Positions 1 to 62,985 of a stretch of 62,985 bases of DNA are shown one piece after another. Both the position numbers and the translations under genes were made by a program. Position 1 is the stretch's first letter; each line of letters begins with the position of its first letter. Below the pieces are notes generated by a model. That model ran no database searches and was not told the origin of the DNA. It was given only the letters and a program-made list of their open reading frames with translations. Source of the DNA: Myxococcales bacterium (lineage in GTDB: Bacteria > Myxococcota_A > Polyangia > GCA-2747355); NCBI GenBank assembly GCA_020431405.1, contig JAGQIK010000479.1:1-62985 (forward strand). The letters are read 5' to 3'.

Positions 1-1229
1 GACTGCAGCGCAGACTTGGCCTTGGCGGCGGCGTCGACCGCCACGTCACGGTCCTTGCTGGCGCGGGCTGCAAGCTTGCGGCTCTGCGCTTCCGCGGCGC
101 GTGCACGGCGCGCTTCGGCGCGCGCGCTGATCGCTTCGGCACGCGCCGACGCGGCCTGTTGCTTGAAGCGCTCGAGCTCGCTGCGCGCCGAGCGTGCGTT
201 GCGCTCGGCGTCGCTGGCGCGGCGTCGGGCGGCGAGCGCCTGCGCGGCGAGCTTGCGGGCTTGTGCCTTCTGGGCGGCGATGAGGCGGGCGAGCTGCTCG
301 GCGCTCTGGCCGCGAGCGCGGGCGCGCTTGAGATCCTGGCGCTGCTGCTGGCTCAGCTGGCGCGCCTTGTCGCGTGCCGCGCGCGCGGCGGCCGCCGCTT
401 GGCGCGCTTCGCTGGCGAGGGCCAGGGCGCGTGCACGCTCGGCTTTGGCGCGCTGAGCCATACGGCGCTGCAGCTGCTCTTCGACCTTGGCGCGGCGTGC
501 GGCGGCGCGTGCTTGCTTGGCCTCGAGCCGCGCGCGCGCGACCTCGGCGCGCAGCCGTGACATACGTGCCTCCAGGTCCTGGCGGCTGCCCGCTTGCTTC
601 TGCAGCAGCGCCAGGCGCTGCTCGAGCGAGCGGCGCACCTTGCTGTGTGCGGCGACGCGGCTGTCGGCGTGCTCGCGCGCTGTGGCCGCTTGGCGCTTGG
701 TGGCGGCGAGCTCGGCGGCAAGTCGCTGTGCGCGTGCGCGCAGGGCGGCTGCCTCTCGCTGAAGATCGCCGGAGCCCGCGCGGCGCGACGCGGCAGAAGC
801 CGGCGGCGGCGGCGGCGTGCCGTCGAGCGACTCGACGCGGATCACGAGCGCCTGGCCCTCCATCCGCACGCGCGAGGTCACGCGGCGACGCAAGCCCACC
901 GAGACGCGAACGCCCGACCAGCTGCCGCGCTTGACCGGCGCGACGGCGACGTGGCCGACGGCGAAGCTGCCGACGTCGGTCCAGCGTGACAAGCCGCCGA
1001 TCCTGACGTTGGCGATGTCGACCACGACCCGCGGCGGGTTGTGCAGCCTGAAGATGGTGAACGAAGGCCGCCCGCGACAGCCGATGCGCACGACGGTTTC
1101 GGCACCGCTGCTGCTGACGCGCATCGAGCCCAAGCTCGACGAACCCGCGCTGGCCGGTGTCGCTGCGAGCAGCGCCGTTGCCATCAGGGCTAGAGAGAAG
1201 GTCGCTGTTCTGCCGTGCTCGCGCCGCAT
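1..1229 (-). CDS. AMIN-domain / coiled-coil secreted protein (partial, C-terminus outside window)
   Basis: At least 409 residues, still open at base 1. The ATG at 1229 starts MRREHGRTATFSLALMATAL, a signal peptide ending near ATPASA. Residues about 30-120 read as an AMIN domain, with the family pattern of a conserved Arg-Ile strand followed by LHNPPRVVVDIANV; AMIN domains usually bind peptidoglycan or target envelope machines. A Pro-rich linker follows, then more than 250 residues rich in Ala, Arg, Glu, Gln and Lys that should form a long periplasmic coiled coil. The other long open frames over this stretch give Arg/Pro-rich nonsense and are shadows. The AMIN call is a family match by eye; the role (envelope or motility scaffold) is inference. 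Confidence 0.72.
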   Translation of the reverse strand, partial: MRREHGRTATFSLALMATALLAATPASAGSSSLGSMRVSSSGAETVVRIGCRGRPSFTIFRLHNPPRVVVDIANVRIGGLSRWTDVGSFAVGHVAVAPVKRGSWSGVRVSVGLRRRVTSRVRMEGQALVIRVESLDGTPPPPPASAASRRAGSGDLQREAAALRARAQRLAAELAATKRQAATAREHADSRVAAHSKVRRSLEQRLALLQKQAGSRQDLEARMSRLRAEVARARLEAKQARAAARRAKVEEQLQRRMAQRAKAERARALALASEARQAAAAARAARDKARQLSQQQRQDLKRARARGQSAEQLARLIAAQKAQARKLAAQALAARRRASDAERNARSARSELERFKQQAASARAEAISARAEARRARAAEAQSRKLAARASKDRDVAVDAAAKAKSALQ

Positions 1230-1518
1230 GCCCGCTCCGTCTTGGCGAGGGTCTTCGCCGCGGGCGATTGCTCCGCGGTTCGAATCGTCGCGAGGGGCCC
1301 GCTCGGACGCCTCGCTGGCGTCCAGGGTATCGACGCGCCCTAGTTGGGCAACTTTTTGACAACAGAGGTTAAATGGTTGTCCTGCAAGATGTAGGCAAAG
1401 GTAGGGGATTGAACGATGCGGGCCGATCCGTCATCGTTTCCGCGAAGGACTAGGCCCGTATGTCGTATGACAGCCTATTGCCTTCCCAGGCATTCCTGCC
1501 GACACAGCGGAGAGAATC
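1230..1518. promoter_or_regulatory. Divergent intergenic region with clustered dyads
   Basis: This 289 bp gap lies between the AMIN gene (leftward) and the gene at 1519 (rightward) and should hold both promoters. It contains AGTTG-GG-CAACT at 1342-1353 and, immediately after, GACAAC at 1358-1363 paired with GTTGTC at 1376-1381 across a 12 bp spacer that is A+T-rich for this genome. TTGACA occurs at 1356-1361 but no good -10 lies 16-18 bp downstream. It is a candidate operator; no regulator is identified. Confidence 0.35.
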
Positions 1519-2406
1519 GTGGCGTCATCCGACCGCTCGCAAAGCCCCCAGAAGCTCGGCCCCAGCAGAAAAAGCGTCATCATTCTCGGGTTCGTGCTGA
1601 TGAGCGCCTCGCTAGCGTTCGCCCTCGGTGCCCGCATCACGGCACCGCCCGACCGTCACGCCAACGTCGCCGCCAGCGCTGCCCCCTCGATTCGAGCACC
1701 GCTGGTTCAGACTGCCCGCATCATCGACAAACAAGCGCCCACCATCGCCACCGGGGCAACGGCCGCGGCCGGCGCCGCCGATGACACGAAGACGGCGCTG
1801 CTCACGCCCAACGGCCGCCGCGTGCTGACTTGGGGCTCGTGCACGCTGGCCGCTGCCGACACGCGCACCGCCGTCGCAGCCGCCACGTCCGTTAGAGAGA
1901 CGGCCGCCGAGCCGCAGGTCGCCGCCAAACCCAGGCCCGGCGACGTGGGCCTGCTGCCCGCGCCCACCGCCGCAGACGAGCGCGTCATCGCGCAGGCGGC
2001 ACGCCGCCGCGCGGCCAAACGCGCTCGTGGCACCCGCCGCACGATCATCGTCGCCCATGACGGGTCGGCACGGTCGGTGATGGCAAACATCCGCTTCGCC
2101 AAGCGCAGCCGCGCTGCGCGCGACGCCGCCAAGAGCAACCTCCCCGAGCTGCCGCGACGCGCCGACGTGGGCCGCGTGATGCAGTCGATCCGCCAGCGCG
2201 TGCAGCTCTGCTACGACCGCGGCATGGTCCCCGGCAGCGTGGTGCTCGACATCACCATCGCCGGCGCCAGCGGCAAGGTCGTCGGCAGCAGCGTCTCGGC
2301 CAAATCGAGCACCGCCGACTGTATCGAGCGCCTCGTCGAGCGCCTGACCTTCCCGCGCTTCGCGCGCTCGCGCGCCACCATCCGCTACCCCTACTCGTTC
2401 CAGTAG
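1519..2406 (+). CDS. Single-pass protein with AgmX/PglI (TonB-like) C-terminal domain
   Basis: 295 residues from a GTG start with a GAGAG Shine-Dalgarno just upstream. One membrane segment (about residues 17-37, VIILGFVLMSASLAFAL) anchors it. Residues about 38-205 form an Ala/Arg/Pro-rich, low-complexity linker. The last 85 residues (from LPRRADVGRVMQSI, with QLCYDRG and GSVVLDITI) match the AgmX/PglI C-terminal domain seen in Myxococcota gliding-motility and related proteins, a TonB-C-like fold in which the CY pair is typical. It probably reaches into the periplasm to contact an envelope partner. There is no ExbB/ExbD neighbour, so a link to energy transduction is not supported here. Confidence 0.7.
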   Translation: MASSDRSQSPQKLGPSRKSVIILGFVLMSASLAFALGARITAPPDRHANVAASAAPSIRAPLVQTARIIDKQAPTIATGATAAAGAADDTKTALLTPNGRRVLTWGSCTLAAADTRTAVAAATSVRETAAEPQVAAKPRPGDVGLLPAPTAADERVIAQAARRRAAKRARGTRRTIIVAHDGSARSVMANIRFAKRSRAARDAAKSNLPELPRRADVGRVMQSIRQRVQLCYDRGMVPGSVVLDITIAGASGKVVGSSVSAKSSTADCIERLVERLTFPRFARSRATIRYPYSFQ

Positions 2407-2495
2407 CCGGTAGGCAGGCGCAGCAGGCGCCGCGGCAGCTGCCGTCCTCGCGGTTGCCATAGCGCGCGCTGGCCAGCGCTGCTATTAAGCCGGCA

Positions 2496-3635
2496 GTGCG
2501 CGCCTTCTACTTCTTCGCCTTCGGCGGGCTTGGCGCCGTCTTCCCGTTTCTACCGCTGCTGCTGCGCGGCAAGTCCCTCGCGCCGCGCCAGATCTCGTGG
2601 GTCATGACGCTCTTTCCCGCGAGCAACCTCGCGGTGCCGCCGCTATGGGGCATCGCGGCCGATCTCTTCGGGCGCCGGCTGCCGCTGCTTCGCGCCGCCG
2701 CTGCGACGACGGCTCTCGCGACCCTGCTTTTGTGGCCGGCGTCGTCGCTGTGGTCGCTGTCGGTGGCGGTGCTGCTCTACTGCATCGGCCGAGCGCCGAT
2801 CTCGTCGCTCGCCGACGCGATCACCGCGGCGCAGCTCGGCAACGCGCGCGAGCGCTTCGCGCGCATCCGCGTGTTCGGCTCTATCGGCTTCGCGCTGGCC
2901 GTGCTCGTCGTCGGGCAGCTGGCGGTGGCGAGCCGCCCTGCCCTCTTCGTCAGCATCGCTGGCGCGCTGTATCTGATCGCCGCGCTCTCGACCTTACGCG
3001 TCGGCGAAGCGGCGCCCGAAGCGGCGCAAATCGCCACGCGCGAACGCGTGCGCTTCGCCGACGTGCTGCAGCGGCTGCGCGACCCGTTTCTGTTGCTGCT
3101 GCTCGCTGGCAACGCGACCTACTACGCGGCGCACGCCGCCTACGACGCGTTCTTCAGCCTGCACCTGGGACAGCTCGGCTTCAGCGACGGCTTCATCGGC
3201 GTGGCCTGGATGGTCGGCGTGCTGGTGGAGATCCTGCTGCTGATCGTGGCGCCGCCGCTGATGGTGCACAGCCGCCGGCTGCTCGCGGCGTGCGGGGTGA
3301 TGGCGACCACGCGCTGGCTGCTGCTCTCGATGCTGAGCTCGCGCGCGACCATCGCCGCCATCGCGCAGCCCATGCATGGTGTGACCTTCGGCATCTGGTA
3401 CATCGCGATGGTCAAAGAGGTGCAAGACCGCGCGCCCGAGCGCCTGCGCGCCGCGCAGCAAAGCCTCGCGGCCGCCGCGACCGGCTTCGGCATGGTGGTG
3501 GGCTATCTCGGAGGCGGCGCGCTGTTCGCGAGCGGCGCGGGACCGCTGGTGTTTCGCGTAGCGAGCGGCGCTGCCGCGCTGGCGACGGTGATCTACCTCG
3601 TCTACCTGCGGCGCGCGTCGCGATGCGCTACTTGA
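2496..3635 (+). CDS. MFS transporter (MFS_1-like / HcaT-NupG-like)
   Basis: 379 residues, about 12 hydrophobic helices, cytoplasmic membrane. The N-terminus (FYFFAFGGLGAVFPFLPLLL) and the loop DLFGRRLPLLR between helices 2 and 3 are typical of the MFS_1-like group that includes 3-phenylpropionate and nucleoside permeases. Substrate unknown. The start is GTG; TATTAA at 2483-2488 lies only 8 bp upstream, so the transcript may be leaderless. The 3' end overlaps the convergent glycosidase gene by 8 bp. Confidence 0.8.
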   Translation: MRAFYFFAFGGLGAVFPFLPLLLRGKSLAPRQISWVMTLFPASNLAVPPLWGIAADLFGRRLPLLRAAAATTALATLLLWPASSLWSLSVAVLLYCIGRAPISSLADAITAAQLGNARERFARIRVFGSIGFALAVLVVGQLAVASRPALFVSIAGALYLIAALSTLRVGEAAPEAAQIATRERVRFADVLQRLRDPFLLLLLAGNATYYAAHAAYDAFFSLHLGQLGFSDGFIGVAWMVGVLVEILLLIVAPPLMVHSRRLLAACGVMATTRWLLLSMLSSRATIAAIAQPMHGVTFGIWYIAMVKEVQDRAPERLRAAQQSLAAAATGFGMVVGYLGGGALFASGAGPLVFRVASGAAALATVIYLVYLRRASRCAT

Positions 3636-6189
3636 TCGAGAGCGTCCCGGCGCCGAGCACGCGCGCGTAGAGCCAGCCGTTGGCGGCGTCGTAGAAGTAG
3701 CAGCCTCCGGCGCAGGTCGCCGTCTCGGCCTCGCTGCTGACCGCCGGCAAGGCCGTGCCGTCGACGGTCACCGTCGCTGGCGTGGCGGGCCCCGCGGCGC
3801 GGCGCAGCCAGTCGATGCGCGGCCGGAAGTCGCTGTGCTGGCTGCCTGGCGTGATCGCCAGACGCACCTCGCTGCCGCTGGCCTCGCCGACGACCTGTGT
3901 GCCGTCAAAGAACGTGCGCGTGACCTGCGCGCCGGGCACGAAGAGCAGCGCGAGCTCGGAGCGATGCGCCTCGTAGCTGACGACCCCGGCGGCCGTGGCG
4001 GGCGCCAGCGTGTCCACCGCGGTGGCGAGCATGCCGATCAGCGCGCCCTGGCGGTAGAACAGCGGCAGCTCGCCGCGCGGCGCGTCGACCTCGACCTCCT
4101 GCTTGCCCGTGTAGATCGCGCGGCTCGGCTGGTGCACCCACGTCCCCTCGGGCAGGTAGACCTTGCGCTTGACCGCGCCCGCGGTGATGACCGGCGCGAC
4201 GAGGATGTCGTCGCCGAGCATGAACGTGAAATGGCGCGTCCAGGTCTGCTTGTCGTCGTGATAGGCGAGCGCCAGCGGCCGGTTGACGGGCCGTCCGGTC
4301 TTGCTGGCCTCGACGGCGAGCGAATAGATGGTGGGAAAGAGATCGGTGTGCAGGCGCGCGGCGCGGCGAACGCGTCCCAGCGTCTCGGCGTCGAAGAGCG
4401 TCGTATCCCACGGGTTGTGGCTCTTGCCGCCGCCGCCGAGCTGCATGATCGTGCCCAGCGCCGCGTAGTCGGCCCAGCGCTCGAGACACTCGCTGGTGGG
4501 CAGACCCTTGCGGAAGCCGCCGATGTCGGAGCCAAAGAACGGATAGCCCGACAGCGAGAGCGAAAGGCCCGCGGTGATCGCCGCCGGCAGCCCGCCGACG
4601 CGGCCGTCGGCGTGCGTGTCGAAGTTGCTGTCGAGGTCGCCGGGCCAGATCGCCGTGTTGCGGTCCTGCTCGCCGAGCGATCCCGCGCGCGTGATCAGAA
4701 AGCCGTCCCCCTGCGCCAGCGCGCCGAGGTACGTGTCGTGATAGAGGCGCGGGAACTCGCGATGCATCGTCTGCGTGTCGCGGTCACCGTGGAAGCGAAA
4801 CGGTGCGAGCACGGCGCCGATGGCGACCACCGCCTCCTCGCCGTAGTCGAGCTTGAAGCCCGAGACGCCGAGGTCGGTGACCTTCTTGATCAGCGTGCGC
4901 CAGAAGGCCTGCGCGCCGGGCGCCGAGAAGTCGACCAGCGTGCCGTTGTCGCTGGCGCCCCACTTGTAGGCGATCGGCTTGCCGTCGGTGCCCTTCATCA
5001 GAAAGCCGCCCTGAGCCGCCTGCTGGTAGAGCGCTGTCTGCTTGGTGTCGAGGTTGGGCGTCGACCACAGCAGCACCTTGTAGCCGTCCGCCGCGAGCGA
5101 CGAGATCGTGCCGGCGATGTCGGGGAACTGGTTGGTGTCGAACTCGAACGTGTTGTAGCCGGTCTGCCAGGGGTTATCGATCCACACCACCGACGCGGGC
5201 ACGTTGTTGTCGCGCATCGCTTTGGCGTCGTCGAGCAGCTCCTGCTGGTTGGCCAGCGCGTTGCGCCACTGCTGCAGGCCGAAGGCCCAGCGCGGCGGCA
5301 GCGCGGGTTTGCTCGTCAGTGCCACCAACCGTTCGACCAGCGCAAGTGGCCGGTCGTCGGTCATCAGCAGCACTTCGAGCTCGTGGGTGTGAAACGTCGC
5401 GCAGATGCGATCGTCGCGCGCGGCGGCGACATCGAAGGCGCCGGCGTGGAAGTCGTTGACGAGCATCGCCCAGCCGCGCGGGCTGAGCGCGAAGGGCACC
5501 GGCACGTGCACCTCGTTGAGGCCGGTGTCGCTGCTGGTGTCGACGAGGATCTGCATCTCGCGTACCACACCGCGCGCGCCGACGGTGTCGAAGACCTCAC
5601 CGAAGCCGAAGAACAGCTCGTCGCTCTGCGCGGCGAGGCAGTGGCGCGTGAGCACGGTCTGCGGCCCGGTCGCTTCCTGCGGCGCGATGCCCTTGATGCG
5701 CAGGCTCACCGCACCCGTGACCTTGCTCGGCGCCAGCTCGATCGAGGCACCGCCGGCGAAGGTGATGATGCGGCGCTCTCCTTCGCTGGTCACAGCGCGC
5801 GCCGCGCCCAGCGCGGCAAAGCTGACGGTGCTCGGTATCTTGGCCGGGTTGTAATAGAGCACGGGGTTGTAGGGGTCGACGCTGCCGAACGCGATCGGCG
5901 CCAGCGCGTCGTCCCCGCTCGCGGGCGCAGCCTCGGTGAGCGCTGTGCCACGATGCAGAAGCTGCAACCTGCCTGTCTTCGGCTCGTAGCGAACGCTCGT
6001 CTCGCCCGAGGTGACGACGACCTCGTCGGGAAGCGGCGCGGCCTCGGTGACCGCGTCGCCGGCGCCGTCGTTGGCGTCGCTGGCGTCGGCGCCCGCGTCT
6101 TGGCCGGGCGCGTTGTCCGAGCAGCCCGCCGCGGCGGCGAGCGCGAGCAGCAGCGCGGCGAGCACGATACGAAAGCTGGAGAGGATCAT
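3628..6189 (-). CDS. Glycoside hydrolase family 31 lipoprotein (alpha-glucosidase/alpha-xylosidase type)
   Basis: 853 residues. Lipobox AAAGC with Cys23 and an Asp/Ala-rich linker place it as a lipid-anchored enzyme of the periplasm or cell surface. The GH31 barrel shows the nucleophile motif GFKLDYGEE (Asp near residue 447) and the acid/base region AIWPGDLDSNF (Asp near residue 518), followed by SGYPFFGSDIGGF, a close match to the YicI-type signature. GH31 enzymes release terminal alpha-linked glucose or xylose, or act as transferases; the exact substrate is not readable from sequence. No sugar operon surrounds it. It faces the GST gene across 24 bp, where a shared promoter is proposed. Confidence 0.9.
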   Translation of the reverse strand: MILSSFRIVLAALLLALAAAAGCSDNAPGQDAGADASDANDGAGDAVTEAAPLPDEVVVTSGETSVRYEPKTGRLQLLHRGTALTEAAPASGDDALAPIAFGSVDPYNPVLYYNPAKIPSTVSFAALGAARAVTSEGERRIITFAGGASIELAPSKVTGAVSLRIKGIAPQEATGPQTVLTRHCLAAQSDELFFGFGEVFDTVGARGVVREMQILVDTSSDTGLNEVHVPVPFALSPRGWAMLVNDFHAGAFDVAAARDDRICATFHTHELEVLLMTDDRPLALVERLVALTSKPALPPRWAFGLQQWRNALANQQELLDDAKAMRDNNVPASVVWIDNPWQTGYNTFEFDTNQFPDIAGTISSLAADGYKVLLWSTPNLDTKQTALYQQAAQGGFLMKGTDGKPIAYKWGASDNGTLVDFSAPGAQAFWRTLIKKVTDLGVSGFKLDYGEEAVVAIGAVLAPFRFHGDRDTQTMHREFPRLYHDTYLGALAQGDGFLITRAGSLGEQDRNTAIWPGDLDSNFDTHADGRVGGLPAAITAGLSLSLSGYPFFGSDIGGFRKGLPTSECLERWADYAALGTIMQLGGGGKSHNPWDTTLFDAETLGRVRRAARLHTDLFPTIYSLAVEASKTGRPVNRPLALAYHDDKQTWTRHFTFMLGDDILVAPVITAGAVKRKVYLPEGTWVHQPSRAIYTGKQEVEVDAPRGELPLFYRQGALIGMLATAVDTLAPATAAGVVSYEAHRSELALLFVPGAQVTRTFFDGTQVVGEASGSEVRLAITPGSQHSDFRPRIDWLRRAAGPATPATVTVDGTALPAVSSEAETATCAGGCYFYDAANGWLYARVLGAGTLSIK

Positions 6190-6195
6190 AAGACC

Positions 6196-6202
6196 TATAC
6201 TA
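6196..6202. promoter_or_regulatory. Candidate bidirectional -10 element (TATACTA)
   Basis: The 24 bp between the two divergent start codons contains TATACTA, which fits the TAnnnTA pattern that can act as a -10 on both strands. Read rightward, TATACT predicts transcription starting about 6 nt before the GST ATG. Read leftward, TAGTAT predicts a start at or next to the glycosidase ATG. No Shine-Dalgarno fits in the gap, so leaderless transcripts are likely. Confidence 0.45.
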
Positions 6203-6213
6203 AGCGAACGCGC

Positions 6214-6960
6214 ATGCGGCTCATCACCATACCGCTAAGTCACTACTGCGAGCGAGCGCGCTGGGCGCTCGACCGCGCGGGACTAGCCTATCGCGAAGAG
6301 CAGCACCTGCAGTGCTTTCACTGGCCCTACGTGCTGTGGCACGGCGGGCGCCGCACAGTGCCGCTGCTGCTCGCCGAGCGCGCGACGTTGCGCGACTCGG
6401 CGGACATCGTGCGTTACGCCGACGCGCGCTGCGCCGACGAGCAGCGCAAGGTCTACCCCCGCGCCGAGCGCGAGCGCCGCGAGGTCGAATCGCTCGAGCG
6501 GGACTTCGCCGAGAACCTCGGCGTGGCCACGCGCCTGCTGCTCTACTTTCACTTCTTCAACTGGGGCTTCAACGCGCTGCCGATCAACGACGGCGACGCG
6601 CCGACGTGGGAGCAGCTCGCGCTGCGCGCGCTCTACTATCCGATGCGCACGATGATGGGGCGCTACGTGGGAATCGACGCCGAGTCGCTGCAGCAGTCAC
6701 GTGACACCATCGAGCGCGCCCTCGACGACGTCGCCGCGCGTCTCGACGACGGTCGCCCCTACCTGTGCGGCGACCGCTTCAGCGCCGCCGACATGACCTT
6801 TGCCTCGATGCTGGCGATCCTCGTGCTGCCCGAGCAGTACGGCGTGCAGCTGCCGCGCGAGAGCGACTTCCCCGAAGCAGCGCAGGTCGACATCAGGCGC
6901 GCACGGGCACATCCCGCGGGGCAGTACGCGTTGCGCGTCTACGCAGCCGAACGTCGCTAG
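6214..6960 (+). CDS. Glutathione S-transferase family protein
   Basis: 248 residues. The N-terminal thioredoxin-like half begins MRLITIPLSHYCERARWAL, where the SHYC segment sits at the usual catalytic Ser/Cys position, and TVPLLL supplies the cis-Pro loop. The all-alpha C-terminal half includes PYLCGDRFSAADMTFASML, the standard GST N-capping region. Cytosolic. Substrate unknown; roles in detoxification or thiol transfer are typical of the family. The ATG at 6214 is preferred because the much longer upstream frame is only antisense to the glycosidase gene. Confidence 0.85.
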   Translation: MRLITIPLSHYCERARWALDRAGLAYREEQHLQCFHWPYVLWHGGRRTVPLLLAERATLRDSADIVRYADARCADEQRKVYPRAERERREVESLERDFAENLGVATRLLLYFHFFNWGFNALPINDGDAPTWEQLALRALYYPMRTMMGRYVGIDAESLQQSRDTIERALDDVAARLDDGRPYLCGDRFSAADMTFASMLAILVLPEQYGVQLPRESDFPEAAQVDIRRARAHPAGQYALRVYAAERR

Positions 6961-6968
6961 GCGGCTGT

Positions 6969-6992
6969 CGGGCTAGACGACTCGGGCTAGAC
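6969..6992. repeat. Two direct copies of CGGGCTAGAC at a convergent gene end
   Basis: Copies lie at 6969-6978 and 6983-6992, separated by GACT. The second copy contains the TAG stop of the leftward pseudouridine synthase. It looks like a small local duplication rather than a regulatory site. Confidence 0.5.
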
Positions 6993-7694
6993 CACCGGCC
7001 CGTCGTAGGCGCGCAGCTTCTCGAGCACGTCCTCGAGCTCGGGCGGCAGCGGGGCCTCGAGCTCGAGCGCCTCGGCGCGCCCCGGTCGCAGCACGCGCAG
7101 CCACGCCGCGTGCAGGAAGTGCCGTCCCAGCCCGAAGGTCTCGCGAAAGAAGCGGTTGACCTTGCTGTCGCCGTAGAGCACGTCGCCGACGATGGGGTGC
7201 GAGATGTGTTTGAGGTGGTAGCGCAGCTGGTGGCGGCGCCCCGTGTGTGGCGTGGCGCGCACGAGGGTGTAGCGATCGCAGAAGCTTTCGAGCGGCTCGA
7301 AGTCGCTGCGCGCGTCGCGTCGCACGTCGCCTTCCTTGACGCCGCGATCGCAGGTCAGCGGCGCCTCGATGGTGCCGCGCGCCAGGCCGAGGTAGCGCTT
7401 GTGCCAGATGCCGTCACGCACGTCGGCCGACATCAGCGAAGCGACCTCGCTCGACTTGGCGAACACGATCACGCCCGAGGTTTGACGGTCGAGCCGGTGC
7501 AGCGGGAAGACCTTGGCGCCGGTGCGCTCGGCGAGCGCGTTGTTGAGCAGCAGCGCGCCGCGCACGCCGCGCGTGTAGTGCACGACAGACCAGGCGGGTT
7601 TGTTGATCGCGACCAGCTCGTCGTCCTCGTAGACTAGCTCGAGGTCGGCAGCGCTGTGCACCTCGCCGCTGCGCTGGTAGGCGTCCTCGCTCAC
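6987..7694 (-). CDS. RluA/TruC-family pseudouridine synthase
   Basis: 235 residues from a GTG whose bases overlap the upstream stop (GTGA), so it is translationally coupled to the HMG-CoA lyase gene. The catalytic motif PLHRLDRQTSGVIVF carries the conserved Asp, and TGRRHQLRYHLKHISHPIVG plus GDVLYGD are typical of the family. Size and layout are close to E. coli TruC, which makes pseudouridine 65 in certain tRNAs; RluA-family relatives on rRNA cannot be excluded. There is no S4 domain. Its place at the end of a catabolic operon is probably only a transcriptional convenience. Confidence 0.85.
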   Translation of the reverse strand: MSEDAYQRSGEVHSAADLELVYEDDELVAINKPAWSVVHYTRGVRGALLLNNALAERTGAKVFPLHRLDRQTSGVIVFAKSSEVASLMSADVRDGIWHKRYLGLARGTIEAPLTCDRGVKEGDVRRDARSDFEPLESFCDRYTLVRATPHTGRRHQLRYHLKHISHPIVGDVLYGDSKVNRFFRETFGLGRHFLHAAWLRVLRPGRAEALELEAPLPPELEDVLEKLRAYDGPVV

Positions 7695-8611
7695 TGCGCG
7701 TGATGGCCGCGCGGCGGTGGTCCGGCGCGCAGCACGTGCGACGGCAGGCGGCGGCCGATGATGTCCTGCATGCGCAGGCTGGCGGCGCGCAGCTTGTCGA
7801 GGTTCACGCCGCTGTGGATGCCGAGACCATCGAGCATGTAGATCAGGTCTTCGGTAGGCAGGTTGCCCATGGCGCCGGGCGCGAAGGGGCAGCCGCCGAG
7901 GCCGCCGGCGGAGGCGTCGATCACCGAGACGCCGACCTCGAGGGCAGCCAGCACGTTGGCCAGCGCCGTTCCGCGCGTGTCGTGAAAGTGTGCCGCGAGC
8001 ATGTCCACGCCGACGTCGGCGGCGATGGACTCGAGCAGCGAGCGCACCACGCCGGGTGTGGCGGCGCCGATGGTGTCGGCGATGGAGACCTCGCGGCAGC
8101 CGAGCTCGCACAGCACGGCCGTCACGTGGCGCGTCGCGTCCGGCTCCACTGGCCCTTCGAAGGGACACCACCACGCGGTCGAGACGTAGCCGCGCACGCC
8201 GAGGCCGGCGCTCTTGGCGCCTTCGATGACGCCGGCGAAGTGTTCGAGCGACTTCTCGACGCTCATGTGGATGTTGCGCTCGGCGAAGGCGTCGGAGGCG
8301 GCCGTGAAGACCGCGATGTCGCGCACGCCGGCCTCGATGGCGCGTTCGAGGCCGTGCTCGTTGGGCACCAGCGCCGTCAGCGTCACCGACGCGAGCGACT
8401 CGTCGCTGCACAGCTCGCGCGCCATCGCCTCGCTGTCTGCCATCTGCGGCACGAGGTCTTCGCGCACGAAGGCGCCGATCTCGATCTCCTGCAGGCCGGC
8501 GGCTGCCAGCGCGCGCACGAAGGCGAGCCGATCGGCGAGCGAGACCACCTCGGGCTCGTTCTGCAGGCCGTCGCGCGGCGCGACCTCGACGATTCGCACG
8601 CGGTCAGGCAT
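7691..8611 (-). CDS. liuE: Hydroxymethylglutaryl-CoA lyase
   Basis: 306 residues. It cleaves 3-hydroxy-3-methylglutaryl-CoA to acetyl-CoA and acetoacetate, the last step of leucine breakdown. The start VRIVEVAPRDGLQNE gives the metal-binding Asp of the DRE-TIM barrel family, HFHDTRG gives the metal His pair, and GGLGGCPFAPGAMGN contains the catalytic Cys of the HMG-CoA lyase signature. It lies 2 bp after the biotin carrier gene. The leftward operon order (carboxyltransferase, hydratase, carboxylase, lyase) matches the liu/mcc pathway. Confidence 0.94.
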   Translation of the reverse strand: MPDRVRIVEVAPRDGLQNEPEVVSLADRLAFVRALAAAGLQEIEIGAFVREDLVPQMADSEAMARELCSDESLASVTLTALVPNEHGLERAIEAGVRDIAVFTAASDAFAERNIHMSVEKSLEHFAGVIEGAKSAGLGVRGYVSTAWWCPFEGPVEPDATRHVTAVLCELGCREVSIADTIGAATPGVVRSLLESIAADVGVDMLAAHFHDTRGTALANVLAALEVGVSVIDASAGGLGGCPFAPGAMGNLPTEDLIYMLDGLGIHSGVNLDKLRAASLRMQDIIGRRLPSHVLRAGPPPRGHHAQ

Positions 8612-8613
8612 CG

Positions 8614-9141
8614 CTAGGCTTCCTCGGCCTCTTCGGCCGGCAGCGGCTCGACGCGCACCACGTCAACGCCGCCGTCGACCTGCTGGCCAGCTTCGGCGAG
8701 CACCTCGATGACGCGTACGCGCGCTGGCGCCTTGATCAGCGACTCCATCTTCATCGCCTCGAGCCCATAGAGCGGCGCGTTGGCCTCGACGACGTCGCCC
8801 ACGGCGACCAGCACGCGCGTGACGAGCCCCGGCATGGGCGTGCGTAGATCGCCGCCCCCGCCGCGCTTGCGCTTGCGGCGCGCGTCTCCGCGCTGCGCGA
8901 TCTCGAAACGCAGCGCGCGACCGAAGGCGTGTACGAAGAGCACGTCGTCATCGCGAGCGAACCACACCGCCGAGCGCGCGCCGCCGTCGATAGCGACCAT
9001 CGCGCGACCGCCGCCGAGGTCTGCGAGCTCGAGCTCGCGCTCGACGCCGTCGGGGCCGCGCACGACGAGCGTGTCGCCGGCCCCACGCTCGACCTCGAAG
9101 GCGACGTCACCGTCGCCGAGCTCCAGGCGCACGCGGCTCAT
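8614..9141 (-). CDS. Biotin carrier subunit of methylcrotonyl-CoA carboxylase (separate polypeptide)
   Basis: 175 residues. Residues about 100-170 form a biotinyl domain, with PMPGLVTRV and the biotinylation motif EAMKMES (Lys near residue 131). The first 95 residues resemble the linker (BT) region that joins carboxylase and carrier in fused methylcrotonyl-CoA carboxylase alpha subunits. Its ATG overlaps the TGA of the upstream carboxylase (ATGA at 9138-9141). In most bacteria these parts are one chain of roughly 650-670 residues, so this is either a natural split gene or the product of a frameshift at the junction. Confidence 0.88.
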   Translation of the reverse strand: MSRVRLELGDGDVAFEVERGAGDTLVVRGPDGVERELELADLGGGRAMVAIDGGARSAVWFARDDDVLFVHAFGRALRFEIAQRGDARRKRKRGGGGDLRTPMPGLVTRVLVAVGDVVEANAPLYGLEAMKMESLIKAPARVRVIEVLAEAGQQVDGGVDVVRVEPLPAEEAEEA

Positions 9142-10640
9142 CGCTGCCTCCACGAGCCGAGCGACTGCCAAGGCGAAGGGGCAGCCGACGGCGTGTCGCC
9201 CGCCGCGCTGCCTCCGGTTGCCGCGGAACGGCCGCGCGCCGGACCATCGAGCAGCGCAGCTGCCAGCGCCAGCTCGCGCTCGCTCGCGGTCGCGCCGCGA
9301 AAGCCGTCTGGCCAGTGCTCGGCGATGAAGCCCGTGTGAAGCTCGCCTGCAACAAACGCGGGGTGCGCCAGCACGGCGTCGAGAAAGGGCACGTTGTGCG
9401 GGAAGCCGAGCAGCACGTACTCGGCCATGGCACGGCGCGCGCGGGCCAGCGCCGCGTCGCGCGTGGGTGCGTGCGCGATGACCTTGGCGAGGATCGGATC
9501 GTAGTTGAGCGGGATCGTCTGCCCGTGGCGGATCCCCGAGTCCACGCGCACGCCGGGCATCTGCGGCTCGCTCAACGCGAGCACCGGCCCGGGCGAGGGC
9601 GCGAAGTCGCGCTCGGGGTCTTCGGCATAGACGCGGCACTCGATGGCGTGGCCGCGCGGCGCGATGTCGCCCTGCGAGAGGGCGAGGCGCTCCCCGCTGG
9701 CCACGCGCAGCTGCTCGTGCACCAGGTCCACGCCGGTGATCGCCTCGGTGACCGGGTGCTCGACCTGCAGGCGCGTGTTGACCTCGAGGAAGTAGAAGTG
9801 ACCGTCCTCGGCAAGCATCAGCTCGACCGTGCCGGCGTTGTGATAGTTGGCCGCACGCGCGATGCGCAGCGCGGCGTCGCCCATGCGCGCGCGCAGCGCC
9901 GCGTCGACGGCCACCGAGGGCGCCTCTTCGATGATCTTCTGGTGGCGCCGCTGCACCGAGCACTCGCGCTCGAGCAGGTGCACCGCGGCGCCGTGCTGGT
10001 CGCAGAGGATCTGGATCTCGACGTGGCGCGGCCGCTCGATCAGCTTCTCGACGATGATGCGGTCGTCGCCGAAGGCCGTCAGCGCTTCGCGGCGCGCCGA
10101 GCCGAGCGCCTCGTCGAGCCCTTCGGCGCTGCGCACCACGCGCATACCCTTGCCGCCGCCGCCCGAGGCCGCCTTGAGCAGCAGCGGAAAGCCGATGCGC
10201 TGCGCCAGCTCTGGCAGCTGCGCGTCGTCTTCCAGGGCGGCTCCCGGCGTGACCGGTACACCCGCCTGCTCGGCGAGGGCGCGCGCGCGCTGCTTGTCGC
10301 CGAGCGCTTCGATGGTCTCGGCGCTCGGGCCGACAAAGACGAGCCCCGCGTCGCGCACGGCGGCGGCAAACGCGGCGCGCTCCGAGAGGAAACCGTAGCC
10401 TGGATGCACGGCGTCGGCGCCGCTGGTGCGCGCGGCGTCGATCAGCTTGCCCACGTCGAGGTAGCTCTCGTTGGGCGCCGCCGGGCCGATGCAGATCGCC
10501 TCGTCGGCGGCCAGCGTGTGCGGCGCGCCGGCATCGACCTCCGAGAACACAGCCACGGTCGCGACGCCGAGCTCGCGGCAGCCGCGCGCGATGCGCACCG
10601 CGATCTCGCCGCGGTTGGCGATCAGAACCTTCTTCAGCAT
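9138..10640 (-). CDS. liuD: Biotin carboxylase subunit of methylcrotonyl-CoA carboxylase
   Basis: 500 residues. The ATP-grasp biotin carboxylase shows MLKKVLIANRGEIAVRI at the start, HPGYGFLSE, the Gly-rich GGGGKGMRVV ATP loop and EVNTRLQVEHPVTE near the active site. The C-terminal end (SPWQSLGSWRQR) resembles the point where fused alpha subunits continue into the linker and biotin domain, but here a TGA follows and the carrier restarts in the next frame. The genes next to it (carboxyltransferase, methylglutaconyl-CoA hydratase, HMG-CoA lyase) argue for 3-methylcrotonyl-CoA as substrate rather than acetyl- or propionyl-CoA. Confidence 0.93.
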   Translation of the reverse strand: MLKKVLIANRGEIAVRIARGCRELGVATVAVFSEVDAGAPHTLAADEAICIGPAAPNESYLDVGKLIDAARTSGADAVHPGYGFLSERAAFAAAVRDAGLVFVGPSAETIEALGDKQRARALAEQAGVPVTPGAALEDDAQLPELAQRIGFPLLLKAASGGGGKGMRVVRSAEGLDEALGSARREALTAFGDDRIIVEKLIERPRHVEIQILCDQHGAAVHLLERECSVQRRHQKIIEEAPSVAVDAALRARMGDAALRIARAANYHNAGTVELMLAEDGHFYFLEVNTRLQVEHPVTEAITGVDLVHEQLRVASGERLALSQGDIAPRGHAIECRVYAEDPERDFAPSPGPVLALSEPQMPGVRVDSGIRHGQTIPLNYDPILAKVIAHAPTRDAALARARRAMAEYVLLGFPHNVPFLDAVLAHPAFVAGELHTGFIAEHWPDGFRGATASERELALAAALLDGPARGRSAATGGSAAGDTPSAAPSPWQSLGSWRQR

Positions 10641-10661
10641 CTCGATGTCGTGACCATCTCG

Positions 10662-11435
10662 CTAGACCCCGCGCCAGCTCGGCTCGCGCTGCTCGAGGAA
10701 GGCGCGCATGCCCTCCTGCCCTTCGGCGCCGACGCGCACCCGTGCGATCATATCAGTGGTCAGCTCGCGCGCGGCGGCAGCGTCGAGGCGCGGCACCTCG
10801 GCGAAGAGCCGCTTGACCTTGCCCAGCGCCTCGGGGCCGCTCTGCAGGAAGGCCTCGCCCCAGCGCGCGATCACCGCGTCGACGTCCTCGTCGACCTCGT
10901 TGACCAGACCCATGCTCAGCGCGCGGTCGGCGCGGAAACGCTCGCCCGTGAGCGCCGTCGAGAGCAGCTCGTGCGGCGCGACCTTGCGCGCCAGGTAGGG
11001 GAAGATCACCGCGGGCACCAGCCCGAGGCGCACCTCCGTGAGGCCGAACAGCGCGCGCGGAGCCGCCGCGACCAGGTCGCAAGCCGAGACGAGCCCCATG
11101 CCGCCGCCGAGCGCAGCGCCGTGCACGCGCGCGATCACCGGCTTGGGACAGGCGACCATCAGGTCGAAGAGGTCCGCTAGGCGTGCGACGTCCTTCTTGT
11201 TGTCCTCCACCGAGGCGTCCACCATCGCCTTCATCCAGTTGAGATCGGCGCCCGCGCAGAACGACTTGCCCGCGCCCGCGATCACGACGTAGCGCACGTC
11301 GTCGCGCGCCGCCGCGTCCTTGACGGCCGAAAGCAGCGCGTCGATCAACTTGTCGTTGATGGCGTTGTGGATCTCGGGGCGAGACAACGTCAGCGTCGCG
11401 CGCCCCTCTGCGACCGCGACATCGAGCACACTCAT
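10662..11435 (-). CDS. liuC: Methylglutaconyl-CoA hydratase (enoyl-CoA hydratase family)
   Basis: 257 residues. Crotonase fold: KSFCAGADLNWMK forms part of the CoA and oxyanion region, HGAALGGGMGLVSACD carries the second oxyanion-hole Gly, and the catalytic Glu lies in FGLTEVRLGLVPA. The ATG at 11435 is chosen because AGGAGGAG stands 5 nt upstream; an in-frame ATG 18 bp earlier would place this strong ribosome site inside the gene. The specific substrate is inferred from the liu operon setting. Confidence 0.91.
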   Translation of the reverse strand: MSVLDVAVAEGRATLTLSRPEIHNAINDKLIDALLSAVKDAAARDDVRYVVIAGAGKSFCAGADLNWMKAMVDASVEDNKKDVARLADLFDLMVACPKPVIARVHGAALGGGMGLVSACDLVAAAPRALFGLTEVRLGLVPAVIFPYLARKVAPHELLSTALTGERFRADRALSMGLVNEVDEDVDAVIARWGEAFLQSGPEALGKVKRLFAEVPRLDAAAARELTTDMIARVRVGAEGQEGMRAFLEQREPSWRGV

Positions 11436-11458
11436 CGGCTCTCCTCCTGGCATCGCTG

Positions 11459-13066
11459 CTACATGCGAAAGACGCCGGGCCGCATGCGCTCGAGCGGCGC
11501 GCCGAGCGTGGTCGCCAGCGCGAGGCCGAGCACGTCGCGCGTGTGGCGCGGGTCGATGATGCCGTCGTCCCACAGGCGCGCGCTCGAGTAGTAGCAGCTG
11601 CCCTCGGTCTCGTACTTCTTCAGGATCGGCTCCGCGATGGCGCGCTCGTCCTCGGCGGAGAATGCCTCGCCGCGGCGCTCCATCTGGTCGCGCTTGACGG
11701 TGGTCAGCACGCCCGCTGCCTGCTCGGCGCCCATCACGCTGATGCGCGCGTTGGGCCACATGAACAGGTAGCGCGGCTCGTAGGCGCGGCCGCACATGGC
11801 GTAGTTGCCAGCGCCGAAGGACCCGCCGATGATCACGGTCAGCCGCGGCACGCGCGACGTCGCCACCGCGTGCACCATCTTGGCGCCCGCGCGCGCGATG
11901 CCCTGCTCCTCGTACTGTTTGCCGACGATGAAGCCGGTGATGTTCTGCAGAAACACGAGCGGGATCTGGCGATGGCCGCACAGCTCGACGAAGTGCGCCG
12001 CCTTCTCCGCGCTCGGCACGAAGAGCACGCCGTTGTTGGCGACGATGCCGACCAGCATGCCGTGGATGCGCGCGAAGCCGCAGACCAGCGTGGTGCCGTA
12101 GAGCGCCTTGAACTCGGCAAAGCGGCTGCCGTCGACGATGCGCGCGATGATCTCGTGCACGTCGTAGGGCATACGCAGATCGATGGGCAGCGCGCCGTAG
12201 ATCTCGGCCGGGTCGTACGCCGGCGCTTCGGGGGCGCGCACGTCGAGCGTGCCGAGCTTGCGGTAGTTGAGCGTGCTGACGATGTCGCGCACGATGGCGA
12301 GCGCTTCCTCGTCGTCGTGTGCGTAGTGGTCGACGACGCCGGAGCGCCGCGCGTGCACCTCGGCGCCACCGAGCTCTTCGGCGGTGACGTCCTCGCCGGT
12401 GGCGGCTTTGACCAGCGGCGGGCCGCCGAGAAAGATCGTGCCCTCGCCTTTGACGATCACCGCCTCGTCGCTCATCGCCGGCACGTACGCCCCGCCGGCG
12501 GTACAGGAGCCCATCACGGCCGCGATCTGCGGGATGCCTTCGCCGGAGAGGCGCGCCTGGTTGTAGAAGATGCGGCCGAAGTGCTCGCGGTCGGGAAACA
12601 CCTCGGCCTGCAGCGGCAGGAAGGCGCCGCCCGAGTCGACCAGGTAGACGCACGGCAGGCGGTTGGCGAGCGCGATCTCCTGCGCCCGCACGTGCTTCTT
12701 GACGGTCATCGGGTGATAGCTGCCGCCTTTGACCGTGGCGTCGTTGGCGACGATCATCACCTCGGTGCCCGCCACGCGGCCGACGCCGGTGATCACCCCT
12801 GCCGAGGGCGCGCCGCCGTCGTACATCTCCCAGGCGGCCAGCGCCGAGAGCTCGAGAAACGGCGTGTCGTCGTCGACGAGGCGCTCGATGCGATCGCGCG
12901 GCAGCATCTTGCCGCGGCTGACGTGGCGCTCGCGCGCGCGCTCGCCGCCGCCGCGCGAGACCTGCGTCAGTCGCTCGGAGAGCTGCTCGGCGAGGCCGCG
13001 GTGGTGGGCCTCGCGCGCCTTGAACTCGTCGGAGCTCGTGTCTAGATGCGTTTCGATGAGGTGCAC
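11459..13066 (-). CDS. liuB: Methylcrotonyl-CoA carboxylase carboxyltransferase (beta) subunit
   Basis: 535 residues, a usual length for this subunit. It transfers the carboxyl group from biotin to 3-methylcrotonyl-CoA. Both crotonase-like carboxyltransferase halves are present: [13 protein letters not shown] and [20 protein letters not shown] in the first, and [15 protein letters not shown] and [18 protein letters not shown] in the second. It is the first gene of the leftward operon. Only 88 bp separate it from the divergent esterase gene, so its promoter must lie there. No isovaleryl-CoA dehydrogenase (liuA) or LiuR regulator accompanies it in the window. Confidence 0.94.
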
Positions 13067-13154
13067 GGTGCGCAGAATCTAGCGGCTGCGCCGCGCGGCG
13101 TCCACAGCCACCGCGGCGCGTCGCTAAGCATGCTTCTTGCTCACACCGTGGCCC

Positions 13155-14201
13155 ATGCGCAACACAACGCTGGTTTTCATCGCGATGACGGTGTGGGCTT
13201 CGGGTTGCGGTGGCGACCCGGCACCGGAGATGGGCAAATCCGATCCCAGCACCGTGCGCCGCGACGATTCGTCGCCGCACGCGCTGCCCACCGGGAGGGT
13301 CAACCTGCCGACGCGCTACGCGGAGCGCTGCGACGTGCGAACGCCGCTCGGCGGCGGCCGCCACGAGCGTACGATCGTCGTGCGCCCGGGTGGGAGACTC
13401 AGCGTCGAGCGGCGCTACGACGTCTACATCCCGCGCTGGCTGCCGCGCGGCGAGTCGGTGCCGCTGGTGTTCTATCTGCACCCGCTGCTCACCGACCGCC
13501 TCTACCTGCAGCGCGTCGGCGTGCAGGCGCTCGCCGACCGCGAAGGCTTCATCGCCGTCTTCCCGCAGGGCCTCGGCAAGTCGTGGAACGGCGGCGCCTG
13601 CTGCGGCCCAGCCAACGGCGTGGGCAGCGACGCGCCGGCGGTCGACGACGTGGGCTTCATCCGCGCGGTGCTCGCCGACGTGCAGGCCGTGGCGTGCGTC
13701 GACCGGCGCCGCGTTTACGCGACGGGCTTCTCCAACGGCGGATTCCTCGCGCATCGGCTCGGCTGCGAAGCGTCGGATCTGTTCGCCGCCATCGCTCCGG
13801 TGGCTGCGGTCAACGGCATGCCGCCCGAGCGCTGCAACCCGCGCCACCCGGTGGCCGTGCTGGCGATCAACGGCACCGCCGATCAGCTCGCGCCCTTCGA
13901 CGGCGGCTTCTCGTTCGAAGGCATCACGCGCGGCGCCTTCATCTCGGCGGAGCGCTCGACCCAGATGTGGGCCAAGCTCGACGGCTGCCGCAGCGCCACC
14001 TCGAGCGCCAGCGACAACAGCGGTCTGTCGTGCACGATCTACGACCAGTGCGCCGGCGGCGTGCAGGTCACGCTGTGCGCGATTCGCGGCGCTGGCCACT
14101 GCTGGTATGGCGAGCCGTCGTGCGTCTTCGGCCCCAACTCGCGCATCGTCGACGCCACCGAGGAGACGTGGGCGTTCTTGAAGCAGTATCGGCGCAGGTA
14201 G
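13155..14201 (+). CDS. PHB depolymerase / LpqC-type esterase lipoprotein
   Basis: 348 residues from the ATG at 13155, which puts the lipobox ASGC right after a short hydrophobic stretch; upstream in-frame codons would lengthen the signal without benefit. Alpha/beta hydrolase of the PHB depolymerase (LpqC) family: oxyanion region PLVFYLHP, nucleophile motif GFSNGG (Ser near residue 192), Asp in NGTADQ (near 241) and His in GAGHCWYG (near 314). Relatives hydrolyse polyhydroxyalkanoates, feruloyl or acetyl esters. Probably anchored outside the inner membrane. Monocistronic. Confidence 0.86.
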   Translation: MRNTTLVFIAMTVWASGCGGDPAPEMGKSDPSTVRRDDSSPHALPTGRVNLPTRYAERCDVRTPLGGGRHERTIVVRPGGRLSVERRYDVYIPRWLPRGESVPLVFYLHPLLTDRLYLQRVGVQALADREGFIAVFPQGLGKSWNGGACCGPANGVGSDAPAVDDVGFIRAVLADVQAVACVDRRRVYATGFSNGGFLAHRLGCEASDLFAAIAPVAAVNGMPPERCNPRHPVAVLAINGTADQLAPFDGGFSFEGITRGAFISAERSTQMWAKLDGCRSATSSASDNSGLSCTIYDQCAGGVQVTLCAIRGAGHCWYGEPSCVFGPNSRIVDATEETWAFLKQYRRR

Positions 14202-14300
14202 GCTGACACAACCTTAGTGTTCGAGCTGACACGCTAGCGCGTCCGAGCGTGCAAGCTCGCGCACTTGCGAGCTGGCACGCGCCGTGAAGTCGCGAAGGGC

Positions 14301-14870
14301 ATGAAACACGTGCCGCTTCTCGTCGCCCTCGCCCTTGCCACCATCACCCTGCCAGGCCGCGCGGCCGAGGCTTGCGCCTGCTGTGACGGCTACACGCGGC
14401 TGCGCGTGGTCGGCTGGTCGAAGAGCGGCCGCTCGGTGCTGCTGGAGCGGGACAGCGCGCTGGCCTGCGAGGTCAAGTCCGAGCTGGTGGTGATGCGCCT
14501 CGACGACAAGCGCGTGGTCAAGCGCTTGCCGGTGGCGCGCAAGGCGTCGCTGGCGCGCTGGTTTCCGCAACGCCCGCGCGCGTTGGCGAAGAAGCGCTGG
14601 CGGCTCTCGCGCGTGGGCAACAGCAAGCAGTGGCTGCGCGTGTTCGTGCGCCGCGGCAAACGCTGGGCGCGCGTGTGGCAGCGCGTGGTCACGCCCTACC
14701 GCTACGAGTCACCGAAGGACGGCAGCACGACGCTCTATCAGCCGACGGTGCGCGTGCTGCGCCCGGCGCGCGGGCGCTTCGCGTTGCTGATGGTCGAGCA
14801 CGTCGAGACGATGCCGGGCATCGGCCATCACGCGACGCTCGCGCTCTCCGTGCGTCTCGATCCGAGCTAG
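14301..14870 (+). CDS. Small secreted protein of unknown function with CACC motif
   Basis: 189 residues. The signal peptide MKHVPLLVALALATITLPGRAAEA is followed at once by CACCDGYT, so the mature N-terminus is Cys-rich (CxCC), which could bind metal or form disulfides. The rest is basic and beta-rich, with several Trp and Arg residues. I recognise no family. The start at 14301 is chosen for the signal peptide. It is followed by a repeat element and a convergent gene. Confidence 0.65.
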   Translation: MKHVPLLVALALATITLPGRAAEACACCDGYTRLRVVGWSKSGRSVLLERDSALACEVKSELVVMRLDDKRVVKRLPVARKASLARWFPQRPRALAKKRWRLSRVGNSKQWLRVFVRRGKRWARVWQRVVTPYRYESPKDGSTTLYQPTVRVLRPARGRFALLMVEHVETMPGIGHHATLALSVRLDPS

Positions 14871-14936
14871 CTGCGACGCGCGAAGCGCGAGCCTGCGGCC
14901 GACCTGAAGCCCGAAGCCCGAGGCCCGAAGCCCGCC
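14871..14936. repeat. Dispersed heptamer repeat, copy 1
   Basis: A unique left part (14871-14900, with GCGAAGCGCGAGCCT) runs into ACCTGA and then about four 7 bp units of the AGCCCGA/GGCCCGA type. It fills the gap between two convergent genes and touches the TAG stop of the leftward gene. The left part and heptamers match copy 2 at 44063-44147 with about three substitutions and one indel over the first 38 bp. Confidence 0.75.
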
Positions 14937-17242
14937 TAGTTGATGATCGCCTGCTCGACCCAGCGACGATAGGAGACGATCACCGGATCGGTGGGCTGCA
15001 CCTTGACGCCGTAGAGCACGAGCGAGTTGGCCGTGGCGTTGTAGTCGAAGCCGTTGGTGCGGCTGCGGGTGAGCTGGTTGGGGCCGACGGCGACGGCGAT
15101 CGACGCGCTGATCGGCACGTACTCGAGCACGGCTGGCGAAGCGGCGCCAGCGATGCTGTCGATGATCAGCTGCAGGGTGTTGCCGAGGTTGGCCTGGCAC
15201 ACGTCGCCCGACTGACCGCCGGTGGCCTGCGAGACCTCGAGATAGCCGTGCGCCACGTCGGCGCCGCAGCTGTTGTTGCAGACGCCGCCGATGACGTGCA
15301 TCACGGCCTTGCCCTCGCCGTTCTGCGTCTTGCCGGTGAAGAGCTCCATCTCGGCCTTGTAGGCGTCGAGCACCTGCTGCGTGCGCTGCGGCGAGAGCTG
15401 GCAGCCGCGCAGCTCGAGGAAGGCGAACGGGTCGAAGAGGAACTTGCCCGTCAGCGACTGCGGCAGCTCGTCGGTGGCGATGACGATCACCAGCGTGGCG
15501 TCGGGGCGGATCTTGCTCGGGTCGTTGGCCGTGCGCGGCAGGTGCTTTTTGACCGCCTCGACGGCGTTGACCATGCCGTACTCGGAGCCGCCCTCGTAGC
15601 CGGGCGGGTTTTTCACGCACGACTCGAAGATCGCCTGCTCGGTGGGCAGCAAGAAACGATCGGTGCCGCCCAGATCGTTCTGGTCGGCCGAGTTGGTGAG
15701 ATTGCCCGAGGCGTCGAACTGGTACTGCTTCGAGCAGAACGCGCCGACGCTGGACTTGAACGAGCCGCCGGGGTCCACCACGCCGGTGACGGCCATGCGG
15801 AAGTCGAGGCCCGACTTGACGGCGCGCGCGAAGAAGTCCTTAGCGTTGTTGGCGACGTCGATGCGGTTGTCGCTCATCGAGCCCGACTCGTCGACGACCC
15901 AGATGATGTCGGCCTTGGAGTTCTGCACGATGTAGAACGGGTCGCACTCGACCGTGTCCTTGTCCTTGGCGGTGGCGAGGCCAGTGCCGTTGGAGAGGTC
16001 GTCGAGGTGAAAGCCGGTGGCCTTGGTGGTGTCGTTGTAGTTGGCCGCCAGCGCCACGCCGCCCATCACGAGCACGTGGTCGCTGCGCCGCACCAGCGTC
16101 GAGAAGCGCAGCACGAAGTCGCGCCCCTTGGCGCCGAAGGCGGGCGGCACGTTGCCGACGGCGTTGGTGCCCTTGCCGAGCAGCACCGCGATCAGCGCGT
16201 GACGCACGTCGGCCGGCGAGAGGTCGCTCGTCATCTGCGCCGAGAGCTGGATGTTGAGCACGGTGGGGAACTTGTCGTGGCTGGTGGTGCGGTTGCCCGA
16301 GCTGACGGTGGTGACGGCGACGCGCCCCTGCAGATCGGACGAGATCTTGCCGAGGATGCCGTTGGTCCAGTTGCTGATGTCTTTGTCCGTGGTGGGCACC
16401 GAGACGATGAAGCCCGCCACTTCGGCCTTGGCGTCCGTCAGATCAAACGACGCGCCGCCTTCGAGCGGCCCCGCGCCCTGCACCTTGAACGCGCCGTAGC
16501 TCGACGTCTGCTCGAGGGCGATGTGGTAGTCGAGCGCCGTGTTCTTCTGGAACTGCATCTTCTTGAGGCCCTTGGGATCATCCTCGCTGCCGGGCGAGCA
16601 GATGAAGTTGGGCCGCTTGTCGTCCTGGATGCCGTCGGGGAAAGTCGACTTCTTGGTCGGATCGGTCTCGCCGTTGGAGCACAGGAAGTCCGCGACGGGC
16701 GAGCACTTGCCGTTGCTCTCGCACTTCTGGCCGGCGCCGCACTCGTTGGGCATGACGTCGGGGCAGCCCTTGATCACCTCGCCGCAGACGGCGCGGCAGC
16801 AGCCGAGCTTGCCGTCGCCGTTGAGGTCTTCCTTCTTGTCGTCGAGGCCGTCGCCGTCGCTGTCGGTGTCGAGGTAGTCGGGCGTGCCGTCGCCGTCGGT
16901 GTCACGTGGATTCTTGGGATCCGGCCCCGCTTCGATGGCGTCGGGGATGCCGTCGCCGTCGCTATCGATGTCGAGGTAGTCGGGCGTGCCGTCGTTGTCG
17001 GTGTCCTTGGTGCACCCTTCGACGTCGTCGGGGATGCCGTCACCGTCGGAATCGCTGCCTGGCGTGCACTGCTGCACCGGGCCGTCGATGGGAATGCCCG
17101 CCTCGTTGGTGGGCCGCACCGAGTCGTTGGAGCTGAAGTTGTCCCCGGCGCATGCGGAAGCTGCGATAATCGCTGCCGCGGCGAGAAAGAGGACTGCTCC
17201 GCGGCCAACGAAATAGGACGCCAAGTACCTAAGCCTACTCAT
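14936..17242 (-). CDS. VWA-domain lipoprotein with thrombospondin type 3-like repeats
   Basis: 768 residues. The long signal ends in ASAC (Cys31), giving a lipoprotein. Residues about 60-145 hold several DSDGDGIPD and [12 protein letters not shown] units, the calcium-binding thrombospondin type 3 pattern. A Cys-rich stretch follows. Residues about 440-720 form a von Willebrand A domain: [14 protein letters not shown] supplies the DxSxS metal site and IVIATDE a later acidic position. VWA lipoproteins of this kind are common in Myxococcota; ligands are unknown. Calcium-dependent binding at the cell surface is a fair inference. It diverges from the potassium transporter operon across 79 bp. Confidence 0.85.
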
Positions 17243-17288
17243 GACTACACCTCGTGGGCGGGGAGCGTAACACAGATCGACGCCCCGC

Positions 17289-17306
17289 TGTTGCGCGCGC
17301 GCAACA
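17289..17306. promoter_or_regulatory. Perfect 18 bp palindrome upstream of the potassium uptake operon
   Basis: TGTTGCGCGCGCGCAACA is a perfect inverted repeat (9 bp half-sites, no spacer) ending 15 bp before the ATG of the transporter gene and 46 bp from the divergent VWA start. The position suits an operator for a dimeric repressor or an mRNA hairpin near the ribosome site. The regulator is not identified. Confidence 0.45.
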
Positions 17307-17321
17307 CCCTAGAACCGACCG

Positions 17322-19034
17322 ATGCCCGACGAGAGCCCACAGCCGCGGCGCAGCCTGCTCGCCGCGCTCGATGCGCTGGCGCTGATCACGATCGTGGTCG
17401 TCAGCGGCTACGACGTCGTAGCGGCCACGCCCCACGCCGCCGCGTGGGTGGTGGTGGCGTTGGTCACCGCCATCGGCGCGTTCGCCGACATGCGCGAGGT
17501 GCGCGCCTCGCCCGACCCGCTCGACTTGCTGCGCCGGCAGGGTGTCGAGTGGCTCGCGTTGGCGCTGGCGATCTTCATCGTCGCCTTCCTCGGCCCCCAA
17601 CACACCAGCGTCAAGGTCTGCCTGTTCGTACGCTTGCTGGTGCACATGTCGCGCGAGACGCTCGCCACCCGCGCCGGCGCCGCGCTGGCTGGTTTCTTCA
17701 GCGAGCAGGCGGCGCGGCTGCTCGTATTCAGCTTCCTGGCGGTGATCGCCATCGGCACGCTGGCGCTGACGTTCCCGCGCGCCACCAGCGACGGCCAGGG
17801 CGCGAGCTTTCTCGACGCCCTGTTCACCTCGGTGTCGGCCACCTGCGTCACGGGGCTGATCGTGCGCGACACCGGCAGCTACTTCTCGTCGTTCGGCCAG
17901 GGCGTGATCCTGGTGCTGATCCAAGTCGGCGCGCTCGGCATGATGACCATCTCCGCGTCAGCGGCAGTGATGTTCGGCCGGCGGCTGGGTCTGCGCAGCC
18001 GCTCGGTGCTCGCCGAGGTCCTCGGCCAGGGTGACCTGCAGACGATGCACAGGCTGGTCTCGTACATCGTCAAAATGACGTTTCTGATCGAGCTCGCCGG
18101 CGCGCTGCTGCTCTATCTGCGCTTTCGCGCCGACATGCCGTCGGGCGCGGCCGCCTATCAAGCCATCTTTCACGCCATCAGCGCGTTCGCCAACGCCGGC
18201 TTCTCGCTCAACGCCGACAGCCTGGTCGGCTACCGCGCCGACCTGGTGGTCAACACCGTCATCTCGGCGCTGATCGTGCTCGGCGGCTTCGGCTTCACCG
18301 TCATCGCCGCGCTGACCAGCCGCGACAGCTGGCGACGCACGCGGCGCAGCCGCTGGGCGAGCAGCTCGGCACACACGCGCATGGTGCTGATCGTCAGCGG
18401 CGGGCTGCTCGCCTTCGGCGCGGTGGCCTTCTACTTCCTCGAGTACCGCAACACGCTGGCGGGCCTGCCGCTCGGCGACAAGCTCTTCGCCTCGGGCTTC
18501 GCGTCGGTCTCCGCGCGCACGGCAGGCTTCAACACCGTCGACCTGGCGCAGCTCGGCCCCGCGATGCTGATGCTGACGCTGGCGCTGATGTTCATCGGCG
18601 GCGCGCCGGGCGGCACCGCCGGCGGCGTGAAGGTCACCACCGTGGCGGTGCTGACCCTCGCCGTGCGCAGCTACGTGCTCGGCCGCTCCGAGGTCGAGGT
18701 CTTCGGGCGCACGATCCCCAAGACCGTCGTCTACAAGGCGGTGGCGATCGTCGTGATCAGCTTCGGGCTGCTGATGCTGATCTTCACCGCGCTGCTGGCG
18801 ACACAGGACGGGCTGCCCTTCGAGCGGCTGCTCTTCGAATCGGTGTCGGCCTATGGCACGGTGGGGCTCTCGATGGGCCTCACCGACAAGCTCGACGCCG
18901 TCGGACGCGTGTTGATCGCCGTGCTGATGTTCATCGGGCGCACCGGACCGCTGGCGATGGCGCTGCTGATCGCCAGCCGCGGCGGGCGCACCGCCCCCTA
19001 CAAGCTTCCGCACGAGAGCGTGCTGGTAGGATAG
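17322..19034 (+). CDS. TrkH/KtrB-family potassium uptake membrane subunit
   Basis: 570 residues, polytopic. The four pore loops of the Trk/Ktr/HKT fold are visible: TSVSATCVTGLIV, HAISAFANAGFSL, ASVSARTAGFNTV and ESVSAYGTVGLSMGL, each with the filter Gly (CVTGL, NAGFS, TAGFN, TVGLS). An extra N-terminal block of about 130 residues with hydrophobic helices makes it longer than plain KtrB. It should import K+ (perhaps with Na+) under control of the next gene, which starts 10 bp downstream. The HAMP protein after that completes a three-gene operon. Confidence 0.9.
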   Translation: MPDESPQPRRSLLAALDALALITIVVVSGYDVVAATPHAAAWVVVALVTAIGAFADMREVRASPDPLDLLRRQGVEWLALALAIFIVAFLGPQHTSVKVCLFVRLLVHMSRETLATRAGAALAGFFSEQAARLLVFSFLAVIAIGTLALTFPRATSDGQGASFLDALFTSVSATCVTGLIVRDTGSYFSSFGQGVILVLIQVGALGMMTISASAAVMFGRRLGLRSRSVLAEVLGQGDLQTMHRLVSYIVKMTFLIELAGALLLYLRFRADMPSGAAAYQAIFHAISAFANAGFSLNADSLVGYRADLVVNTVISALIVLGGFGFTVIAALTSRDSWRRTRRSRWASSSAHTRMVLIVSGGLLAFGAVAFYFLEYRNTLAGLPLGDKLFASGFASVSARTAGFNTVDLAQLGPAMLMLTLALMFIGGAPGGTAGGVKVTTVAVLTLAVRSYVLGRSEVEVFGRTIPKTVVYKAVAIVVISFGLLMLIFTALLATQDGLPFERLLFESVSAYGTVGLSMGLTDKLDAVGRVLIAVLMFIGRTGPLAMALLIASRGGRTAPYKLPHESVLVG

Positions 19035-19044
19035 CGAGACGCTG

Positions 19045-19734
19045 ATGCGAGAATACGCGGTCATCGGCCTGGGACAGTTCGGCGCCACGGTGGCGCGCAC
19101 TTTGGTCGAGCTCGGCGGCGTCGTGATCGGCATCGACGCCGACATGGACATCGTCGAGCGCTACAAGGACGACCTCGGCCAGACGATCTGCCTCGACGCC
19201 ACCGACGAGGCCGCGCTGCGCGCCGCCGGCGTGGCCGACGTCGACACCGCCGTGGTGGCGCTCGGCGAGTCTACCGAGGCGGCGATCCTCGCCACGGCCA
19301 ACCTCAAGAACCTCGGCGTGGGGCAGATCGTCGCCCGCGCCAACTCGGCCCTTCACGAACGCGTGCTCAAGCTCGTCGGAGCACGCCGCACCTACAACCC
19401 GGAGGAGCGCATGGCGAGCCACGTCGCGCGCGCGATCATCTCGCCCGACGTGCACGAGGTCATCCCGCTGTCGTCGGGCCACAGCCTCGTCGAGGTCGAG
19501 GCGCCGCGGCCGTGGATCGGCAAGACCCTCTCGCAGCTGAGCGTCCGCGGCGAGCACAAGATCAACATCGTCGGCATCAAGCACCGGCGCCTCGCCGTCG
19601 ACGACCGCGGCCGCTCGGTGGTCGCTTACGACCTCAATGACCTGCCCGCCGCCGACGACCGCATCGCCGAAGGTGACGTGCTGCTGGTCGTCGGCAGCGA
19701 CGAGCGCATCCGGGCGCTGGAGAAGCTGCGCTGA
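19045..19734 (+). CDS. TrkA/KtrA-family RCK regulatory subunit
   Basis: 229 residues. The N-terminal Rossmann RCK domain starts YAVIGLGQFGATVARTL (GxGxxG nucleotide loop) with an acidic end of strand 2 (GIDADMDIVE). The C-terminal TrkA-C domain begins near residue 135 (EVIPLSSGHSLVEVEA). One RCK-N plus one RCK-C is the KtrA layout, so an octameric cytosolic gating ring that binds NAD or ATP/ADP is expected. Its TGA shares a base with the ATG of the next gene (TGATG). Confidence 0.92.
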   Translation: MREYAVIGLGQFGATVARTLVELGGVVIGIDADMDIVERYKDDLGQTICLDATDEAALRAAGVADVDTAVVALGESTEAAILATANLKNLGVGQIVARANSALHERVLKLVGARRTYNPEERMASHVARAIISPDVHEVIPLSSGHSLVEVEAPRPWIGKTLSQLSVRGEHKINIVGIKHRRLAVDDRGRSVVAYDLNDLPAADDRIAEGDVLLVVGSDERIRALEKLR

Positions 19735-20564
19735 TGAGCGCTCCGCGCGCGCTGACGCTGCGCAGCAAGCTGACGCTGGTCTTCGCGTTGGCGACGCTGC
19801 TGGTGGTGCCGCCCAGCGTGGCGACCATCGTGCACCTCTATCGGCTGCAGCAGATCAACAGGGAGCTGGCCAAGCTCGACAAGCGCTATCGCGCGCTCGG
19901 CGCCGACGGCGGCGTCGCCACGCGCAACGACATCGAGAAGCGCATGATGGCGCTCAACGCGCGCGAGGTGCGCGTGGGTGACGCCGCCTATCGCGACGTG
20001 ATCACCATCGGCACGCTGAGCGTGCTGCTGCTGCTGGCGATCACCTTCGTGCTGCCGGCGCGCATCGTGCGCCCCATACGCCGCCTCGCCGCGCTGACGC
20101 GACAGGCCGAAGGAGGACGGCTCGACGTGCCGCCAGCGGAGGTGACGCCCGACGAGATCGGCGACCTCGCGCAGCGCCTCAACCGACTGTTCGCCGATCT
20201 CGAGCGCTTCGACGGGCTCAAGACGGCGCGCATCGCCGAGCTCGCCGACCAGCGCACCACGCTGCTGACGGCGCTGACGCACAACCAGCCGGGAAGCGGC
20301 GCCGCGCTGCTCGACGACCACGACCGCACGGTGGCGCTCAGTCAAGGGCTGCGCGTGCTGCTCGAGCTCGACGACGACGAGGAGCCGCCCGTCGATCTGG
20401 TGCTGGCGCTCGGCTGGCAGGACACGCCGCTCGTCGAGGACCTGCAGGAGCGGGCCGGCGTGTTCGGCGGCGTCAAGCTCGAGCGCGACGGCACGCAGTA
20501 CGCCGTGACGTGGCATCGCTCGCGCACGGGGTACAAGGTGATCGTGCTGAGGCCAGCGCAGTAG
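19734..20564 (+). CDS. HAMP-domain membrane protein coupled to the potassium transporter
   Basis: 276 residues. Two membrane helices (about 12-34 and 84-107) flank a periplasmic loop of roughly 50 residues with coiled-coil character. A HAMP domain follows (ARIVRPIRRLAALTRQAEGG to about residue 160), then a coiled-coil segment (AELADQRTTLLTALTH), the point where a kinase or methyl-accepting domain would normally begin. Instead the protein ends in a short domain of about 85 residues (DRTVALSQGLRVLLELDDDE) that I do not recognise; there is no histidine-kinase H or N box, GGDEF or methylation helix. Start overlap with the RCK gene suggests it works with the K+ channel, perhaps as a sensor. Confidence 0.72.
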   Translation: MSAPRALTLRSKLTLVFALATLLVVPPSVATIVHLYRLQQINRELAKLDKRYRALGADGGVATRNDIEKRMMALNAREVRVGDAAYRDVITIGTLSVLLLLAITFVLPARIVRPIRRLAALTRQAEGGRLDVPPAEVTPDEIGDLAQRLNRLFADLERFDGLKTARIAELADQRTTLLTALTHNQPGSGAALLDDHDRTVALSQGLRVLLELDDDEEPPVDLVLALGWQDTPLVEDLQERAGVFGGVKLERDGTQYAVTWHRSRTGYKVIVLRPAQ

Positions 20565-20565
20565 C

Positions 20566-20581
20566 GGCCGGGCCTCGGGCC
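20566..20581. repeat. Heptamer repeat, short copy (reverse orientation)
   Basis: GGCCGGGCCTCGGGCC lies between two convergent genes. Its reverse complement reads GGCCCGA followed by GGCCCGG, that is two units of the heptamer found in the longer copies at 14.9, 44.1 and 51.9 kb. It can also fold as a short hairpin. Confidence 0.5.
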
Positions 20582-20583
20582 AG

Positions 20584-21465
20584 CTAGCGAACGCGCTCGG
20601 CGCTGATGTTGCGCCGCTCGAGCAGCGCCAGCACGCCCTGATCTCCGAGCAGGTGGGCGAAGCCGACGGCGACAAACCAGCCGCCTTCGTCGGCGGCCTT
20701 GGCGATGGCGTCGAGCCAGCGCTGGTTGCGGTCGGCGATGAAGCGCTGGTAGAGCGGCGTGCCGAGCGCCGGCATGGCGCCGGCTTCGGGTGCGAGCTGC
20801 CACAAGCGCGTGTCGTCGCCGCCGAGATAGGCGCTGCGCAGCTTCGCGTAAGCGGCGAGCACGGCGTCGATGCCGTCGACGAGCTGCAGCAGCGAGGCCA
20901 CGCCGTCGGCGATGGGCACGGCGTTGAGCGGGTCGACCTGGGCACGCCAGTGCTCGAGGTAGATCACGGTGCTGCCGCTGTCGCGCGCGCGCGCCTCGAG
21001 CGTCGGATCGATGGGGCGTTTGGTGGCGAAGCGATCCTGGAAAATCGCGGTGCCCGCGGCCCAGGGCCGCAGCGCGGAGAGCTCGGTGGGCGCAGCGTCG
21101 GGCAGCAGCGCGCGCAGCTTGGCCCACGCTTCGGCGCCGAGCAGCGCCTCGAGCGTCTTCTCGCCGGCCGGCAGTCGGGTCGCCTCGCGAAAGAGACTCT
21201 GCTCGGACGCGGGCACCGTCGACTCGAAGGCAGCGCTGGCGCTGGCGTCGAGGGCGTCGAGCACGCCCCCGGGCAGCTCGTCGGTCTCCACGCCGAGGTG
21301 CAGCGTGCCGTAGATGTAGGTCGTGCCCGCCGCGCCAGCGATGCGATAGAGCGGCGGCAGCGGCCCGGACGAGTCGTCGCCACCGCAGGCGCCGAGCGCG
21401 ACGAGCGCGCCGAGCGCGACGAGCGTGGCGAGCGTGGTCGTCGCCCGGCGGCGAGCGCGCCTCAT
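20584..21465 (-). CDS. TraB/GumN-family lipoprotein
   Basis: 293 residues. Lipobox ALGAC (Cys27). The TraB/GumN family is recognised from TTYIYGTLHLG near the N-terminus, the central Glu-rich part (AFESTVPASEQ, EALLGAEAWAKL) and WFVAVGFAHLLGDQGVLALLERR at the end, where the paired GxxH motifs are the proposed metal-dependent (Tiki-like) active site. Function in bacteria is uncertain. The ATG shares one base with the upstream stop (TGATG), so it is coupled to the preceding lipoprotein. Confidence 0.82.
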   Translation of the reverse strand: MRRARRRATTTLATLVALGALVALGACGGDDSSGPLPPLYRIAGAAGTTYIYGTLHLGVETDELPGGVLDALDASASAAFESTVPASEQSLFREATRLPAGEKTLEALLGAEAWAKLRALLPDAAPTELSALRPWAAGTAIFQDRFATKRPIDPTLEARARDSGSTVIYLEHWRAQVDPLNAVPIADGVASLLQLVDGIDAVLAAYAKLRSAYLGGDDTRLWQLAPEAGAMPALGTPLYQRFIADRNQRWLDAIAKAADEGGWFVAVGFAHLLGDQGVLALLERRNISAERVR

Positions 21466-22616
21466 CAGGGCAGCCTGTGGCAGACGTAGTCGAGCTGCAT
21501 GCCGCGGCGCACGACGATGTGCAACGCGCGCTGGGTGAAGGCCGCGTGCACGTCGGCGATCGACGCGGCGCTCGCCGGCAACACCACCGCTGGCGGCATC
21601 GTCCAGCTGCCGCCCGCGTCGAGACGAAGGAACGTGAGCTGCGGGCCGGCGTTAGCCAGCACGTATTGTGTGCCGCTGCTGTCGTCGAGCGCGGAGATGG
21701 CGACGGGGTCGTCGAGCGGCTGCGACGGCGGCCGCGCCAGCGGGCCGAGGCTGTTGAGGCCGGCGCTGTCGAGGTAGTAGGCGTTGAAGCTCGACGCGCT
21801 GACCGCCGTGACCGCCACGGGCGATGGCCCGTTGGTGTTCTGTGCCTCGGTGCGGTTGGCGCCGGCGCACCACTGCGCGTGCGTGCCCTGCTCGAGCACG
21901 ATCGTCGACGGCACCACGGCGGTGCTGTGGGCCAAGCCGAAGTGCGAAGGTGTCACGCGCAACGCCAGCGACGCCGGCTCGTCGACTTGCTGTCGCGAGC
22001 AGAACGCGGGCGGTCCGCTCTGCCCTGGCGCGAGCCGAAGCAGCCGCAGCGTGCCCGCGCTCCAGGCGGCGCCGAACGTGCCCGCGCTGCTGTGGTCTAC
22101 GGCGAGCGCGTCGGCGGCCGGGCTGCTGCTGCCGAGCACCCTCGGCGCGCCAGTGGCGGCGATGCCGTAGATCAGCACGCGGTCGAGCCCGTTGACGAGC
22201 AGCACGTCCATGGTCGCGGTAGCGACCAGCGCCAGCGGCCCGATCTGCGCGTCTGGCAGGCTCAGCGAAAAGACGCTCCCGTCGTCGCCGCGCCAGCGAT
22301 CGATGACCAAGTGCGTCTGCGGCACGCTCTGGCTGGGCGAGGCAAAGTAGGCCAGGCGCACCTCGGGACCAGCGGCGACGACGGCGAACTCGCCGATGGT
22401 GCTGCTCCAGCTGCGGCGATTGACCAGGCCGCAGGTGCTCGGGGTCGTCGACGCGTCACCATCGGGCTGCGCGATGCCGGCGTCCACGGGCGCCCAGGCA
22501 TCGGCGTCACTGCCCACGGCCGCGACGGCTACGTCGAAGCCCTGGCGCACGCAAGCGCCCGTGCCCAGCGCCAGCGCCAGCGCCAGCGCTGCGAGTGTTC
22601 TACTTGAGGCAGGCAC
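21465..22616 (-). CDS. Lipoprotein of unknown function, middle gene of a lipoprotein operon
   Basis: 383 residues from a GTG at 22616, which gives a compact signal (TLAALALALALGTGAC, Cys22). This start lies 17 bp inside the end of the upstream VWA gene. The mature part is rich in short beta-strand-like segments (EVRLAYFASPS, MDVLLVNGLDRVLIYGI, TLRLLRLAP, GLAHSTAVVPSTIVL) spaced about 40-50 residues apart, which suggests a beta-propeller, but no clear signature is seen. The extended upstream frame to 22940 is antisense-like nonsense and was not used. Confidence 0.65.
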   Translation of the reverse strand: MPASSRTLAALALALALGTGACVRQGFDVAVAAVGSDADAWAPVDAGIAQPDGDASTTPSTCGLVNRRSWSSTIGEFAVVAAGPEVRLAYFASPSQSVPQTHLVIDRWRGDDGSVFSLSLPDAQIGPLALVATATMDVLLVNGLDRVLIYGIAATGAPRVLGSSSPAADALAVDHSSAGTFGAAWSAGTLRLLRLAPGQSGPPAFCSRQQVDEPASLALRVTPSHFGLAHSTAVVPSTIVLEQGTHAQWCAGANRTEAQNTNGPSPVAVTAVSASSFNAYYLDSAGLNSLGPLARPPSQPLDDPVAISALDDSSGTQYVLANAGPQLTFLRLDAGGSWTMPPAVVLPASAASIADVHAAFTQRALHIVVRRGMQLDYVCHRLP

Positions 22617-23613
22617 GCTCGATCGCCTGCGCCACCACGTCGAGCGCGGGAGCGAGATCGCCATCGCAGAGGCTCTGCTGCACGCCGCGCTGTCCGAACG
22701 CCTCGACGAGCTGTGCGAAGCGATTGCCGGGGGCCGCGTCGCCGAGCTCGGTGGAGCTGCAGGCTGGCTTGACGCCCCCTGGCACGGAAGGATCGATCGT
22801 GACCGGCGCCTTGGGACCGGTGATCGCCGCGACGACGACGCGATCGGGGTTGGACGCCTTGAGCTGCTTGAAGGCGTTGACGTAGCGCGAGACGGCGTGG
22901 AGCTTGTCGGTGTGCGCGACGCAGCGCGTGCGCAGATCACCGAGGGTGATGTCGTCGGGATCGTATATTTTGGGGTCGGCGGCCGAGCAGTCGTCCTCGT
23001 CGGTGATGAAGATCACGGCCAGCGGCGCGTTGGCGCGCAGAAAGCCCGCGTTCTGCGGCTGCGCGGTGAGCGCCACCAGCGCCGCCTCCATCTGCTGCTC
23101 GTAGCCGCAACCGCCCACGCCGAGCTCGGCGATGCAGGCGAAATCGCTCGCCACGTTGGGGCCCGGTCCGGTGAGGTACGCGGGGAACGTCTTGCCAGCG
23201 CAGGCCGGCGATGCCGCGTTCTGCAGCAGGCCGTTATCACCGGGTGCGACGCAGTTCATCGCCGGTCGATACGGCCCTGCGCCGAGGTCGGTGGAGACGA
23301 CGCCAACGTGATAGCTCTTGATCGGCGGATCGATGGCCTCGATGCGCTGGATGAACTTCGAGAAGTTGGCGATCAGGTTCTTCTGCTCCTGCTCCATCGA
23401 GTTGGAGTTGTCGATGACGAACAGGATGTCGACGGTGTCACAGGCGAAGACCACCGGCACATCGGTGACGCGCTGGTCGACGGGCACGCCATCGACTCGT
23501 TGCGCGTCGCCGCCGTCGCCCGGCGTGAAGTTGTTGGTGCCTGCACAGCCTGCCAAGCCTGCCACTAGCAGCGCCAGGGCGGCCGCGAGCATCGAGCGCG
23601 CGCGGTAAGACAT
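22600..23613 (-). CDS. VWA-domain lipoprotein
   Basis: 337 residues. Lipobox LAGC (Cys23), then an Asp/Gly-rich linker. The VWA domain starts near residue 59 with DILFVIDNSNSMEQEQ, a DxSxS-type metal site (here DNSNS), and continues with VGVVSTDLGAGP and LAVIFITDEDDCS. At least ten Cys residues should form disulfides. First gene of a three-lipoprotein operon; it diverges from the Cys-rich lipoprotein gene across only 19 bp. Likely a surface or periplasmic binding protein; ligand unknown. Confidence 0.82.
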   Translation of the reverse strand: MSYRARSMLAAALALLVAGLAGCAGTNNFTPGDGGDAQRVDGVPVDQRVTDVPVVFACDTVDILFVIDNSNSMEQEQKNLIANFSKFIQRIEAIDPPIKSYHVGVVSTDLGAGPYRPAMNCVAPGDNGLLQNAASPACAGKTFPAYLTGPGPNVASDFACIAELGVGGCGYEQQMEAALVALTAQPQNAGFLRANAPLAVIFITDEDDCSAADPKIYDPDDITLGDLRTRCVAHTDKLHAVSRYVNAFKQLKASNPDRVVVAAITGPKAPVTIDPSVPGGVKPACSSTELGDAAPGNRFAQLVEAFGQRGVQQSLCDGDLAPALDVVAQAIERACLK

Positions 23614-23619
23614 AGTCGC

Positions 23620-23628
23620 TATACTTTA
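23620..23628. promoter_or_regulatory. Candidate bidirectional -10 in a 19 bp divergent gap
   Basis: TATACTTTA fills half of the gap between two start codons. Rightward, TATACT (23620-23625) predicts a start at or within a base of the ATG at 23633. Leftward, TAAAGT (23628-23623) predicts a start a few bases before the ATG at 23613. TACTTTA fits TAnnnTA. There is no room for a Shine-Dalgarno on either side, so both mRNAs are probably leaderless or nearly so. Confidence 0.5.
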
Positions 23629-23632
23629 CTGC

Positions 23633-26065
23633 ATGCGGAACGCCTTCTCTTACCTAACCCTTACCCTCGCCATCCTGGGGCTTGGCGGCGCCACGATGCT
23701 CGGGGCGTGCGCGAGCAGCTCCGCGCCGCCCGCCAAAGTCGACGGGCGCGGCACCGACGGTGGGCTCGACGGCCAGCCCGACGCCGATCCTTGCGCCGGC
23801 AAGAGCTGCGACGACAAGCTCTCGTGTACCGAGGACACGTGCGTCGCGGGCAAGTGCGAAAACACGCTCAAGGCCGACGCCTGCCTCATCGATGGCAAGT
23901 GCTACGCCAAGGGTCAGGGCGACAACGCCACCAACAGCTGCTACGTCTGCGATCCGAGTCAGTCGAGCAGCGCCTGGAGCGACGACACGAGCCTCTGCGC
24001 TGATGACGGAAAGAGCTGCACCGACGCCAAGTGCGTCTCCGGCAAGTGCGAGCACGAGGTGCAGCTCGGCTACTGTCTGGTCAGCGGCAGCTGCTATCAG
24101 GACGGCGCCGCCGACCCCAACAACGAATGTCAGGTCTGCGACAGCGGCAGCAAGAGCGATGGGTTCTCGGCCAAGAGCAACGGCGCCGCCTGCGCTGCCG
24201 ACGCGCTGAGCTGCACCGACGACGTCTGCGACGCCGGCAGCTGCACGCATCCCGTCAAGAGCGGCAGCTGTCTGATCAGCGGCGCCTGCTACGCCGACGG
24301 CGAGGTCAACCCCACCAGCGACTGTCAGGGCTGCGACGCCAGCGCCGAGCAGCTCGCCTGGACCACGCGCGCCGATGGCAGCGCGTGCGCCGACGACGGC
24401 CTGACCTGCACCGAAGACAAGTGCCAGAGCGGCGCTTGCTCGCACCCGCTCAAGGCCAACACGTGCTTGATCACCGGCTCGTGCTTCGCGGCCAACGACA
24501 CCAATCCGCAGGCGGAGTGTCAGCTCTGCAACCCGGCCACGTCGACCAGCGCGTGGACCAACAAGGCGGGCGGCACGCCGTGCACCAGCGACGGCCTGGC
24601 GTGCACCAACGACGTGTGCGGCGCTGGCGTCTGCACGCACCCTGTCGCCGCCAACACGTGTCTGATCAGCGGCAGCTGCTACAACGACGGCGACAATCAC
24701 CCCGGCGTTCAGTGCAGGCGCTGTATCGCCTCGCAGTCCAACACGCAGTGGTCGGTGACGCCCGACGGCGTTGCCTGCGCGGATGACTCGCTGTCGTGCA
24801 CCGACGACGTGTGCGGCGCGGGCATCTGCACGCACCCGATCCGCAGCGGCCAGTGCTTGATCAACAACGCCTGCTACGCCGCGGACGCGCAGGTTGGCGC
24901 GTCGACAAGCTGCAACTCGTGCGTGCCTTCGGTCTCGCAGATCGCCGCGACGCTCACCGACGGGCGCTCCTGCGACGACAACGACAGCGGCACGGGCGCC
25001 GACATGTGCCTCGCCGGCATCTGCCGCGGCTTCAACGGCTGGACGTGGGAGTGGTCGGGCACCGACACCGACACGGCGCTTCACGACGTGGTGCGCGCAT
25101 CCGACGGCAACATCTGGGTCGCAGGCAGCTTCGTCAACGGCTTCAGCGAAAACCGCGGCCTGATGGCGCGCCTCTCGCAGGGCACGGTCAGCAACCTGAC
25201 GCTGGTGACGGCGCCGATGCGCTCGCTGCACCATCGCGTCGCCGTCGGCGACAACGGCACCACGCGCTGGTTCAACGGCATCGCCTGGGTCAACCCGACC
25301 ATCGGCAACTTCGGCGGGGCCAACCTCACCGGCGTGTGGGGCCGCACGTTCGCCTCGACCTCGGCGCACTACATCTCCGGCGACGGCGTGCTGCAGCTCT
25401 GCGAGACCATCGACAACGGCGCCAACTTCGCCTGTGGAACGTACTCCGGCTTCGGCACGGACAACCTGCGGCGTGTGGTCGGCACGGTGATGCCGAGCGG
25501 CGCGCCCGATCGCCTGTGGGCGGCGCGCGGCAGCGTGGCCGAGGACATCTTCAGCGCGCAGGGCGGCTCGACGGTGCTCTCCAAGGCGGCACCGGAGGGC
25601 TGCACCGACAGCGCCGGCTCGCCGTGCGGCAACTCGCCGGGACCGCTTCTCGACCTGTGGGCGCGCGACGCCAACGAGGTCTGGGCGGTGGGCAACGCCG
25701 GGCTGGTGCTGCGCTACGACGGCGCGGGCTGGACCAGCGTGCAGATCCCGACCATCACCGGCCCCGAGGCACCGCAGGTCAACTACGTCTTCCGCGGCGT
25801 GCACGGCGACGGTGACCTGGTGATCCTCGTCGGCGAGCGCACCTGGGGCGGCCTCTTCTACGACCTGATCATGGTCGTCTACAACCGCGCGCTCGACCGC
25901 TGGTTCGACGTGCGCGCGGTGGACTTCACCAACATCACCGACCCGCGCCTCGCCTCGTGGCGGCTCAACGCCGTCGGCGGCCCGCTGACCAACCTCTACA
26001 TCGTGGGCAGCAAGTGGGTCATCGGCGAGACGCAGCAGAAGGCGCTTCACATCGCGCGCCCCTAG
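23633..26065 (+). CDS. Cys-rich repeat lipoprotein with propeller-like C-terminal half
   Basis: 810 residues. Lipobox LGAC (Cys26). Residues about 52-465 consist of six tandem modules of about 65 residues with eight Cys each, following the scheme LSCTDDVC-GxC-H-xCLISGxCY-NP-C-xxC; a seventh is partial. Residues about 470-810 hold spaced strands ending in motifs such as NIWVAGSF, HHRVAVGDNG and NEVWAVGNAGLVLRYDGAGW, typical of propeller-like repeats in Myxococcota lipoproteins. Similar repeats occur inside the exporter encoded by the next, convergent gene, whose stop lies 4 bp away. Likely a surface adhesin or receptor; ligand unknown. Confidence 0.78.
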   Translation: MRNAFSYLTLTLAILGLGGATMLGACASSSAPPAKVDGRGTDGGLDGQPDADPCAGKSCDDKLSCTEDTCVAGKCENTLKADACLIDGKCYAKGQGDNATNSCYVCDPSQSSSAWSDDTSLCADDGKSCTDAKCVSGKCEHEVQLGYCLVSGSCYQDGAADPNNECQVCDSGSKSDGFSAKSNGAACAADALSCTDDVCDAGSCTHPVKSGSCLISGACYADGEVNPTSDCQGCDASAEQLAWTTRADGSACADDGLTCTEDKCQSGACSHPLKANTCLITGSCFAANDTNPQAECQLCNPATSTSAWTNKAGGTPCTSDGLACTNDVCGAGVCTHPVAANTCLISGSCYNDGDNHPGVQCRRCIASQSNTQWSVTPDGVACADDSLSCTDDVCGAGICTHPIRSGQCLINNACYAADAQVGASTSCNSCVPSVSQIAATLTDGRSCDDNDSGTGADMCLAGICRGFNGWTWEWSGTDTDTALHDVVRASDGNIWVAGSFVNGFSENRGLMARLSQGTVSNLTLVTAPMRSLHHRVAVGDNGTTRWFNGIAWVNPTIGNFGGANLTGVWGRTFASTSAHYISGDGVLQLCETIDNGANFACGTYSGFGTDNLRRVVGTVMPSGAPDRLWAARGSVAEDIFSAQGGSTVLSKAAPEGCTDSAGSPCGNSPGPLLDLWARDANEVWAVGNAGLVLRYDGAGWTSVQIPTITGPEAPQVNYVFRGVHGDGDLVILVGERTWGGLFYDLIMVVYNRALDRWFDVRAVDFTNITDPRLASWRLNAVGGPLTNLYIVGSKWVIGETQQKALHIARP

Positions 26066-26069
26066 AGCG

Positions 26070-29000
26070 CTAGCGCTGCGCGTCGCGCTTGCGCTTCTCG
26101 CGCAGCCCCATCAGGCCCGGCAGCGTATAGGTCGCCGCGACGAAGATGCACGCCAGGCCGATGATCGCGAGCTGGCCTAGCGAGCGCAGGCCGGGGTGGT
26201 CGGCGAGCGCCATATTGCCGAAGCCGACGATGGACGTGCAGGCGCAGAAGAAGAGCACCCAGTAGAGCGCGCCGCGCACGAGCGCCACCGACTCCTTGCC
26301 CTCCTCGAAGCGGTGGATGAAGTGCACGCCGTAGTCGATGCCGATGCCGACGAGCGCCGGCAGCACGACGAAGTTGAACATGTTGAGCTTGATGCCGAGC
26401 ACGTACATCACGCCGAACGTCCAAAGGAACCCGATGCCCAGCGGAACGCAGGCGAGGCCCGCCAGCTTGATGCTGCGAAAGTCGACCCAGCAGGCGACAA
26501 AGACCACCAGCAGCGCGACGACGAAGGCGATCTTGCCGTCGTGCAGCATCACGTCGACCACCTCGGCGATGACCAGCTCGCCGCTCGATGCCGAAAAGTG
26601 GCCCGACGGCGTGACGGCGGCGGCGAGCTTGGGCTGCACCGGCACGAGGCCGGGACGCGCGATGGCGAGCAGGTCGCCGCGCAGGCCGCCTTCGACGGCG
26701 AGCTTCTTGGCCACCGCCTGCGCGTTGCCGAGCACCTGCGCGAAGACGGGCTTGCCGTCGTAGGCGAGCGCGACGAGCTTGGCGCGACAGGCGGCGACGG
26801 CCTTGGCCTCGCCGCCGCAGCCGACCTCGACGCGCTGCCCCTCGACGAAGACCTTCGCGTCGGGCAGCAGGTGCGCGACGCTGACCATCGGGCTGCCTTC
26901 GAACTTGCCGACCTGGTTTTTGAGGCGCCGCGCCTGGCGGCTGTCGCTGATGTTGATGCCGTAATAGACCATGCCGAGCCACGAGTCGCCGTAGCCCGGG
27001 CCGTGAAACGCGCGCCGCACGCTGGGCGGCAGATCGCGCACGCCGAAGGGCGTGGCTTTGGACATGGCGCGCAGCTTCTCGAGGCGGATCTTCTTTTTCG
27101 ACTTGTCGGGCACCAGGCGCCAGCGGCGGCTGTGCAAGAGCTTCGAGATGCCGGCGATCAGCACGCGCTTTTCGGCCTGCCGCTGCGGTACGGCGGCGAG
27201 GATCGACGACGCGCGGCGCACAGCGCTCTTGTCGCCGAGGCGCCGGCGCGTGCGCTCGACGGCATCTAGCGCCGCGCGCAGGCGATGGCGCGACCCGGTG
27301 GCCATCACCGTAGGCGTGAACGACTGACCGAAGCAGTGATCGGAGCGGTGCAGGATCTCGCTGCGCTCGCCGGTGGGGCGCAGCACGCGGTGGTTGTACT
27401 CGAACGACAGCTGCGTGGTGCCGACGACGCCGAAGACGGCCGCCGCGGCTGAAACGACGAGCACCACGCGCGCCGCGCGCAGCGGAGCGCTGGGCTGCTT
27501 CTTTTGCGCGTCGGAGGCGGCCGCGAGGCGCAGCAGGCCGAAGCGCTCGGCGAGCACCAGCAGCGCCGGCTGCACGCACAAAAAGCTCACCAGCGCGAAG
27601 AGCACGCCGAGGCCCGAGATGAAGCCGAACTCGGAGAAGCCGCGAAAGTCGGTGATCAGCAGCGTCAGCAGCGCCGCGGCGCTGGTCAGCGCGGACGTCG
27701 TCGTCGCGCGGCCGGTGCCGAGGATCATCTGGTCGAGGGCCTCCTCGCGCGGCAGCCCCAAGACGCGCACCTCGCGATAGCGGCCGTAGAGCTGGATGCC
27801 GTAATCGATGCCGACGCCGAAGATCACGGCGAACAGAAAACCCGTGACCATGTTGAGCGTGCCGATGGTCAACGCCGTCAGGCCGAACGTCCACGTCAGG
27901 CTCATCGCCAGCGGCAGCAGCACGAAGAGCAGCGCCAGCAGGCGCCGCATGTAGAGCACCAGCACGAGCACGATGCCGGCCACTGCGAGCCAGGCGAGGC
28001 CCGTGATGTCCTCGATGGTGGCCTCGTACTCGGCGATCTTGGCTACGCCGTCGCCGCCGATGTCGACGCGCAGCAGCGGGTCCACCGCGTGGTAGTTGCT
28101 CTTGTCGATGATCGCGCGCAGCTCGCGGCGCAGGCGGCGCAAGCTGGCGATGTCGGAGCCGCCCTTCTTGGGGAACACCAGCACGCCGACGGAGGCGCCG
28201 TCGTAGTGCTGGTAGTGCTCGCTGCGCTGCGCGGCGCTCGCGCGGTACTTGCGAATGAGCTCGGCGACCTCGTCCTTGTCTTTCTTCTTGTCCTTGTCGT
28301 CGTCGTCGAGGTCGACGTAGAGACCGGTGGCGCGCGCGGTCTCGCGCTCGAGCCGGTCGGCGAGGTATTTGTGGATCTTGTGCAGGTCGGCGATGGACGC
28401 GTAGTAGAAGGCGCGGTCGATGAAGAACTGCACCGGCTTGCGGTATTCGACGCGCCCCACGAGCTTGCTCGCGAGCAGCGTCTTGGCCAGCCGCGGCAGA
28501 AAGTCGATGATCGCCTTCATCTTGTTGGGCGGGCGCCAGACGGCGCTGTAGGCGCGCGTGCAGGGCTTTTTCGGCGCGAGGAAGGCGGGCGGCCAGGCGC
28601 TCTTCTTTTCCTTCTTGGAGTCCACCGGCCCGTCCCACCAGTTGACCATCATCCACTTCTTCTGCGGGCCGCGCTCGCGCCGCACGGGCGTCGTGCGGCG
28701 CTCGAGCGAGCAGTGGCGGCCGACGGCCCAGATGCGGTCGGCGCGCAGGCCGTGCAGCGCGCGCATGTCGTCGTCGATGCGGAAGATCTCCTTGACCACG
28801 CGCTTGCCGTCGAAGCGCAGCGCCGTGCCGCGGTCGCCGACGGCGAAGACGGCGTCGGGCCGCTCGCCCCACACCGCGTTAAGGTTGGCGCGCGTGCCGC
28901 TGTCGAGCGCACGCCAGCGCTGCTTGCCGTCGTAGTGCAGCAGCGTGCCGCCGTCGCCGGCGATGAAGACCTGCCCGTCCTTGGCGACCCAAACGCCGCG

Positions 29001-29675
29001 CAGTCGCTGCTTGCTGGGCACCGCGACAGCTGTCAGCACGCCGCCCTTGTCTACGCGCAGCACGGTGCCGCCGTCGCCGACGGCATACAGCACCGAGCCG
29101 TTGCCCGAGACCGCGCGCAGCGTGGCCTTGCTGGAGGAGGCCACGCGATGCCACTTCTTGTCCGCGCCGCGGCGCAGCACGGCGCCGCCGCCGCCCACCG
29201 CGTAGAGCTCGCCCGCGCTGCGGCCCCACAGCCCGCGCAGCGTAACGTCGCTGCCGCTCGACTCGCGCTGCCACGTCTTGCCGTCCCAGTGAAAGACGCG
29301 CCCCTTGGCGCCGGCGGCGAACACGTCGCGCACGGCGAAGCCCCACAGCGCGTAGAGCGGCGCGCCGGTGGGCGTGGCCTTCCAGCGCATGCCGTCGTGC
29401 ACCAGCGCGTGGCCCTGCTCGTCGGTGGCGTAGAGGAAGTTGCGGCTGAGCAGCACCATGAATCCGGTGTCGCTGGGCTGCTTCTTCTGGATGCGGCGCA
29501 GCTCGACCAGGTCGGGGTGATCGGCGGGCAGCAGATCGGCGAGGTCGGTGTTGAAACGCAGCCGCCCGACGAGCATCACGCTCGCCACCGTGGCGACCGT
29601 GGCCACCAGCAGCGTCAGCAGCGGGCGCCGCGTCGTTCGTCGCGCCAGCGCCGTCAGGCGAGAGAGGATGTCCAT
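26070..29675 (-). CDS. RND/MMPL-family exporter with propeller-like insertion in loop 1
   Basis: 1201 residues. TM1 (about 18-36) is followed by the usual start of an RND periplasmic domain (LRFNTDLADLLPADHP). Residues about 78-320 then hold seven repeats of about 35-40 residues ending in VFAAG, LYAVG, VFIAG, VFAVG or IWAVG and often WDG or YDG, a beta-propeller pattern. Two RND membrane halves follow, each with a GVGIDYG- or GIGIDYG-type motif in TM4 (GVGIDYGIQLYGRYRE and GIGIDYGVHFIHRFEEG), as in MMPL/HpnN-like lipid exporters. The loop also has a Lys/Asp-rich segment (DLDDDDKDKKKDKDE). Substrate unknown; a lipid or hopanoid-like cargo is the family expectation. Confidence 0.85.
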   Translation of the reverse strand: MDILSRLTALARRTTRRPLLTLLVATVATVASVMLVGRLRFNTDLADLLPADHPDLVELRRIQKKQPSDTGFMVLLSRNFLYATDEQGHALVHDGMRWKATPTGAPLYALWGFAVRDVFAAGAKGRVFHWDGKTWQRESSGSDVTLRGLWGRSAGELYAVGGGGAVLRRGADKKWHRVASSSKATLRAVSGNGSVLYAVGDGGTVLRVDKGGVLTAVAVPSKQRLRGVWVAKDGQVFIAGDGGTLLHYDGKQRWRALDSGTRANLNAVWGERPDAVFAVGDRGTALRFDGKRVVKEIFRIDDDMRALHGLRADRIWAVGRHCSLERRTTPVRRERGPQKKWMMVNWWDGPVDSKKEKKSAWPPAFLAPKKPCTRAYSAVWRPPNKMKAIIDFLPRLAKTLLASKLVGRVEYRKPVQFFIDRAFYYASIADLHKIHKYLADRLERETARATGLYVDLDDDDKDKKKDKDEVAELIRKYRASAAQRSEHYQHYDGASVGVLVFPKKGGSDIASLRRLRRELRAIIDKSNYHAVDPLLRVDIGGDGVAKIAEYEATIEDITGLAWLAVAGIVLVLVLYMRRLLALLFVLLPLAMSLTWTFGLTALTIGTLNMVTGFLFAVIFGVGIDYGIQLYGRYREVRVLGLPREEALDQMILGTGRATTTSALTSAAALLTLLITDFRGFSEFGFISGLGVLFALVSFLCVQPALLVLAERFGLLRLAAASDAQKKQPSAPLRAARVVLVVSAAAAVFGVVGTTQLSFEYNHRVLRPTGERSEILHRSDHCFGQSFTPTVMATGSRHRLRAALDAVERTRRRLGDKSAVRRASSILAAVPQRQAEKRVLIAGISKLLHSRRWRLVPDKSKKKIRLEKLRAMSKATPFGVRDLPPSVRRAFHGPGYGDSWLGMVYYGINISDSRQARRLKNQVGKFEGSPMVSVAHLLPDAKVFVEGQRVEVGCGGEAKAVAACRAKLVALAYDGKPVFAQVLGNAQAVAKKLAVEGGLRGDLLAIARPGLVPVQPKLAAAVTPSGHFSASSGELVIAEVVDVMLHDGKIAFVVALLVVFVACWVDFRSIKLAGLACVPLGIGFLWTFGVMYVLGIKLNMFNFVVLPALVGIGIDYGVHFIHRFEEGKESVALVRGALYWVLFFCACTSIVGFGNMALADHPGLRSLGQLAIIGLACIFVAATYTLPGLMGLREKRKRDAQR

Positions 29676-29700
29676 CGATCGGGTCTATCTACCACGCTCC

Positions 29701-29730
29701 TTGCGAAACGTGACATCGGAAGGCTATAAG
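29701..29730 (+). promoter_or_regulatory. Promoter of the glycosyltransferase gene
   Basis: TTGCGA (29701-29706), an 18 bp spacer and TATAAG (29725-29730) form a recognisable sigma-70-type promoter. The predicted start is about 4 nt before the ATG at 29741, so the mRNA would be almost leaderless; no Shine-Dalgarno is present. Confidence 0.55.
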
Positions 29731-29740
29731 CGCAGAGCTC

Positions 29741-30892
29741 ATGCGCAAGCGACGCGTCTTCTATCTGATCTCCTCGTTCGCCCAGGGAGGCGCCGAGCGC
29801 CACCTGCTCGAGCTTCTGCGCTGGCTCGACCACGACCGTTTCGAGCCGATGGTCTGCGTGCTGCGCGACAACGTGCACTACACCGGTGACCTCGGCGATC
29901 AGCCGCGCTACCGACTAGGCGCCAACCAGTGGTACTGGCCGGGCCCGCTGACGCGCCTGGTCAGCGCGCTGCGCGACAGCCGCGCCGACATCGTGCACAC
30001 CTACCTCAACGACGCCAACCTGTGGGGCCGGCTGGCGATGCAGCTCGCCCCTAGTGTGCCGATGATCACGTCGGTACACCTCGACGACATGTCGGCCTTC
30101 TATCGCGGCGCCGAGCGGCTGCTGCATCCGCTCAGCGATCGCATCGTGGCGCACTCGGAGAGCATCCGGCGCTTTCTCACCGGTCGCCTCGGCGTGCCCG
30201 ATCATCGCGTGCACGTGATCGTCAACGGCGTCGATCCTCAGCGCTTCGCCGTCGCCGACGAGGCGCAGCGCGCCGCCGCGCGCGCCGCCTTCGACATCGA
30301 GCCGGGACAGTTCATCGCGCTGATGCCGGCCCGCATCGCGGCGCAGAAGAACCAGGACCTCGTCGTCGCGACCCTCGCCGAGATGCGCGAGGCGGGGCGC
30401 CTGCCGGCCAACTTTCGCCTGCTGCTCGCCGGGCGCGTCTCCGAGCGCTGGGTCGACATCAAGACGCGCTACCTGATCCGCCGTCATAGCCTCGGCGACG
30501 TGGTGCGCTTTCTCGGTGCCGTACGCGACATGCAGTCGCTGCTCTGGGCGGCTGACGTGGTGCTCTTGCCGTCGCGCACCGAGGCGTCGCCCATCGCGGC
30601 GCTCGAGGGGCTCAGCGCAGGTCTGCCGGTGGTCATCTCCGACACGTCCAACACCGACACGGTGGTGGTCGACGGCGAGCACGGCTTCGAAGTGCCGAGC
30701 GGCGACCGCGGCGCGCTGGCCGACGCGATCAGCCGCACGCTGGCGCTGACGCACGCCGAGCGCGCCGCCATGGGCCGCGCCGGGCGTCAGCACATCGAGG
30801 CCCACTTCACCACCGAGCGCGTGGGCCGCGACTTCATGGCGCTCTACGACGAGCTCACGCTGGCATCGCGCGCCGCGAGCGGGAATACTTGA
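29741..30892 (+). CDS. Glycosyltransferase family 4 protein
   Basis: 383 residues, GT-B fold, cytosolic or membrane-associated. The N-terminal acceptor domain has FAQGGAERHLLELLRWL, the Gly-rich loop typical of GT4 enzymes. The donor domain includes MPARIAAQKNQD and the EX7E signature RTEASPIAALEGLSAGLPVV near residue 280. GT4 enzymes transfer a sugar from a nucleotide sugar to glycans or lipids; donor and acceptor cannot be read here. It stands alone, without polysaccharide genes nearby. Confidence 0.88.
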   Translation: MRKRRVFYLISSFAQGGAERHLLELLRWLDHDRFEPMVCVLRDNVHYTGDLGDQPRYRLGANQWYWPGPLTRLVSALRDSRADIVHTYLNDANLWGRLAMQLAPSVPMITSVHLDDMSAFYRGAERLLHPLSDRIVAHSESIRRFLTGRLGVPDHRVHVIVNGVDPQRFAVADEAQRAAARAAFDIEPGQFIALMPARIAAQKNQDLVVATLAEMREAGRLPANFRLLLAGRVSERWVDIKTRYLIRRHSLGDVVRFLGAVRDMQSLLWAADVVLLPSRTEASPIAALEGLSAGLPVVISDTSNTDTVVVDGEHGFEVPSGDRGALADAISRTLALTHAERAAMGRAGRQHIEAHFTTERVGRDFMALYDELTLASRAASGNT

Positions 30893-30935
30893 ATAGTCCA
30901 GCCGGTTGCCCCGTCTGGAACACCGCTCGAAAACT

Positions 30936-32084
30936 ATGACGCGCGCGCTTCGATGGACAGCCGCGGCAGGCCTCGTGCTCGCCGCGGTCGGCTGCACCGG
31001 CTCCGGCACGCTCGCGCCCGCAGCGGGCGGCGGCGGCGGCGGAGCAAAGGACCGCTGCGTGACATCGCGCGACCTATCGTGCGCCGAGCAGCGCGCCGTG
31101 CTCGCGATCCGACGCGCTGCCCAGGCCAGCCGCCACGTCTGGGGCGGCCAATTCCGACTGTCCAACCTTCCGATCCTGCTCGTCTCCACCGCCAACCCGG
31201 GCGGCCGCGCGCGCGGCATTCTGATCAACGCGGCGCGCGCGCCTCGCGACGCCCAGCGGGTCGCGACCGAAGCCGTCGCGGGGGCGGAGGTCTATCGCCT
31301 CGATCGCGCGGCGCGCGCGGCCCAGCGCGCGATCCGCAAGGCCAACGGACGGTTCGACAACTTCTTCCGCTTCGAGGGCGCCGAGCTGGTCGCCATGCGC
31401 TACACGCCGCGCGACGCGCGCGGGGTGGCGTCGGCGCGATCGGACTGGCTCGACCTGCTGGTGCACGAGAGCTTCCACGTCTATCAGCAGCGCTGGGAGC
31501 AGCCACCCGACGGCTCGCAGGACGAGTCGCGCTACCCCAAAAACCACGAGGTGCTCGCGCTGGGGCTGCTCGAGGCGAGCATCGCCCTCGACGCGCTGCG
31601 CACGCGTGACGCCGCGCGCTGCCGGCGCTACCTCGGCCAGCTCGTCTCGGCGCGCACGGCCAAGGCCCGCGCCGAGCCTGGGCGGCGTCGCATGGTCGCG
31701 CGCATGGACGGGCTGCAGGAGACGCTCGAGGGCAGCGCCGAGCACTTCGAGCGTCGCGTGCGCGAGCGGCTGGCGCCGCGCCGCACCGCCGCCTGCGTCT
31801 CGGAGCGGGCCGACATCGTCGACGGGATCATCGCGGGCAGCATCCGCGGCGCGCGCGCACGTCAGTTCTTCAGCTGGGAGCTGTTCTACCTGACCGGCGC
31901 CGCGTGGCTGTCGCTGCTCGAGTGCACCAACACGCCCTACCGCCAGGCCATCGAGTCCGGCGCCACGCCCTTCGAGGTCGCGCGCCGGGTGGTCGCGCCT
32001 TCGGGCGAGGCGCTCGCTGCCGCCAAGCGTGCGCAACACTTCGCCAAGCTGCGCCGCGTGACGCGCCGCTTCGCCATCGACTGA
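30936..32084 (+). CDS. Lipoprotein with HExxH motif, putative metallopeptidase
   Basis: 382 residues from the ATG at 30936, which precedes a short signal ending LAAVGC (lipobox AVGC). A Gly/Ala-rich linker follows. LLVHESFHVYQQRW (His near residue 178) is an HExxH zinc motif in a helix-like setting, and LEGSAEHFERR about 87 residues later could supply the third ligand Glu, as in gluzincins. This is inference from motif spacing; the overall family is not recognised. An in-frame start 30 bp upstream would extend the signal with charged residues and is less likely. Confidence 0.68.
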   Translation: MTRALRWTAAAGLVLAAVGCTGSGTLAPAAGGGGGGAKDRCVTSRDLSCAEQRAVLAIRRAAQASRHVWGGQFRLSNLPILLVSTANPGGRARGILINAARAPRDAQRVATEAVAGAEVYRLDRAARAAQRAIRKANGRFDNFFRFEGAELVAMRYTPRDARGVASARSDWLDLLVHESFHVYQQRWEQPPDGSQDESRYPKNHEVLALGLLEASIALDALRTRDAARCRRYLGQLVSARTAKARAEPGRRRMVARMDGLQETLEGSAEHFERRVRERLAPRRTAACVSERADIVDGIIAGSIRGARARQFFSWELFYLTGAAWLSLLECTNTPYRQAIESGATPFEVARRVVAPSGEALAAAKRAQHFAKLRRVTRRFAID

Positions 32085-32227
32085 TCTCTGGCCACCTCGG
32101 AGGCCACGGTGGGGGCTGAGACCCACTGGCAGTGTCGCGCGCGGCCCCCCAGCAGGGATCTTCCAGGCGAAAAAACCTTTCAATTACAAAGCGAAAAGAT
32201 GGCCCATGGGTTGCTCTAACAGCTGAC
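32085..32227. promoter_or_regulatory. Intergenic region before the first protease gene
   Basis: 143 bp. The left part is G+C-rich and includes TGGCC-N8-GGCCA (about 32088-32105), which may help end transcription of the HExxH gene. Bases about 32168-32200 are unusually A+T-rich for this genome (AAAAAACC, TTTCAATTACAAAG) and probably include the protease promoter, though no clean -35/-10 pair is seen. Confidence 0.3.
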
Positions 32228-33733
32228 ATGAGCCGTCGTTCCGCCGCCCTCCTCACCGCCCTCCCGCTCTTCATCACCGCTGCCTGCGCCCCCGACCTCG
32301 ACGGTCAGGGCGGCGAGCGTACGCCCTACGTGGTCAACGGCCAGACGCACTCGGGACACCCGTCGGCTGGCAAGCTGACGCACTCGGGCAGCCTCTGCAC
32401 GGCGACCCTCGTGGGCAAGCGCACCGTGCTGACGGCCGGTCACTGCGTGACGCCCGGCGCCCCGCACACGTTCACCCTCGACGGCGTGGCCTACCAGTCG
32501 GCGCAAGTGATCCGCCATCCGCAGTACAACTCGGCGCAGATCTCCAACGACATCGCGATAATCATCCTCGCCAGCGAGCCGCCGGTGCAGCCCGCCGCGG
32601 TCAACACCACGGTGCCCACGGTCGGCACCGAGATCACCATCGTCGGCTACGGCAAGACCAGCGAGAACAACTCCAACGCCGGCACCAAGCGCATGGCCAA
32701 GAGCACCATCGCCGAGGTCACGCCGACGCGCATCCGCATTCCGCAGTCCACCAGCAACACCATGGGCAATGTCTGCAACGGCGACTCGGGCGGCCCCAGC
32801 TACGCCATCGTCAACGGCCAGGAAGTGCACATCGGCATCCACTCGACCAAGTCGGGTGCCTGCGGCGCCGGCGGCCACGATGTTCGCGTCGACGCCTTCA
32901 TGCAGTGGATCGAGCAGAACGCCGGCGGCGACCTCAACAAGGCCGGCGGCAGCACCACGCCGCCGCCGGGCGGCAACACCCCGCCCGATCCCGGCACGCC
33001 GCCCACGCCTCCGCCCGGTGGCACGACCCCCGGCGACACCACCGCGCCGCGCGTGGTCGTGACCTACCCCGCCGCGCTGGCCAAGATCCCGGCGCAGGTC
33101 GTGATCAAGTCGCAGATCACCGACGACGTCGGTGTGGTTCGCGCCGAGCTGCTCGTCGATGGCCACATCGTCTCCACCGCCAGCGGCACGACCTTCGACT
33201 TCCCGGTCACGCTGCAGCCGGGCGCGCGCATGCTGCAGATCGTCGCCTACGACGCGGCCAACAACAAAGGCCAGGCCAGCGTCGCCGTCACCGTCGAGAG
33301 CAGCGCCACGCCGCCGCCGACCACGCCGCAGCAGCCGAGCGAGCCGAGCCAGCCGCAGACGCCGCAGGCGCCGCCGCAGGCGCAGGGCACCTTCGGCCAG
33401 GTCTGCAGCAACGGACAGGCCTGCCAGAGCGGCATGTGCGGCTTCGATCCCGACACGCAGCAGAACTACTGCACGCAGCAGTGCAGCGGCGGGCAGATCA
33501 ACGACTGTCCCAGCGGCGCGCAGTGCTTCGCCAGCAACACCCCCGGCACCTTCGTCTGCGGTCCGCCCTCGTCAGGTCCCGCTCCGCTGGCCCCGAATCC
33601 GAGCCCGCAGAACCCGCAGCTCGATGGAAGCCAGCTGGTGGGCGGATGCTCGGTGGCGCACGGCGGCGCAGACCTCGGCGTGATGTTCCTCTTGCTCCTC
33701 GGCCTCGCGATCATCTCTCGCCGCTTTCGATAG
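32228..33733 (+). CDS. Secreted trypsin-like serine protease with MYXO-CTERM tail (copy 1)
   Basis: 501 residues. Signal peptide with a possible lipobox (TAAC). S1 protease: VLTAGHC (His near 73), SNDIAI (Asp near 111) and NGDSGGP (Ser near 187), with VVNGQ at the usual mature N-terminus. A Pro/Gly/Thr linker leads to a bacterial Ig-like domain (about 275-360), then a Pro/Gln linker and a Cys-rich module (about 390-450). The tail GGCSVAHGG, a hydrophobic helix and RRFR fit the MYXO-CTERM sorting signal, in which a rhomboid-like or CPBP-type protease trims the protein for surface attachment. Tandem paralogue downstream. Confidence 0.88.
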   Translation: MSRRSAALLTALPLFITAACAPDLDGQGGERTPYVVNGQTHSGHPSAGKLTHSGSLCTATLVGKRTVLTAGHCVTPGAPHTFTLDGVAYQSAQVIRHPQYNSAQISNDIAIIILASEPPVQPAAVNTTVPTVGTEITIVGYGKTSENNSNAGTKRMAKSTIAEVTPTRIRIPQSTSNTMGNVCNGDSGGPSYAIVNGQEVHIGIHSTKSGACGAGGHDVRVDAFMQWIEQNAGGDLNKAGGSTTPPPGGNTPPDPGTPPTPPPGGTTPGDTTAPRVVVTYPAALAKIPAQVVIKSQITDDVGVVRAELLVDGHIVSTASGTTFDFPVTLQPGARMLQIVAYDAANNKGQASVAVTVESSATPPPTTPQQPSEPSQPQTPQAPPQAQGTFGQVCSNGQACQSGMCGFDPDTQQNYCTQQCSGGQINDCPSGAQCFASNTPGTFVCGPPSSGPAPLAPNPSPQNPQLDGSQLVGGCSVAHGGADLGVMFLLLLGLAIISRRFR

Positions 33734-33752
33734 ATAGATAGACAACTAGCCT

Positions 33753-33770
33753 GACGGTCGAGCGACCGTC
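33753..33770. terminator. Perfect hairpin between the two protease genes
   Basis: GACGGTCG-AG-CGACCGTC has 8 bp arms and a 2 nt centre. It sits 20 bp after the first protease stop and 36 bp before the second start, without a T-run. Outer CAAC/GTTG and AGCC/GGCT pairs extend the symmetry. It may act as a terminator, an mRNA stabiliser or an operator for the second gene. Confidence 0.45.
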
Positions 33771-33806
33771 CTGTTGGCTCTGCTCCGCCGGGAACGAAGC
33801 ATTGCC

Positions 33807-35213
33807 ATGCGCAAGACCCTTCTCAGCATCCTCGGCCTCGGCGCCGCCCTCGGCCTCGCGGCCTGCGCTCCCGACGACGTGCTCGTGCACTTCGGCAGCG
33901 AGTCCTCGGCCATCACCGACGGCACCCCGCACAGCGGCCACCCCTCGGTGGGCCAACACACCGCCGGCGGTGGCCTATGCACGGCGACGCTGATCGGCCC
34001 GCGCACCGTGCTGACCGCAGCGCACTGCGGCGCGGGCAGCGGCAACTACTTCGAAGTCGGCGGCCAGCGCATCGCCGCCTCGCAGCGCATCGTTCACCCG
34101 CAGTACAGCGCCTACGGCAACGCCAACGACATCTCGATCCTGATCCTCTCGCAGGCGGTGACGAGCGTACAGCCGACGCCGATCAACATCGCCACGCCCA
34201 CCGTCGGACAGCCGATCACCCTCGTGGGCTACGGCGTGACGAGTGAAAACGGCAGCGACTCGGGCACCAAACGCATCGCCAAGAACTCCATCGCCACCGT
34301 GCGCGCCACGACGATCTCCTTTCTCGGCTCGGGCAACGGCACGGGCAACACGTGCTACGGCGACTCCGGCGGGCCGGCCTTCGTCACCGTCAACGGCGTG
34401 GAGGTCGTCGCCGGCGTGACGTCCTACGGCACGCCGCCCTGCGGCGTCGACGGCGTCGACACGCGCGTGGACGCCTACAAGGACTGGATCGCACAGGTCT
34501 CCAACAACGACGCGCTGATGGGCGAGCCGCCCAAGCCTGCCGACTCGACCGCGCCCACGGTTCGCATCGTCAGCCCGACGCCCGGCGGCAAGGTCGCGAC
34601 GTCGCTGACGCTCTCGGTGGACGCGCGCGACGACACCGGTGTCGCGCGCGTCGAGGTCGCATACGGCGGCGCCATCGCCGCGGTGCGCGACACGGCGCCC
34701 TACGACTTCCAGCTGCAGCTCCAGCCCGGCCAGCACCGCATCGACGTGCGCGCGCTCGATGGCGCGGGCAACCAGGGCACGGCCTCGGTCACCGTGACCG
34801 TCGACGCCGGCGCGACGCCCACGCCGACGCCGTCACCGGGCACCTACGGCGCGTCGTGCAGCGTCGGCGACAACTGCCAATCCAAGATGTGCGCCGAGGA
34901 CCCCGACTACCTCGGTCAGAAGTACTGCACGCAAGCGTGCACCGTGCAGACGGGCTGTCCCAACGGCGGGCAGTGCTACCGCACGGCCGACCCGAGCCTT
35001 CACGTCTGCGGCAAACCGCCCGTGGGCCAAGGCGGCGGCAACAACAGCGGCGGTGGTGGCGGCGGCAGCACACCCGGCACCAACCCCGACGCGCCGAGAC
35101 CGCTCGACGGCGGCTTGACGTGCGCCATGGGCAGCGAGATCGCTGCGCCCCCTCTCGCCTCGCTGCTCGCGCTCGCGCTGCTGCTGCTGCTAGCGCGCCG
35201 CCGCCGGCGCTAG
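33807..35213 (+). CDS. Secreted trypsin-like serine protease with MYXO-CTERM-like tail (copy 2)
   Basis: 468 residues from the ATG at 33807 (signal MRKTLLSILGLGAALGLAAC). Same layout as its upstream neighbour: S1 domain with VLTAAHC (His near 72), ANDISI (Asp near 108) and YGDSGGP (Ser near 187), Ig-like domain (about 250-340), Cys-rich module, Gly/Asn linker and a tail with Cys (LTCAMGS), hydrophobic helix and RRRRR. The two proteases clearly come from a tandem duplication but differ widely in linkers. The gene overlaps the convergent receiver gene by 4 bp. Confidence 0.87.
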   Translation: MRKTLLSILGLGAALGLAACAPDDVLVHFGSESSAITDGTPHSGHPSVGQHTAGGGLCTATLIGPRTVLTAAHCGAGSGNYFEVGGQRIAASQRIVHPQYSAYGNANDISILILSQAVTSVQPTPINIATPTVGQPITLVGYGVTSENGSDSGTKRIAKNSIATVRATTISFLGSGNGTGNTCYGDSGGPAFVTVNGVEVVAGVTSYGTPPCGVDGVDTRVDAYKDWIAQVSNNDALMGEPPKPADSTAPTVRIVSPTPGGKVATSLTLSVDARDDTGVARVEVAYGGAIAAVRDTAPYDFQLQLQPGQHRIDVRALDGAGNQGTASVTVTVDAGATPTPTPSPGTYGASCSVGDNCQSKMCAEDPDYLGQKYCTQACTVQTGCPNGGQCYRTADPSLHVCGKPPVGQGGGNNSGGGGGGSTPGTNPDAPRPLDGGLTCAMGSEIAAPPLASLLALALLLLLARRRRR

Positions 35214-35590
35214 GATCCTTCGGCGTGGGCTAGCGCCTCGTTGATGCGCGCCACGAGCGTGCCCACGACAAATGGCTTGCACAGCCAGCCAGCGGCGTTG
35301 GCGCTGTCGAGATCAACTTCGGGCGGCAGATGCCCGGACATGATCAGCACGCTGCGCGCGCAACCGAGCTCGGCGAGCTGCTTCGCCACGTCGATGCCGC
35401 TCATGTCGGGCATCGTCAGGTCTGTCAGCAGCACGTCGAAGCGAGCACCTTCGCGCGCCAGCGCGAGCGCGTCGCTGCCGCAGCCGACGGACTCGACGTG
35501 GTAGCCCGCGATGCGCAGCGCACGCGCCACACCTCGGCGCACCAGCTCGTCGTCCTCGACCACCAGAACCCGGGGGGGCTCGTCCGCCAT
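35210..35590 (-). CDS. Single-domain response regulator (CheY-like receiver)
   Basis: 126 residues, a receiver domain only. The acidic pocket is VVEDDE (Asp13/14), the phosphoacceptor is Asp57 in LLTDLTMPDMSG, the switch Ser is in LIMSGH and the conserved Lys is in LCKPF. No output domain or partner kinase lies nearby, so it acts through protein contacts or phosphotransfer. It diverges from the cold-shock-like gene across 62 bp. Confidence 0.92.
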   Translation of the reverse strand: MADEPPRVLVVEDDELVRRGVARALRIAGYHVESVGCGSDALALAREGARFDVLLTDLTMPDMSGIDVAKQLAELGCARSVLIMSGHLPPEVDLDSANAAGWLCKPFVVGTLVARINEALAHAEGS

Positions 35591-35652
35591 CAGTCGTTCA
35601 AGATACCACTCTTTGATAGACTGCGGGTGGCTCTACTGGAGGAGGCAACGCG

Positions 35653-35865
35653 ATGGCGCAGGCTGTGATCAAGTCGTTCAAGAAAGAGCAAGGGTTTGGC
35701 TACATCGATCACCCCGAGCACGGAGATCTGCTCTTCGACTTCGAGGCGTGCAACTTCGAGCCCGAGGTCGGCGACGTGGTCGAGGTGACCCAGATCGGCA
35801 AGCGCTACGACGGCTCGCCCAAGGCCAAGGCCGTCATCTGCCCGAGCAAGCCTCCGAAGAAGTAG
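35653..35865 (+). CDS. Small cold-shock-domain-like protein
   Basis: 70 residues from an ATG with a strong Shine-Dalgarno (GGAGGAGG, about 6 nt upstream). VIKSFKKEQGFGYIDHPEHG corresponds to the first RNP strand of cold-shock proteins (KWF--KGFGFI), and LLFDFEACNF replaces the usual DVFVHFSAI, so the second RNP motif is degenerate. The rest (VGDVVEVTQIG) follows the fold. Probably a nucleic-acid-binding beta-barrel; whether it is cold-induced is unknown. It may be missed by automatic annotation because of its size. Confidence 0.75.
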   Translation: MAQAVIKSFKKEQGFGYIDHPEHGDLLFDFEACNFEPEVGDVVEVTQIGKRYDGSPKAKAVICPSKPPKK

Positions 35866-35881
35866 CCGCTGCTACCCGCTG

Positions 35882-36658
35882 CTACCCGTCGCTGCCGTCG
35901 TTGGCGACGTAGACCACCACGCAGGTGATGTTGTCCTCGCCGCCGAGCTGGTTGGCGCCGTCGACCAGCAAGCGCGGCAGCTCGCTGTAGTAGTTGCCCT
36001 GCATGTAGGTGCGCAGCTCGCGCTCGTCGATGTAGTTGGAGAGGCCGTCGCTGCAGAGCACGAAGCAGTCGCCCATCAGCGTCGGCATCGCCAGACGGTC
36101 GACGCGCACGTCGCGCTCGTAGCCCACCGAGCGCGTGACGATGTGGCGCAGGTCGCTGTTGGAGGCCTCTTCGGGGGTCATGAAGCCGGCGCGCACCTGC
36201 TCTTCGATCCAGGTGTGATCCACCGACAGCTGCTCGAGACGGTCGTCGCGGTAGAGGTACGCGCGGCTGTCGCCGACGTGCGCCAAGTAGAGCCGCCCGC
36301 CGAAGATCAACATCGCCGTCAGCGTGGTGCCCATGCCCGCGAGGGACGTGTCGGCGTTGGCGGCGTCGTAGATCGCGCGCCCCGCCGCGCGCGCCGCGCG
36401 CTCGAGCGCCTGTCCGGGTGGGTCGTCGCCGTCGGGGCCGAGCCCGGCGCCGCTGGCGGCGAGGCTCGCCATGTCGACCTTGCGCATCTCGCGCTCGAGG
36501 ATCTCCACCGCCATGCCGCTGGCGCGGTCGCCGCCGGTGTGGCCGCCCATGCCGTCGGCCACCGCGAAGAGCCCAACGTCCTCGAGGACAAGCAGCGAGT
36601 CCTCGTTGTGCTCGCGTTTTTGGCCGACGTCGGTCAGCCCCCACGCACGCAGCTTCAT
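35882..36658 (-). CDS. PP2C-family protein serine/threonine phosphatase
   Basis: 258 residues, complete PPM fold without extra domains. Metal-binding motifs are clear: LTDVGQKREHNEDS at the start, VADGMGGHTGGDRAS (Asp near residue 36), VGDSRAYLYRDDRLE, and VLCSDGLSNYI near the C-terminus, with GGEDNITCVVV at the end. It lies 42 bp downstream of the SpoVR gene on the same strand and may be the last gene of the PrkA-YeaH-SpoVR operon, where it could oppose the PrkA kinase; this link is inference. Confidence 0.93.
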   Translation of the reverse strand: MKLRAWGLTDVGQKREHNEDSLLVLEDVGLFAVADGMGGHTGGDRASGMAVEILEREMRKVDMASLAASGAGLGPDGDDPPGQALERAARAAGRAIYDAANADTSLAGMGTTLTAMLIFGGRLYLAHVGDSRAYLYRDDRLEQLSVDHTWIEEQVRAGFMTPEEASNSDLRHIVTRSVGYERDVRVDRLAMPTLMGDCFVLCSDGLSNYIDERELRTYMQGNYYSELPRLLVDGANQLGGEDNITCVVVYVANDGSDG

Positions 36659-36700
36659 CTATTGCTCGCCCCCGCGGCGACAGAGCGGCATCAGTAACGC

Positions 36701-38200
36701 TCAGTTGTTCGTCTCGACGGTCTTTTCCGAGTGGTCCTTGCCGTCGAAGCGCAAGATCTTACCGGTCTCGTCGAAGACCGACTGCAGGTTCACGGGCCGC
36801 CGCCAGACGCGGTAGACGTTGACGAGCGTGTCCTGCGCCCAGTCGACGCGCAGGTCGGTGCCCTCGTGGCGATGCGATAGCAAAAGCTCGCCGCGGTTTT
36901 CGAAGTTGCCGTCCTCGACCGAGATAAACGGGTTGCCGAAGTTGGTCAGCATGCCGAGCAGCTGGTCTTTGATCTGGCGGAACTGACGCGACTGGATCTC
37001 CCAGTGCGTCGAGCGTTCGTTCCAGCCGTAGGCGTAGAAGAGCTGCTCGCGGCAGAAGTCCTCGGTGAAGAACTCGTCGATGAAGGTCACGTCGTTGAAG
37101 ATCTTGCGCACCTGGAAGATCTTCTCCAGGCCGAGGCCGAGCTGGCGGTCCCAGCTGCGTTTGATCGCCAGGTCGTCGCACTCCTCCCACTCTTTGCCGA
37201 AGCGCCCGGAGTCCCAGCGCTCCTCGATGTTGCGAAACAGCTCGACGCCGATCTTGTAGGGGTTGAACGGGAAGCCGCCCGACAGCACGCCCGCGTTGAG
37301 GTCGGCGTAGTCGATGATCTCCGACGAGTCGAGCAGGTCGCGCGTCATCATCTTCGAGTGCCAGTAGACGGCCCAGCCCTCGTTCATGATCTTGGTCATG
37401 CCCTGCGGCGCGAAGTAGTAGGCCTCCTCGCGCACGATCTCCATCACGTCGCGCTGCCAGCTCTCGAGCGGGGCGTGCTCGATGAGGAACTTGACCACGT
37501 CGCGCTCGGGACGCAGCGGGAACTTGGGCGGCTTCTCGAGCTCCGGCTCCGCCTGCGGGTCCTTCGGCTCCTCGCCCTTGAACAGCTCGGGCGGGTTGAT
37601 GTAGCGCTCCATGTACGACGAGGCGACCTTGAGACGGATCGGCCCGCTGTGCTCCTCGACCTCTTCGCTGCCCTCGCGCGGCTCGCGGCGGATGTACATC
37701 GACATCGGATCGATGAGGTTGTCGATGGAGAGGCAGACGTCGATGAACGACTCGACCTTGTCGACGCCGAAGCGCTCCATCAGCCGCCGCACGCGCGTGG
37801 CGTGGTTGGCCATCTCGTCGATCATGCGGCGGTTGGTCTTCGAGAAGTAGTAGTTGTTCTTGAAGAAGTCGTTGTGGCCGCAGACGTGCGCCATCACCAG
37901 CTTCTGCTCGACGAGGCTGTTGCCCTCGAGCAGATAGCCGTAACAAGGGTCGTTGTTGATGACGAGCTCGTAGATCTTCGACAGGCCGTAGGTGTAGCTC
38001 TTGGAGAGGCGCTCGTACTCCATGCCGAAGCGCCAGTGTGGGTAGCGCGTCGGGAAGCCGCCGTAGGCCGCGACCTCGTTCATGGTCTTGTAGTCGAGCA
38101 GCTCGTAGACCTGCTTGAACATGTCGAGGCCGTAGTGCGACCGCGCCTTCTCCTCGATGCCAAGCTGCAGCTCGTACAGGTAGCTGGGAAGCGTCGCCAT
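36701..38200 (-). CDS. spoVR: SpoVR-family protein (YcgB-like)
   Basis: 499 residues, typical of the family. Characteristic segments include [70 protein letters not shown] and [14 protein letters not shown]. The biochemical role is unknown; in Bacillus it affects spore cortex formation, and homologues in non-sporulating bacteria are linked to stress. It starts 4 bp after the YeaH gene, so the two are cotranscribed. Cytosolic, with no signal peptide. Confidence 0.95.
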
Positions 38201-38204
38201 GCGG

Positions 38205-39314
<1,110 letters not shown>

Positions 39315-39328
39315 CTGTTGCTACCGAG

Positions 39329-41395
<2,067 letters not shown>

Positions 41396-41526
41396 GAGCG
41401 CATTTCTCCTGAGCAGTCGAAACGTGCACCTGGCGGCACAACGAACCAGGCGCATGGCTGGGGAAGAAGATGCCAAGCGTACCACGCTGCGCAGGGATGC
41501 AACATCTCGGGGTTTCGCCCAGAGAT

Positions 41527-42846
41527 TTACGGCGCTTGGCGCCCTCGATCACGCACCAGAAGACTCACGGCGAGGCCGCACAGCAGCGCGGCGAAGCCGA
41601 CGAAGACCAGCAGCACGCCCCAGCCGAAGGCGCTCTGCGGCGTGCCGACGAGCTCGCGCTGGTAGAGCGTGGAGAGACCCAGCGCGATGGCGGCGGCCGC
41701 CGGCGAAAGCGCCCGGCGCCACAGCGCGGCGACGAGGCCGGCCGCGACCAGCGGCAGGGCGACGACGAGCAGGTGCGGCGGCAGCGGGCCGCCAGCGTAG
41801 TCGGCGAGGCCGAGCCACAGCGCGGCGTAGGCGAAGCAGGCGGCGGCCGTGTACATGGCGACGTCGTGGCGGGCGAGCAGTGGGGTGTCGTGCACCTGCT
41901 CCTCGAGGCGATAGGGTGACGCCCCCTCGGCGTGGGGCGAGCGCTCGAGGCGGCGGCCGACGACGCGCTCGCGGCGCGCGGCGAGCAGCAGCGCGACGGC
42001 GGCCATCGCCGAGACACACCATAGATGGTGCGGCTCGCCGAAGGCGACTGGCAGCACCGACGCGGCGACCAGCACCCACACCGAGCGCGCGAGCTGGGCA
42101 CGGGCCGCGAAGAGGAACCCCGCGACGGCGAGCGGCAGCGTCGGCGAGAACAGCTTGTAGCTGTAGCTCCACCACATCATGTGGCCGAGCACGGCGGCGC
42201 CGAGGATCGCCCAGCTGGCGAGACGCGCGCGGGCGAGCACCGTCTTGCCCCAGTCGTCGAGCGCCGCGTCTTCGCTGTCGACGCGCGGAGGCAAGAGCTG
42301 CGCGACGAGGCCGAGGCCGAAGGCGAACAGCGCGACGGCGGCGCTGCCGTAGGGGCCGAGCAGGCCGCGCGCCAGCAGCTGGGGCATCAGCACCAGCCCG
42401 CCTGCGCCCAGGGCGACGAGCGCGTAGCCGCTGCGCGAGATGCGAAGCTCCATCGCCCAGGCGAGCGCGCGCAGCTTGACGAGCGTGAGCGCGAGCCAGA
42501 TCAGCGCGAAGACGAGGCCGACGTCGCCGCGAAGCGCCGCGACCTGCGTCTCGAAGGTCAGGTCGCAGAAGTAGGCCACGGCGATCAGCGCCAGCATCAG
42601 CGCCGGACGGCGCAAGCCGCGCCTCCGGTAGAGCAGCGCCGCGCAGGCGATCAGCGCGAACTGGTAGCCCTCGGTGAAGAAGCTGATCCAATGGTCGGCG
42701 GCCTGTCCGCTCTGCTCGCTGAGGTCGCGCGAGATGAGATACAGGCCGGCCAGCACCGCGGCGGCGCTGATCAGGTAGAGCGGGTTGTACTGGACGAACC
42801 AGCGCGTGACGAGACGCGTGGCCGCGGTGGGCTGGGGTCGGTTCAT
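41527..42846 (-). CDS. Polytopic membrane protein of unknown function
   Basis: 439 residues with about 11-12 hydrophobic helices. The ATG at 42846 is chosen because GGAGGA precedes it by 8 nt; a TTG two codons earlier is less likely. Conserved-looking loops are [32 protein letters not shown] and [14 protein letters not shown]. Between helices lies a cytosolic stretch with [22 protein letters not shown] do not recognise a family; there is no CPBP EExxxR motif, so it is not an evident MYXO-CTERM processing protease. Its 3' end lies 131 bp from the prkA start. Confidence 0.7.
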
Positions 42847-42988
42847 CGGCAATGTCCTCCGCGCTGGCCTGAGAGCAATGGGCGTGCCTGCACGAATCCC
42901 CGGCCCACGAAGACAAAAGCGCGATCGCTCGCGTCAGGACGCGCCAAGTTGACAGGCGCGGCGCAGAACGTGAGACAACGGGACAGCG

Positions 42989-43906
42989 ATGAAGATCGTG
43001 ATCGTAGGCGCAGGCGCCGTGGGCGGCGTGATCGCGGCGCGGCTGGCGCAGATCGGCGCGGACGTGGTCTGCGTCGCGCGCGGCGAGCACGGGCGCGTGC
43101 TGCGCGAGCGCGGGCGCATCGAGCTTTCGGACGAGCGCGGGCGCTTTCGCGTCGCCCTGCCCTGCGTCGAGCGCGTCGCCGAGTGTGCGGGCGACGTCTA
43201 CCTCGTGGCGGTCAAGTCCAACGACACGGCGGGCGTGCTCGCCGAGCTGCCGCGCGGCGCCGCGGTGGTCTGCGCGCAGAACGGCGTGAGCAACGAGGCG
43301 CTGGCGCAGGCGGCGGGCATGTCGACCTACGGCATGATGGTCTGGATGCCCGCGCAGCACCTCGAGCCAGGCGTGGTCGAGATCTTCAGCGAGCCGCCGG
43401 GCTTTTTGCGCGTGGGGCGCTGGCCGCGCGGCGCCGACGACACGGCCGAGGCGCTGGCCAGCCGTCTGGCGCGCGCTGGCTTCGCCGCCGCCGCGGTGGA
43501 CGACGTGGCGCGTTGGAAGTGGAGCAAGCTGGTGAGCAACCTGCGCAACGCCGTCGACGCCTACTTCGCGCGCGAGGTCAAACGCGCCAGCATGGATGCG
43601 GTGATGGCCGAAGGCCGCGCCGTGCTCGACGCGGCGGGCATCGACTACCGCGATCCCGAGCAGCTAATGCGCGAGGCTTCGGCGCAGACGCCGAGCCGCA
43701 GCGCGCGCGTGCGCGCCGGCAGCTCCATGTGGCAGAGCGTCGCCCGCGGAAAGCCGACCGAGGTCGAAGCGCTCAACGGCACCATCGTCGCCCTCGCCGC
43801 CGAGCACGGAGTGGCGGCGCCGCTCAACCAGGCGCTGCTCGCGCTGGCGCGTGATCCGCCGAGCGAGCCCATCGTGCGTCCGCTCGCGGAGCTGGCGAGG
43901 AGATAG
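42989..43906 (+). CDS. Ketopantoate reductase family protein (PanE/ApbA-like)
   Basis: 305 residues. NADPH-binding start MKIVIVGAGAVGGVIAARLA, then VYLVAVKSNDTAGVL and CAQNGVSN as in PanE. The helical C-terminal domain has WKWSKLVSNLRNAVDAY (the catalytic Lys is expected in KWSKL) and RGKPTEVEALNGTIVALA, a close family match. It may reduce ketopantoate in pantothenate synthesis, but the family includes paralogues acting on other 2-oxo acids and no pan genes are adjacent. The start ATG lies 143 bp from the divergent membrane-protein gene. Confidence 0.85.
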   Translation: MKIVIVGAGAVGGVIAARLAQIGADVVCVARGEHGRVLRERGRIELSDERGRFRVALPCVERVAECAGDVYLVAVKSNDTAGVLAELPRGAAVVCAQNGVSNEALAQAAGMSTYGMMVWMPAQHLEPGVVEIFSEPPGFLRVGRWPRGADDTAEALASRLARAGFAAAAVDDVARWKWSKLVSNLRNAVDAYFAREVKRASMDAVMAEGRAVLDAAGIDYRDPEQLMREASAQTPSRSARVRAGSSMWQSVARGKPTEVEALNGTIVALAAEHGVAAPLNQALLALARDPPSEPIVRPLAELARR

Positions 43907-43936
43907 TCGCTCGCTCGTCCGTCCGCCGTGTGGCGC

Positions 43937-43972
43937 GGCCGAAGGCCACAGGCCACGGGCCACAGGCCACAG
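43937..43972. repeat. Heptamer array, inverted arm (GGCCACA type)
   Basis: Five 7 bp units: GGCCGAA, GGCCACA, GGCCACG, GGCCACA, GGCCACA. The reverse complement (CCTGTGGCC, TGTGGCCCG) matches the start of the array at 44094-44114, so the two can pair as a stem of about 20 bp with a loop of about 120 bp. Confidence 0.7.
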
Positions 43973-44062
43973 GATCGCTGAGCTTGCCCCCGCGCCTCGT
44001 ACCGTCGGCAGGCGTCGATGGCCACGAGGAACTCTGTTTCAGTCGACGCGATGCAACTCCGA

Positions 44063-44147
44063 CTGCGAAGCGCGAAGCGCGAGCCTACGGCGCGACCTGT
44101 GGCCTGTGGCCCGAGGCCCGAGGCCCGAGGCCCGAGGCCCGAGGCCT
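44063..44147. repeat. Dispersed heptamer repeat, copy 2 (longest)
   Basis: Left part 44063-44093 (CTGCGAAGCGCGAAGCGC onward) matches copy 1 closely. From 44094 it becomes ACCTGT, GGCCTGT, then five perfect GGCCCGA units and GGCCT. It ends 7 bp before the stop of the leftward metallophosphoesterase gene. Confidence 0.8.
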
Positions 44148-44154
44148 CCGCTGC

Positions 44155-45264
44155 TCAGGGGCGCTTGACCGTGACCCACGAGATCTCCGGCGGGCAGTTG
44201 AAGCGGATGCGCGGCGCGCTGTTTCCGCGCAGGCCGATGCCGCGCGAGATCAGCAGCGGGATTCCGTGCAGCACGTGCTTGCCGCCGGCGAGGCCGAGCT
44301 TGCTGTGCGTGATCAGCGCGCCGAGGCCGGGCAGCACGACCTGACCGCCGTGGGTATGGCCGACGAGGACGAGGTCGGCCTCGCCGCGGCGTAGCAGCGC
44401 GGCGGCGCGATCGGGGTGGTGCGTGATCACCAGGCGCAGCCCTGGCCGGCTGCTGTTGGTCGGCCGCACGGGATGACTGCCTGGGCCGCCGCCGACGCCG
44501 AAGAGCGCCACGTGGCCGCCGCCAGGAACCTCGATGTCGACCGTCTCGCCGCGCAGCACGCGAAGCGATCCGCCCGCGAGCACCTTCTGGAGCTGCGCTG
44601 GCCAGCGTTTGCCCCAGCCATCCCAGTCGCCGAGCACGGCGAAGACGCCGAGCGGCGCGTGCAGCGCGCGCACGAAGCGGTTGGCCGACGCGGCCACCAC
44701 CGCGGCGCGCTCGTCGTCGCCATCGTCGTTCATGAAGTCGCCGGTGAAGACGACGAGATCGGGGTGGCCGCGCTTGATCGCTTCGATGGCGAGGCGCTCG
44801 CGGCGACAGGGGCCGTCGGTCTGCAGATCGGAGACGTGCAGGATCGTCAGCGGGCGGACCGGCGCGCGCGGCGTGACGATCACGTAGTGACGCTCGGCGA
44901 GCAGCGCCGGCTCCAGCAGCCAGGCCCAGCTGCCCAGGCCGACGAGCGCGAGCGCGAGCAGCGCACCGAGGGGCGCCAGGCGCGGCCGGCGCCGACGCGC
45001 GAGCAGACACAGCAGCGCGTAGCCTGCCGGCAGCGTCAGCGTCCCCCCGAAGAACCCCATCGAGACGAGCCACATGGCGGGATCGGGGATGTACGGTCCG
45101 ACGACATGCCGGCGCAGCAGCAGCGCGCCGAGCGCGAGCGCCGCGTAGATCGGCAGCGGCGCGAAGAAGGCCAGCGCGCCGACGCGTCGGTCACGCCAGA
45201 TGCGCGCCAGCGGCCAAGCCAACGCCACGGCGGCGATGGCGAGCGAGATCAGAAAGCGGCTCAT
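44155..45264 (-). CDS. Membrane-anchored metallophosphoesterase with altered metal-site residues
   Basis: 369 residues. Four hydrophobic helices (about 1-120) precede a calcineurin-like phosphoesterase domain, the layout of YkuE/YaeI-type proteins. Motifs are HVSDLQTDG (Gln where most members have His), VFTGDFMND, LGDWDGWGKR in place of the usual GNHD, ITHHPDR and VGHTHGGQ. The changed first and third motifs may alter metal binding or substrate. Relatives act on phospholipids or UDP-diacylglucosamine; the substrate here is open. Confidence 0.83.
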   Translation of the reverse strand: MSRFLISLAIAAVALAWPLARIWRDRRVGALAFFAPLPIYAALALGALLLRRHVVGPYIPDPAMWLVSMGFFGGTLTLPAGYALLCLLARRRRPRLAPLGALLALALVGLGSWAWLLEPALLAERHYVIVTPRAPVRPLTILHVSDLQTDGPCRRERLAIEAIKRGHPDLVVFTGDFMNDDGDDERAAVVAASANRFVRALHAPLGVFAVLGDWDGWGKRWPAQLQKVLAGGSLRVLRGETVDIEVPGGGHVALFGVGGGPGSHPVRPTNSSRPGLRLVITHHPDRAAALLRRGEADLVLVGHTHGGQVVLPGLGALITHSKLGLAGGKHVLHGIPLLISRGIGLRGNSAPRIRFNCPPEISWVTVKRP

Positions 45265-45292
45265 GCCTGCACGGCGCGACCTTACACCAACG

Positions 45293-45301
45293 TGCTATAA
45301 A
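45293..45301 (+). promoter_or_regulatory. Extended -10 promoter (TGCTATAAA) of the SecD-like gene
   Basis: TGC directly before TATAAA (45296-45301) is an extended -10. No good -35 is visible. The predicted start lies about 3 nt before the ATG at 45311, giving an almost leaderless mRNA. Confidence 0.5.
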
Positions 45302-45310
45302 CGCGCGCGC

Positions 45311-46270
45311 ATGAGCGCGCCCGCCAAGAGCCGCGGCATCATCATCGCCGTCATCGTCGCGGCGCTGGTGCTGGTGGTCGGCGGCGTGCTGCTGTTGCGC
45401 GAGATGCTGCGGCCCAAGCCCGCGCTGCGCATGGTCTACCGCATGACCCCGCTCGCCGGCGTGAAGCTCGACGAGCGCAGCAAGCAAGCCTGCCTCGCGC
45501 GAGTCAAGGCGCGCCTCGAGCAGCTCGGCGTCGACGGCGCCGTCGTCACGCGCCGAGGTGACGAGCTCGATGTCGACGTCCCCGCGCTCGAGGCGGCGAC
45601 CATGCGCGACGTCAAGCGCGTGCTCGCGCGCGGCGGGCGGCTGGAGCTGACGTTCATCAACGACGCCGGTGACCCGCTGCGCGCCCTTGCACGCGAGCTC
45701 GGGCGCGGTGGGCTCGTCGAACCGCGACCGCGCAGCTACTCGGGGCGCGACGGGCGCACCGTGCGCTACACGGCGCTCGTCGGTCGCGACCGCGCGGCGC
45801 TGCAGCGGCTGGCGCACGAGCACGCGCGACACGTCGCGGGGCGGCTGCTGGTGGGCGCGAGCTTCGAGGTCCAGCGACGCGGCGCGCCGCTCTACGAGCT
45901 GTTCCTGCTCGAGCGCGAGACGGGGCTGACCAGCAACGACGTCACTAGCGCGCGCGCCATCATCGACGACCACACCGGGCGCGCGCAGGTCGCGATGCGC
46001 CTCGGCGAGGTGGGCGCGCGCCGGTTCGGGGAGATGACCGCACGCAACGTGGGCCGGCGGCTCGCCATCGTCGTCGACGGTCACGTGATGTCGGCGCCGG
46101 TGGTGCAGAGCGCGATCCGCGGCGGTCGCGCGGTGATCGACCTGGGCGGCGCGGCGCGCAGCGCGGTGGCGCTTTTGCACGAGGCCAAGACGTTGGCCGC
46201 CGTGTTGCGCGCCGGCGCGATGCCCGCGCGGCTGCAGCCGCTCAGCGAGTCGCAGCTGCAGCCGAAGTAG
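45311..46270 (+). CDS. SecD-like periplasmic head domain protein without the RND channel
   Basis: 319 residues. One N-terminal membrane helix (about 9-29) and then a soluble region resembling the first periplasmic domain of SecD: a repeat-like start (VKARLEQLGVDGAVVTRRGDELDVDVPAL), GGRLELTFINDAGDPL, then LTSNDVTSARAIIDDHTGRAQVAMRLGEVGARRFGEMTARNVGRRLAIVVDG, near-identical in pattern to the SecD sequence before its first RND helix. The protein ends after VLRAGAMPARLQPL, exactly where SecD would enter TM2. It may assist export or be a diverged paralogue; the full secD is not in this window. Confidence 0.8.
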   Translation: MSAPAKSRGIIIAVIVAALVLVVGGVLLLREMLRPKPALRMVYRMTPLAGVKLDERSKQACLARVKARLEQLGVDGAVVTRRGDELDVDVPALEAATMRDVKRVLARGGRLELTFINDAGDPLRALARELGRGGLVEPRPRSYSGRDGRTVRYTALVGRDRAALQRLAHEHARHVAGRLLVGASFEVQRRGAPLYELFLLERETGLTSNDVTSARAIIDDHTGRAQVAMRLGEVGARRFGEMTARNVGRRLAIVVDGHVMSAPVVQSAIRGGRAVIDLGGAARSAVALLHEAKTLAAVLRAGAMPARLQPLSESQLQPK

Positions 46271-46289
46271 CCGTCGATCCCGGCCGCGG

Positions 46290-47660
46290 CTAGGGCAGCA
46301 GCACCTTGTCGATGACGTGGATGACGCCGTTGGTGACGTTGATGTCGAACGGACCGATAGCCGCACCGGCGGTGCCCGCGCTGCTCACGCTCGGGCCTCC
46401 GGCGTTGAAGGACAGCTGCTCGCCGCTGAGCAGCGTGTCGACCGGCGTGCTGGGCAGGCCGCTGGAGAGCACCGGCGCCGCCGCCTCGACCACGTGAAGC
46501 AGCAGCACATCGCGCAGCACGGCGGGATCGGTGGGCGGCGTGATGGCGCCGAACGCCGCGTTGGTTGGCGCGAACACCGTGTACGGCTTGTCCGCGGCGA
46601 GCGCGTCGGCGACCTTGGTCGGTCCCGGCAGGTCGGCGGCAGCGCCGACGGCACCGAGCAGCTCGCTGAAGCCGGCGATGGTCGCCATGTCGACGATGTT
46701 GGGCGGCAGCAGCACCTTGTCGATGACGTGCACGACGCCGTTGGTGGCCTTGAGGTCGGCGATCACGACCGACGCGTCGTTGACCTTGGCGCCGCTCGAG
46801 GTGTCGAAGAGCAGCGTGACGCCGTTGCCCCACTTGTTTTGCAGCAGCGAGTCGGCCTTGGGCGGGATCGCGTCCGACGCGACGCTCGCGCCGATGGCGT
46901 GATAGAGCAGCACGTCGCGCAATGCGTCCGGATCCGTCGGCGCCGCGATGGCCTTGAAGGCGTCGTCAGTGGGTGCGAAGACGGTGAAAGGACCTGCGCC
47001 CTTGAGCACGTCGACGAGCTTGTCGTTGCCGACATTGCCCGCTGCGACGACGGCGTTGACCAGCTCGCCGAGGCCGCCGTAGGTCGCCAGCGTCGGGATG
47101 TCCGGCGGCAGCATCACCCGATCGATGACGTGGATAACGCCATTGCTGGCCTCGATGTCGGTGGCCACCACGTTGGCGCCGCCGCTGACCGCGTTGCCGC
47201 CGTTGATCGTCACGCCGGAGTCTGTGCCGATGAAGAACGTCAGGTCGGCGGCGCTTGTCACGGGTCCCGCCTTGACGTCCGCCGCCTTGACGGTGGCGCC
47301 CTGGATCACGTGATAGAGGATGATCTGCTGCAGCTGCTCTTTGGTGAAGCCGTCGAGGCTGGTGATGCCGGCGTCCTCGAAGGCCTTGTTGTTGGGCGCG
47401 AAGACCGTGAATGGGCCCGCGCCGCTGATCACGTCGACGAGCTCGGCCTTCTGCACCGCCGCGACGAGGGTCGAGAAGTCTGGGTTGCCGATGGCGATCT
47501 CGGCGATGGTCTGCAGCCCGCTCGGCCCATCGCCGGTGCCGGCCTCGATGCCGGCGTCGGGTGTGTTGCTCGGGCTGCTGTCGCCGCACCCTGCGAGCAG
47601 CCCCAGCGCGACAAGGGTCGAAACGATGACGGTCAGTCTCTTCAGATTAAGCGTTTGCAT
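46290..47660 (-). CDS. Lipoprotein with three fasciclin (FAS1) domains
   Basis: 456 residues. ATG at 47660 with GGAGGG 4 nt upstream. Lipobox LAGC. Three tandem FAS1 domains (about 48-180, 185-320, 325-456), each with the H1 motif GPFTVFAPTDDAF (or variant), a YH motif (ILYHVIQGA, LLYHAIGAS; LLHVVEAA in the third) and the H2 end NGVIHVIDKVLLPP. FAS1 proteins mediate adhesion or polymer binding at the cell surface. The upstream region carries an unusual phased repeat and a dyad, pointing to regulated expression. Confidence 0.93.
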   Translation of the reverse strand: MQTLNLKRLTVIVSTLVALGLLAGCGDSSPSNTPDAGIEAGTGDGPSGLQTIAEIAIGNPDFSTLVAAVQKAELVDVISGAGPFTVFAPNNKAFEDAGITSLDGFTKEQLQQIILYHVIQGATVKAADVKAGPVTSAADLTFFIGTDSGVTINGGNAVSGGANVVATDIEASNGVIHVIDRVMLPPDIPTLATYGGLGELVNAVVAAGNVGNDKLVDVLKGAGPFTVFAPTDDAFKAIAAPTDPDALRDVLLYHAIGASVASDAIPPKADSLLQNKWGNGVTLLFDTSSGAKVNDASVVIADLKATNGVVHVIDKVLLPPNIVDMATIAGFSELLGAVGAAADLPGPTKVADALAADKPYTVFAPTNAAFGAITPPTDPAVLRDVLLLHVVEAAAPVLSSGLPSTPVDTLLSGEQLSFNAGGPSVSSAGTAGAAIGPFDINVTNGVIHVIDKVLLP

Positions 47661-47689
47661 GAGCCCTCCATGGTTCTGGAGGGGTTTAG

Positions 47690-47726
47690 CAAACCATAAA
47701 CAAACGTCATCAAACTTTCTACAAAC
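47690..47726 (-). promoter_or_regulatory. Four helically phased GTTTG repeats upstream of the FAS1 gene
   Basis: On the plus strand CAAAC occurs at 47690, 47701, 47711 and 47722, that is at 11, 10 and 11 bp intervals, so all copies face the same side of the helix. Two copies are extended (ATGGTTTG on the minus strand). The array lies 30-66 bp upstream of the FAS1 start. Direct repeats with about one-turn spacing are bound by OmpR/PhoB-type regulators and by CarH-type MerR regulators; neither is shown here. Confidence 0.55.
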
Positions 47727-47747
47727 CATGCTCCGGAGTGCCCAAAA

Positions 47748-47770
47748 TAATACCTACTGATATGGTATTA
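47748..47770. promoter_or_regulatory. A+T-rich dyad between the divergent FAS1 and tail-anchored genes
   Basis: TAATACC (47748-47754) and GGTATTA (47764-47770) form a 7 bp inverted repeat with a 9 bp spacer; allowing one mismatch the arms extend to 10 bp. In a 70% G+C genome this A+T-rich symmetry is striking. TTGACG at 47773-47778 could be a rightward -35, but no good -10 follows. Confidence 0.5.
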
Positions 47771-47829
47771 ATTGACGCGGCCCGATGTGTGCCCTAGCGT
47801 GTTCGCCGGGAGGCACCGCCGGCAGAGCC

Positions 47830-48294
47830 ATGGTTCGTGACGACGAAGCAACGCGCCGAGCGCCGCTGCACGCGCTCTATGGCGGCAGCGCCAGCGACGC
47901 GTTGGGCCTCACGGTGCCGTTCTACTCGCCGCACGACCACGCGTATGCGCCCGTCACCGAGCACGAGCCGGCTGACGATCTAGTGCTGGCGTTCTCGGCG
48001 TCGACGCTGCCGAGGCCGCGCGTGCAAACCCCGCCGCCGCCGCTGCCGCCGGTGCCCGTCGTCGCGCCGCGCAGCCGCGCGCCGAGACGAGCGGTCGAGC
48101 TGCCGACGATCCCGTTCGCGCCTCGGTCGCGTCGCGCCGTGCCAATCGACGATGCCGACGCGGCGATCGATGTGGCGCGCGCCGTCCGCACACAACCCGA
48201 GCCCGTGCCGCAGTGGGCCTGGATCAGCGGCGCGCTGATCGCCGCCGTGGCGGTCGGCTTTCTCACCGCCGCCCTGCTCTCCCTCGTCCTCTAG
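47830..48294 (+). CDS. Small C-terminally anchored protein of unknown function
   Basis: 154 residues from the ATG at 47830 (an in-frame ATG at 47785 lacks a ribosome site; GGGAGG lies between them, about 16 nt before the later ATG). The body is Pro/Arg-rich and probably disordered (TPPPPLPPVPVVAP). Residues about 128-152 form one membrane helix (WAWISGALIAAVAVGFLTAALLS), so the protein is tail-anchored with its N-terminus in the cytosol. No family recognised. Confidence 0.6.
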   Translation: MVRDDEATRRAPLHALYGGSASDALGLTVPFYSPHDHAYAPVTEHEPADDLVLAFSASTLPRPRVQTPPPPLPPVPVVAPRSRAPRRAVELPTIPFAPRSRRAVPIDDADAAIDVARAVRTQPEPVPQWAWISGALIAAVAVGFLTAALLSLVL

Positions 48295-48316
48295 CGAGCA
48301 ACGCGCTCGGTTCGCG

Positions 48317-49432
48317 CTAGGGCTGCGGCGGCGGCTTGGGACCGCGATTGCGCTGATAGAAGTCGACCGCGCGCTCGTGCAGCGCTTTGGTGGCAGAGAA
48401 GTAGTGCGTGCCGTCGTTGCGCGAGACGAAGTAGAGATAACGCGATCGCTCGGGTTTGAAGACGGCCTCGATAGCGGCCTTGCCCGGGTTGGAGATCGGC
48501 GTTGGCGGCAGGCCGCTGTGCGTGTAGGTGTTCCACGCGTTGTCTCTGTCGCGCAGGTGGATGGTGCGGATGCGGCCGTTGAACTTCTTGCACGCGTCGG
48601 ACTTCTCGAGCGGCACGGTGCAGCCGTAGATGATCGTCGGATCGGTCTGCAGCACCTTCGGGTTGAAGCCGGGCAGGCGCAGGCGGTTGAGAAAGACCGA
48701 CGCGATGCGCGGGCGCTCGTGCTTCTTGCCGGTTTCCTTTTCGACGATGCTCGCCAGCGTCACGATCTCTTTGTGGCCCCAACCGAAGCTGGTGCGCAGG
48801 CGCTTGAGCGCGCCCGAATACTTGGCGGCGAGCGCGTAGTAGACGCGGCGGTGCGCGAGAAAGAGCCGCCGCAGCACCTCCTTGGGGTGCGTCGGGGCCT
48901 TGAGCTTGTAGGTGTCGGGGAACAGAAAGCCCTCGATGGTCTTCGACGGCACGCCGAGACGCCGCAGAAACGGGCGGTCGTACATCAGCTTGATCAGCGC
49001 CGCGGCGCTGGTGACGATCTTCTTGTCGGCGAGGATCTGCGCCACCTCGAGCATGGTCTTGCCGGGCGGGATGGTGACCTTGACCGACGGCGCGGGCACG
49101 CCCTTGACGAGGATCTCGAGCAGCTTGGCGGGCGTCCACGACGTGTCGATCGTGTACTTGCCGGCGCGGATCTTCGAGGCCTTGCCTTTGACGTTGGCGA
49201 AGATGCGAAACGCCAGCGGGCTCGGGACGACGTTGTGCTGCTCGAGCAGCCCGAGCACCTTGGAGAAGTTGCTGCCGTGCGGGATGACGAGCTTCACCGA
49301 ACGCCCCGGCTTTTGCAGCGGTCGGTCGGGATAGGCCTTGGCGTAGCCATAGACCCACAGCGCCACCACGACGAGCGTCACGACGGTGACCGCGAAGACG
49401 ACCAGCGCGGCGCGAAACGAGCGCTTGCTCAC
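48317..49432 (-). CDS. mltG: Endolytic murein transglycosylase MltG
   Basis: 371 residues, inner-membrane anchored (TM about 9-29) with a periplasmic catalytic domain. It cuts nascent glycan strands and so sets their length. The YceG signature includes VTLASIVEKETGKKHERPRIASVFLNRLR with the catalytic Glu (in VEKE), then LQTDPTIIYG and YTHSGLPPTPISNPG. A LysM-like subdomain precedes it (IPPGKTMLEVAQILADKKIV). The GTG start overlaps the RuvX stop (GTGA), coupling the two genes. Confidence 0.95.
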   Translation of the reverse strand: MSKRSFRAALVVFAVTVVTLVVVALWVYGYAKAYPDRPLQKPGRSVKLVIPHGSNFSKVLGLLEQHNVVPSPLAFRIFANVKGKASKIRAGKYTIDTSWTPAKLLEILVKGVPAPSVKVTIPPGKTMLEVAQILADKKIVTSAAALIKLMYDRPFLRRLGVPSKTIEGFLFPDTYKLKAPTHPKEVLRRLFLAHRRVYYALAAKYSGALKRLRTSFGWGHKEIVTLASIVEKETGKKHERPRIASVFLNRLRLPGFNPKVLQTDPTIIYGCTVPLEKSDACKKFNGRIRTIHLRDRDNAWNTYTHSGLPPTPISNPGKAAIEAVFKPERSRYLYFVSRNDGTHYFSATKALHERAVDFYQRNRGPKPPPQP

Positions 49433-49866
49433 GGCTGGCCTCTCGCGGCGGCCGCGGCGCGCGCGGCGTCGAGGAAGGTCTGCAGGATCAGCGTCGCGGC
49501 GACGTGGTCGACGACCTGCTTGCGGCGCGCGCGGCTGACGTCGGCCTCGAGCAGCGCGCGCTCGGCTGCAACGGTGCTGAAGCGCTCGTCTGCGTAATGC
49601 ACGGGCAGCTCGAGCGCGGCTGCGAGCGCGTCACCGAAGCGGCGCACGCGGCGCGCCATCAGGCCCTCGCTGCCCTCCATCGTCAGCGGCAGCCCGAGCA
49701 CCAGCGCGTCGGCGCCCGCCTCGGCGGCCGCTGTGCGTACGGCCTCGATGTCGCGCGCGCCGCCGTGGCGCTCGAGCGTCGACAGCGGCGTGGCAACTGC
49801 GCTGTCGGCGTCACCCACGGCGAGGCCGATGGTCTTGCTGCCGACGTCTAGGCCGAGATATCGCAT
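49429..49866 (-). CDS. ruvX: RuvX/YqgF putative pre-16S rRNA nuclease
   Basis: 145 residues from the ATG at 49866, which gives the usual start MRYLGLDVGSKTIGLAVGD; an ATG 18 bp upstream is possible but would overlap the proposed promoter. RNase H-like fold with the first acidic residue in LDVGSKTIG, LVLGLPLTMEG in the middle, and YADERFSTVAAERAL with the late acidic residues near the end. Homologues process the 5' end of 16S rRNA. Upstream of mltG, an arrangement common in bacteria. Confidence 0.93.
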   Translation of the reverse strand: MRYLGLDVGSKTIGLAVGDADSAVATPLSTLERHGGARDIEAVRTAAAEAGADALVLGLPLTMEGSEGLMARRVRRFGDALAAALELPVHYADERFSTVAAERALLEADVSRARRKQVVDHVAATLILQTFLDAARAAAAARGQP

Positions 49867-49878
49867 CACCGTGTGGTG

Positions 49879-49885
49879 TACCATA
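49879..49885. promoter_or_regulatory. Candidate bidirectional -10 (TACCATA)
   Basis: TACCATA fits TAnnnTA on both strands within the 38 bp between ruvX and the PilZ-like gene. It predicts a rightward start about 14 nt before the TTG at 49905 and a leftward start about 7 nt before the ruvX ATG. It also sits in the small dyad TGGTGTACCA. Confidence 0.4.
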
Positions 49886-49904
49886 CGGACGAAAGGGGGT
49901 CATT

Positions 49905-51065
49905 TTGGGTCAGCAGGTGGCAGTGTCGGTGCGCTATCGCGACGTACCGCTGATGCGGCGCGCAGTGGTCGACGACGTCGACAATGAAGGTGGCTTTCTA
50001 CACACCGACGTACCCATGCCGGTGGGCAGCGTCATCGAGCTGGCGCCCGCGGACAGCGAGCAGCCCGAAGACACGCTCGAGCGCGTGACGGCGCGCGTCG
50101 AGCGGGTCGTCGAGCAACCGCGCCGCCAGCAACAGCAGGCCGAGACCACGCGGCCCGGAATGCGGCTGCGCTTCACGTCCGAGGCGGGGGTCGAGGCTCT
50201 GCTCGCCACCGCCGGAGAGCTCGCCATCGAGATGGCCGAGCCCGAGGCCATCGGCGGCAAGCACCGAGCCTTCAACGCCAACGCGCCAGCGTTTCGTACC
50301 GCCTCGCGCGCCGAAGCGGCGGCCCTTCGACACATCGCCACGGCCGAGGCGCAGGCCGAGCTGCTGCGTCAGACCGCCACCGACACGACCGCCAGCGAAA
50401 GCGGCGAGACCGATGCGGCGAGCGCCGATGCGTCCAACGCCGAGACCGTCGTTCACGCGGCCGCCCAGCGCGAGGACACCGAGCGCATCGACGGGAGCTA
50501 CGGCGGCGGCGACACCGAGGTGGCGCAGCAGCCCGGTGGGCTCGACGAGTCGGCGACGGTGATCGACAGCGCGCCTGCCGGCGAGTACGTGTTCGAAGCC
50601 GACACGCCGGACGGTGGCGACGCGCCGCCGCCCGACATGATGCGCTTCGGCCGCGCGCCGACGGGCGACACGCAGTCGCTGCAAGCGACCAGCGGCGAGA
50701 TCAGCGCAGCCCCACCGCAGCGCGAGGACACCGAGCGCATCGAGGCCGAAGAGCTGGCGCGCGAAGCCGAGGCAGAGGGCGACAGCGACAGTGACATCGA
50801 CGGCGGCGGCGAAGGCGGCGGCGACGACGACGAAGGCGTCGTGCAGGAGCTGCGCGCGCGCCGCAAGACGGCGTTCTACGGCGCCGTCGACGTCGAGAAG
50901 AAAGACGACGAAGACAGCGGCGACGACGACGACAGCAGCTCGGACGACGGCGACGCTGACAGCGACAGTGACAGCGATGGCGACGGCGACGGCGACGGCG
51001 AAGCGGAGACGACGTCGTCCAAGCGCCGACGCAAACGGCGCGGCGGCCGCAAGCGCCGCAAGTGA
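49905..51065 (+). CDS. PilZ-like protein with long acidic and basic tail
   Basis: 386 residues from a TTG start preceded by GGGGG. Residues about 1-110 look like a degenerate PilZ domain: VVDDVDNEGGFLHTDVPMPVG is like the DxSxxG strand, followed by VTARVERVV and GMRLRFTSE. The N-terminal RxxxR c-di-GMP motif is not clear. Residues 110-360 are disordered and increasingly acidic, with Asp/Ser/Gly tracts (DSDSDSDGDGDGDGEAE). The last 15 residues are very basic (KRRRKRRGGRKRRK). Block charges suggest condensate or nucleic-acid/peptidoglycan association, which is inference. The stop overlaps the next start (GTGA). Confidence 0.7.
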   Translation: MGQQVAVSVRYRDVPLMRRAVVDDVDNEGGFLHTDVPMPVGSVIELAPADSEQPEDTLERVTARVERVVEQPRRQQQQAETTRPGMRLRFTSEAGVEALLATAGELAIEMAEPEAIGGKHRAFNANAPAFRTASRAEAAALRHIATAEAQAELLRQTATDTTASESGETDAASADASNAETVVHAAAQREDTERIDGSYGGGDTEVAQQPGGLDESATVIDSAPAGEYVFEADTPDGGDAPPPDMMRFGRAPTGDTQSLQATSGEISAAPPQREDTERIEAEELAREAEAEGDSDSDIDGGGEGGGDDDEGVVQELRARRKTAFYGAVDVEKKDDEDSGDDDDSSSDDGDADSDSDSDGDGDGDGEAETTSSKRRRKRRGGRKRRK

Positions 51066-51952
51066 CCTTCAGGCCGCTCGCCGAGCACGAGACCATCGTG
51101 ATCATGGCGCCTGCCGGGCCGGCGCCTGACGAGCGCGTCGTGCGCGGGCTCGCCGTGCTGCGCGCGCACCACCCCCACGTAGACCTGCGCTACGTGCCCG
51201 AGCGCGGCGGCCCGCTGCCCTACCTGGCAGCGGACGATCACGCGCGCGCCGCCGCCTTCGAACGCGCGCTCGGCGAGCCGCGGGCGGGCGCGGTCCTCTT
51301 CGTCCGTGGCGGCTACGGCTGCGCGCGTCTGCTCGGCGCCCTCGGCCCTGGCGCCGGCAAGACGCTGCAGGCGCGCCGGCTACCGCTGGCCGGTTTCTCC
51401 GACATCACAGCCCTTCACTGCTGGGCCGCGCGCCTCGGCGTGCCGAGCGTGCACGGCCCCGTGCTGACGCAGCTCGGCGACCTCGATCACGCCGACGCCG
51501 CCGCGCTGGTCGCCACGCTGCGCGGCTCGCCCCCCGCCCTCGACGATCTCACGCGCCTCGTCGAAGGCGATGTCGACGGCCGTCTCGTGGGCGGCAACCT
51601 CACCGTGCTGGCCAGCCTCGCCGGCACGGCGCACGCGCTCGACGCGCGGGACGCCATCGTCGTGCTCGAAGACGTGGGCGAGTCGCCCTACCGCCTCGAC
51701 CGCTGCGTGACGCAGCTCGTGCAGGCGGGCTGTCTCGACGGCGCGCGCGCGATCGTGCTCGGCGACTTCACCCGCTGCGACACCGAAGAACCGACCCCAC
51801 ACCGCGCCATCGACGCGCTGCGCGAGCGCCTGCTGCCCCTCGACCTGCCGCTAGCGATCGATGCCCCCATCGGCCACGGCGCACGCAACACACCCGTCGT
51901 GCTAGGGGCTAGGTATCGTCTCGAGGGGAGCTACCTGAGGCCCGAGGCCTGA
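51062..51952 (+). CDS. LD-carboxypeptidase family protein (peptidase S66)
   Basis: 296 residues from a GTG overlapping the upstream stop. The N-terminal part has VIMAPAGPAPDERVVRG and VLFVRGGYGCARLL. The Ser-Glu-His triad is in LAGFSDITALH (Ser near 111), VLEDVGESPYRLDR (Glu near 202) and IGHGARNTPVVLG (His near 271). S66 enzymes remove the terminal D-Ala from tetrapeptides in the cytosol during murein recycling; MccF-type immunity to microcin is the alternative. The last codons (YLRPEA) are encoded by the heptamer repeat. Confidence 0.92.
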   Translation: MTFRPLAEHETIVIMAPAGPAPDERVVRGLAVLRAHHPHVDLRYVPERGGPLPYLAADDHARAAAFERALGEPRAGAVLFVRGGYGCARLLGALGPGAGKTLQARRLPLAGFSDITALHCWAARLGVPSVHGPVLTQLGDLDHADAAALVATLRGSPPALDDLTRLVEGDVDGRLVGGNLTVLASLAGTAHALDARDAIVVLEDVGESPYRLDRCVTQLVQAGCLDGARAIVLGDFTRCDTEEPTPHRAIDALRERLLPLDLPLAIDAPIGHGARNTPVVLGARYRLEGSYLRPEA

Positions 51953-51966
51953 GGCCCGAGGCCCGC
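51933..51966. repeat. Dispersed heptamer repeat, copy 3
   Basis: ACCTGA followed by GGCCCGA, GGCCTGA, GGCCCGA and GGCCCGC. It includes the stop of the LD-carboxypeptidase gene and touches the TAG of the convergent lipoprotein gene. The ACCTGA/ACCTGT edge is shared with copies 1 and 2. Confidence 0.75.
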
Positions 51967-52403
51967 TACGGCTGCGGCGTGTTCGCGACGTAGCTTTCGT
52001 TGAACGTCGTGCAGACGTCCGCCACGCCCTCGGGCGTGAAGTCGCCACAGGTGGCCGGCGGCTGATAGGTCGGGATCACGAACGGCACGCCGGGACACAT
52101 GCAGGTAAACGGCATCACGTCGCCGCGCGCCTGACACTGGGTGTAGGCGTCGGCCCACGTCTTGAGGTTGACCTTGATCGTGTTACCGGTGTCGATGACG
52201 AAGTCGACGCCATCCTGGCAGGGGCCGTTCCACTGCAGCTTGGGCACGCCGAAGACGTCTTGGCGGTCAGCTGACGCGCAGCCGTTCCACAGCTCGACCG
52301 CGGCCTGGCAGGGCGGCGTGCGTCGCTCGTCGCTGCCAGCGCAGCTCGTCACGAGGCCCGAGGCAGCGACGACGAGGACCAGGATGGAGAGGGAGGTACG
52401 CAT
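51966..52403 (-). CDS. Small Cys-containing lipoprotein
   Basis: 145 residues. Signal MRTSLSILVLVVAASGLVTSC with lipobox VTSC. The mature part has eight more Cys residues (PPCQAAVELWNGCA, PFTCMCPG, ATCGDF, DVCTTF), so a disulfide-bonded compact fold is likely. No family recognised. It starts 8 bp after the Cys-rich gene upstream and is probably cotranscribed with it. Confidence 0.7.
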   Translation of the reverse strand: MRTSLSILVLVVAASGLVTSCAGSDERRTPPCQAAVELWNGCASADRQDVFGVPKLQWNGPCQDGVDFVIDTGNTIKVNLKTWADAYTQCQARGDVMPFTCMCPGVPFVIPTYQPPATCGDFTPEGVADVCTTFNESYVANTPQP

Positions 52404-52411
52404 CGGACCGC

Positions 52412-53551
52412 TTAGAGGCTCACACACTTGCTGCCGAGGCAGGCCTGGCCACCGCTGCAGTCGCTGTTGAGCGTGCACTCGGCGTTGACCTCTTGCTCGG
52501 TCATGCAGAAGCCGCCGGCGCCGCACACCGGTCCGTCGTTGCAACTGGCGCAGTCGACCGCGCGGCTGCAGACCGTGCGGCAGATACCGCTCACGCAGGT
52601 CTCGCTGGAGTCGCAGTCCTTGGTGATCTTGCACTCGAGGCGCGCCGACGTGTCGGGACGGCAGACGCGGATCGTCGCGTCGCTGAGCGCCATGCCGGTG
52701 CCGCAGATGTCGTTGGTGTTGGCGCAGGCGCCGGTGGCCGTGCACGTCGCCATGCAGCTGTTGTTGACGCACGCCAGCGAGCCGCCGCAGTCGTCGGCCT
52801 TGTCGCAGTAGGTGCCGATGTTGTCGACGGGGTCGGTGATGTCGCCGGCGGCGGCGGTCACGCACACGCTGCTCTTGCAGACCTGACCGCTGCCACAGTC
52901 GCCGTTGCCCTGGCAACCGGCAACGCACTGGCCGTCGAGGCAGCGGCGGCCGGTGCCGCAGTGCACATCGAGCTGACAGGTCTTGGCGCCGCCGCAGTCA
53001 CCCGAGCAGGTGGCGCACTGGTTGTTGACGCAGAGCTTGCTCGAGCACTGCGCCGCGGTCGTGCAGGCGGGGCCCGGCGTGACGGGCGTGCCGAGCACGC
53101 AGCTGCCGGACTTGCAGTCGTAGTTGCTGCCGTACTTGTCGCAGTCGCTCTTGACCGTGCAGGCGCCCGTGTTCTGGCACGTTCCGTTGTTGCAGGTGGC
53201 GCCGATGCCGCAGTCGTCGTTGCTCTGACAGCCGCTGACGGGGCCGGGCACGCACTGGCCGATCTTGCAGATGAAGCCGCTGTTGCACTCGCCGGAGACC
53301 TGACACTGTTGGTCGGGGGTGCGGCAGATGCCGCGGTCGCCGCAGACGAGGCCTTCGGGGCACTGCGCATTGTCTACGCAGTAGGAGTCGGGGAGCTCGC
53401 AGCCCGCCGCCGTGCAGCGATAGCAGCCGGTGGCGTCGCAGTAGTGCCACCATCCGCCCCGGGATTGATCGTCCTCGTTGTCGACGAAGATGTGACAGCC
53501 CGCGAGGGCGATCGGGACCAACAGGGTGGCGAGCAAAATCGAGCGCTTCAT
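52412..53551 (-). CDS. Cys-rich repeat lipoprotein
   Basis: 379 residues from the ATG at 53551, with GGGAG 8 nt upstream. Lipobox LAGC (MKRSILLATLLVPIALAGC). The mature chain contains many short modules of the type CxxDxDCxxGxxCxxGxC (for example CQSNDDCGIGATCNNGTC and CQGNGDCGSGQVCKSSVC), about 12-14 repeats, like Dickkopf- or EGF-like disulfide knots found in Myxococcota surface proteins. Ligand unknown. Not similar in repeat length to the 65-residue modules of the lipoprotein at 23.6 kb. Confidence 0.78.
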   Translation of the reverse strand: MKRSILLATLLVPIALAGCHIFVDNEDDQSRGGWWHYCDATGCYRCTAAGCELPDSYCVDNAQCPEGLVCGDRGICRTPDQQCQVSGECNSGFICKIGQCVPGPVSGCQSNDDCGIGATCNNGTCQNTGACTVKSDCDKYGSNYDCKSGSCVLGTPVTPGPACTTAAQCSSKLCVNNQCATCSGDCGGAKTCQLDVHCGTGRRCLDGQCVAGCQGNGDCGSGQVCKSSVCVTAAAGDITDPVDNIGTYCDKADDCGGSLACVNNSCMATCTATGACANTNDICGTGMALSDATIRVCRPDTSARLECKITKDCDSSETCVSGICRTVCSRAVDCASCNDGPVCGAGGFCMTEQEVNAECTLNSDCSGGQACLGSKCVSL

Positions 53552-53694
53552 ATCGAGACTCCCATGGAGTAGATCGTGTGGTCGCGCTTCAAGGCAGCAA
53601 GAGCTATGCCGCCATAGGCATCGCTGCCACCACATCTATCCACCTGTTATCACAGGGCACTCTTGGATTGGAGATCCACCGCACAAGGCCGCCT

Positions 53695-53735
53695 GTGAAC
53701 ATCGGTTAACGCTCGGAACGTCGCGCCATGTTCAC
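53695..53735. promoter_or_regulatory. Inverted repeat GTGAACAT / ATGTTCAC
   Basis: Arms of 8 bp lie at 53695-53702 and 53728-53735 with a 25 bp spacer, in the 190 bp gap between the SDR stop and the Cys-rich lipoprotein start. It could be a paired operator or the stem of a terminator for the SDR gene. CTGT-TATC-ACAG at 53644-53655 is a second, smaller dyad. Confidence 0.4.
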
Positions 53736-53741
53736 GCCGCC

Positions 53742-54683
53742 TCAGCGCGCCGCCAGCGCCGCCTGCACGGCCTCGCGCAGGGTTCGGCGCGGGTGGTAGC
53801 CGAGCTCTTCGCGGGCGCGGCTGTCGTCGACCATCGCGCTGAAGCGAATGTGCAAGAGCTCGGGCACCGGGTAGTGCGTCAGGCGCAGCCGCCACAGCGC
53901 GCCGAGCCCGAGCCGCATCGCCGAGTACGGGATCGTCAGCGTGGGCGCGCCTGTCTCGGCGACCACGCGCGAGAGCGGCACCTCGGCCGGCCCGGCGACG
54001 TTGAAGATGCCGTGCACGCCAGGCTCGAGCGCCCTGATCATCACGTCGACGACGTCGAGCTCGTGGATCACCTGCACCATCGGATCGAAGCCCATCAGCA
54101 CCGGGATGCGCTCCAGCCGCAGATAGTTGGACGGCGCGTTGCGCACACTGCCGAGGATGTGCACAGGCCGGAGGATCACCGTGTCCACGTCGCTGCCGCG
54201 CGCGCGCCAGAAGAACGACTGCGCGCTCATGTCGACGGCGACGAGATCGCGCACCGCCGGAAAGTCCGCCGCCGCCAGCAGCGGCGCGTCCTCGCGCAGA
54301 AACTGATCGTTGTCGGCGCGCGGGCCATACAGCGAAGCGCTCGAGAGCAGGATCACCTTGCGCACGGACTGTTCGAGACACATCTCGAGCAGCCGCGCGG
54401 TGCCGGCCACGTTCCACTCGTGCTGCTTGCTCGCCTGCCCGCTGCGCAGACCGTGCAGCAGCCCGAGGTGGATCAGCGCGCCGACGTCGCGGCGGCGAAA
54501 CACGTCGACGGCGCGCTTGGAGCGTAGGTCGACGCGCAGGTGCTCGACGTCTTTGGGCAGGTCGTCGATGGGGCGCGCGTCGATGCCGATGATGGTGTGG
54601 CCGGCGCGATGCAGCGCCCGCACCACCAGCCGCCCGAAGCGCCCACCGATGCCGGTGACGACGATGGTCTTGGCTTCGCTCAT
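53742..54683 (-). CDS. NAD-dependent epimerase/dehydratase-like protein (extended SDR, atypical)
   Basis: 313 residues. Rossmann start TIVVTGIGGRFGRLVVRAL (TGxxGxxG loop), IGIDARP after strand 2, and LIHLGLLHG in place of the usual VxHLAA. SSASLYGP matches the catalytic Ser region, but the YxxxK motif expected about 25 residues later is missing (the segment reads AVRDLVAVDMS). It may bind NAD(H) without SDR chemistry. Its ATG overlaps the TGA of the upstream acyltransferase gene (ATGA), so the two act together, probably in lipid metabolism. Confidence 0.8.
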   Translation of the reverse strand: MSEAKTIVVTGIGGRFGRLVVRALHRAGHTIIGIDARPIDDLPKDVEHLRVDLRSKRAVDVFRRRDVGALIHLGLLHGLRSGQASKQHEWNVAGTARLLEMCLEQSVRKVILLSSASLYGPRADNDQFLREDAPLLAAADFPAVRDLVAVDMSAQSFFWRARGSDVDTVILRPVHILGSVRNAPSNYLRLERIPVLMGFDPMVQVIHELDVVDVMIRALEPGVHGIFNVAGPAEVPLSRVVAETGAPTLTIPYSAMRLGLGALWRLRLTHYPVPELLHIRFSAMVDDSRAREELGYHPRRTLREAVQAALAAR

Positions 54684-55516
54684 GAAAACACGCCGCGCCG
54701 CAAGATGCGGCTCGAGCGCATCTGCGACTCGAGCGCGAGCCGCACCTGGCGGATGTTCTCCGCGAGCAGCTCGTCGTCGTCGGGGTCGCCCTCGAAGCAG
54801 CGCGGCTCGCCGAAGTGGATGTGGTAGCGCACCGGCAGCGGCAAGAGCGGGACGAACGGCGGCACCAACATCAACGGCACCGAGGGTGTGTTGAGCAGCC
54901 GCGCCAGCGGCTTGACGTTGATCGCCGGCGCCTGCTCTTCGGAGCCGACGATCGAGACAGGCACCACCGGCGCGCTCGCCGCCAGCGCCAGCCGCATGAA
55001 GCCGGTGCCGAAGTCCTGCAGCTGGTAGCGCCGCGTGAGCGGCTTCGAGATGCCGCGCGCGCCCTCGGGAAAGACGAGCAGCACCTCCTCGTCTTCGAGC
55101 AAGCGCAGGCAGTTGTCGGGGGTGCCGACGACCTGGCCGATGCGCGAGAAGAAGTAGCTGAAGTACGGCACCGTGGCGACGAACCGCTCGACCATCGCGC
55201 GCGGCAGTCGCGGCGGCTTGCCGTCGAAGAGCAGCGCCGCGCCGATCATCGCGCCGTCGAAGGGCAGCTGCCCGGCGTGGTTGGCGACGAGCATCACGCG
55301 ACCGTCGGGCACGTTCTCGAGCCCGCTGACGTGACAGCGGAAGTAGTAACGGTAGAGGAAGCGGACGATCAGGCCGGCGACCTTGAGGCCGTCACGGTGG
55401 AAGCCAAAGGGATCGTAGCCGTATTCATTGGTGCGGGTGGGGACGCTCTCGAGCCGCTCGCGATCTTGCGCGCCGAGAGCCAGGTCGACGAGCCGCATGA
55501 GGTTCGAGCGGAGCAT
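54680..55516 (-). CDS. Lysophospholipid acyltransferase family protein
   Basis: 278 residues, membrane-associated. PlsC-like fold: LVANHAGQLPFDGAMIG provides the catalytic His-Asp pair (HX6D rather than the common HX4D, as in a subgroup of bacterial acyltransferases), VLLVFPEGARGISKPL is the substrate-binding FPEG block, and APVVPVSIVGSEE is the last block. It should move an acyl chain to a lyso- or neutral lipid. First of a two-gene unit with the atypical SDR. Confidence 0.87.
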   Translation of the reverse strand: MLRSNLMRLVDLALGAQDRERLESVPTRTNEYGYDPFGFHRDGLKVAGLIVRFLYRYYFRCHVSGLENVPDGRVMLVANHAGQLPFDGAMIGAALLFDGKPPRLPRAMVERFVATVPYFSYFFSRIGQVVGTPDNCLRLLEDEEVLLVFPEGARGISKPLTRRYQLQDFGTGFMRLALAASAPVVPVSIVGSEEQAPAINVKPLARLLNTPSVPLMLVPPFVPLLPLPVRYHIHFGEPRCFEGDPDDDELLAENIRQVRLALESQMRSSRILRRGVFS

Positions 55517-55585
55517 CTCTGGGGCACATGGCTACGCCATCGCCGACGGGCTGTAAAGGCTCCAGATGACTCGCGGGCTTACGCC

Positions 55586-55613
55586 TTGCTCATCTGTCGA
55601 GCGTGGCTATGAT
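55586..55613 (+). promoter_or_regulatory. Promoter of secA
   Basis: TTGCTC (55586-55591), a 16 bp spacer and TATGAT (55608-55613) form the clearest sigma-70-type promoter in the window. It predicts a leader of about 40 nt before the ATG at 55659. Confidence 0.6.
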
Positions 55614-55658
55614 GCACGGGTTGCGCACCCGGGCGCGACCTAAAGGCCGGCAATCACG

Positions 55659-58703
<3,045 letters not shown>

Positions 58704-58720
58704 TAGCGGTGCCTGCACAC

Positions 58721-58744
58721 CGGGCATGACGAGCGTCATGCCCG
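58721..58744. terminator. Hairpin after secA
   Basis: CGGGCATGAC-GAGC-GTCATGCCCG is a perfect 10 bp stem with a 4 nt loop, starting 18 bp after the secA stop. No T-run follows, which is usual in this G+C-rich window. Probably a transcription terminator or 3' stabiliser. Confidence 0.65.
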
Positions 58745-58785
58745 CCTAACAGCCAGCGTGGTAGTGCCAGGGCGCGGGGGTGGCG

Positions 58786-59256
58786 ATGCAGCGGCGACAA
58801 ACATGGCGAGCGCTGCTCGGACTCTCGGCGGCCGCCCTGCTCGCCGGCTGCGCCGGTGCCGGCGCGCAGGTGACGGCCAAGAGCGCCGCCTATCCGCTCT
58901 CGCTTTCAGCCTCGCTGCCCGACGGTGACGGCCGGGTACACACCCTCGGCGAGACGCTGCAGCCCGTCGGCGCGCTCGAGATCCACGCCACGCAGTACGG
59001 CATCTTCTACGGCGCGATGCGCGGCGTGTTGGACATCTCGAGCGCGGTCAACGAGCGCGTGCGCGCCGCCGGCGGCGAAGGCGTGGTGCGCCTGGCGATC
59101 CGAGCGCAGAACTGCGCGTTGAACTGGTTCTTCCCGTTCACGATCCTGCCCTTCTGGCCGGGCTGTCACACCATCGAGGTCACCGGTGTGATCGTGCGCC
59201 GGCGGCAAGGCGCAGGCGCGCCAAAACCAGCGGCCGAGGTGCCACGTGCGCGCTGA
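58786..59256 (+). CDS. Small lipoprotein of unknown function (first of three)
   Basis: 156 residues. The ATG at 58786 is chosen; GGGGG stands a few bases upstream. Signal MQRRQTWRALLGLSAAALLAGC with lipobox LAGC. The mature part is beta-rich, with a central IEVTGVIVRRR, and two Cys residues (NCALNWFFPF, GCHTIEV) that may pair. No family recognised. It overlaps the next gene by 11 bp. Confidence 0.7.
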   Translation: MQRRQTWRALLGLSAAALLAGCAGAGAQVTAKSAAYPLSLSASLPDGDGRVHTLGETLQPVGALEIHATQYGIFYGAMRGVLDISSAVNERVRAAGGEGVVRLAIRAQNCALNWFFPFTILPFWPGCHTIEVTGVIVRRRQGAGAPKPAAEVPRAR

Positions 59257-59695
59257 GCGGCGCAGCACGACGCGCGCGCTGGCGCCTGTCTCGCTGGCTG
59301 TGCTGGTGCTGGGGCTGCTCGGCGCCGGCGCCGCGGGCTGCCGGCCGTGGACACCCTCTTCGCTGAGAGCGAGCCGGCCGGTGCTGCTGCTTCCGCGCAG
59401 CCTCGAGTCACACGCGATCACCGCGCGGCAGTGCGCCTTCCGCTCGCTGGTCGGCTCGGTGTGTTACTTGTGCGCGCGAAAACACCACACCTACAATCCG
59501 CTCACTTACATGCGTTGGAGCGCGGATTTTCGCGGCGCCAACGTCGTCGTGATGGTCGCCTCGGCGTCGAGGATCTCGCGCTACAACAACGTGACCTCGC
59601 GCAGCGCTCGGCTGACCGGAAAAGCCGTCTTCTGCTCGGCGTCCGTGATCAAACGTCTCAGCCGCCTTCCCGGCGCCGACGGGCCGCGCCGATGA
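59246..59695 (+). CDS. Small lipoprotein of unknown function (second of three)
   Basis: 149 residues from a GTG inside the end of the previous gene. Signal with lipobox AAGC (LLGAGAAGC). Contains a Cys cluster (RQCAF, VCYLCARKHH), which could bind metal or form disulfides. No family recognised. Its stop overlaps the next start (ATGA). Confidence 0.68.
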   Translation: MRAERRSTTRALAPVSLAVLVLGLLGAGAAGCRPWTPSSLRASRPVLLLPRSLESHAITARQCAFRSLVGSVCYLCARKHHTYNPLTYMRWSADFRGANVVVMVASASRISRYNNVTSRSARLTGKAVFCSASVIKRLSRLPGADGPRR

Positions 59696-60612
59696 GGACC
59701 GCACGTCTACTGGCTGTCGCCCTCGCCACGGCGAGCGTGTCGAGCGCCTGCACGCCTTCGACGCTCACCGCGCGCTACACCATCAGCCCCGTGCTGCTCG
59801 GTCCGGTCAAGACGCTCGACCGCCGCCCGCTGCAGCACGGCACGCGTCGCGCCGAGAACGTCTACCTGCGCGCGTCGAACTTTCGCGAGAGCTCGACCTA
59901 CAGTGTTGGCAACACGCAGTACACGGAAACCGTGGTGCGACAGACGGGGCCATCGCAAGCGGACGTCACGCTGCTGATCAACGCGAAAGACAACTACCGG
60001 CGCCCCGTCGTCGTCGACCGCATCGACTGTTCAGGCTACGCCCTCTTCGCGATCACCTGGGCGCGCACGCGCACTCGATGCGTCGCCAAGACGCGCCTGC
60101 TCGACGAGCCCGATAACGCCCCGGCCTGTCCGCCCGCGCTGCACCAGGCAGCCGAGCGCGGCGACGCCGCGGCGATCCGGCAGGCCGCGACGGGCGGCGT
60201 CGATATCGACTGCCGCCGCGACGGCATGACGCCGCTCTTTCGCGCTGCGCGACGCGGCCACGTCGACGCCGTGCGCGCCCTGCTCGCGCGCGGCGCGGAC
60301 GCACGCAAGACGAGCGCGCTCGACAGGACGCCGCAGCTGCGCCGCGTGCCGACGCTTCTCGTCGCGCTGCCACACCCCAAGGTGGTGGTGCTGCTGCTCG
60401 CCGCGGGATCGAAATGGATCGACTGGTGGGCGGGCGGCGCGGTGCGCTGCGCGCTCCCAGGCCAGCGCTTCTGTCGGCCCAGAGCGCGCGCGCTCGTGCA
60501 GCAGCTGATCCGCGAGGGCAAGCTCAGCGGCGACGCGCACGCCGAGACCATCGCGCACGCCAAGACGTGGCGGGTGCGCCGGCCGCCGCTCGAGCTGCTC
60601 GACGACAAGTAG
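59692..60612 (+). CDS. Lipoprotein with ankyrin repeats (third of three)
   Basis: 306 residues from the ATG at 59692. Signal MRTARLLAVALATASVSSAC with lipobox SSAC. Residues about 20-140 form a beta-rich domain of unknown family. From about 145, ankyrin repeats appear: ALHQAAERGDAAAIRQAATGGVDID and TPLFRAARRGHVDAVRALLARGADAR, then weaker ones (TLLVALPHPKVVVLLLAAGS). Ankyrin lipoproteins outside the inner membrane are known (AnkB-like). Coupled to two small lipoproteins, so a complex is plausible. Confidence 0.78.
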   Translation: MRTARLLAVALATASVSSACTPSTLTARYTISPVLLGPVKTLDRRPLQHGTRRAENVYLRASNFRESSTYSVGNTQYTETVVRQTGPSQADVTLLINAKDNYRRPVVVDRIDCSGYALFAITWARTRTRCVAKTRLLDEPDNAPACPPALHQAAERGDAAAIRQAATGGVDIDCRRDGMTPLFRAARRGHVDAVRALLARGADARKTSALDRTPQLRRVPTLLVALPHPKVVVLLLAAGSKWIDWWAGGAVRCALPGQRFCRPRARALVQQLIREGKLSGDAHAETIAHAKTWRVRRPPLELLDDK

Positions 60613-60759
60613 CGCGAACGCGGCTCGTCGCGCGACAAGACGCGACTCGGCGCGACACGCACACGGCCATCCCAATCCACACGCCGACTTGGCGCCGTCG
60701 TAGAGGCTGGCACGACCGATGCTCCGTCCTCCTTCAGCAACCACGCGAAGGAGGCTGCC

Positions 60760-62082
60760 ATGCAAGCGAAGGGATGGATGTCAGTGCGCCTGGGTTTGCT
60801 GCTCTTGGCGCTCGTGGCCTGGGGGTGCGGCGATGAGACGGTCGCGCCCGACGGTGGCACGCCGGCCGACGGCGGCGGCGACACGCAGCCGGACGCCGCG
60901 ACGGGCCCCTCGTCGTTCACGGTACGTGTGTTCGAGCTCGTCGGCGCAGGAGGCCAATCGCAGTCGCTGATCTTCGACGCGATGGTCGCGCTCGACCAGG
61001 CTGACGGGACTCGCCTCGAAAAGCTTACCGGGAGCGACGGCAGAGTGACGTTCAGCGAGGTGGACTGGAGCGCCGGTCCGATCGCGCTGACCGTCGGCAA
61101 GCAAGGCTACGGGCTGGTGTCGAGCGTCAACATCGACGGCACATACCTCGCGTCCGTCGACGAGCTGCCGGTGATTCTCACGGCGCTGAAGAGCCCCGCC
61201 CATGTGGCGATTACCGGTACCGCGACCAACACCGACCCGTCGGCGACCTATCTGACCGTCACGTCGAACCGCGCGCAGGTGAGCTCTCAACGCAACGACC
61301 TGAGCTTTGGCCTCTCCGTCGACAAGGGCGAGCCGTTCACGCTGATCGGCCTGCAATGGACCGAGGGGCCCAAACCTTCCGGCGCGCGCGACTTCGCCGA
61401 GACGTTGCTCGGCTGGACGGAGCTGGCCCAGCCCGCGGCGCAAGAAAGCCAGAGCGTGACGCTCGACTTCGCCAACGCGCTGGCGCCCGAGACGCACAGC
61501 GGCACCATCACGCTGCCAGCGAACACGAGCCTGGTCGCCACCGCCTCGCGCGCCTTTGTCCGCGTCAGCGACCTGTCGAGCGGCTTGTTCCTCGGGGCGG
61601 TGACCGTGTCGAGCTGCGGCGCCACGAGCTGCACGTTCGAGGCCGAGCACGTCGAGACCCAAGCCGCGCTGTCCCCGGTGACGAGCTACATCCTGCTCGT
61701 CTTCGACGGGATCACGTCGCTGGTACGGCGGCAGGGCTACCCCAAAGCGGGTGCCTCGGTCACGGTCGACGGGTTTCTCGTCGAGCCGCGTCTCATCGCC
61801 CCCACAAACACGAAACAAGCGGTACCCCTGCGCGACCGCATCTCGTGGGAGTGCGGCCCCGACGCGGAGGGATCGGGCCTCGTCATCGGCGGCGGCATCT
61901 GGACAGTCACTGCACGCGCCGGTCGCAACGATGTGACGGTGCCTCTCGCGCCGACGGGCATCGACGAACGCGCGCTGCTGGGGGTCGGTCTGCATTCGGC
62001 GCAGGTGCAGTGCATCGCTGGCAACGACAAGGCCGGCGCCCTGCGCGCCTCGACGTCGCGTACCTTCATCCTCCAGCTCTGA
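60760..62082 (+). CDS. Secreted lipoprotein of unknown function with beta-sandwich-like repeats
   Basis: 440 residues. ATG with AGGAGG 5 nt upstream. Lipobox VAWGC (Cys23). A Gly/Asp/Pro linker (DETVAPDGGTPADGGGDTQ) leads to a first domain (about 50-140) resembling carboxypeptidase-regulatory or Ig-like folds (FTVRVFELVG, SLIFDAMVAL, GRVTFSEVDW). The rest is beta-rich, with a few Cys pairs (SSCGATSCTF). No clear family. The 147 bp upstream contains nothing recognisable. Confidence 0.68.
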   Translation: MQAKGWMSVRLGLLLLALVAWGCGDETVAPDGGTPADGGGDTQPDAATGPSSFTVRVFELVGAGGQSQSLIFDAMVALDQADGTRLEKLTGSDGRVTFSEVDWSAGPIALTVGKQGYGLVSSVNIDGTYLASVDELPVILTALKSPAHVAITGTATNTDPSATYLTVTSNRAQVSSQRNDLSFGLSVDKGEPFTLIGLQWTEGPKPSGARDFAETLLGWTELAQPAAQESQSVTLDFANALAPETHSGTITLPANTSLVATASRAFVRVSDLSSGLFLGAVTVSSCGATSCTFEAEHVETQAALSPVTSYILLVFDGITSLVRRQGYPKAGASVTVDGFLVEPRLIAPTNTKQAVPLRDRISWECGPDAEGSGLVIGGGIWTVTARAGRNDVTVPLAPTGIDERALLGVGLHSAQVQCIAGNDKAGALRASTSRTFILQL

Positions 62083-62089
62083 CCCAAGG

Positions 62090-62985
62090 CTAGGGCGAAA
62101 ACATCGCGCTGCAGCTGGTCTGCCCGCTGGGTGCGTCTTCCACCCGCAGCAGCACGCGATGACGCCCGCGGGCGATGACCTGCGCCGGCGCGCCGTCGCT
62201 GCCGGCGCAGGGCACCGGGCCGATGTCGACGCCGCCATCGACCACCAGCCGGCAGCGCGTGCCGCTCGAGGCCCAGCGCAGCGTGGTGGCGTCCACGGCG
62301 TCGATGCTGCACGAGGCGCCCGTCGCCGCGCCGGAGACCTGGTAGGTCGTGCCGCAGGAGCGCCCGCCGCCGGCGCGCGCCACGCGCAGGGCGATGTAGT
62401 GGCGGCCGCGGCCTTGGTCGACCATCGCCTCGCCCTTGTCGCAGCTGACGGACTGTTCCTTGCCGTCGACGGCGAGTGTGCAGGTGCAGCTGCTGCACTC
62501 GGGCACGGCCCAGCGCGCGCGACCGCCCGAGTCGACGCCCACGCGGCAGCTGCCCGGCGCGGGGCACGGGGCGCTGCTCGCCGAGGCGGCGTTGAAGGCC
62601 GCCGAGCCGCTGTCGCCGATCTGCGCGCGGTAGGCGTCGAGCGCGTAAGCCTGGCCCGGCTCGCGGTGGCCGAACATCTGTACGTCGGCGTCGGGCGTGG
62701 CGCTGGGGGCGAAGCCCTCGGCGGCGCAGAAGACGTTGTCGCGCGAGCGCATGCCGTTGGCCGCAGGGCCCGTGGGGTTCACGTCGCGGTAGTACATCAT
62801 CATCACCGGGCCGCCGACGGCGTTCTTCTTGCCGGCGGCGAGCAGGTTGCGCTCCAGACGCAGGTCGCGGGTCGGCAGCAGGCCCGGGTTGTGCGCTTCG
62901 CAGCGCGGCCCCGGACAGACGTCGCCGATCAGCAGCAACGCAGGCACCTCGCCACCGCCAACGACGTAGTTGCCGTAGAAGCGGC
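62090..62985 (-). CDS. Secreted or surface protein (partial, N-terminus outside window)
   Basis: At least 298 residues. The frame runs to the end of the window as coherent protein (RFYGNYVVGGGEVP before the first in-frame GTG), so the true start lies outside. The visible part is Cys-rich (DVCPGPRCE, APCPAPGSCRVG, CSSCTCTLAVDG, GRSCGTTY, GTRCRLVVDGG) and ends in two or three similar repeats of about 60 residues with the pattern RGRHYIALRVARAGGG and RGRHRVLLRVEDAPSG. Probably exported. No family recognised. Confidence 0.65.
   Translation of the reverse strand, partial: RFYGNYVVGGGEVPALLLIGDVCPGPRCEAHNPGLLPTRDLRLERNLLAAGKKNAVGGPVMMMYYRDVNPTGPAANGMRSRDNVFCAAEGFAPSATPDADVQMFGHREPGQAYALDAYRAQIGDSGSAAFNAASASSAPCPAPGSCRVGVDSGGRARWAVPECSSCTCTLAVDGKEQSVSCDKGEAMVDQGRGRHYIALRVARAGGGRSCGTTYQVSGAATGASCSIDAVDATTLRWASSGTRCRLVVDGGVDIGPVPCAGSDGAPAQVIARGRHRVLLRVEDAPSGQTSCSAMFSP

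Follow-up and report, generated by a model that had tools for sequence, protein, structure and literature searches.

Pumps of the MMPL and HpnN type pass lipids across the periplasm without the adaptor and outer-membrane channel of classical exporters, and how they do so is an open question in the field. The sterol transporter BstA, whose periplasmic porter domain on its own binds sterols methylated at C-4, has been proposed to work with the separate carrier proteins BstB and BstC (PMC10942540). In addition, MmpL3 co-purifies with the separate seven-bladed protein MSMEG_5308 (Rv1057 in M. tuberculosis), a non-essential partner that stabilizes the MmpL3-TtfA complex (PMC6593404). The transporter described here resembles MmpL3, MmpL4, and MmpL5 in its MMPL fold and the MmpL3 system also in its use of a seven-bladed propeller, but it carries this propeller on its own polypeptide, inserted into PN1 of the porter domain. 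MSMEG_5308-MmpL3 may be taken as the nearest functional precedent.

The gene spans positions 26070–29675 on the minus strand of the window, i.e., the whole stretch of 62,985 nucleotides that was analysed, and encodes 1201 amino acids from an ATG in a frame without internal stops; the initial annotation gave no strand. Its product matches Pfam MMPL with 115.7 bits (curated cut-off 20.5) in two stretches lying in both halves of the protein, which together with structural matches to HpnN, MmpL, and AcrB bears out the RND/MMPL part of its initial annotation. The best curated family models are the hopanoid transporter HpnN followed by BstA, both of which share the RND/MMPL fold in both halves of the protein, though each scores below its own cut-off (TIGR03480, 250.8 of 751.85 bits, and NF052374, 149.4 of 1100, for HpnN; NF045600, 173.5 of 1400, for BstA). 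Models of mycobacterial exporters were not reached either (TIGR00833/actII, 139.7 of 874.7; the MmpL3 model gave no match), while the closest solved relatives by sequence are HpnN (6wu0, 5khn) and MmpL4/5. Compared to HpnN (5khn, 5khs, 6wu0) and BstA, the pump has a propeller of ca. 290 residues extra in loop 1 and ca. 94 extra residues in loop 2. A frameshift or assembly artefact that fused two genes is ruled out: no stop interrupts the frame, and the ortholog from a second family shows the same in-frame join. The architecture is thus that of an HpnN/MMPL-type RND transporter with a propeller within it. We read the protein, at a probability of about one half, as a proton-driven, HpnN-type exporter of lipids that carries its own docking platform in the periplasm.

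AlphaFold2 models of the two halves, run separately (N-terminal model, residues 1–730, with 30 aligned sequences and a mean pLDDT of 85.3; C-terminal half, 83.1), each contain a six-helix membrane part and a periplasmic loop with porter alpha/beta subdomains. TM1 (residues 19–37; 29565–29621, minus strand like all features below) was placed by hydropathy and coincides with model helix 18–36; it follows an Arg-rich N-terminus, which would place loop 1 on the periplasmic side. Next comes the start of PN1 up to its first strand at residues 72–77 (residues 39–77; 29445–29561; alignment with 28 relatives). Beyond the propeller, the remainder of PN1 and PN2 (residues 385–545; 28041–28523) was assigned from the alignment with relatives, the AlphaFold2 model, and Foldseek, and the N-terminal half outside the propeller consists of regular helices and strands with Foldseek matches to HpnN and MmpL4/5. 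TM2–TM6 (27540–28040) were aligned to the ortholog and to HpnN and contain the GxGIDYG motif (GVGIDYG; Asp624-Tyr625), with Asp624 aligned to HpnN Asp344. In the second half, PC1/PC2 of periplasmic loop 2 (residues 758–930; 26886–27404; alignment, model, and structural matches) are followed, after a further insert discussed below, by TM8–TM12 (26082–26540; alignments and structural matches) with the second motif, GIGIDYG (Asp1114-Tyr1115). This half matches HpnN, MmpL, AcrB, and Patched by Foldseek and VIA, with Dispatched also among the structural matches.

These proton-relay motifs lie in TM4 and TM10, and the ortholog has both Asp-Tyr pairs unchanged. Since the porter and membrane parts match known folds and both pairs are kept, the motor looks intact. 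The structural matches to Patched and Dispatched would also suit a receptor or sensor, as Patched and SCAP are among RND-like proteins, and not an exporter; ligand binding by the propeller would then elicit a response from the membrane part. SCAP likewise couples a sterol-sensing, RND-like membrane domain with a propeller, albeit on the other side of the membrane. We consider such a role very improbable given that the Asp-Tyr pairs are intact and invariant in both halves, as in a working proton relay, and that the closest families are transporters.

The propeller itself is recognizable from seven repeat anchors of the type [VIL][FYW]A[AV]G (LYATD-81, VFAAG-118, LYAVG-157, LYAVG-196, VFIAG-236, VFAVG-276, and IWAVG-315) that are spaced 37–40 residues apart. 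Self-comparison of the domain gave 223 high-scoring windows, whereas 200 shuffles averaged 5.9 and never exceeded 24, so that the repeats cannot be put down to chance or low complexity; two stretches of similar length elsewhere in the pump gave 3 and 7. In the AlphaFold2 model, pLDDT is ca. 90 or more over most of residues 78–290 and 77–81 at blade 7. Seven-bladed propellers top the VIA-align results for model residues 79–384 (Z 31.2, rmsd 2.2, 273 of 286 residues aligned to a designer protein), and the best Foldseek matches in the PDB are Ycf48 (2xbg) and designed seven-bladed propellers. Loop 1 is therefore predicted with high confidence to hold a closed seven-bladed propeller of four-stranded blades that leaves the porter fold intact, the feature that the initial annotation had asked to look for in a predicted structure.

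The extent initially given for these repeats, residues ca. 78–320, falls short of the full insertion. Blades 1–7 cover residues 78–328 within PN1 (28692–29444) and are followed by a low-confidence linker of ca. 40 residues that is predicted to be disordered (residues 329–371; 28563–28691; pLDDT 42–60) and is shorter in the ortholog. A final segment (residues 372–384; 28524–28562) completes the propeller and leads back into PN1; because its closing strand (376–380) comes after the disordered linker, the full insertion runs from ca. 78 to 384, matching the VIA range of 79–384. Cys322 in blade 7 and Cys372 just before the closing strand are both kept in the ortholog and may form a disulfide. There is a single, clean insertion point, which follows the first strand of PN1 (GFMVLLS, residue 77) and precedes the first PN1 helix (from residue 387). 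No such insertion is present in any of 28 aligned MMPL proteins from the source genome and its relatives, as judged from an alignment of the N-terminal halves; a mixed alignment was left out because MAFFT drew TM1 of the relatives into the propeller.

Beyond loop 1, to which the first description of this gene was confined, loop 2 carries an insert of its own. This small orphan alpha/beta segment of ca. 94 residues (931–1024; 26604–26885) lies at the end of PC2, contains two cysteines, and is modelled with pLDDT values mostly of 57–79, dropping to 41 near its end. It is missing from all 27 aligned relatives, and only the ortholog has it (42% identity). Neither Pfam nor the PDB offers a relative, the PDB profile matches being ribosomal noise, and no believable match besides the ortholog was found in 59 related genomes; the sole weak match outside the order (E 0.004, in genome G009) lies in an unrelated frame. 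Each half of the porter thus bears one extra piece, and both pieces occur together in the two carrier genomes.

This arrangement bears on the main rival to a docking platform, namely that the propeller is a structural lid or oligomerization element that closes the porter cleft or bridges protomers and thereby alters gating or stability. The propeller sits at the heart of PN1 by the substrate-handling cleft, the insert of loop 2, at the end of PC2, has been conserved along with it and could contact it, and RND and MMPL proteins are discussed in the literature as dimers or higher oligomers. However, the 40-residue linker predicted to be disordered is more like that of a loosely tethered module than of a rigid lid, and we regard the lid or oligomerization role as somewhat unlikely. 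It is rather unlikely, too, that the protein represents a separate line of RND exporters in which the propeller and the second insert, one per porter half, co-evolved as a built-in periplasmic hand-over device.

The full architecture is known from two sequences only. The full-length ortholog belongs to another family of the same order (genome G003) and shares ca. 47% identity over residues 3–1195, with the propeller in register. Among 318 genomes of the class, the threshold for full-length-type matches was passed only by this genome and the source genome as carriers; two others (G108 and G109) passed the same threshold with matches that begin no earlier than residue 392 and are devoid of the propeller. 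When 379 genomes were sampled evenly across the phylum, just the pump of the window was recovered. Overall, no propeller pump beyond these two was found among roughly 690 genomes of the phylum. The order is thinly sampled, with four genomes, two of them 67% and 83% complete, so that little weight attaches to absence from its other two members (G001 and G002). Across 84,980 species, two pattern scans, a method that reaches near relatives only, retrieved no further transporter with a propeller: the first gave no loci and the second four, of which two (L040 and L041) are free-standing propeller proteins. Long MMPL frames in three genomes (G012, G030, and G046) were also considered as insertion carriers and rejected, since their extra length lies upstream of TM1 and their MMPL profile match is continuous.

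Several observations point to a common origin of the two insertions. The two inserts are mutual best matches, with 151 bits as opposed to 135 or less for free-standing propellers. Their blades also follow the same order: the diagonal scores 446 and cyclic shifts 173–280, and only 4 of 5040 permutations are as good. We therefore favor a single insertion before the two families split; these computed comparisons support shared ancestry and make independent insertion in the two genomes unlikely. The identity between the inserts is 40%, while most of the remaining protein reaches 44–56% (membrane and PC parts, 53–57%), as would suit a domain that is kept but changes faster.

Separate proteins with the same repeat abound in the class: 29 of 96 class genomes have a match at 1e-15, the source genome has about a dozen strong matches, and single relatives have up to 15. 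This pool is therefore the most likely source of the pump's propeller. The free-standing proteins (e.g., contig C536 of the source genome and C186 of G007; motif LxAVWGxSxxDVFAVGDGGTILHYDGxxW) show up to 42% identity to the propeller of the pump but differ from it in being separate proteins, often with lipoprotein-like N-termini, several of them with these and Cys-rich stretches, and many with more than seven repeats. Those of ca. 940 amino acids in the source genome (C536, locus L052 3391–6234 and 8630–11464, minus strand; C259, locus L057) share a Cys-rich N-terminal part and 12 or so repeats and form a large paralogous family. More distantly, the propeller is related to the photosystem II assembly factor Ycf48 (PF14870; 2xbg), its top Foldseek match, with a sequence match that stays under the cut-off (18.4 bits versus 27); Ycf48 differs in being a separate protein without a membrane transporter and shares 14% identity. 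The fusion to a pump is new, but the domain itself is not.

With so many propellers in circulation, one might suppose neutral or weakly useful domain shuffling, i.e., that a propeller hopped into the transporter without any specific function being gained. The size of the free-standing pool speaks for this. The insertion, on the other hand, has been kept since before the split of the two families, in register, with its closed count of seven blades and its cysteine pair conserved, and its 40% identity is set against the 44–56% of most of the remaining protein. We therefore judge a functionless propeller improbable.

The neighborhood of the gene names no partner, as no neighbor is conserved between the two genomes. 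Upstream and divergent, 65 bases off the pump gene, lies a GT4 glycosyltransferase gene (29741–30892, plus strand). On the other side, a convergent gene for an 810-residue protein (23633–26065, plus strand) ends 4 bases from the stop codon of the pump; its product combines Cys-rich CSDGLxCTxDVCxxGxCxHP modules with a subsequent partial set of similar propeller repeats. The ortholog is instead flanked by genes for a HEAT-repeat protein and an amino-acid permease. No conserved partner gene thus adjoins the pump in either the source window or G003, and the initial suggestion that the propeller recruits a lipoprotein, polymer, or carrier found no backing there. Among the scanned neighbors, none matched BstB or BstC. 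Further along the window, two tandem trypsin-like proteases (32132–33733 and 33774–35213, plus strand) have C-terminal ends that resemble MYXO-CTERM, with scores slightly short of its cut-off, as would fit an origin from a myxobacterium.

The assignment of a lipid-like substrate follows from HpnN and BstA being the best curated models, though far below their cut-offs, and export of such a substrate is probable; a hopanoid was not adopted as a firm substrate because the family cut-offs are not reached. The source genome encodes one triterpenoid cyclase (C102, locus L076 1474–3519) that scores 783.5 with the oxidosqualene cyclase model, just under the cut-off of 851, versus 256.9 with the hopene cyclase model (cut-off 431). 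Bacterial sterol synthesis is possible on this basis, and the cyclase gene permits but does not show a sterol-like substrate of the pump.

According to our preferred reading, the protein would be an inner-membrane, proton-driven RND/MMPL pump that takes a lipid or some other hydrophobic compound out of the inner membrane and into the periplasm. The propeller would sit at the periplasmic face beside the porter as a rigid, built-in docking platform and hold in place, above the exit route, a partner from the periplasm or outer membrane, be it a carrier, a lipoprotein, or another copy of the pump. It would thereby do in cis the job that separate accessory proteins do in other exporters. We propose the docking role tentatively and at slightly less than even odds.

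A literature search, with many subscription journals outside its reach, turned up no account of a propeller within the porter domain of an RND/MMPL protein, and the described MMPL/HpnN families tested bear out the earlier impression that no standard family has one there. Pump and propeller each belong to a known family, and their combination is new. The "new exporter class" of the initial annotation overstated the case: in its motor, its porter fold, and its family matches the protein agrees with the known HpnN/MMPL group, and what we describe is a new domain architecture within this group.

The insertion nonetheless teaches that PN1 tolerates an additional 300 residues behind its first strand, a lesson of use to engineering and to the interpretation of extra domains in RND proteins. 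As a natural fusion, the pump also offers a candidate hand-over or scaffold domain that could be deleted, swapped, or used as bait. If the hand-over reading is true, one polypeptide would replace the complexes of pump and accessory proteins found in other lipid exporters.
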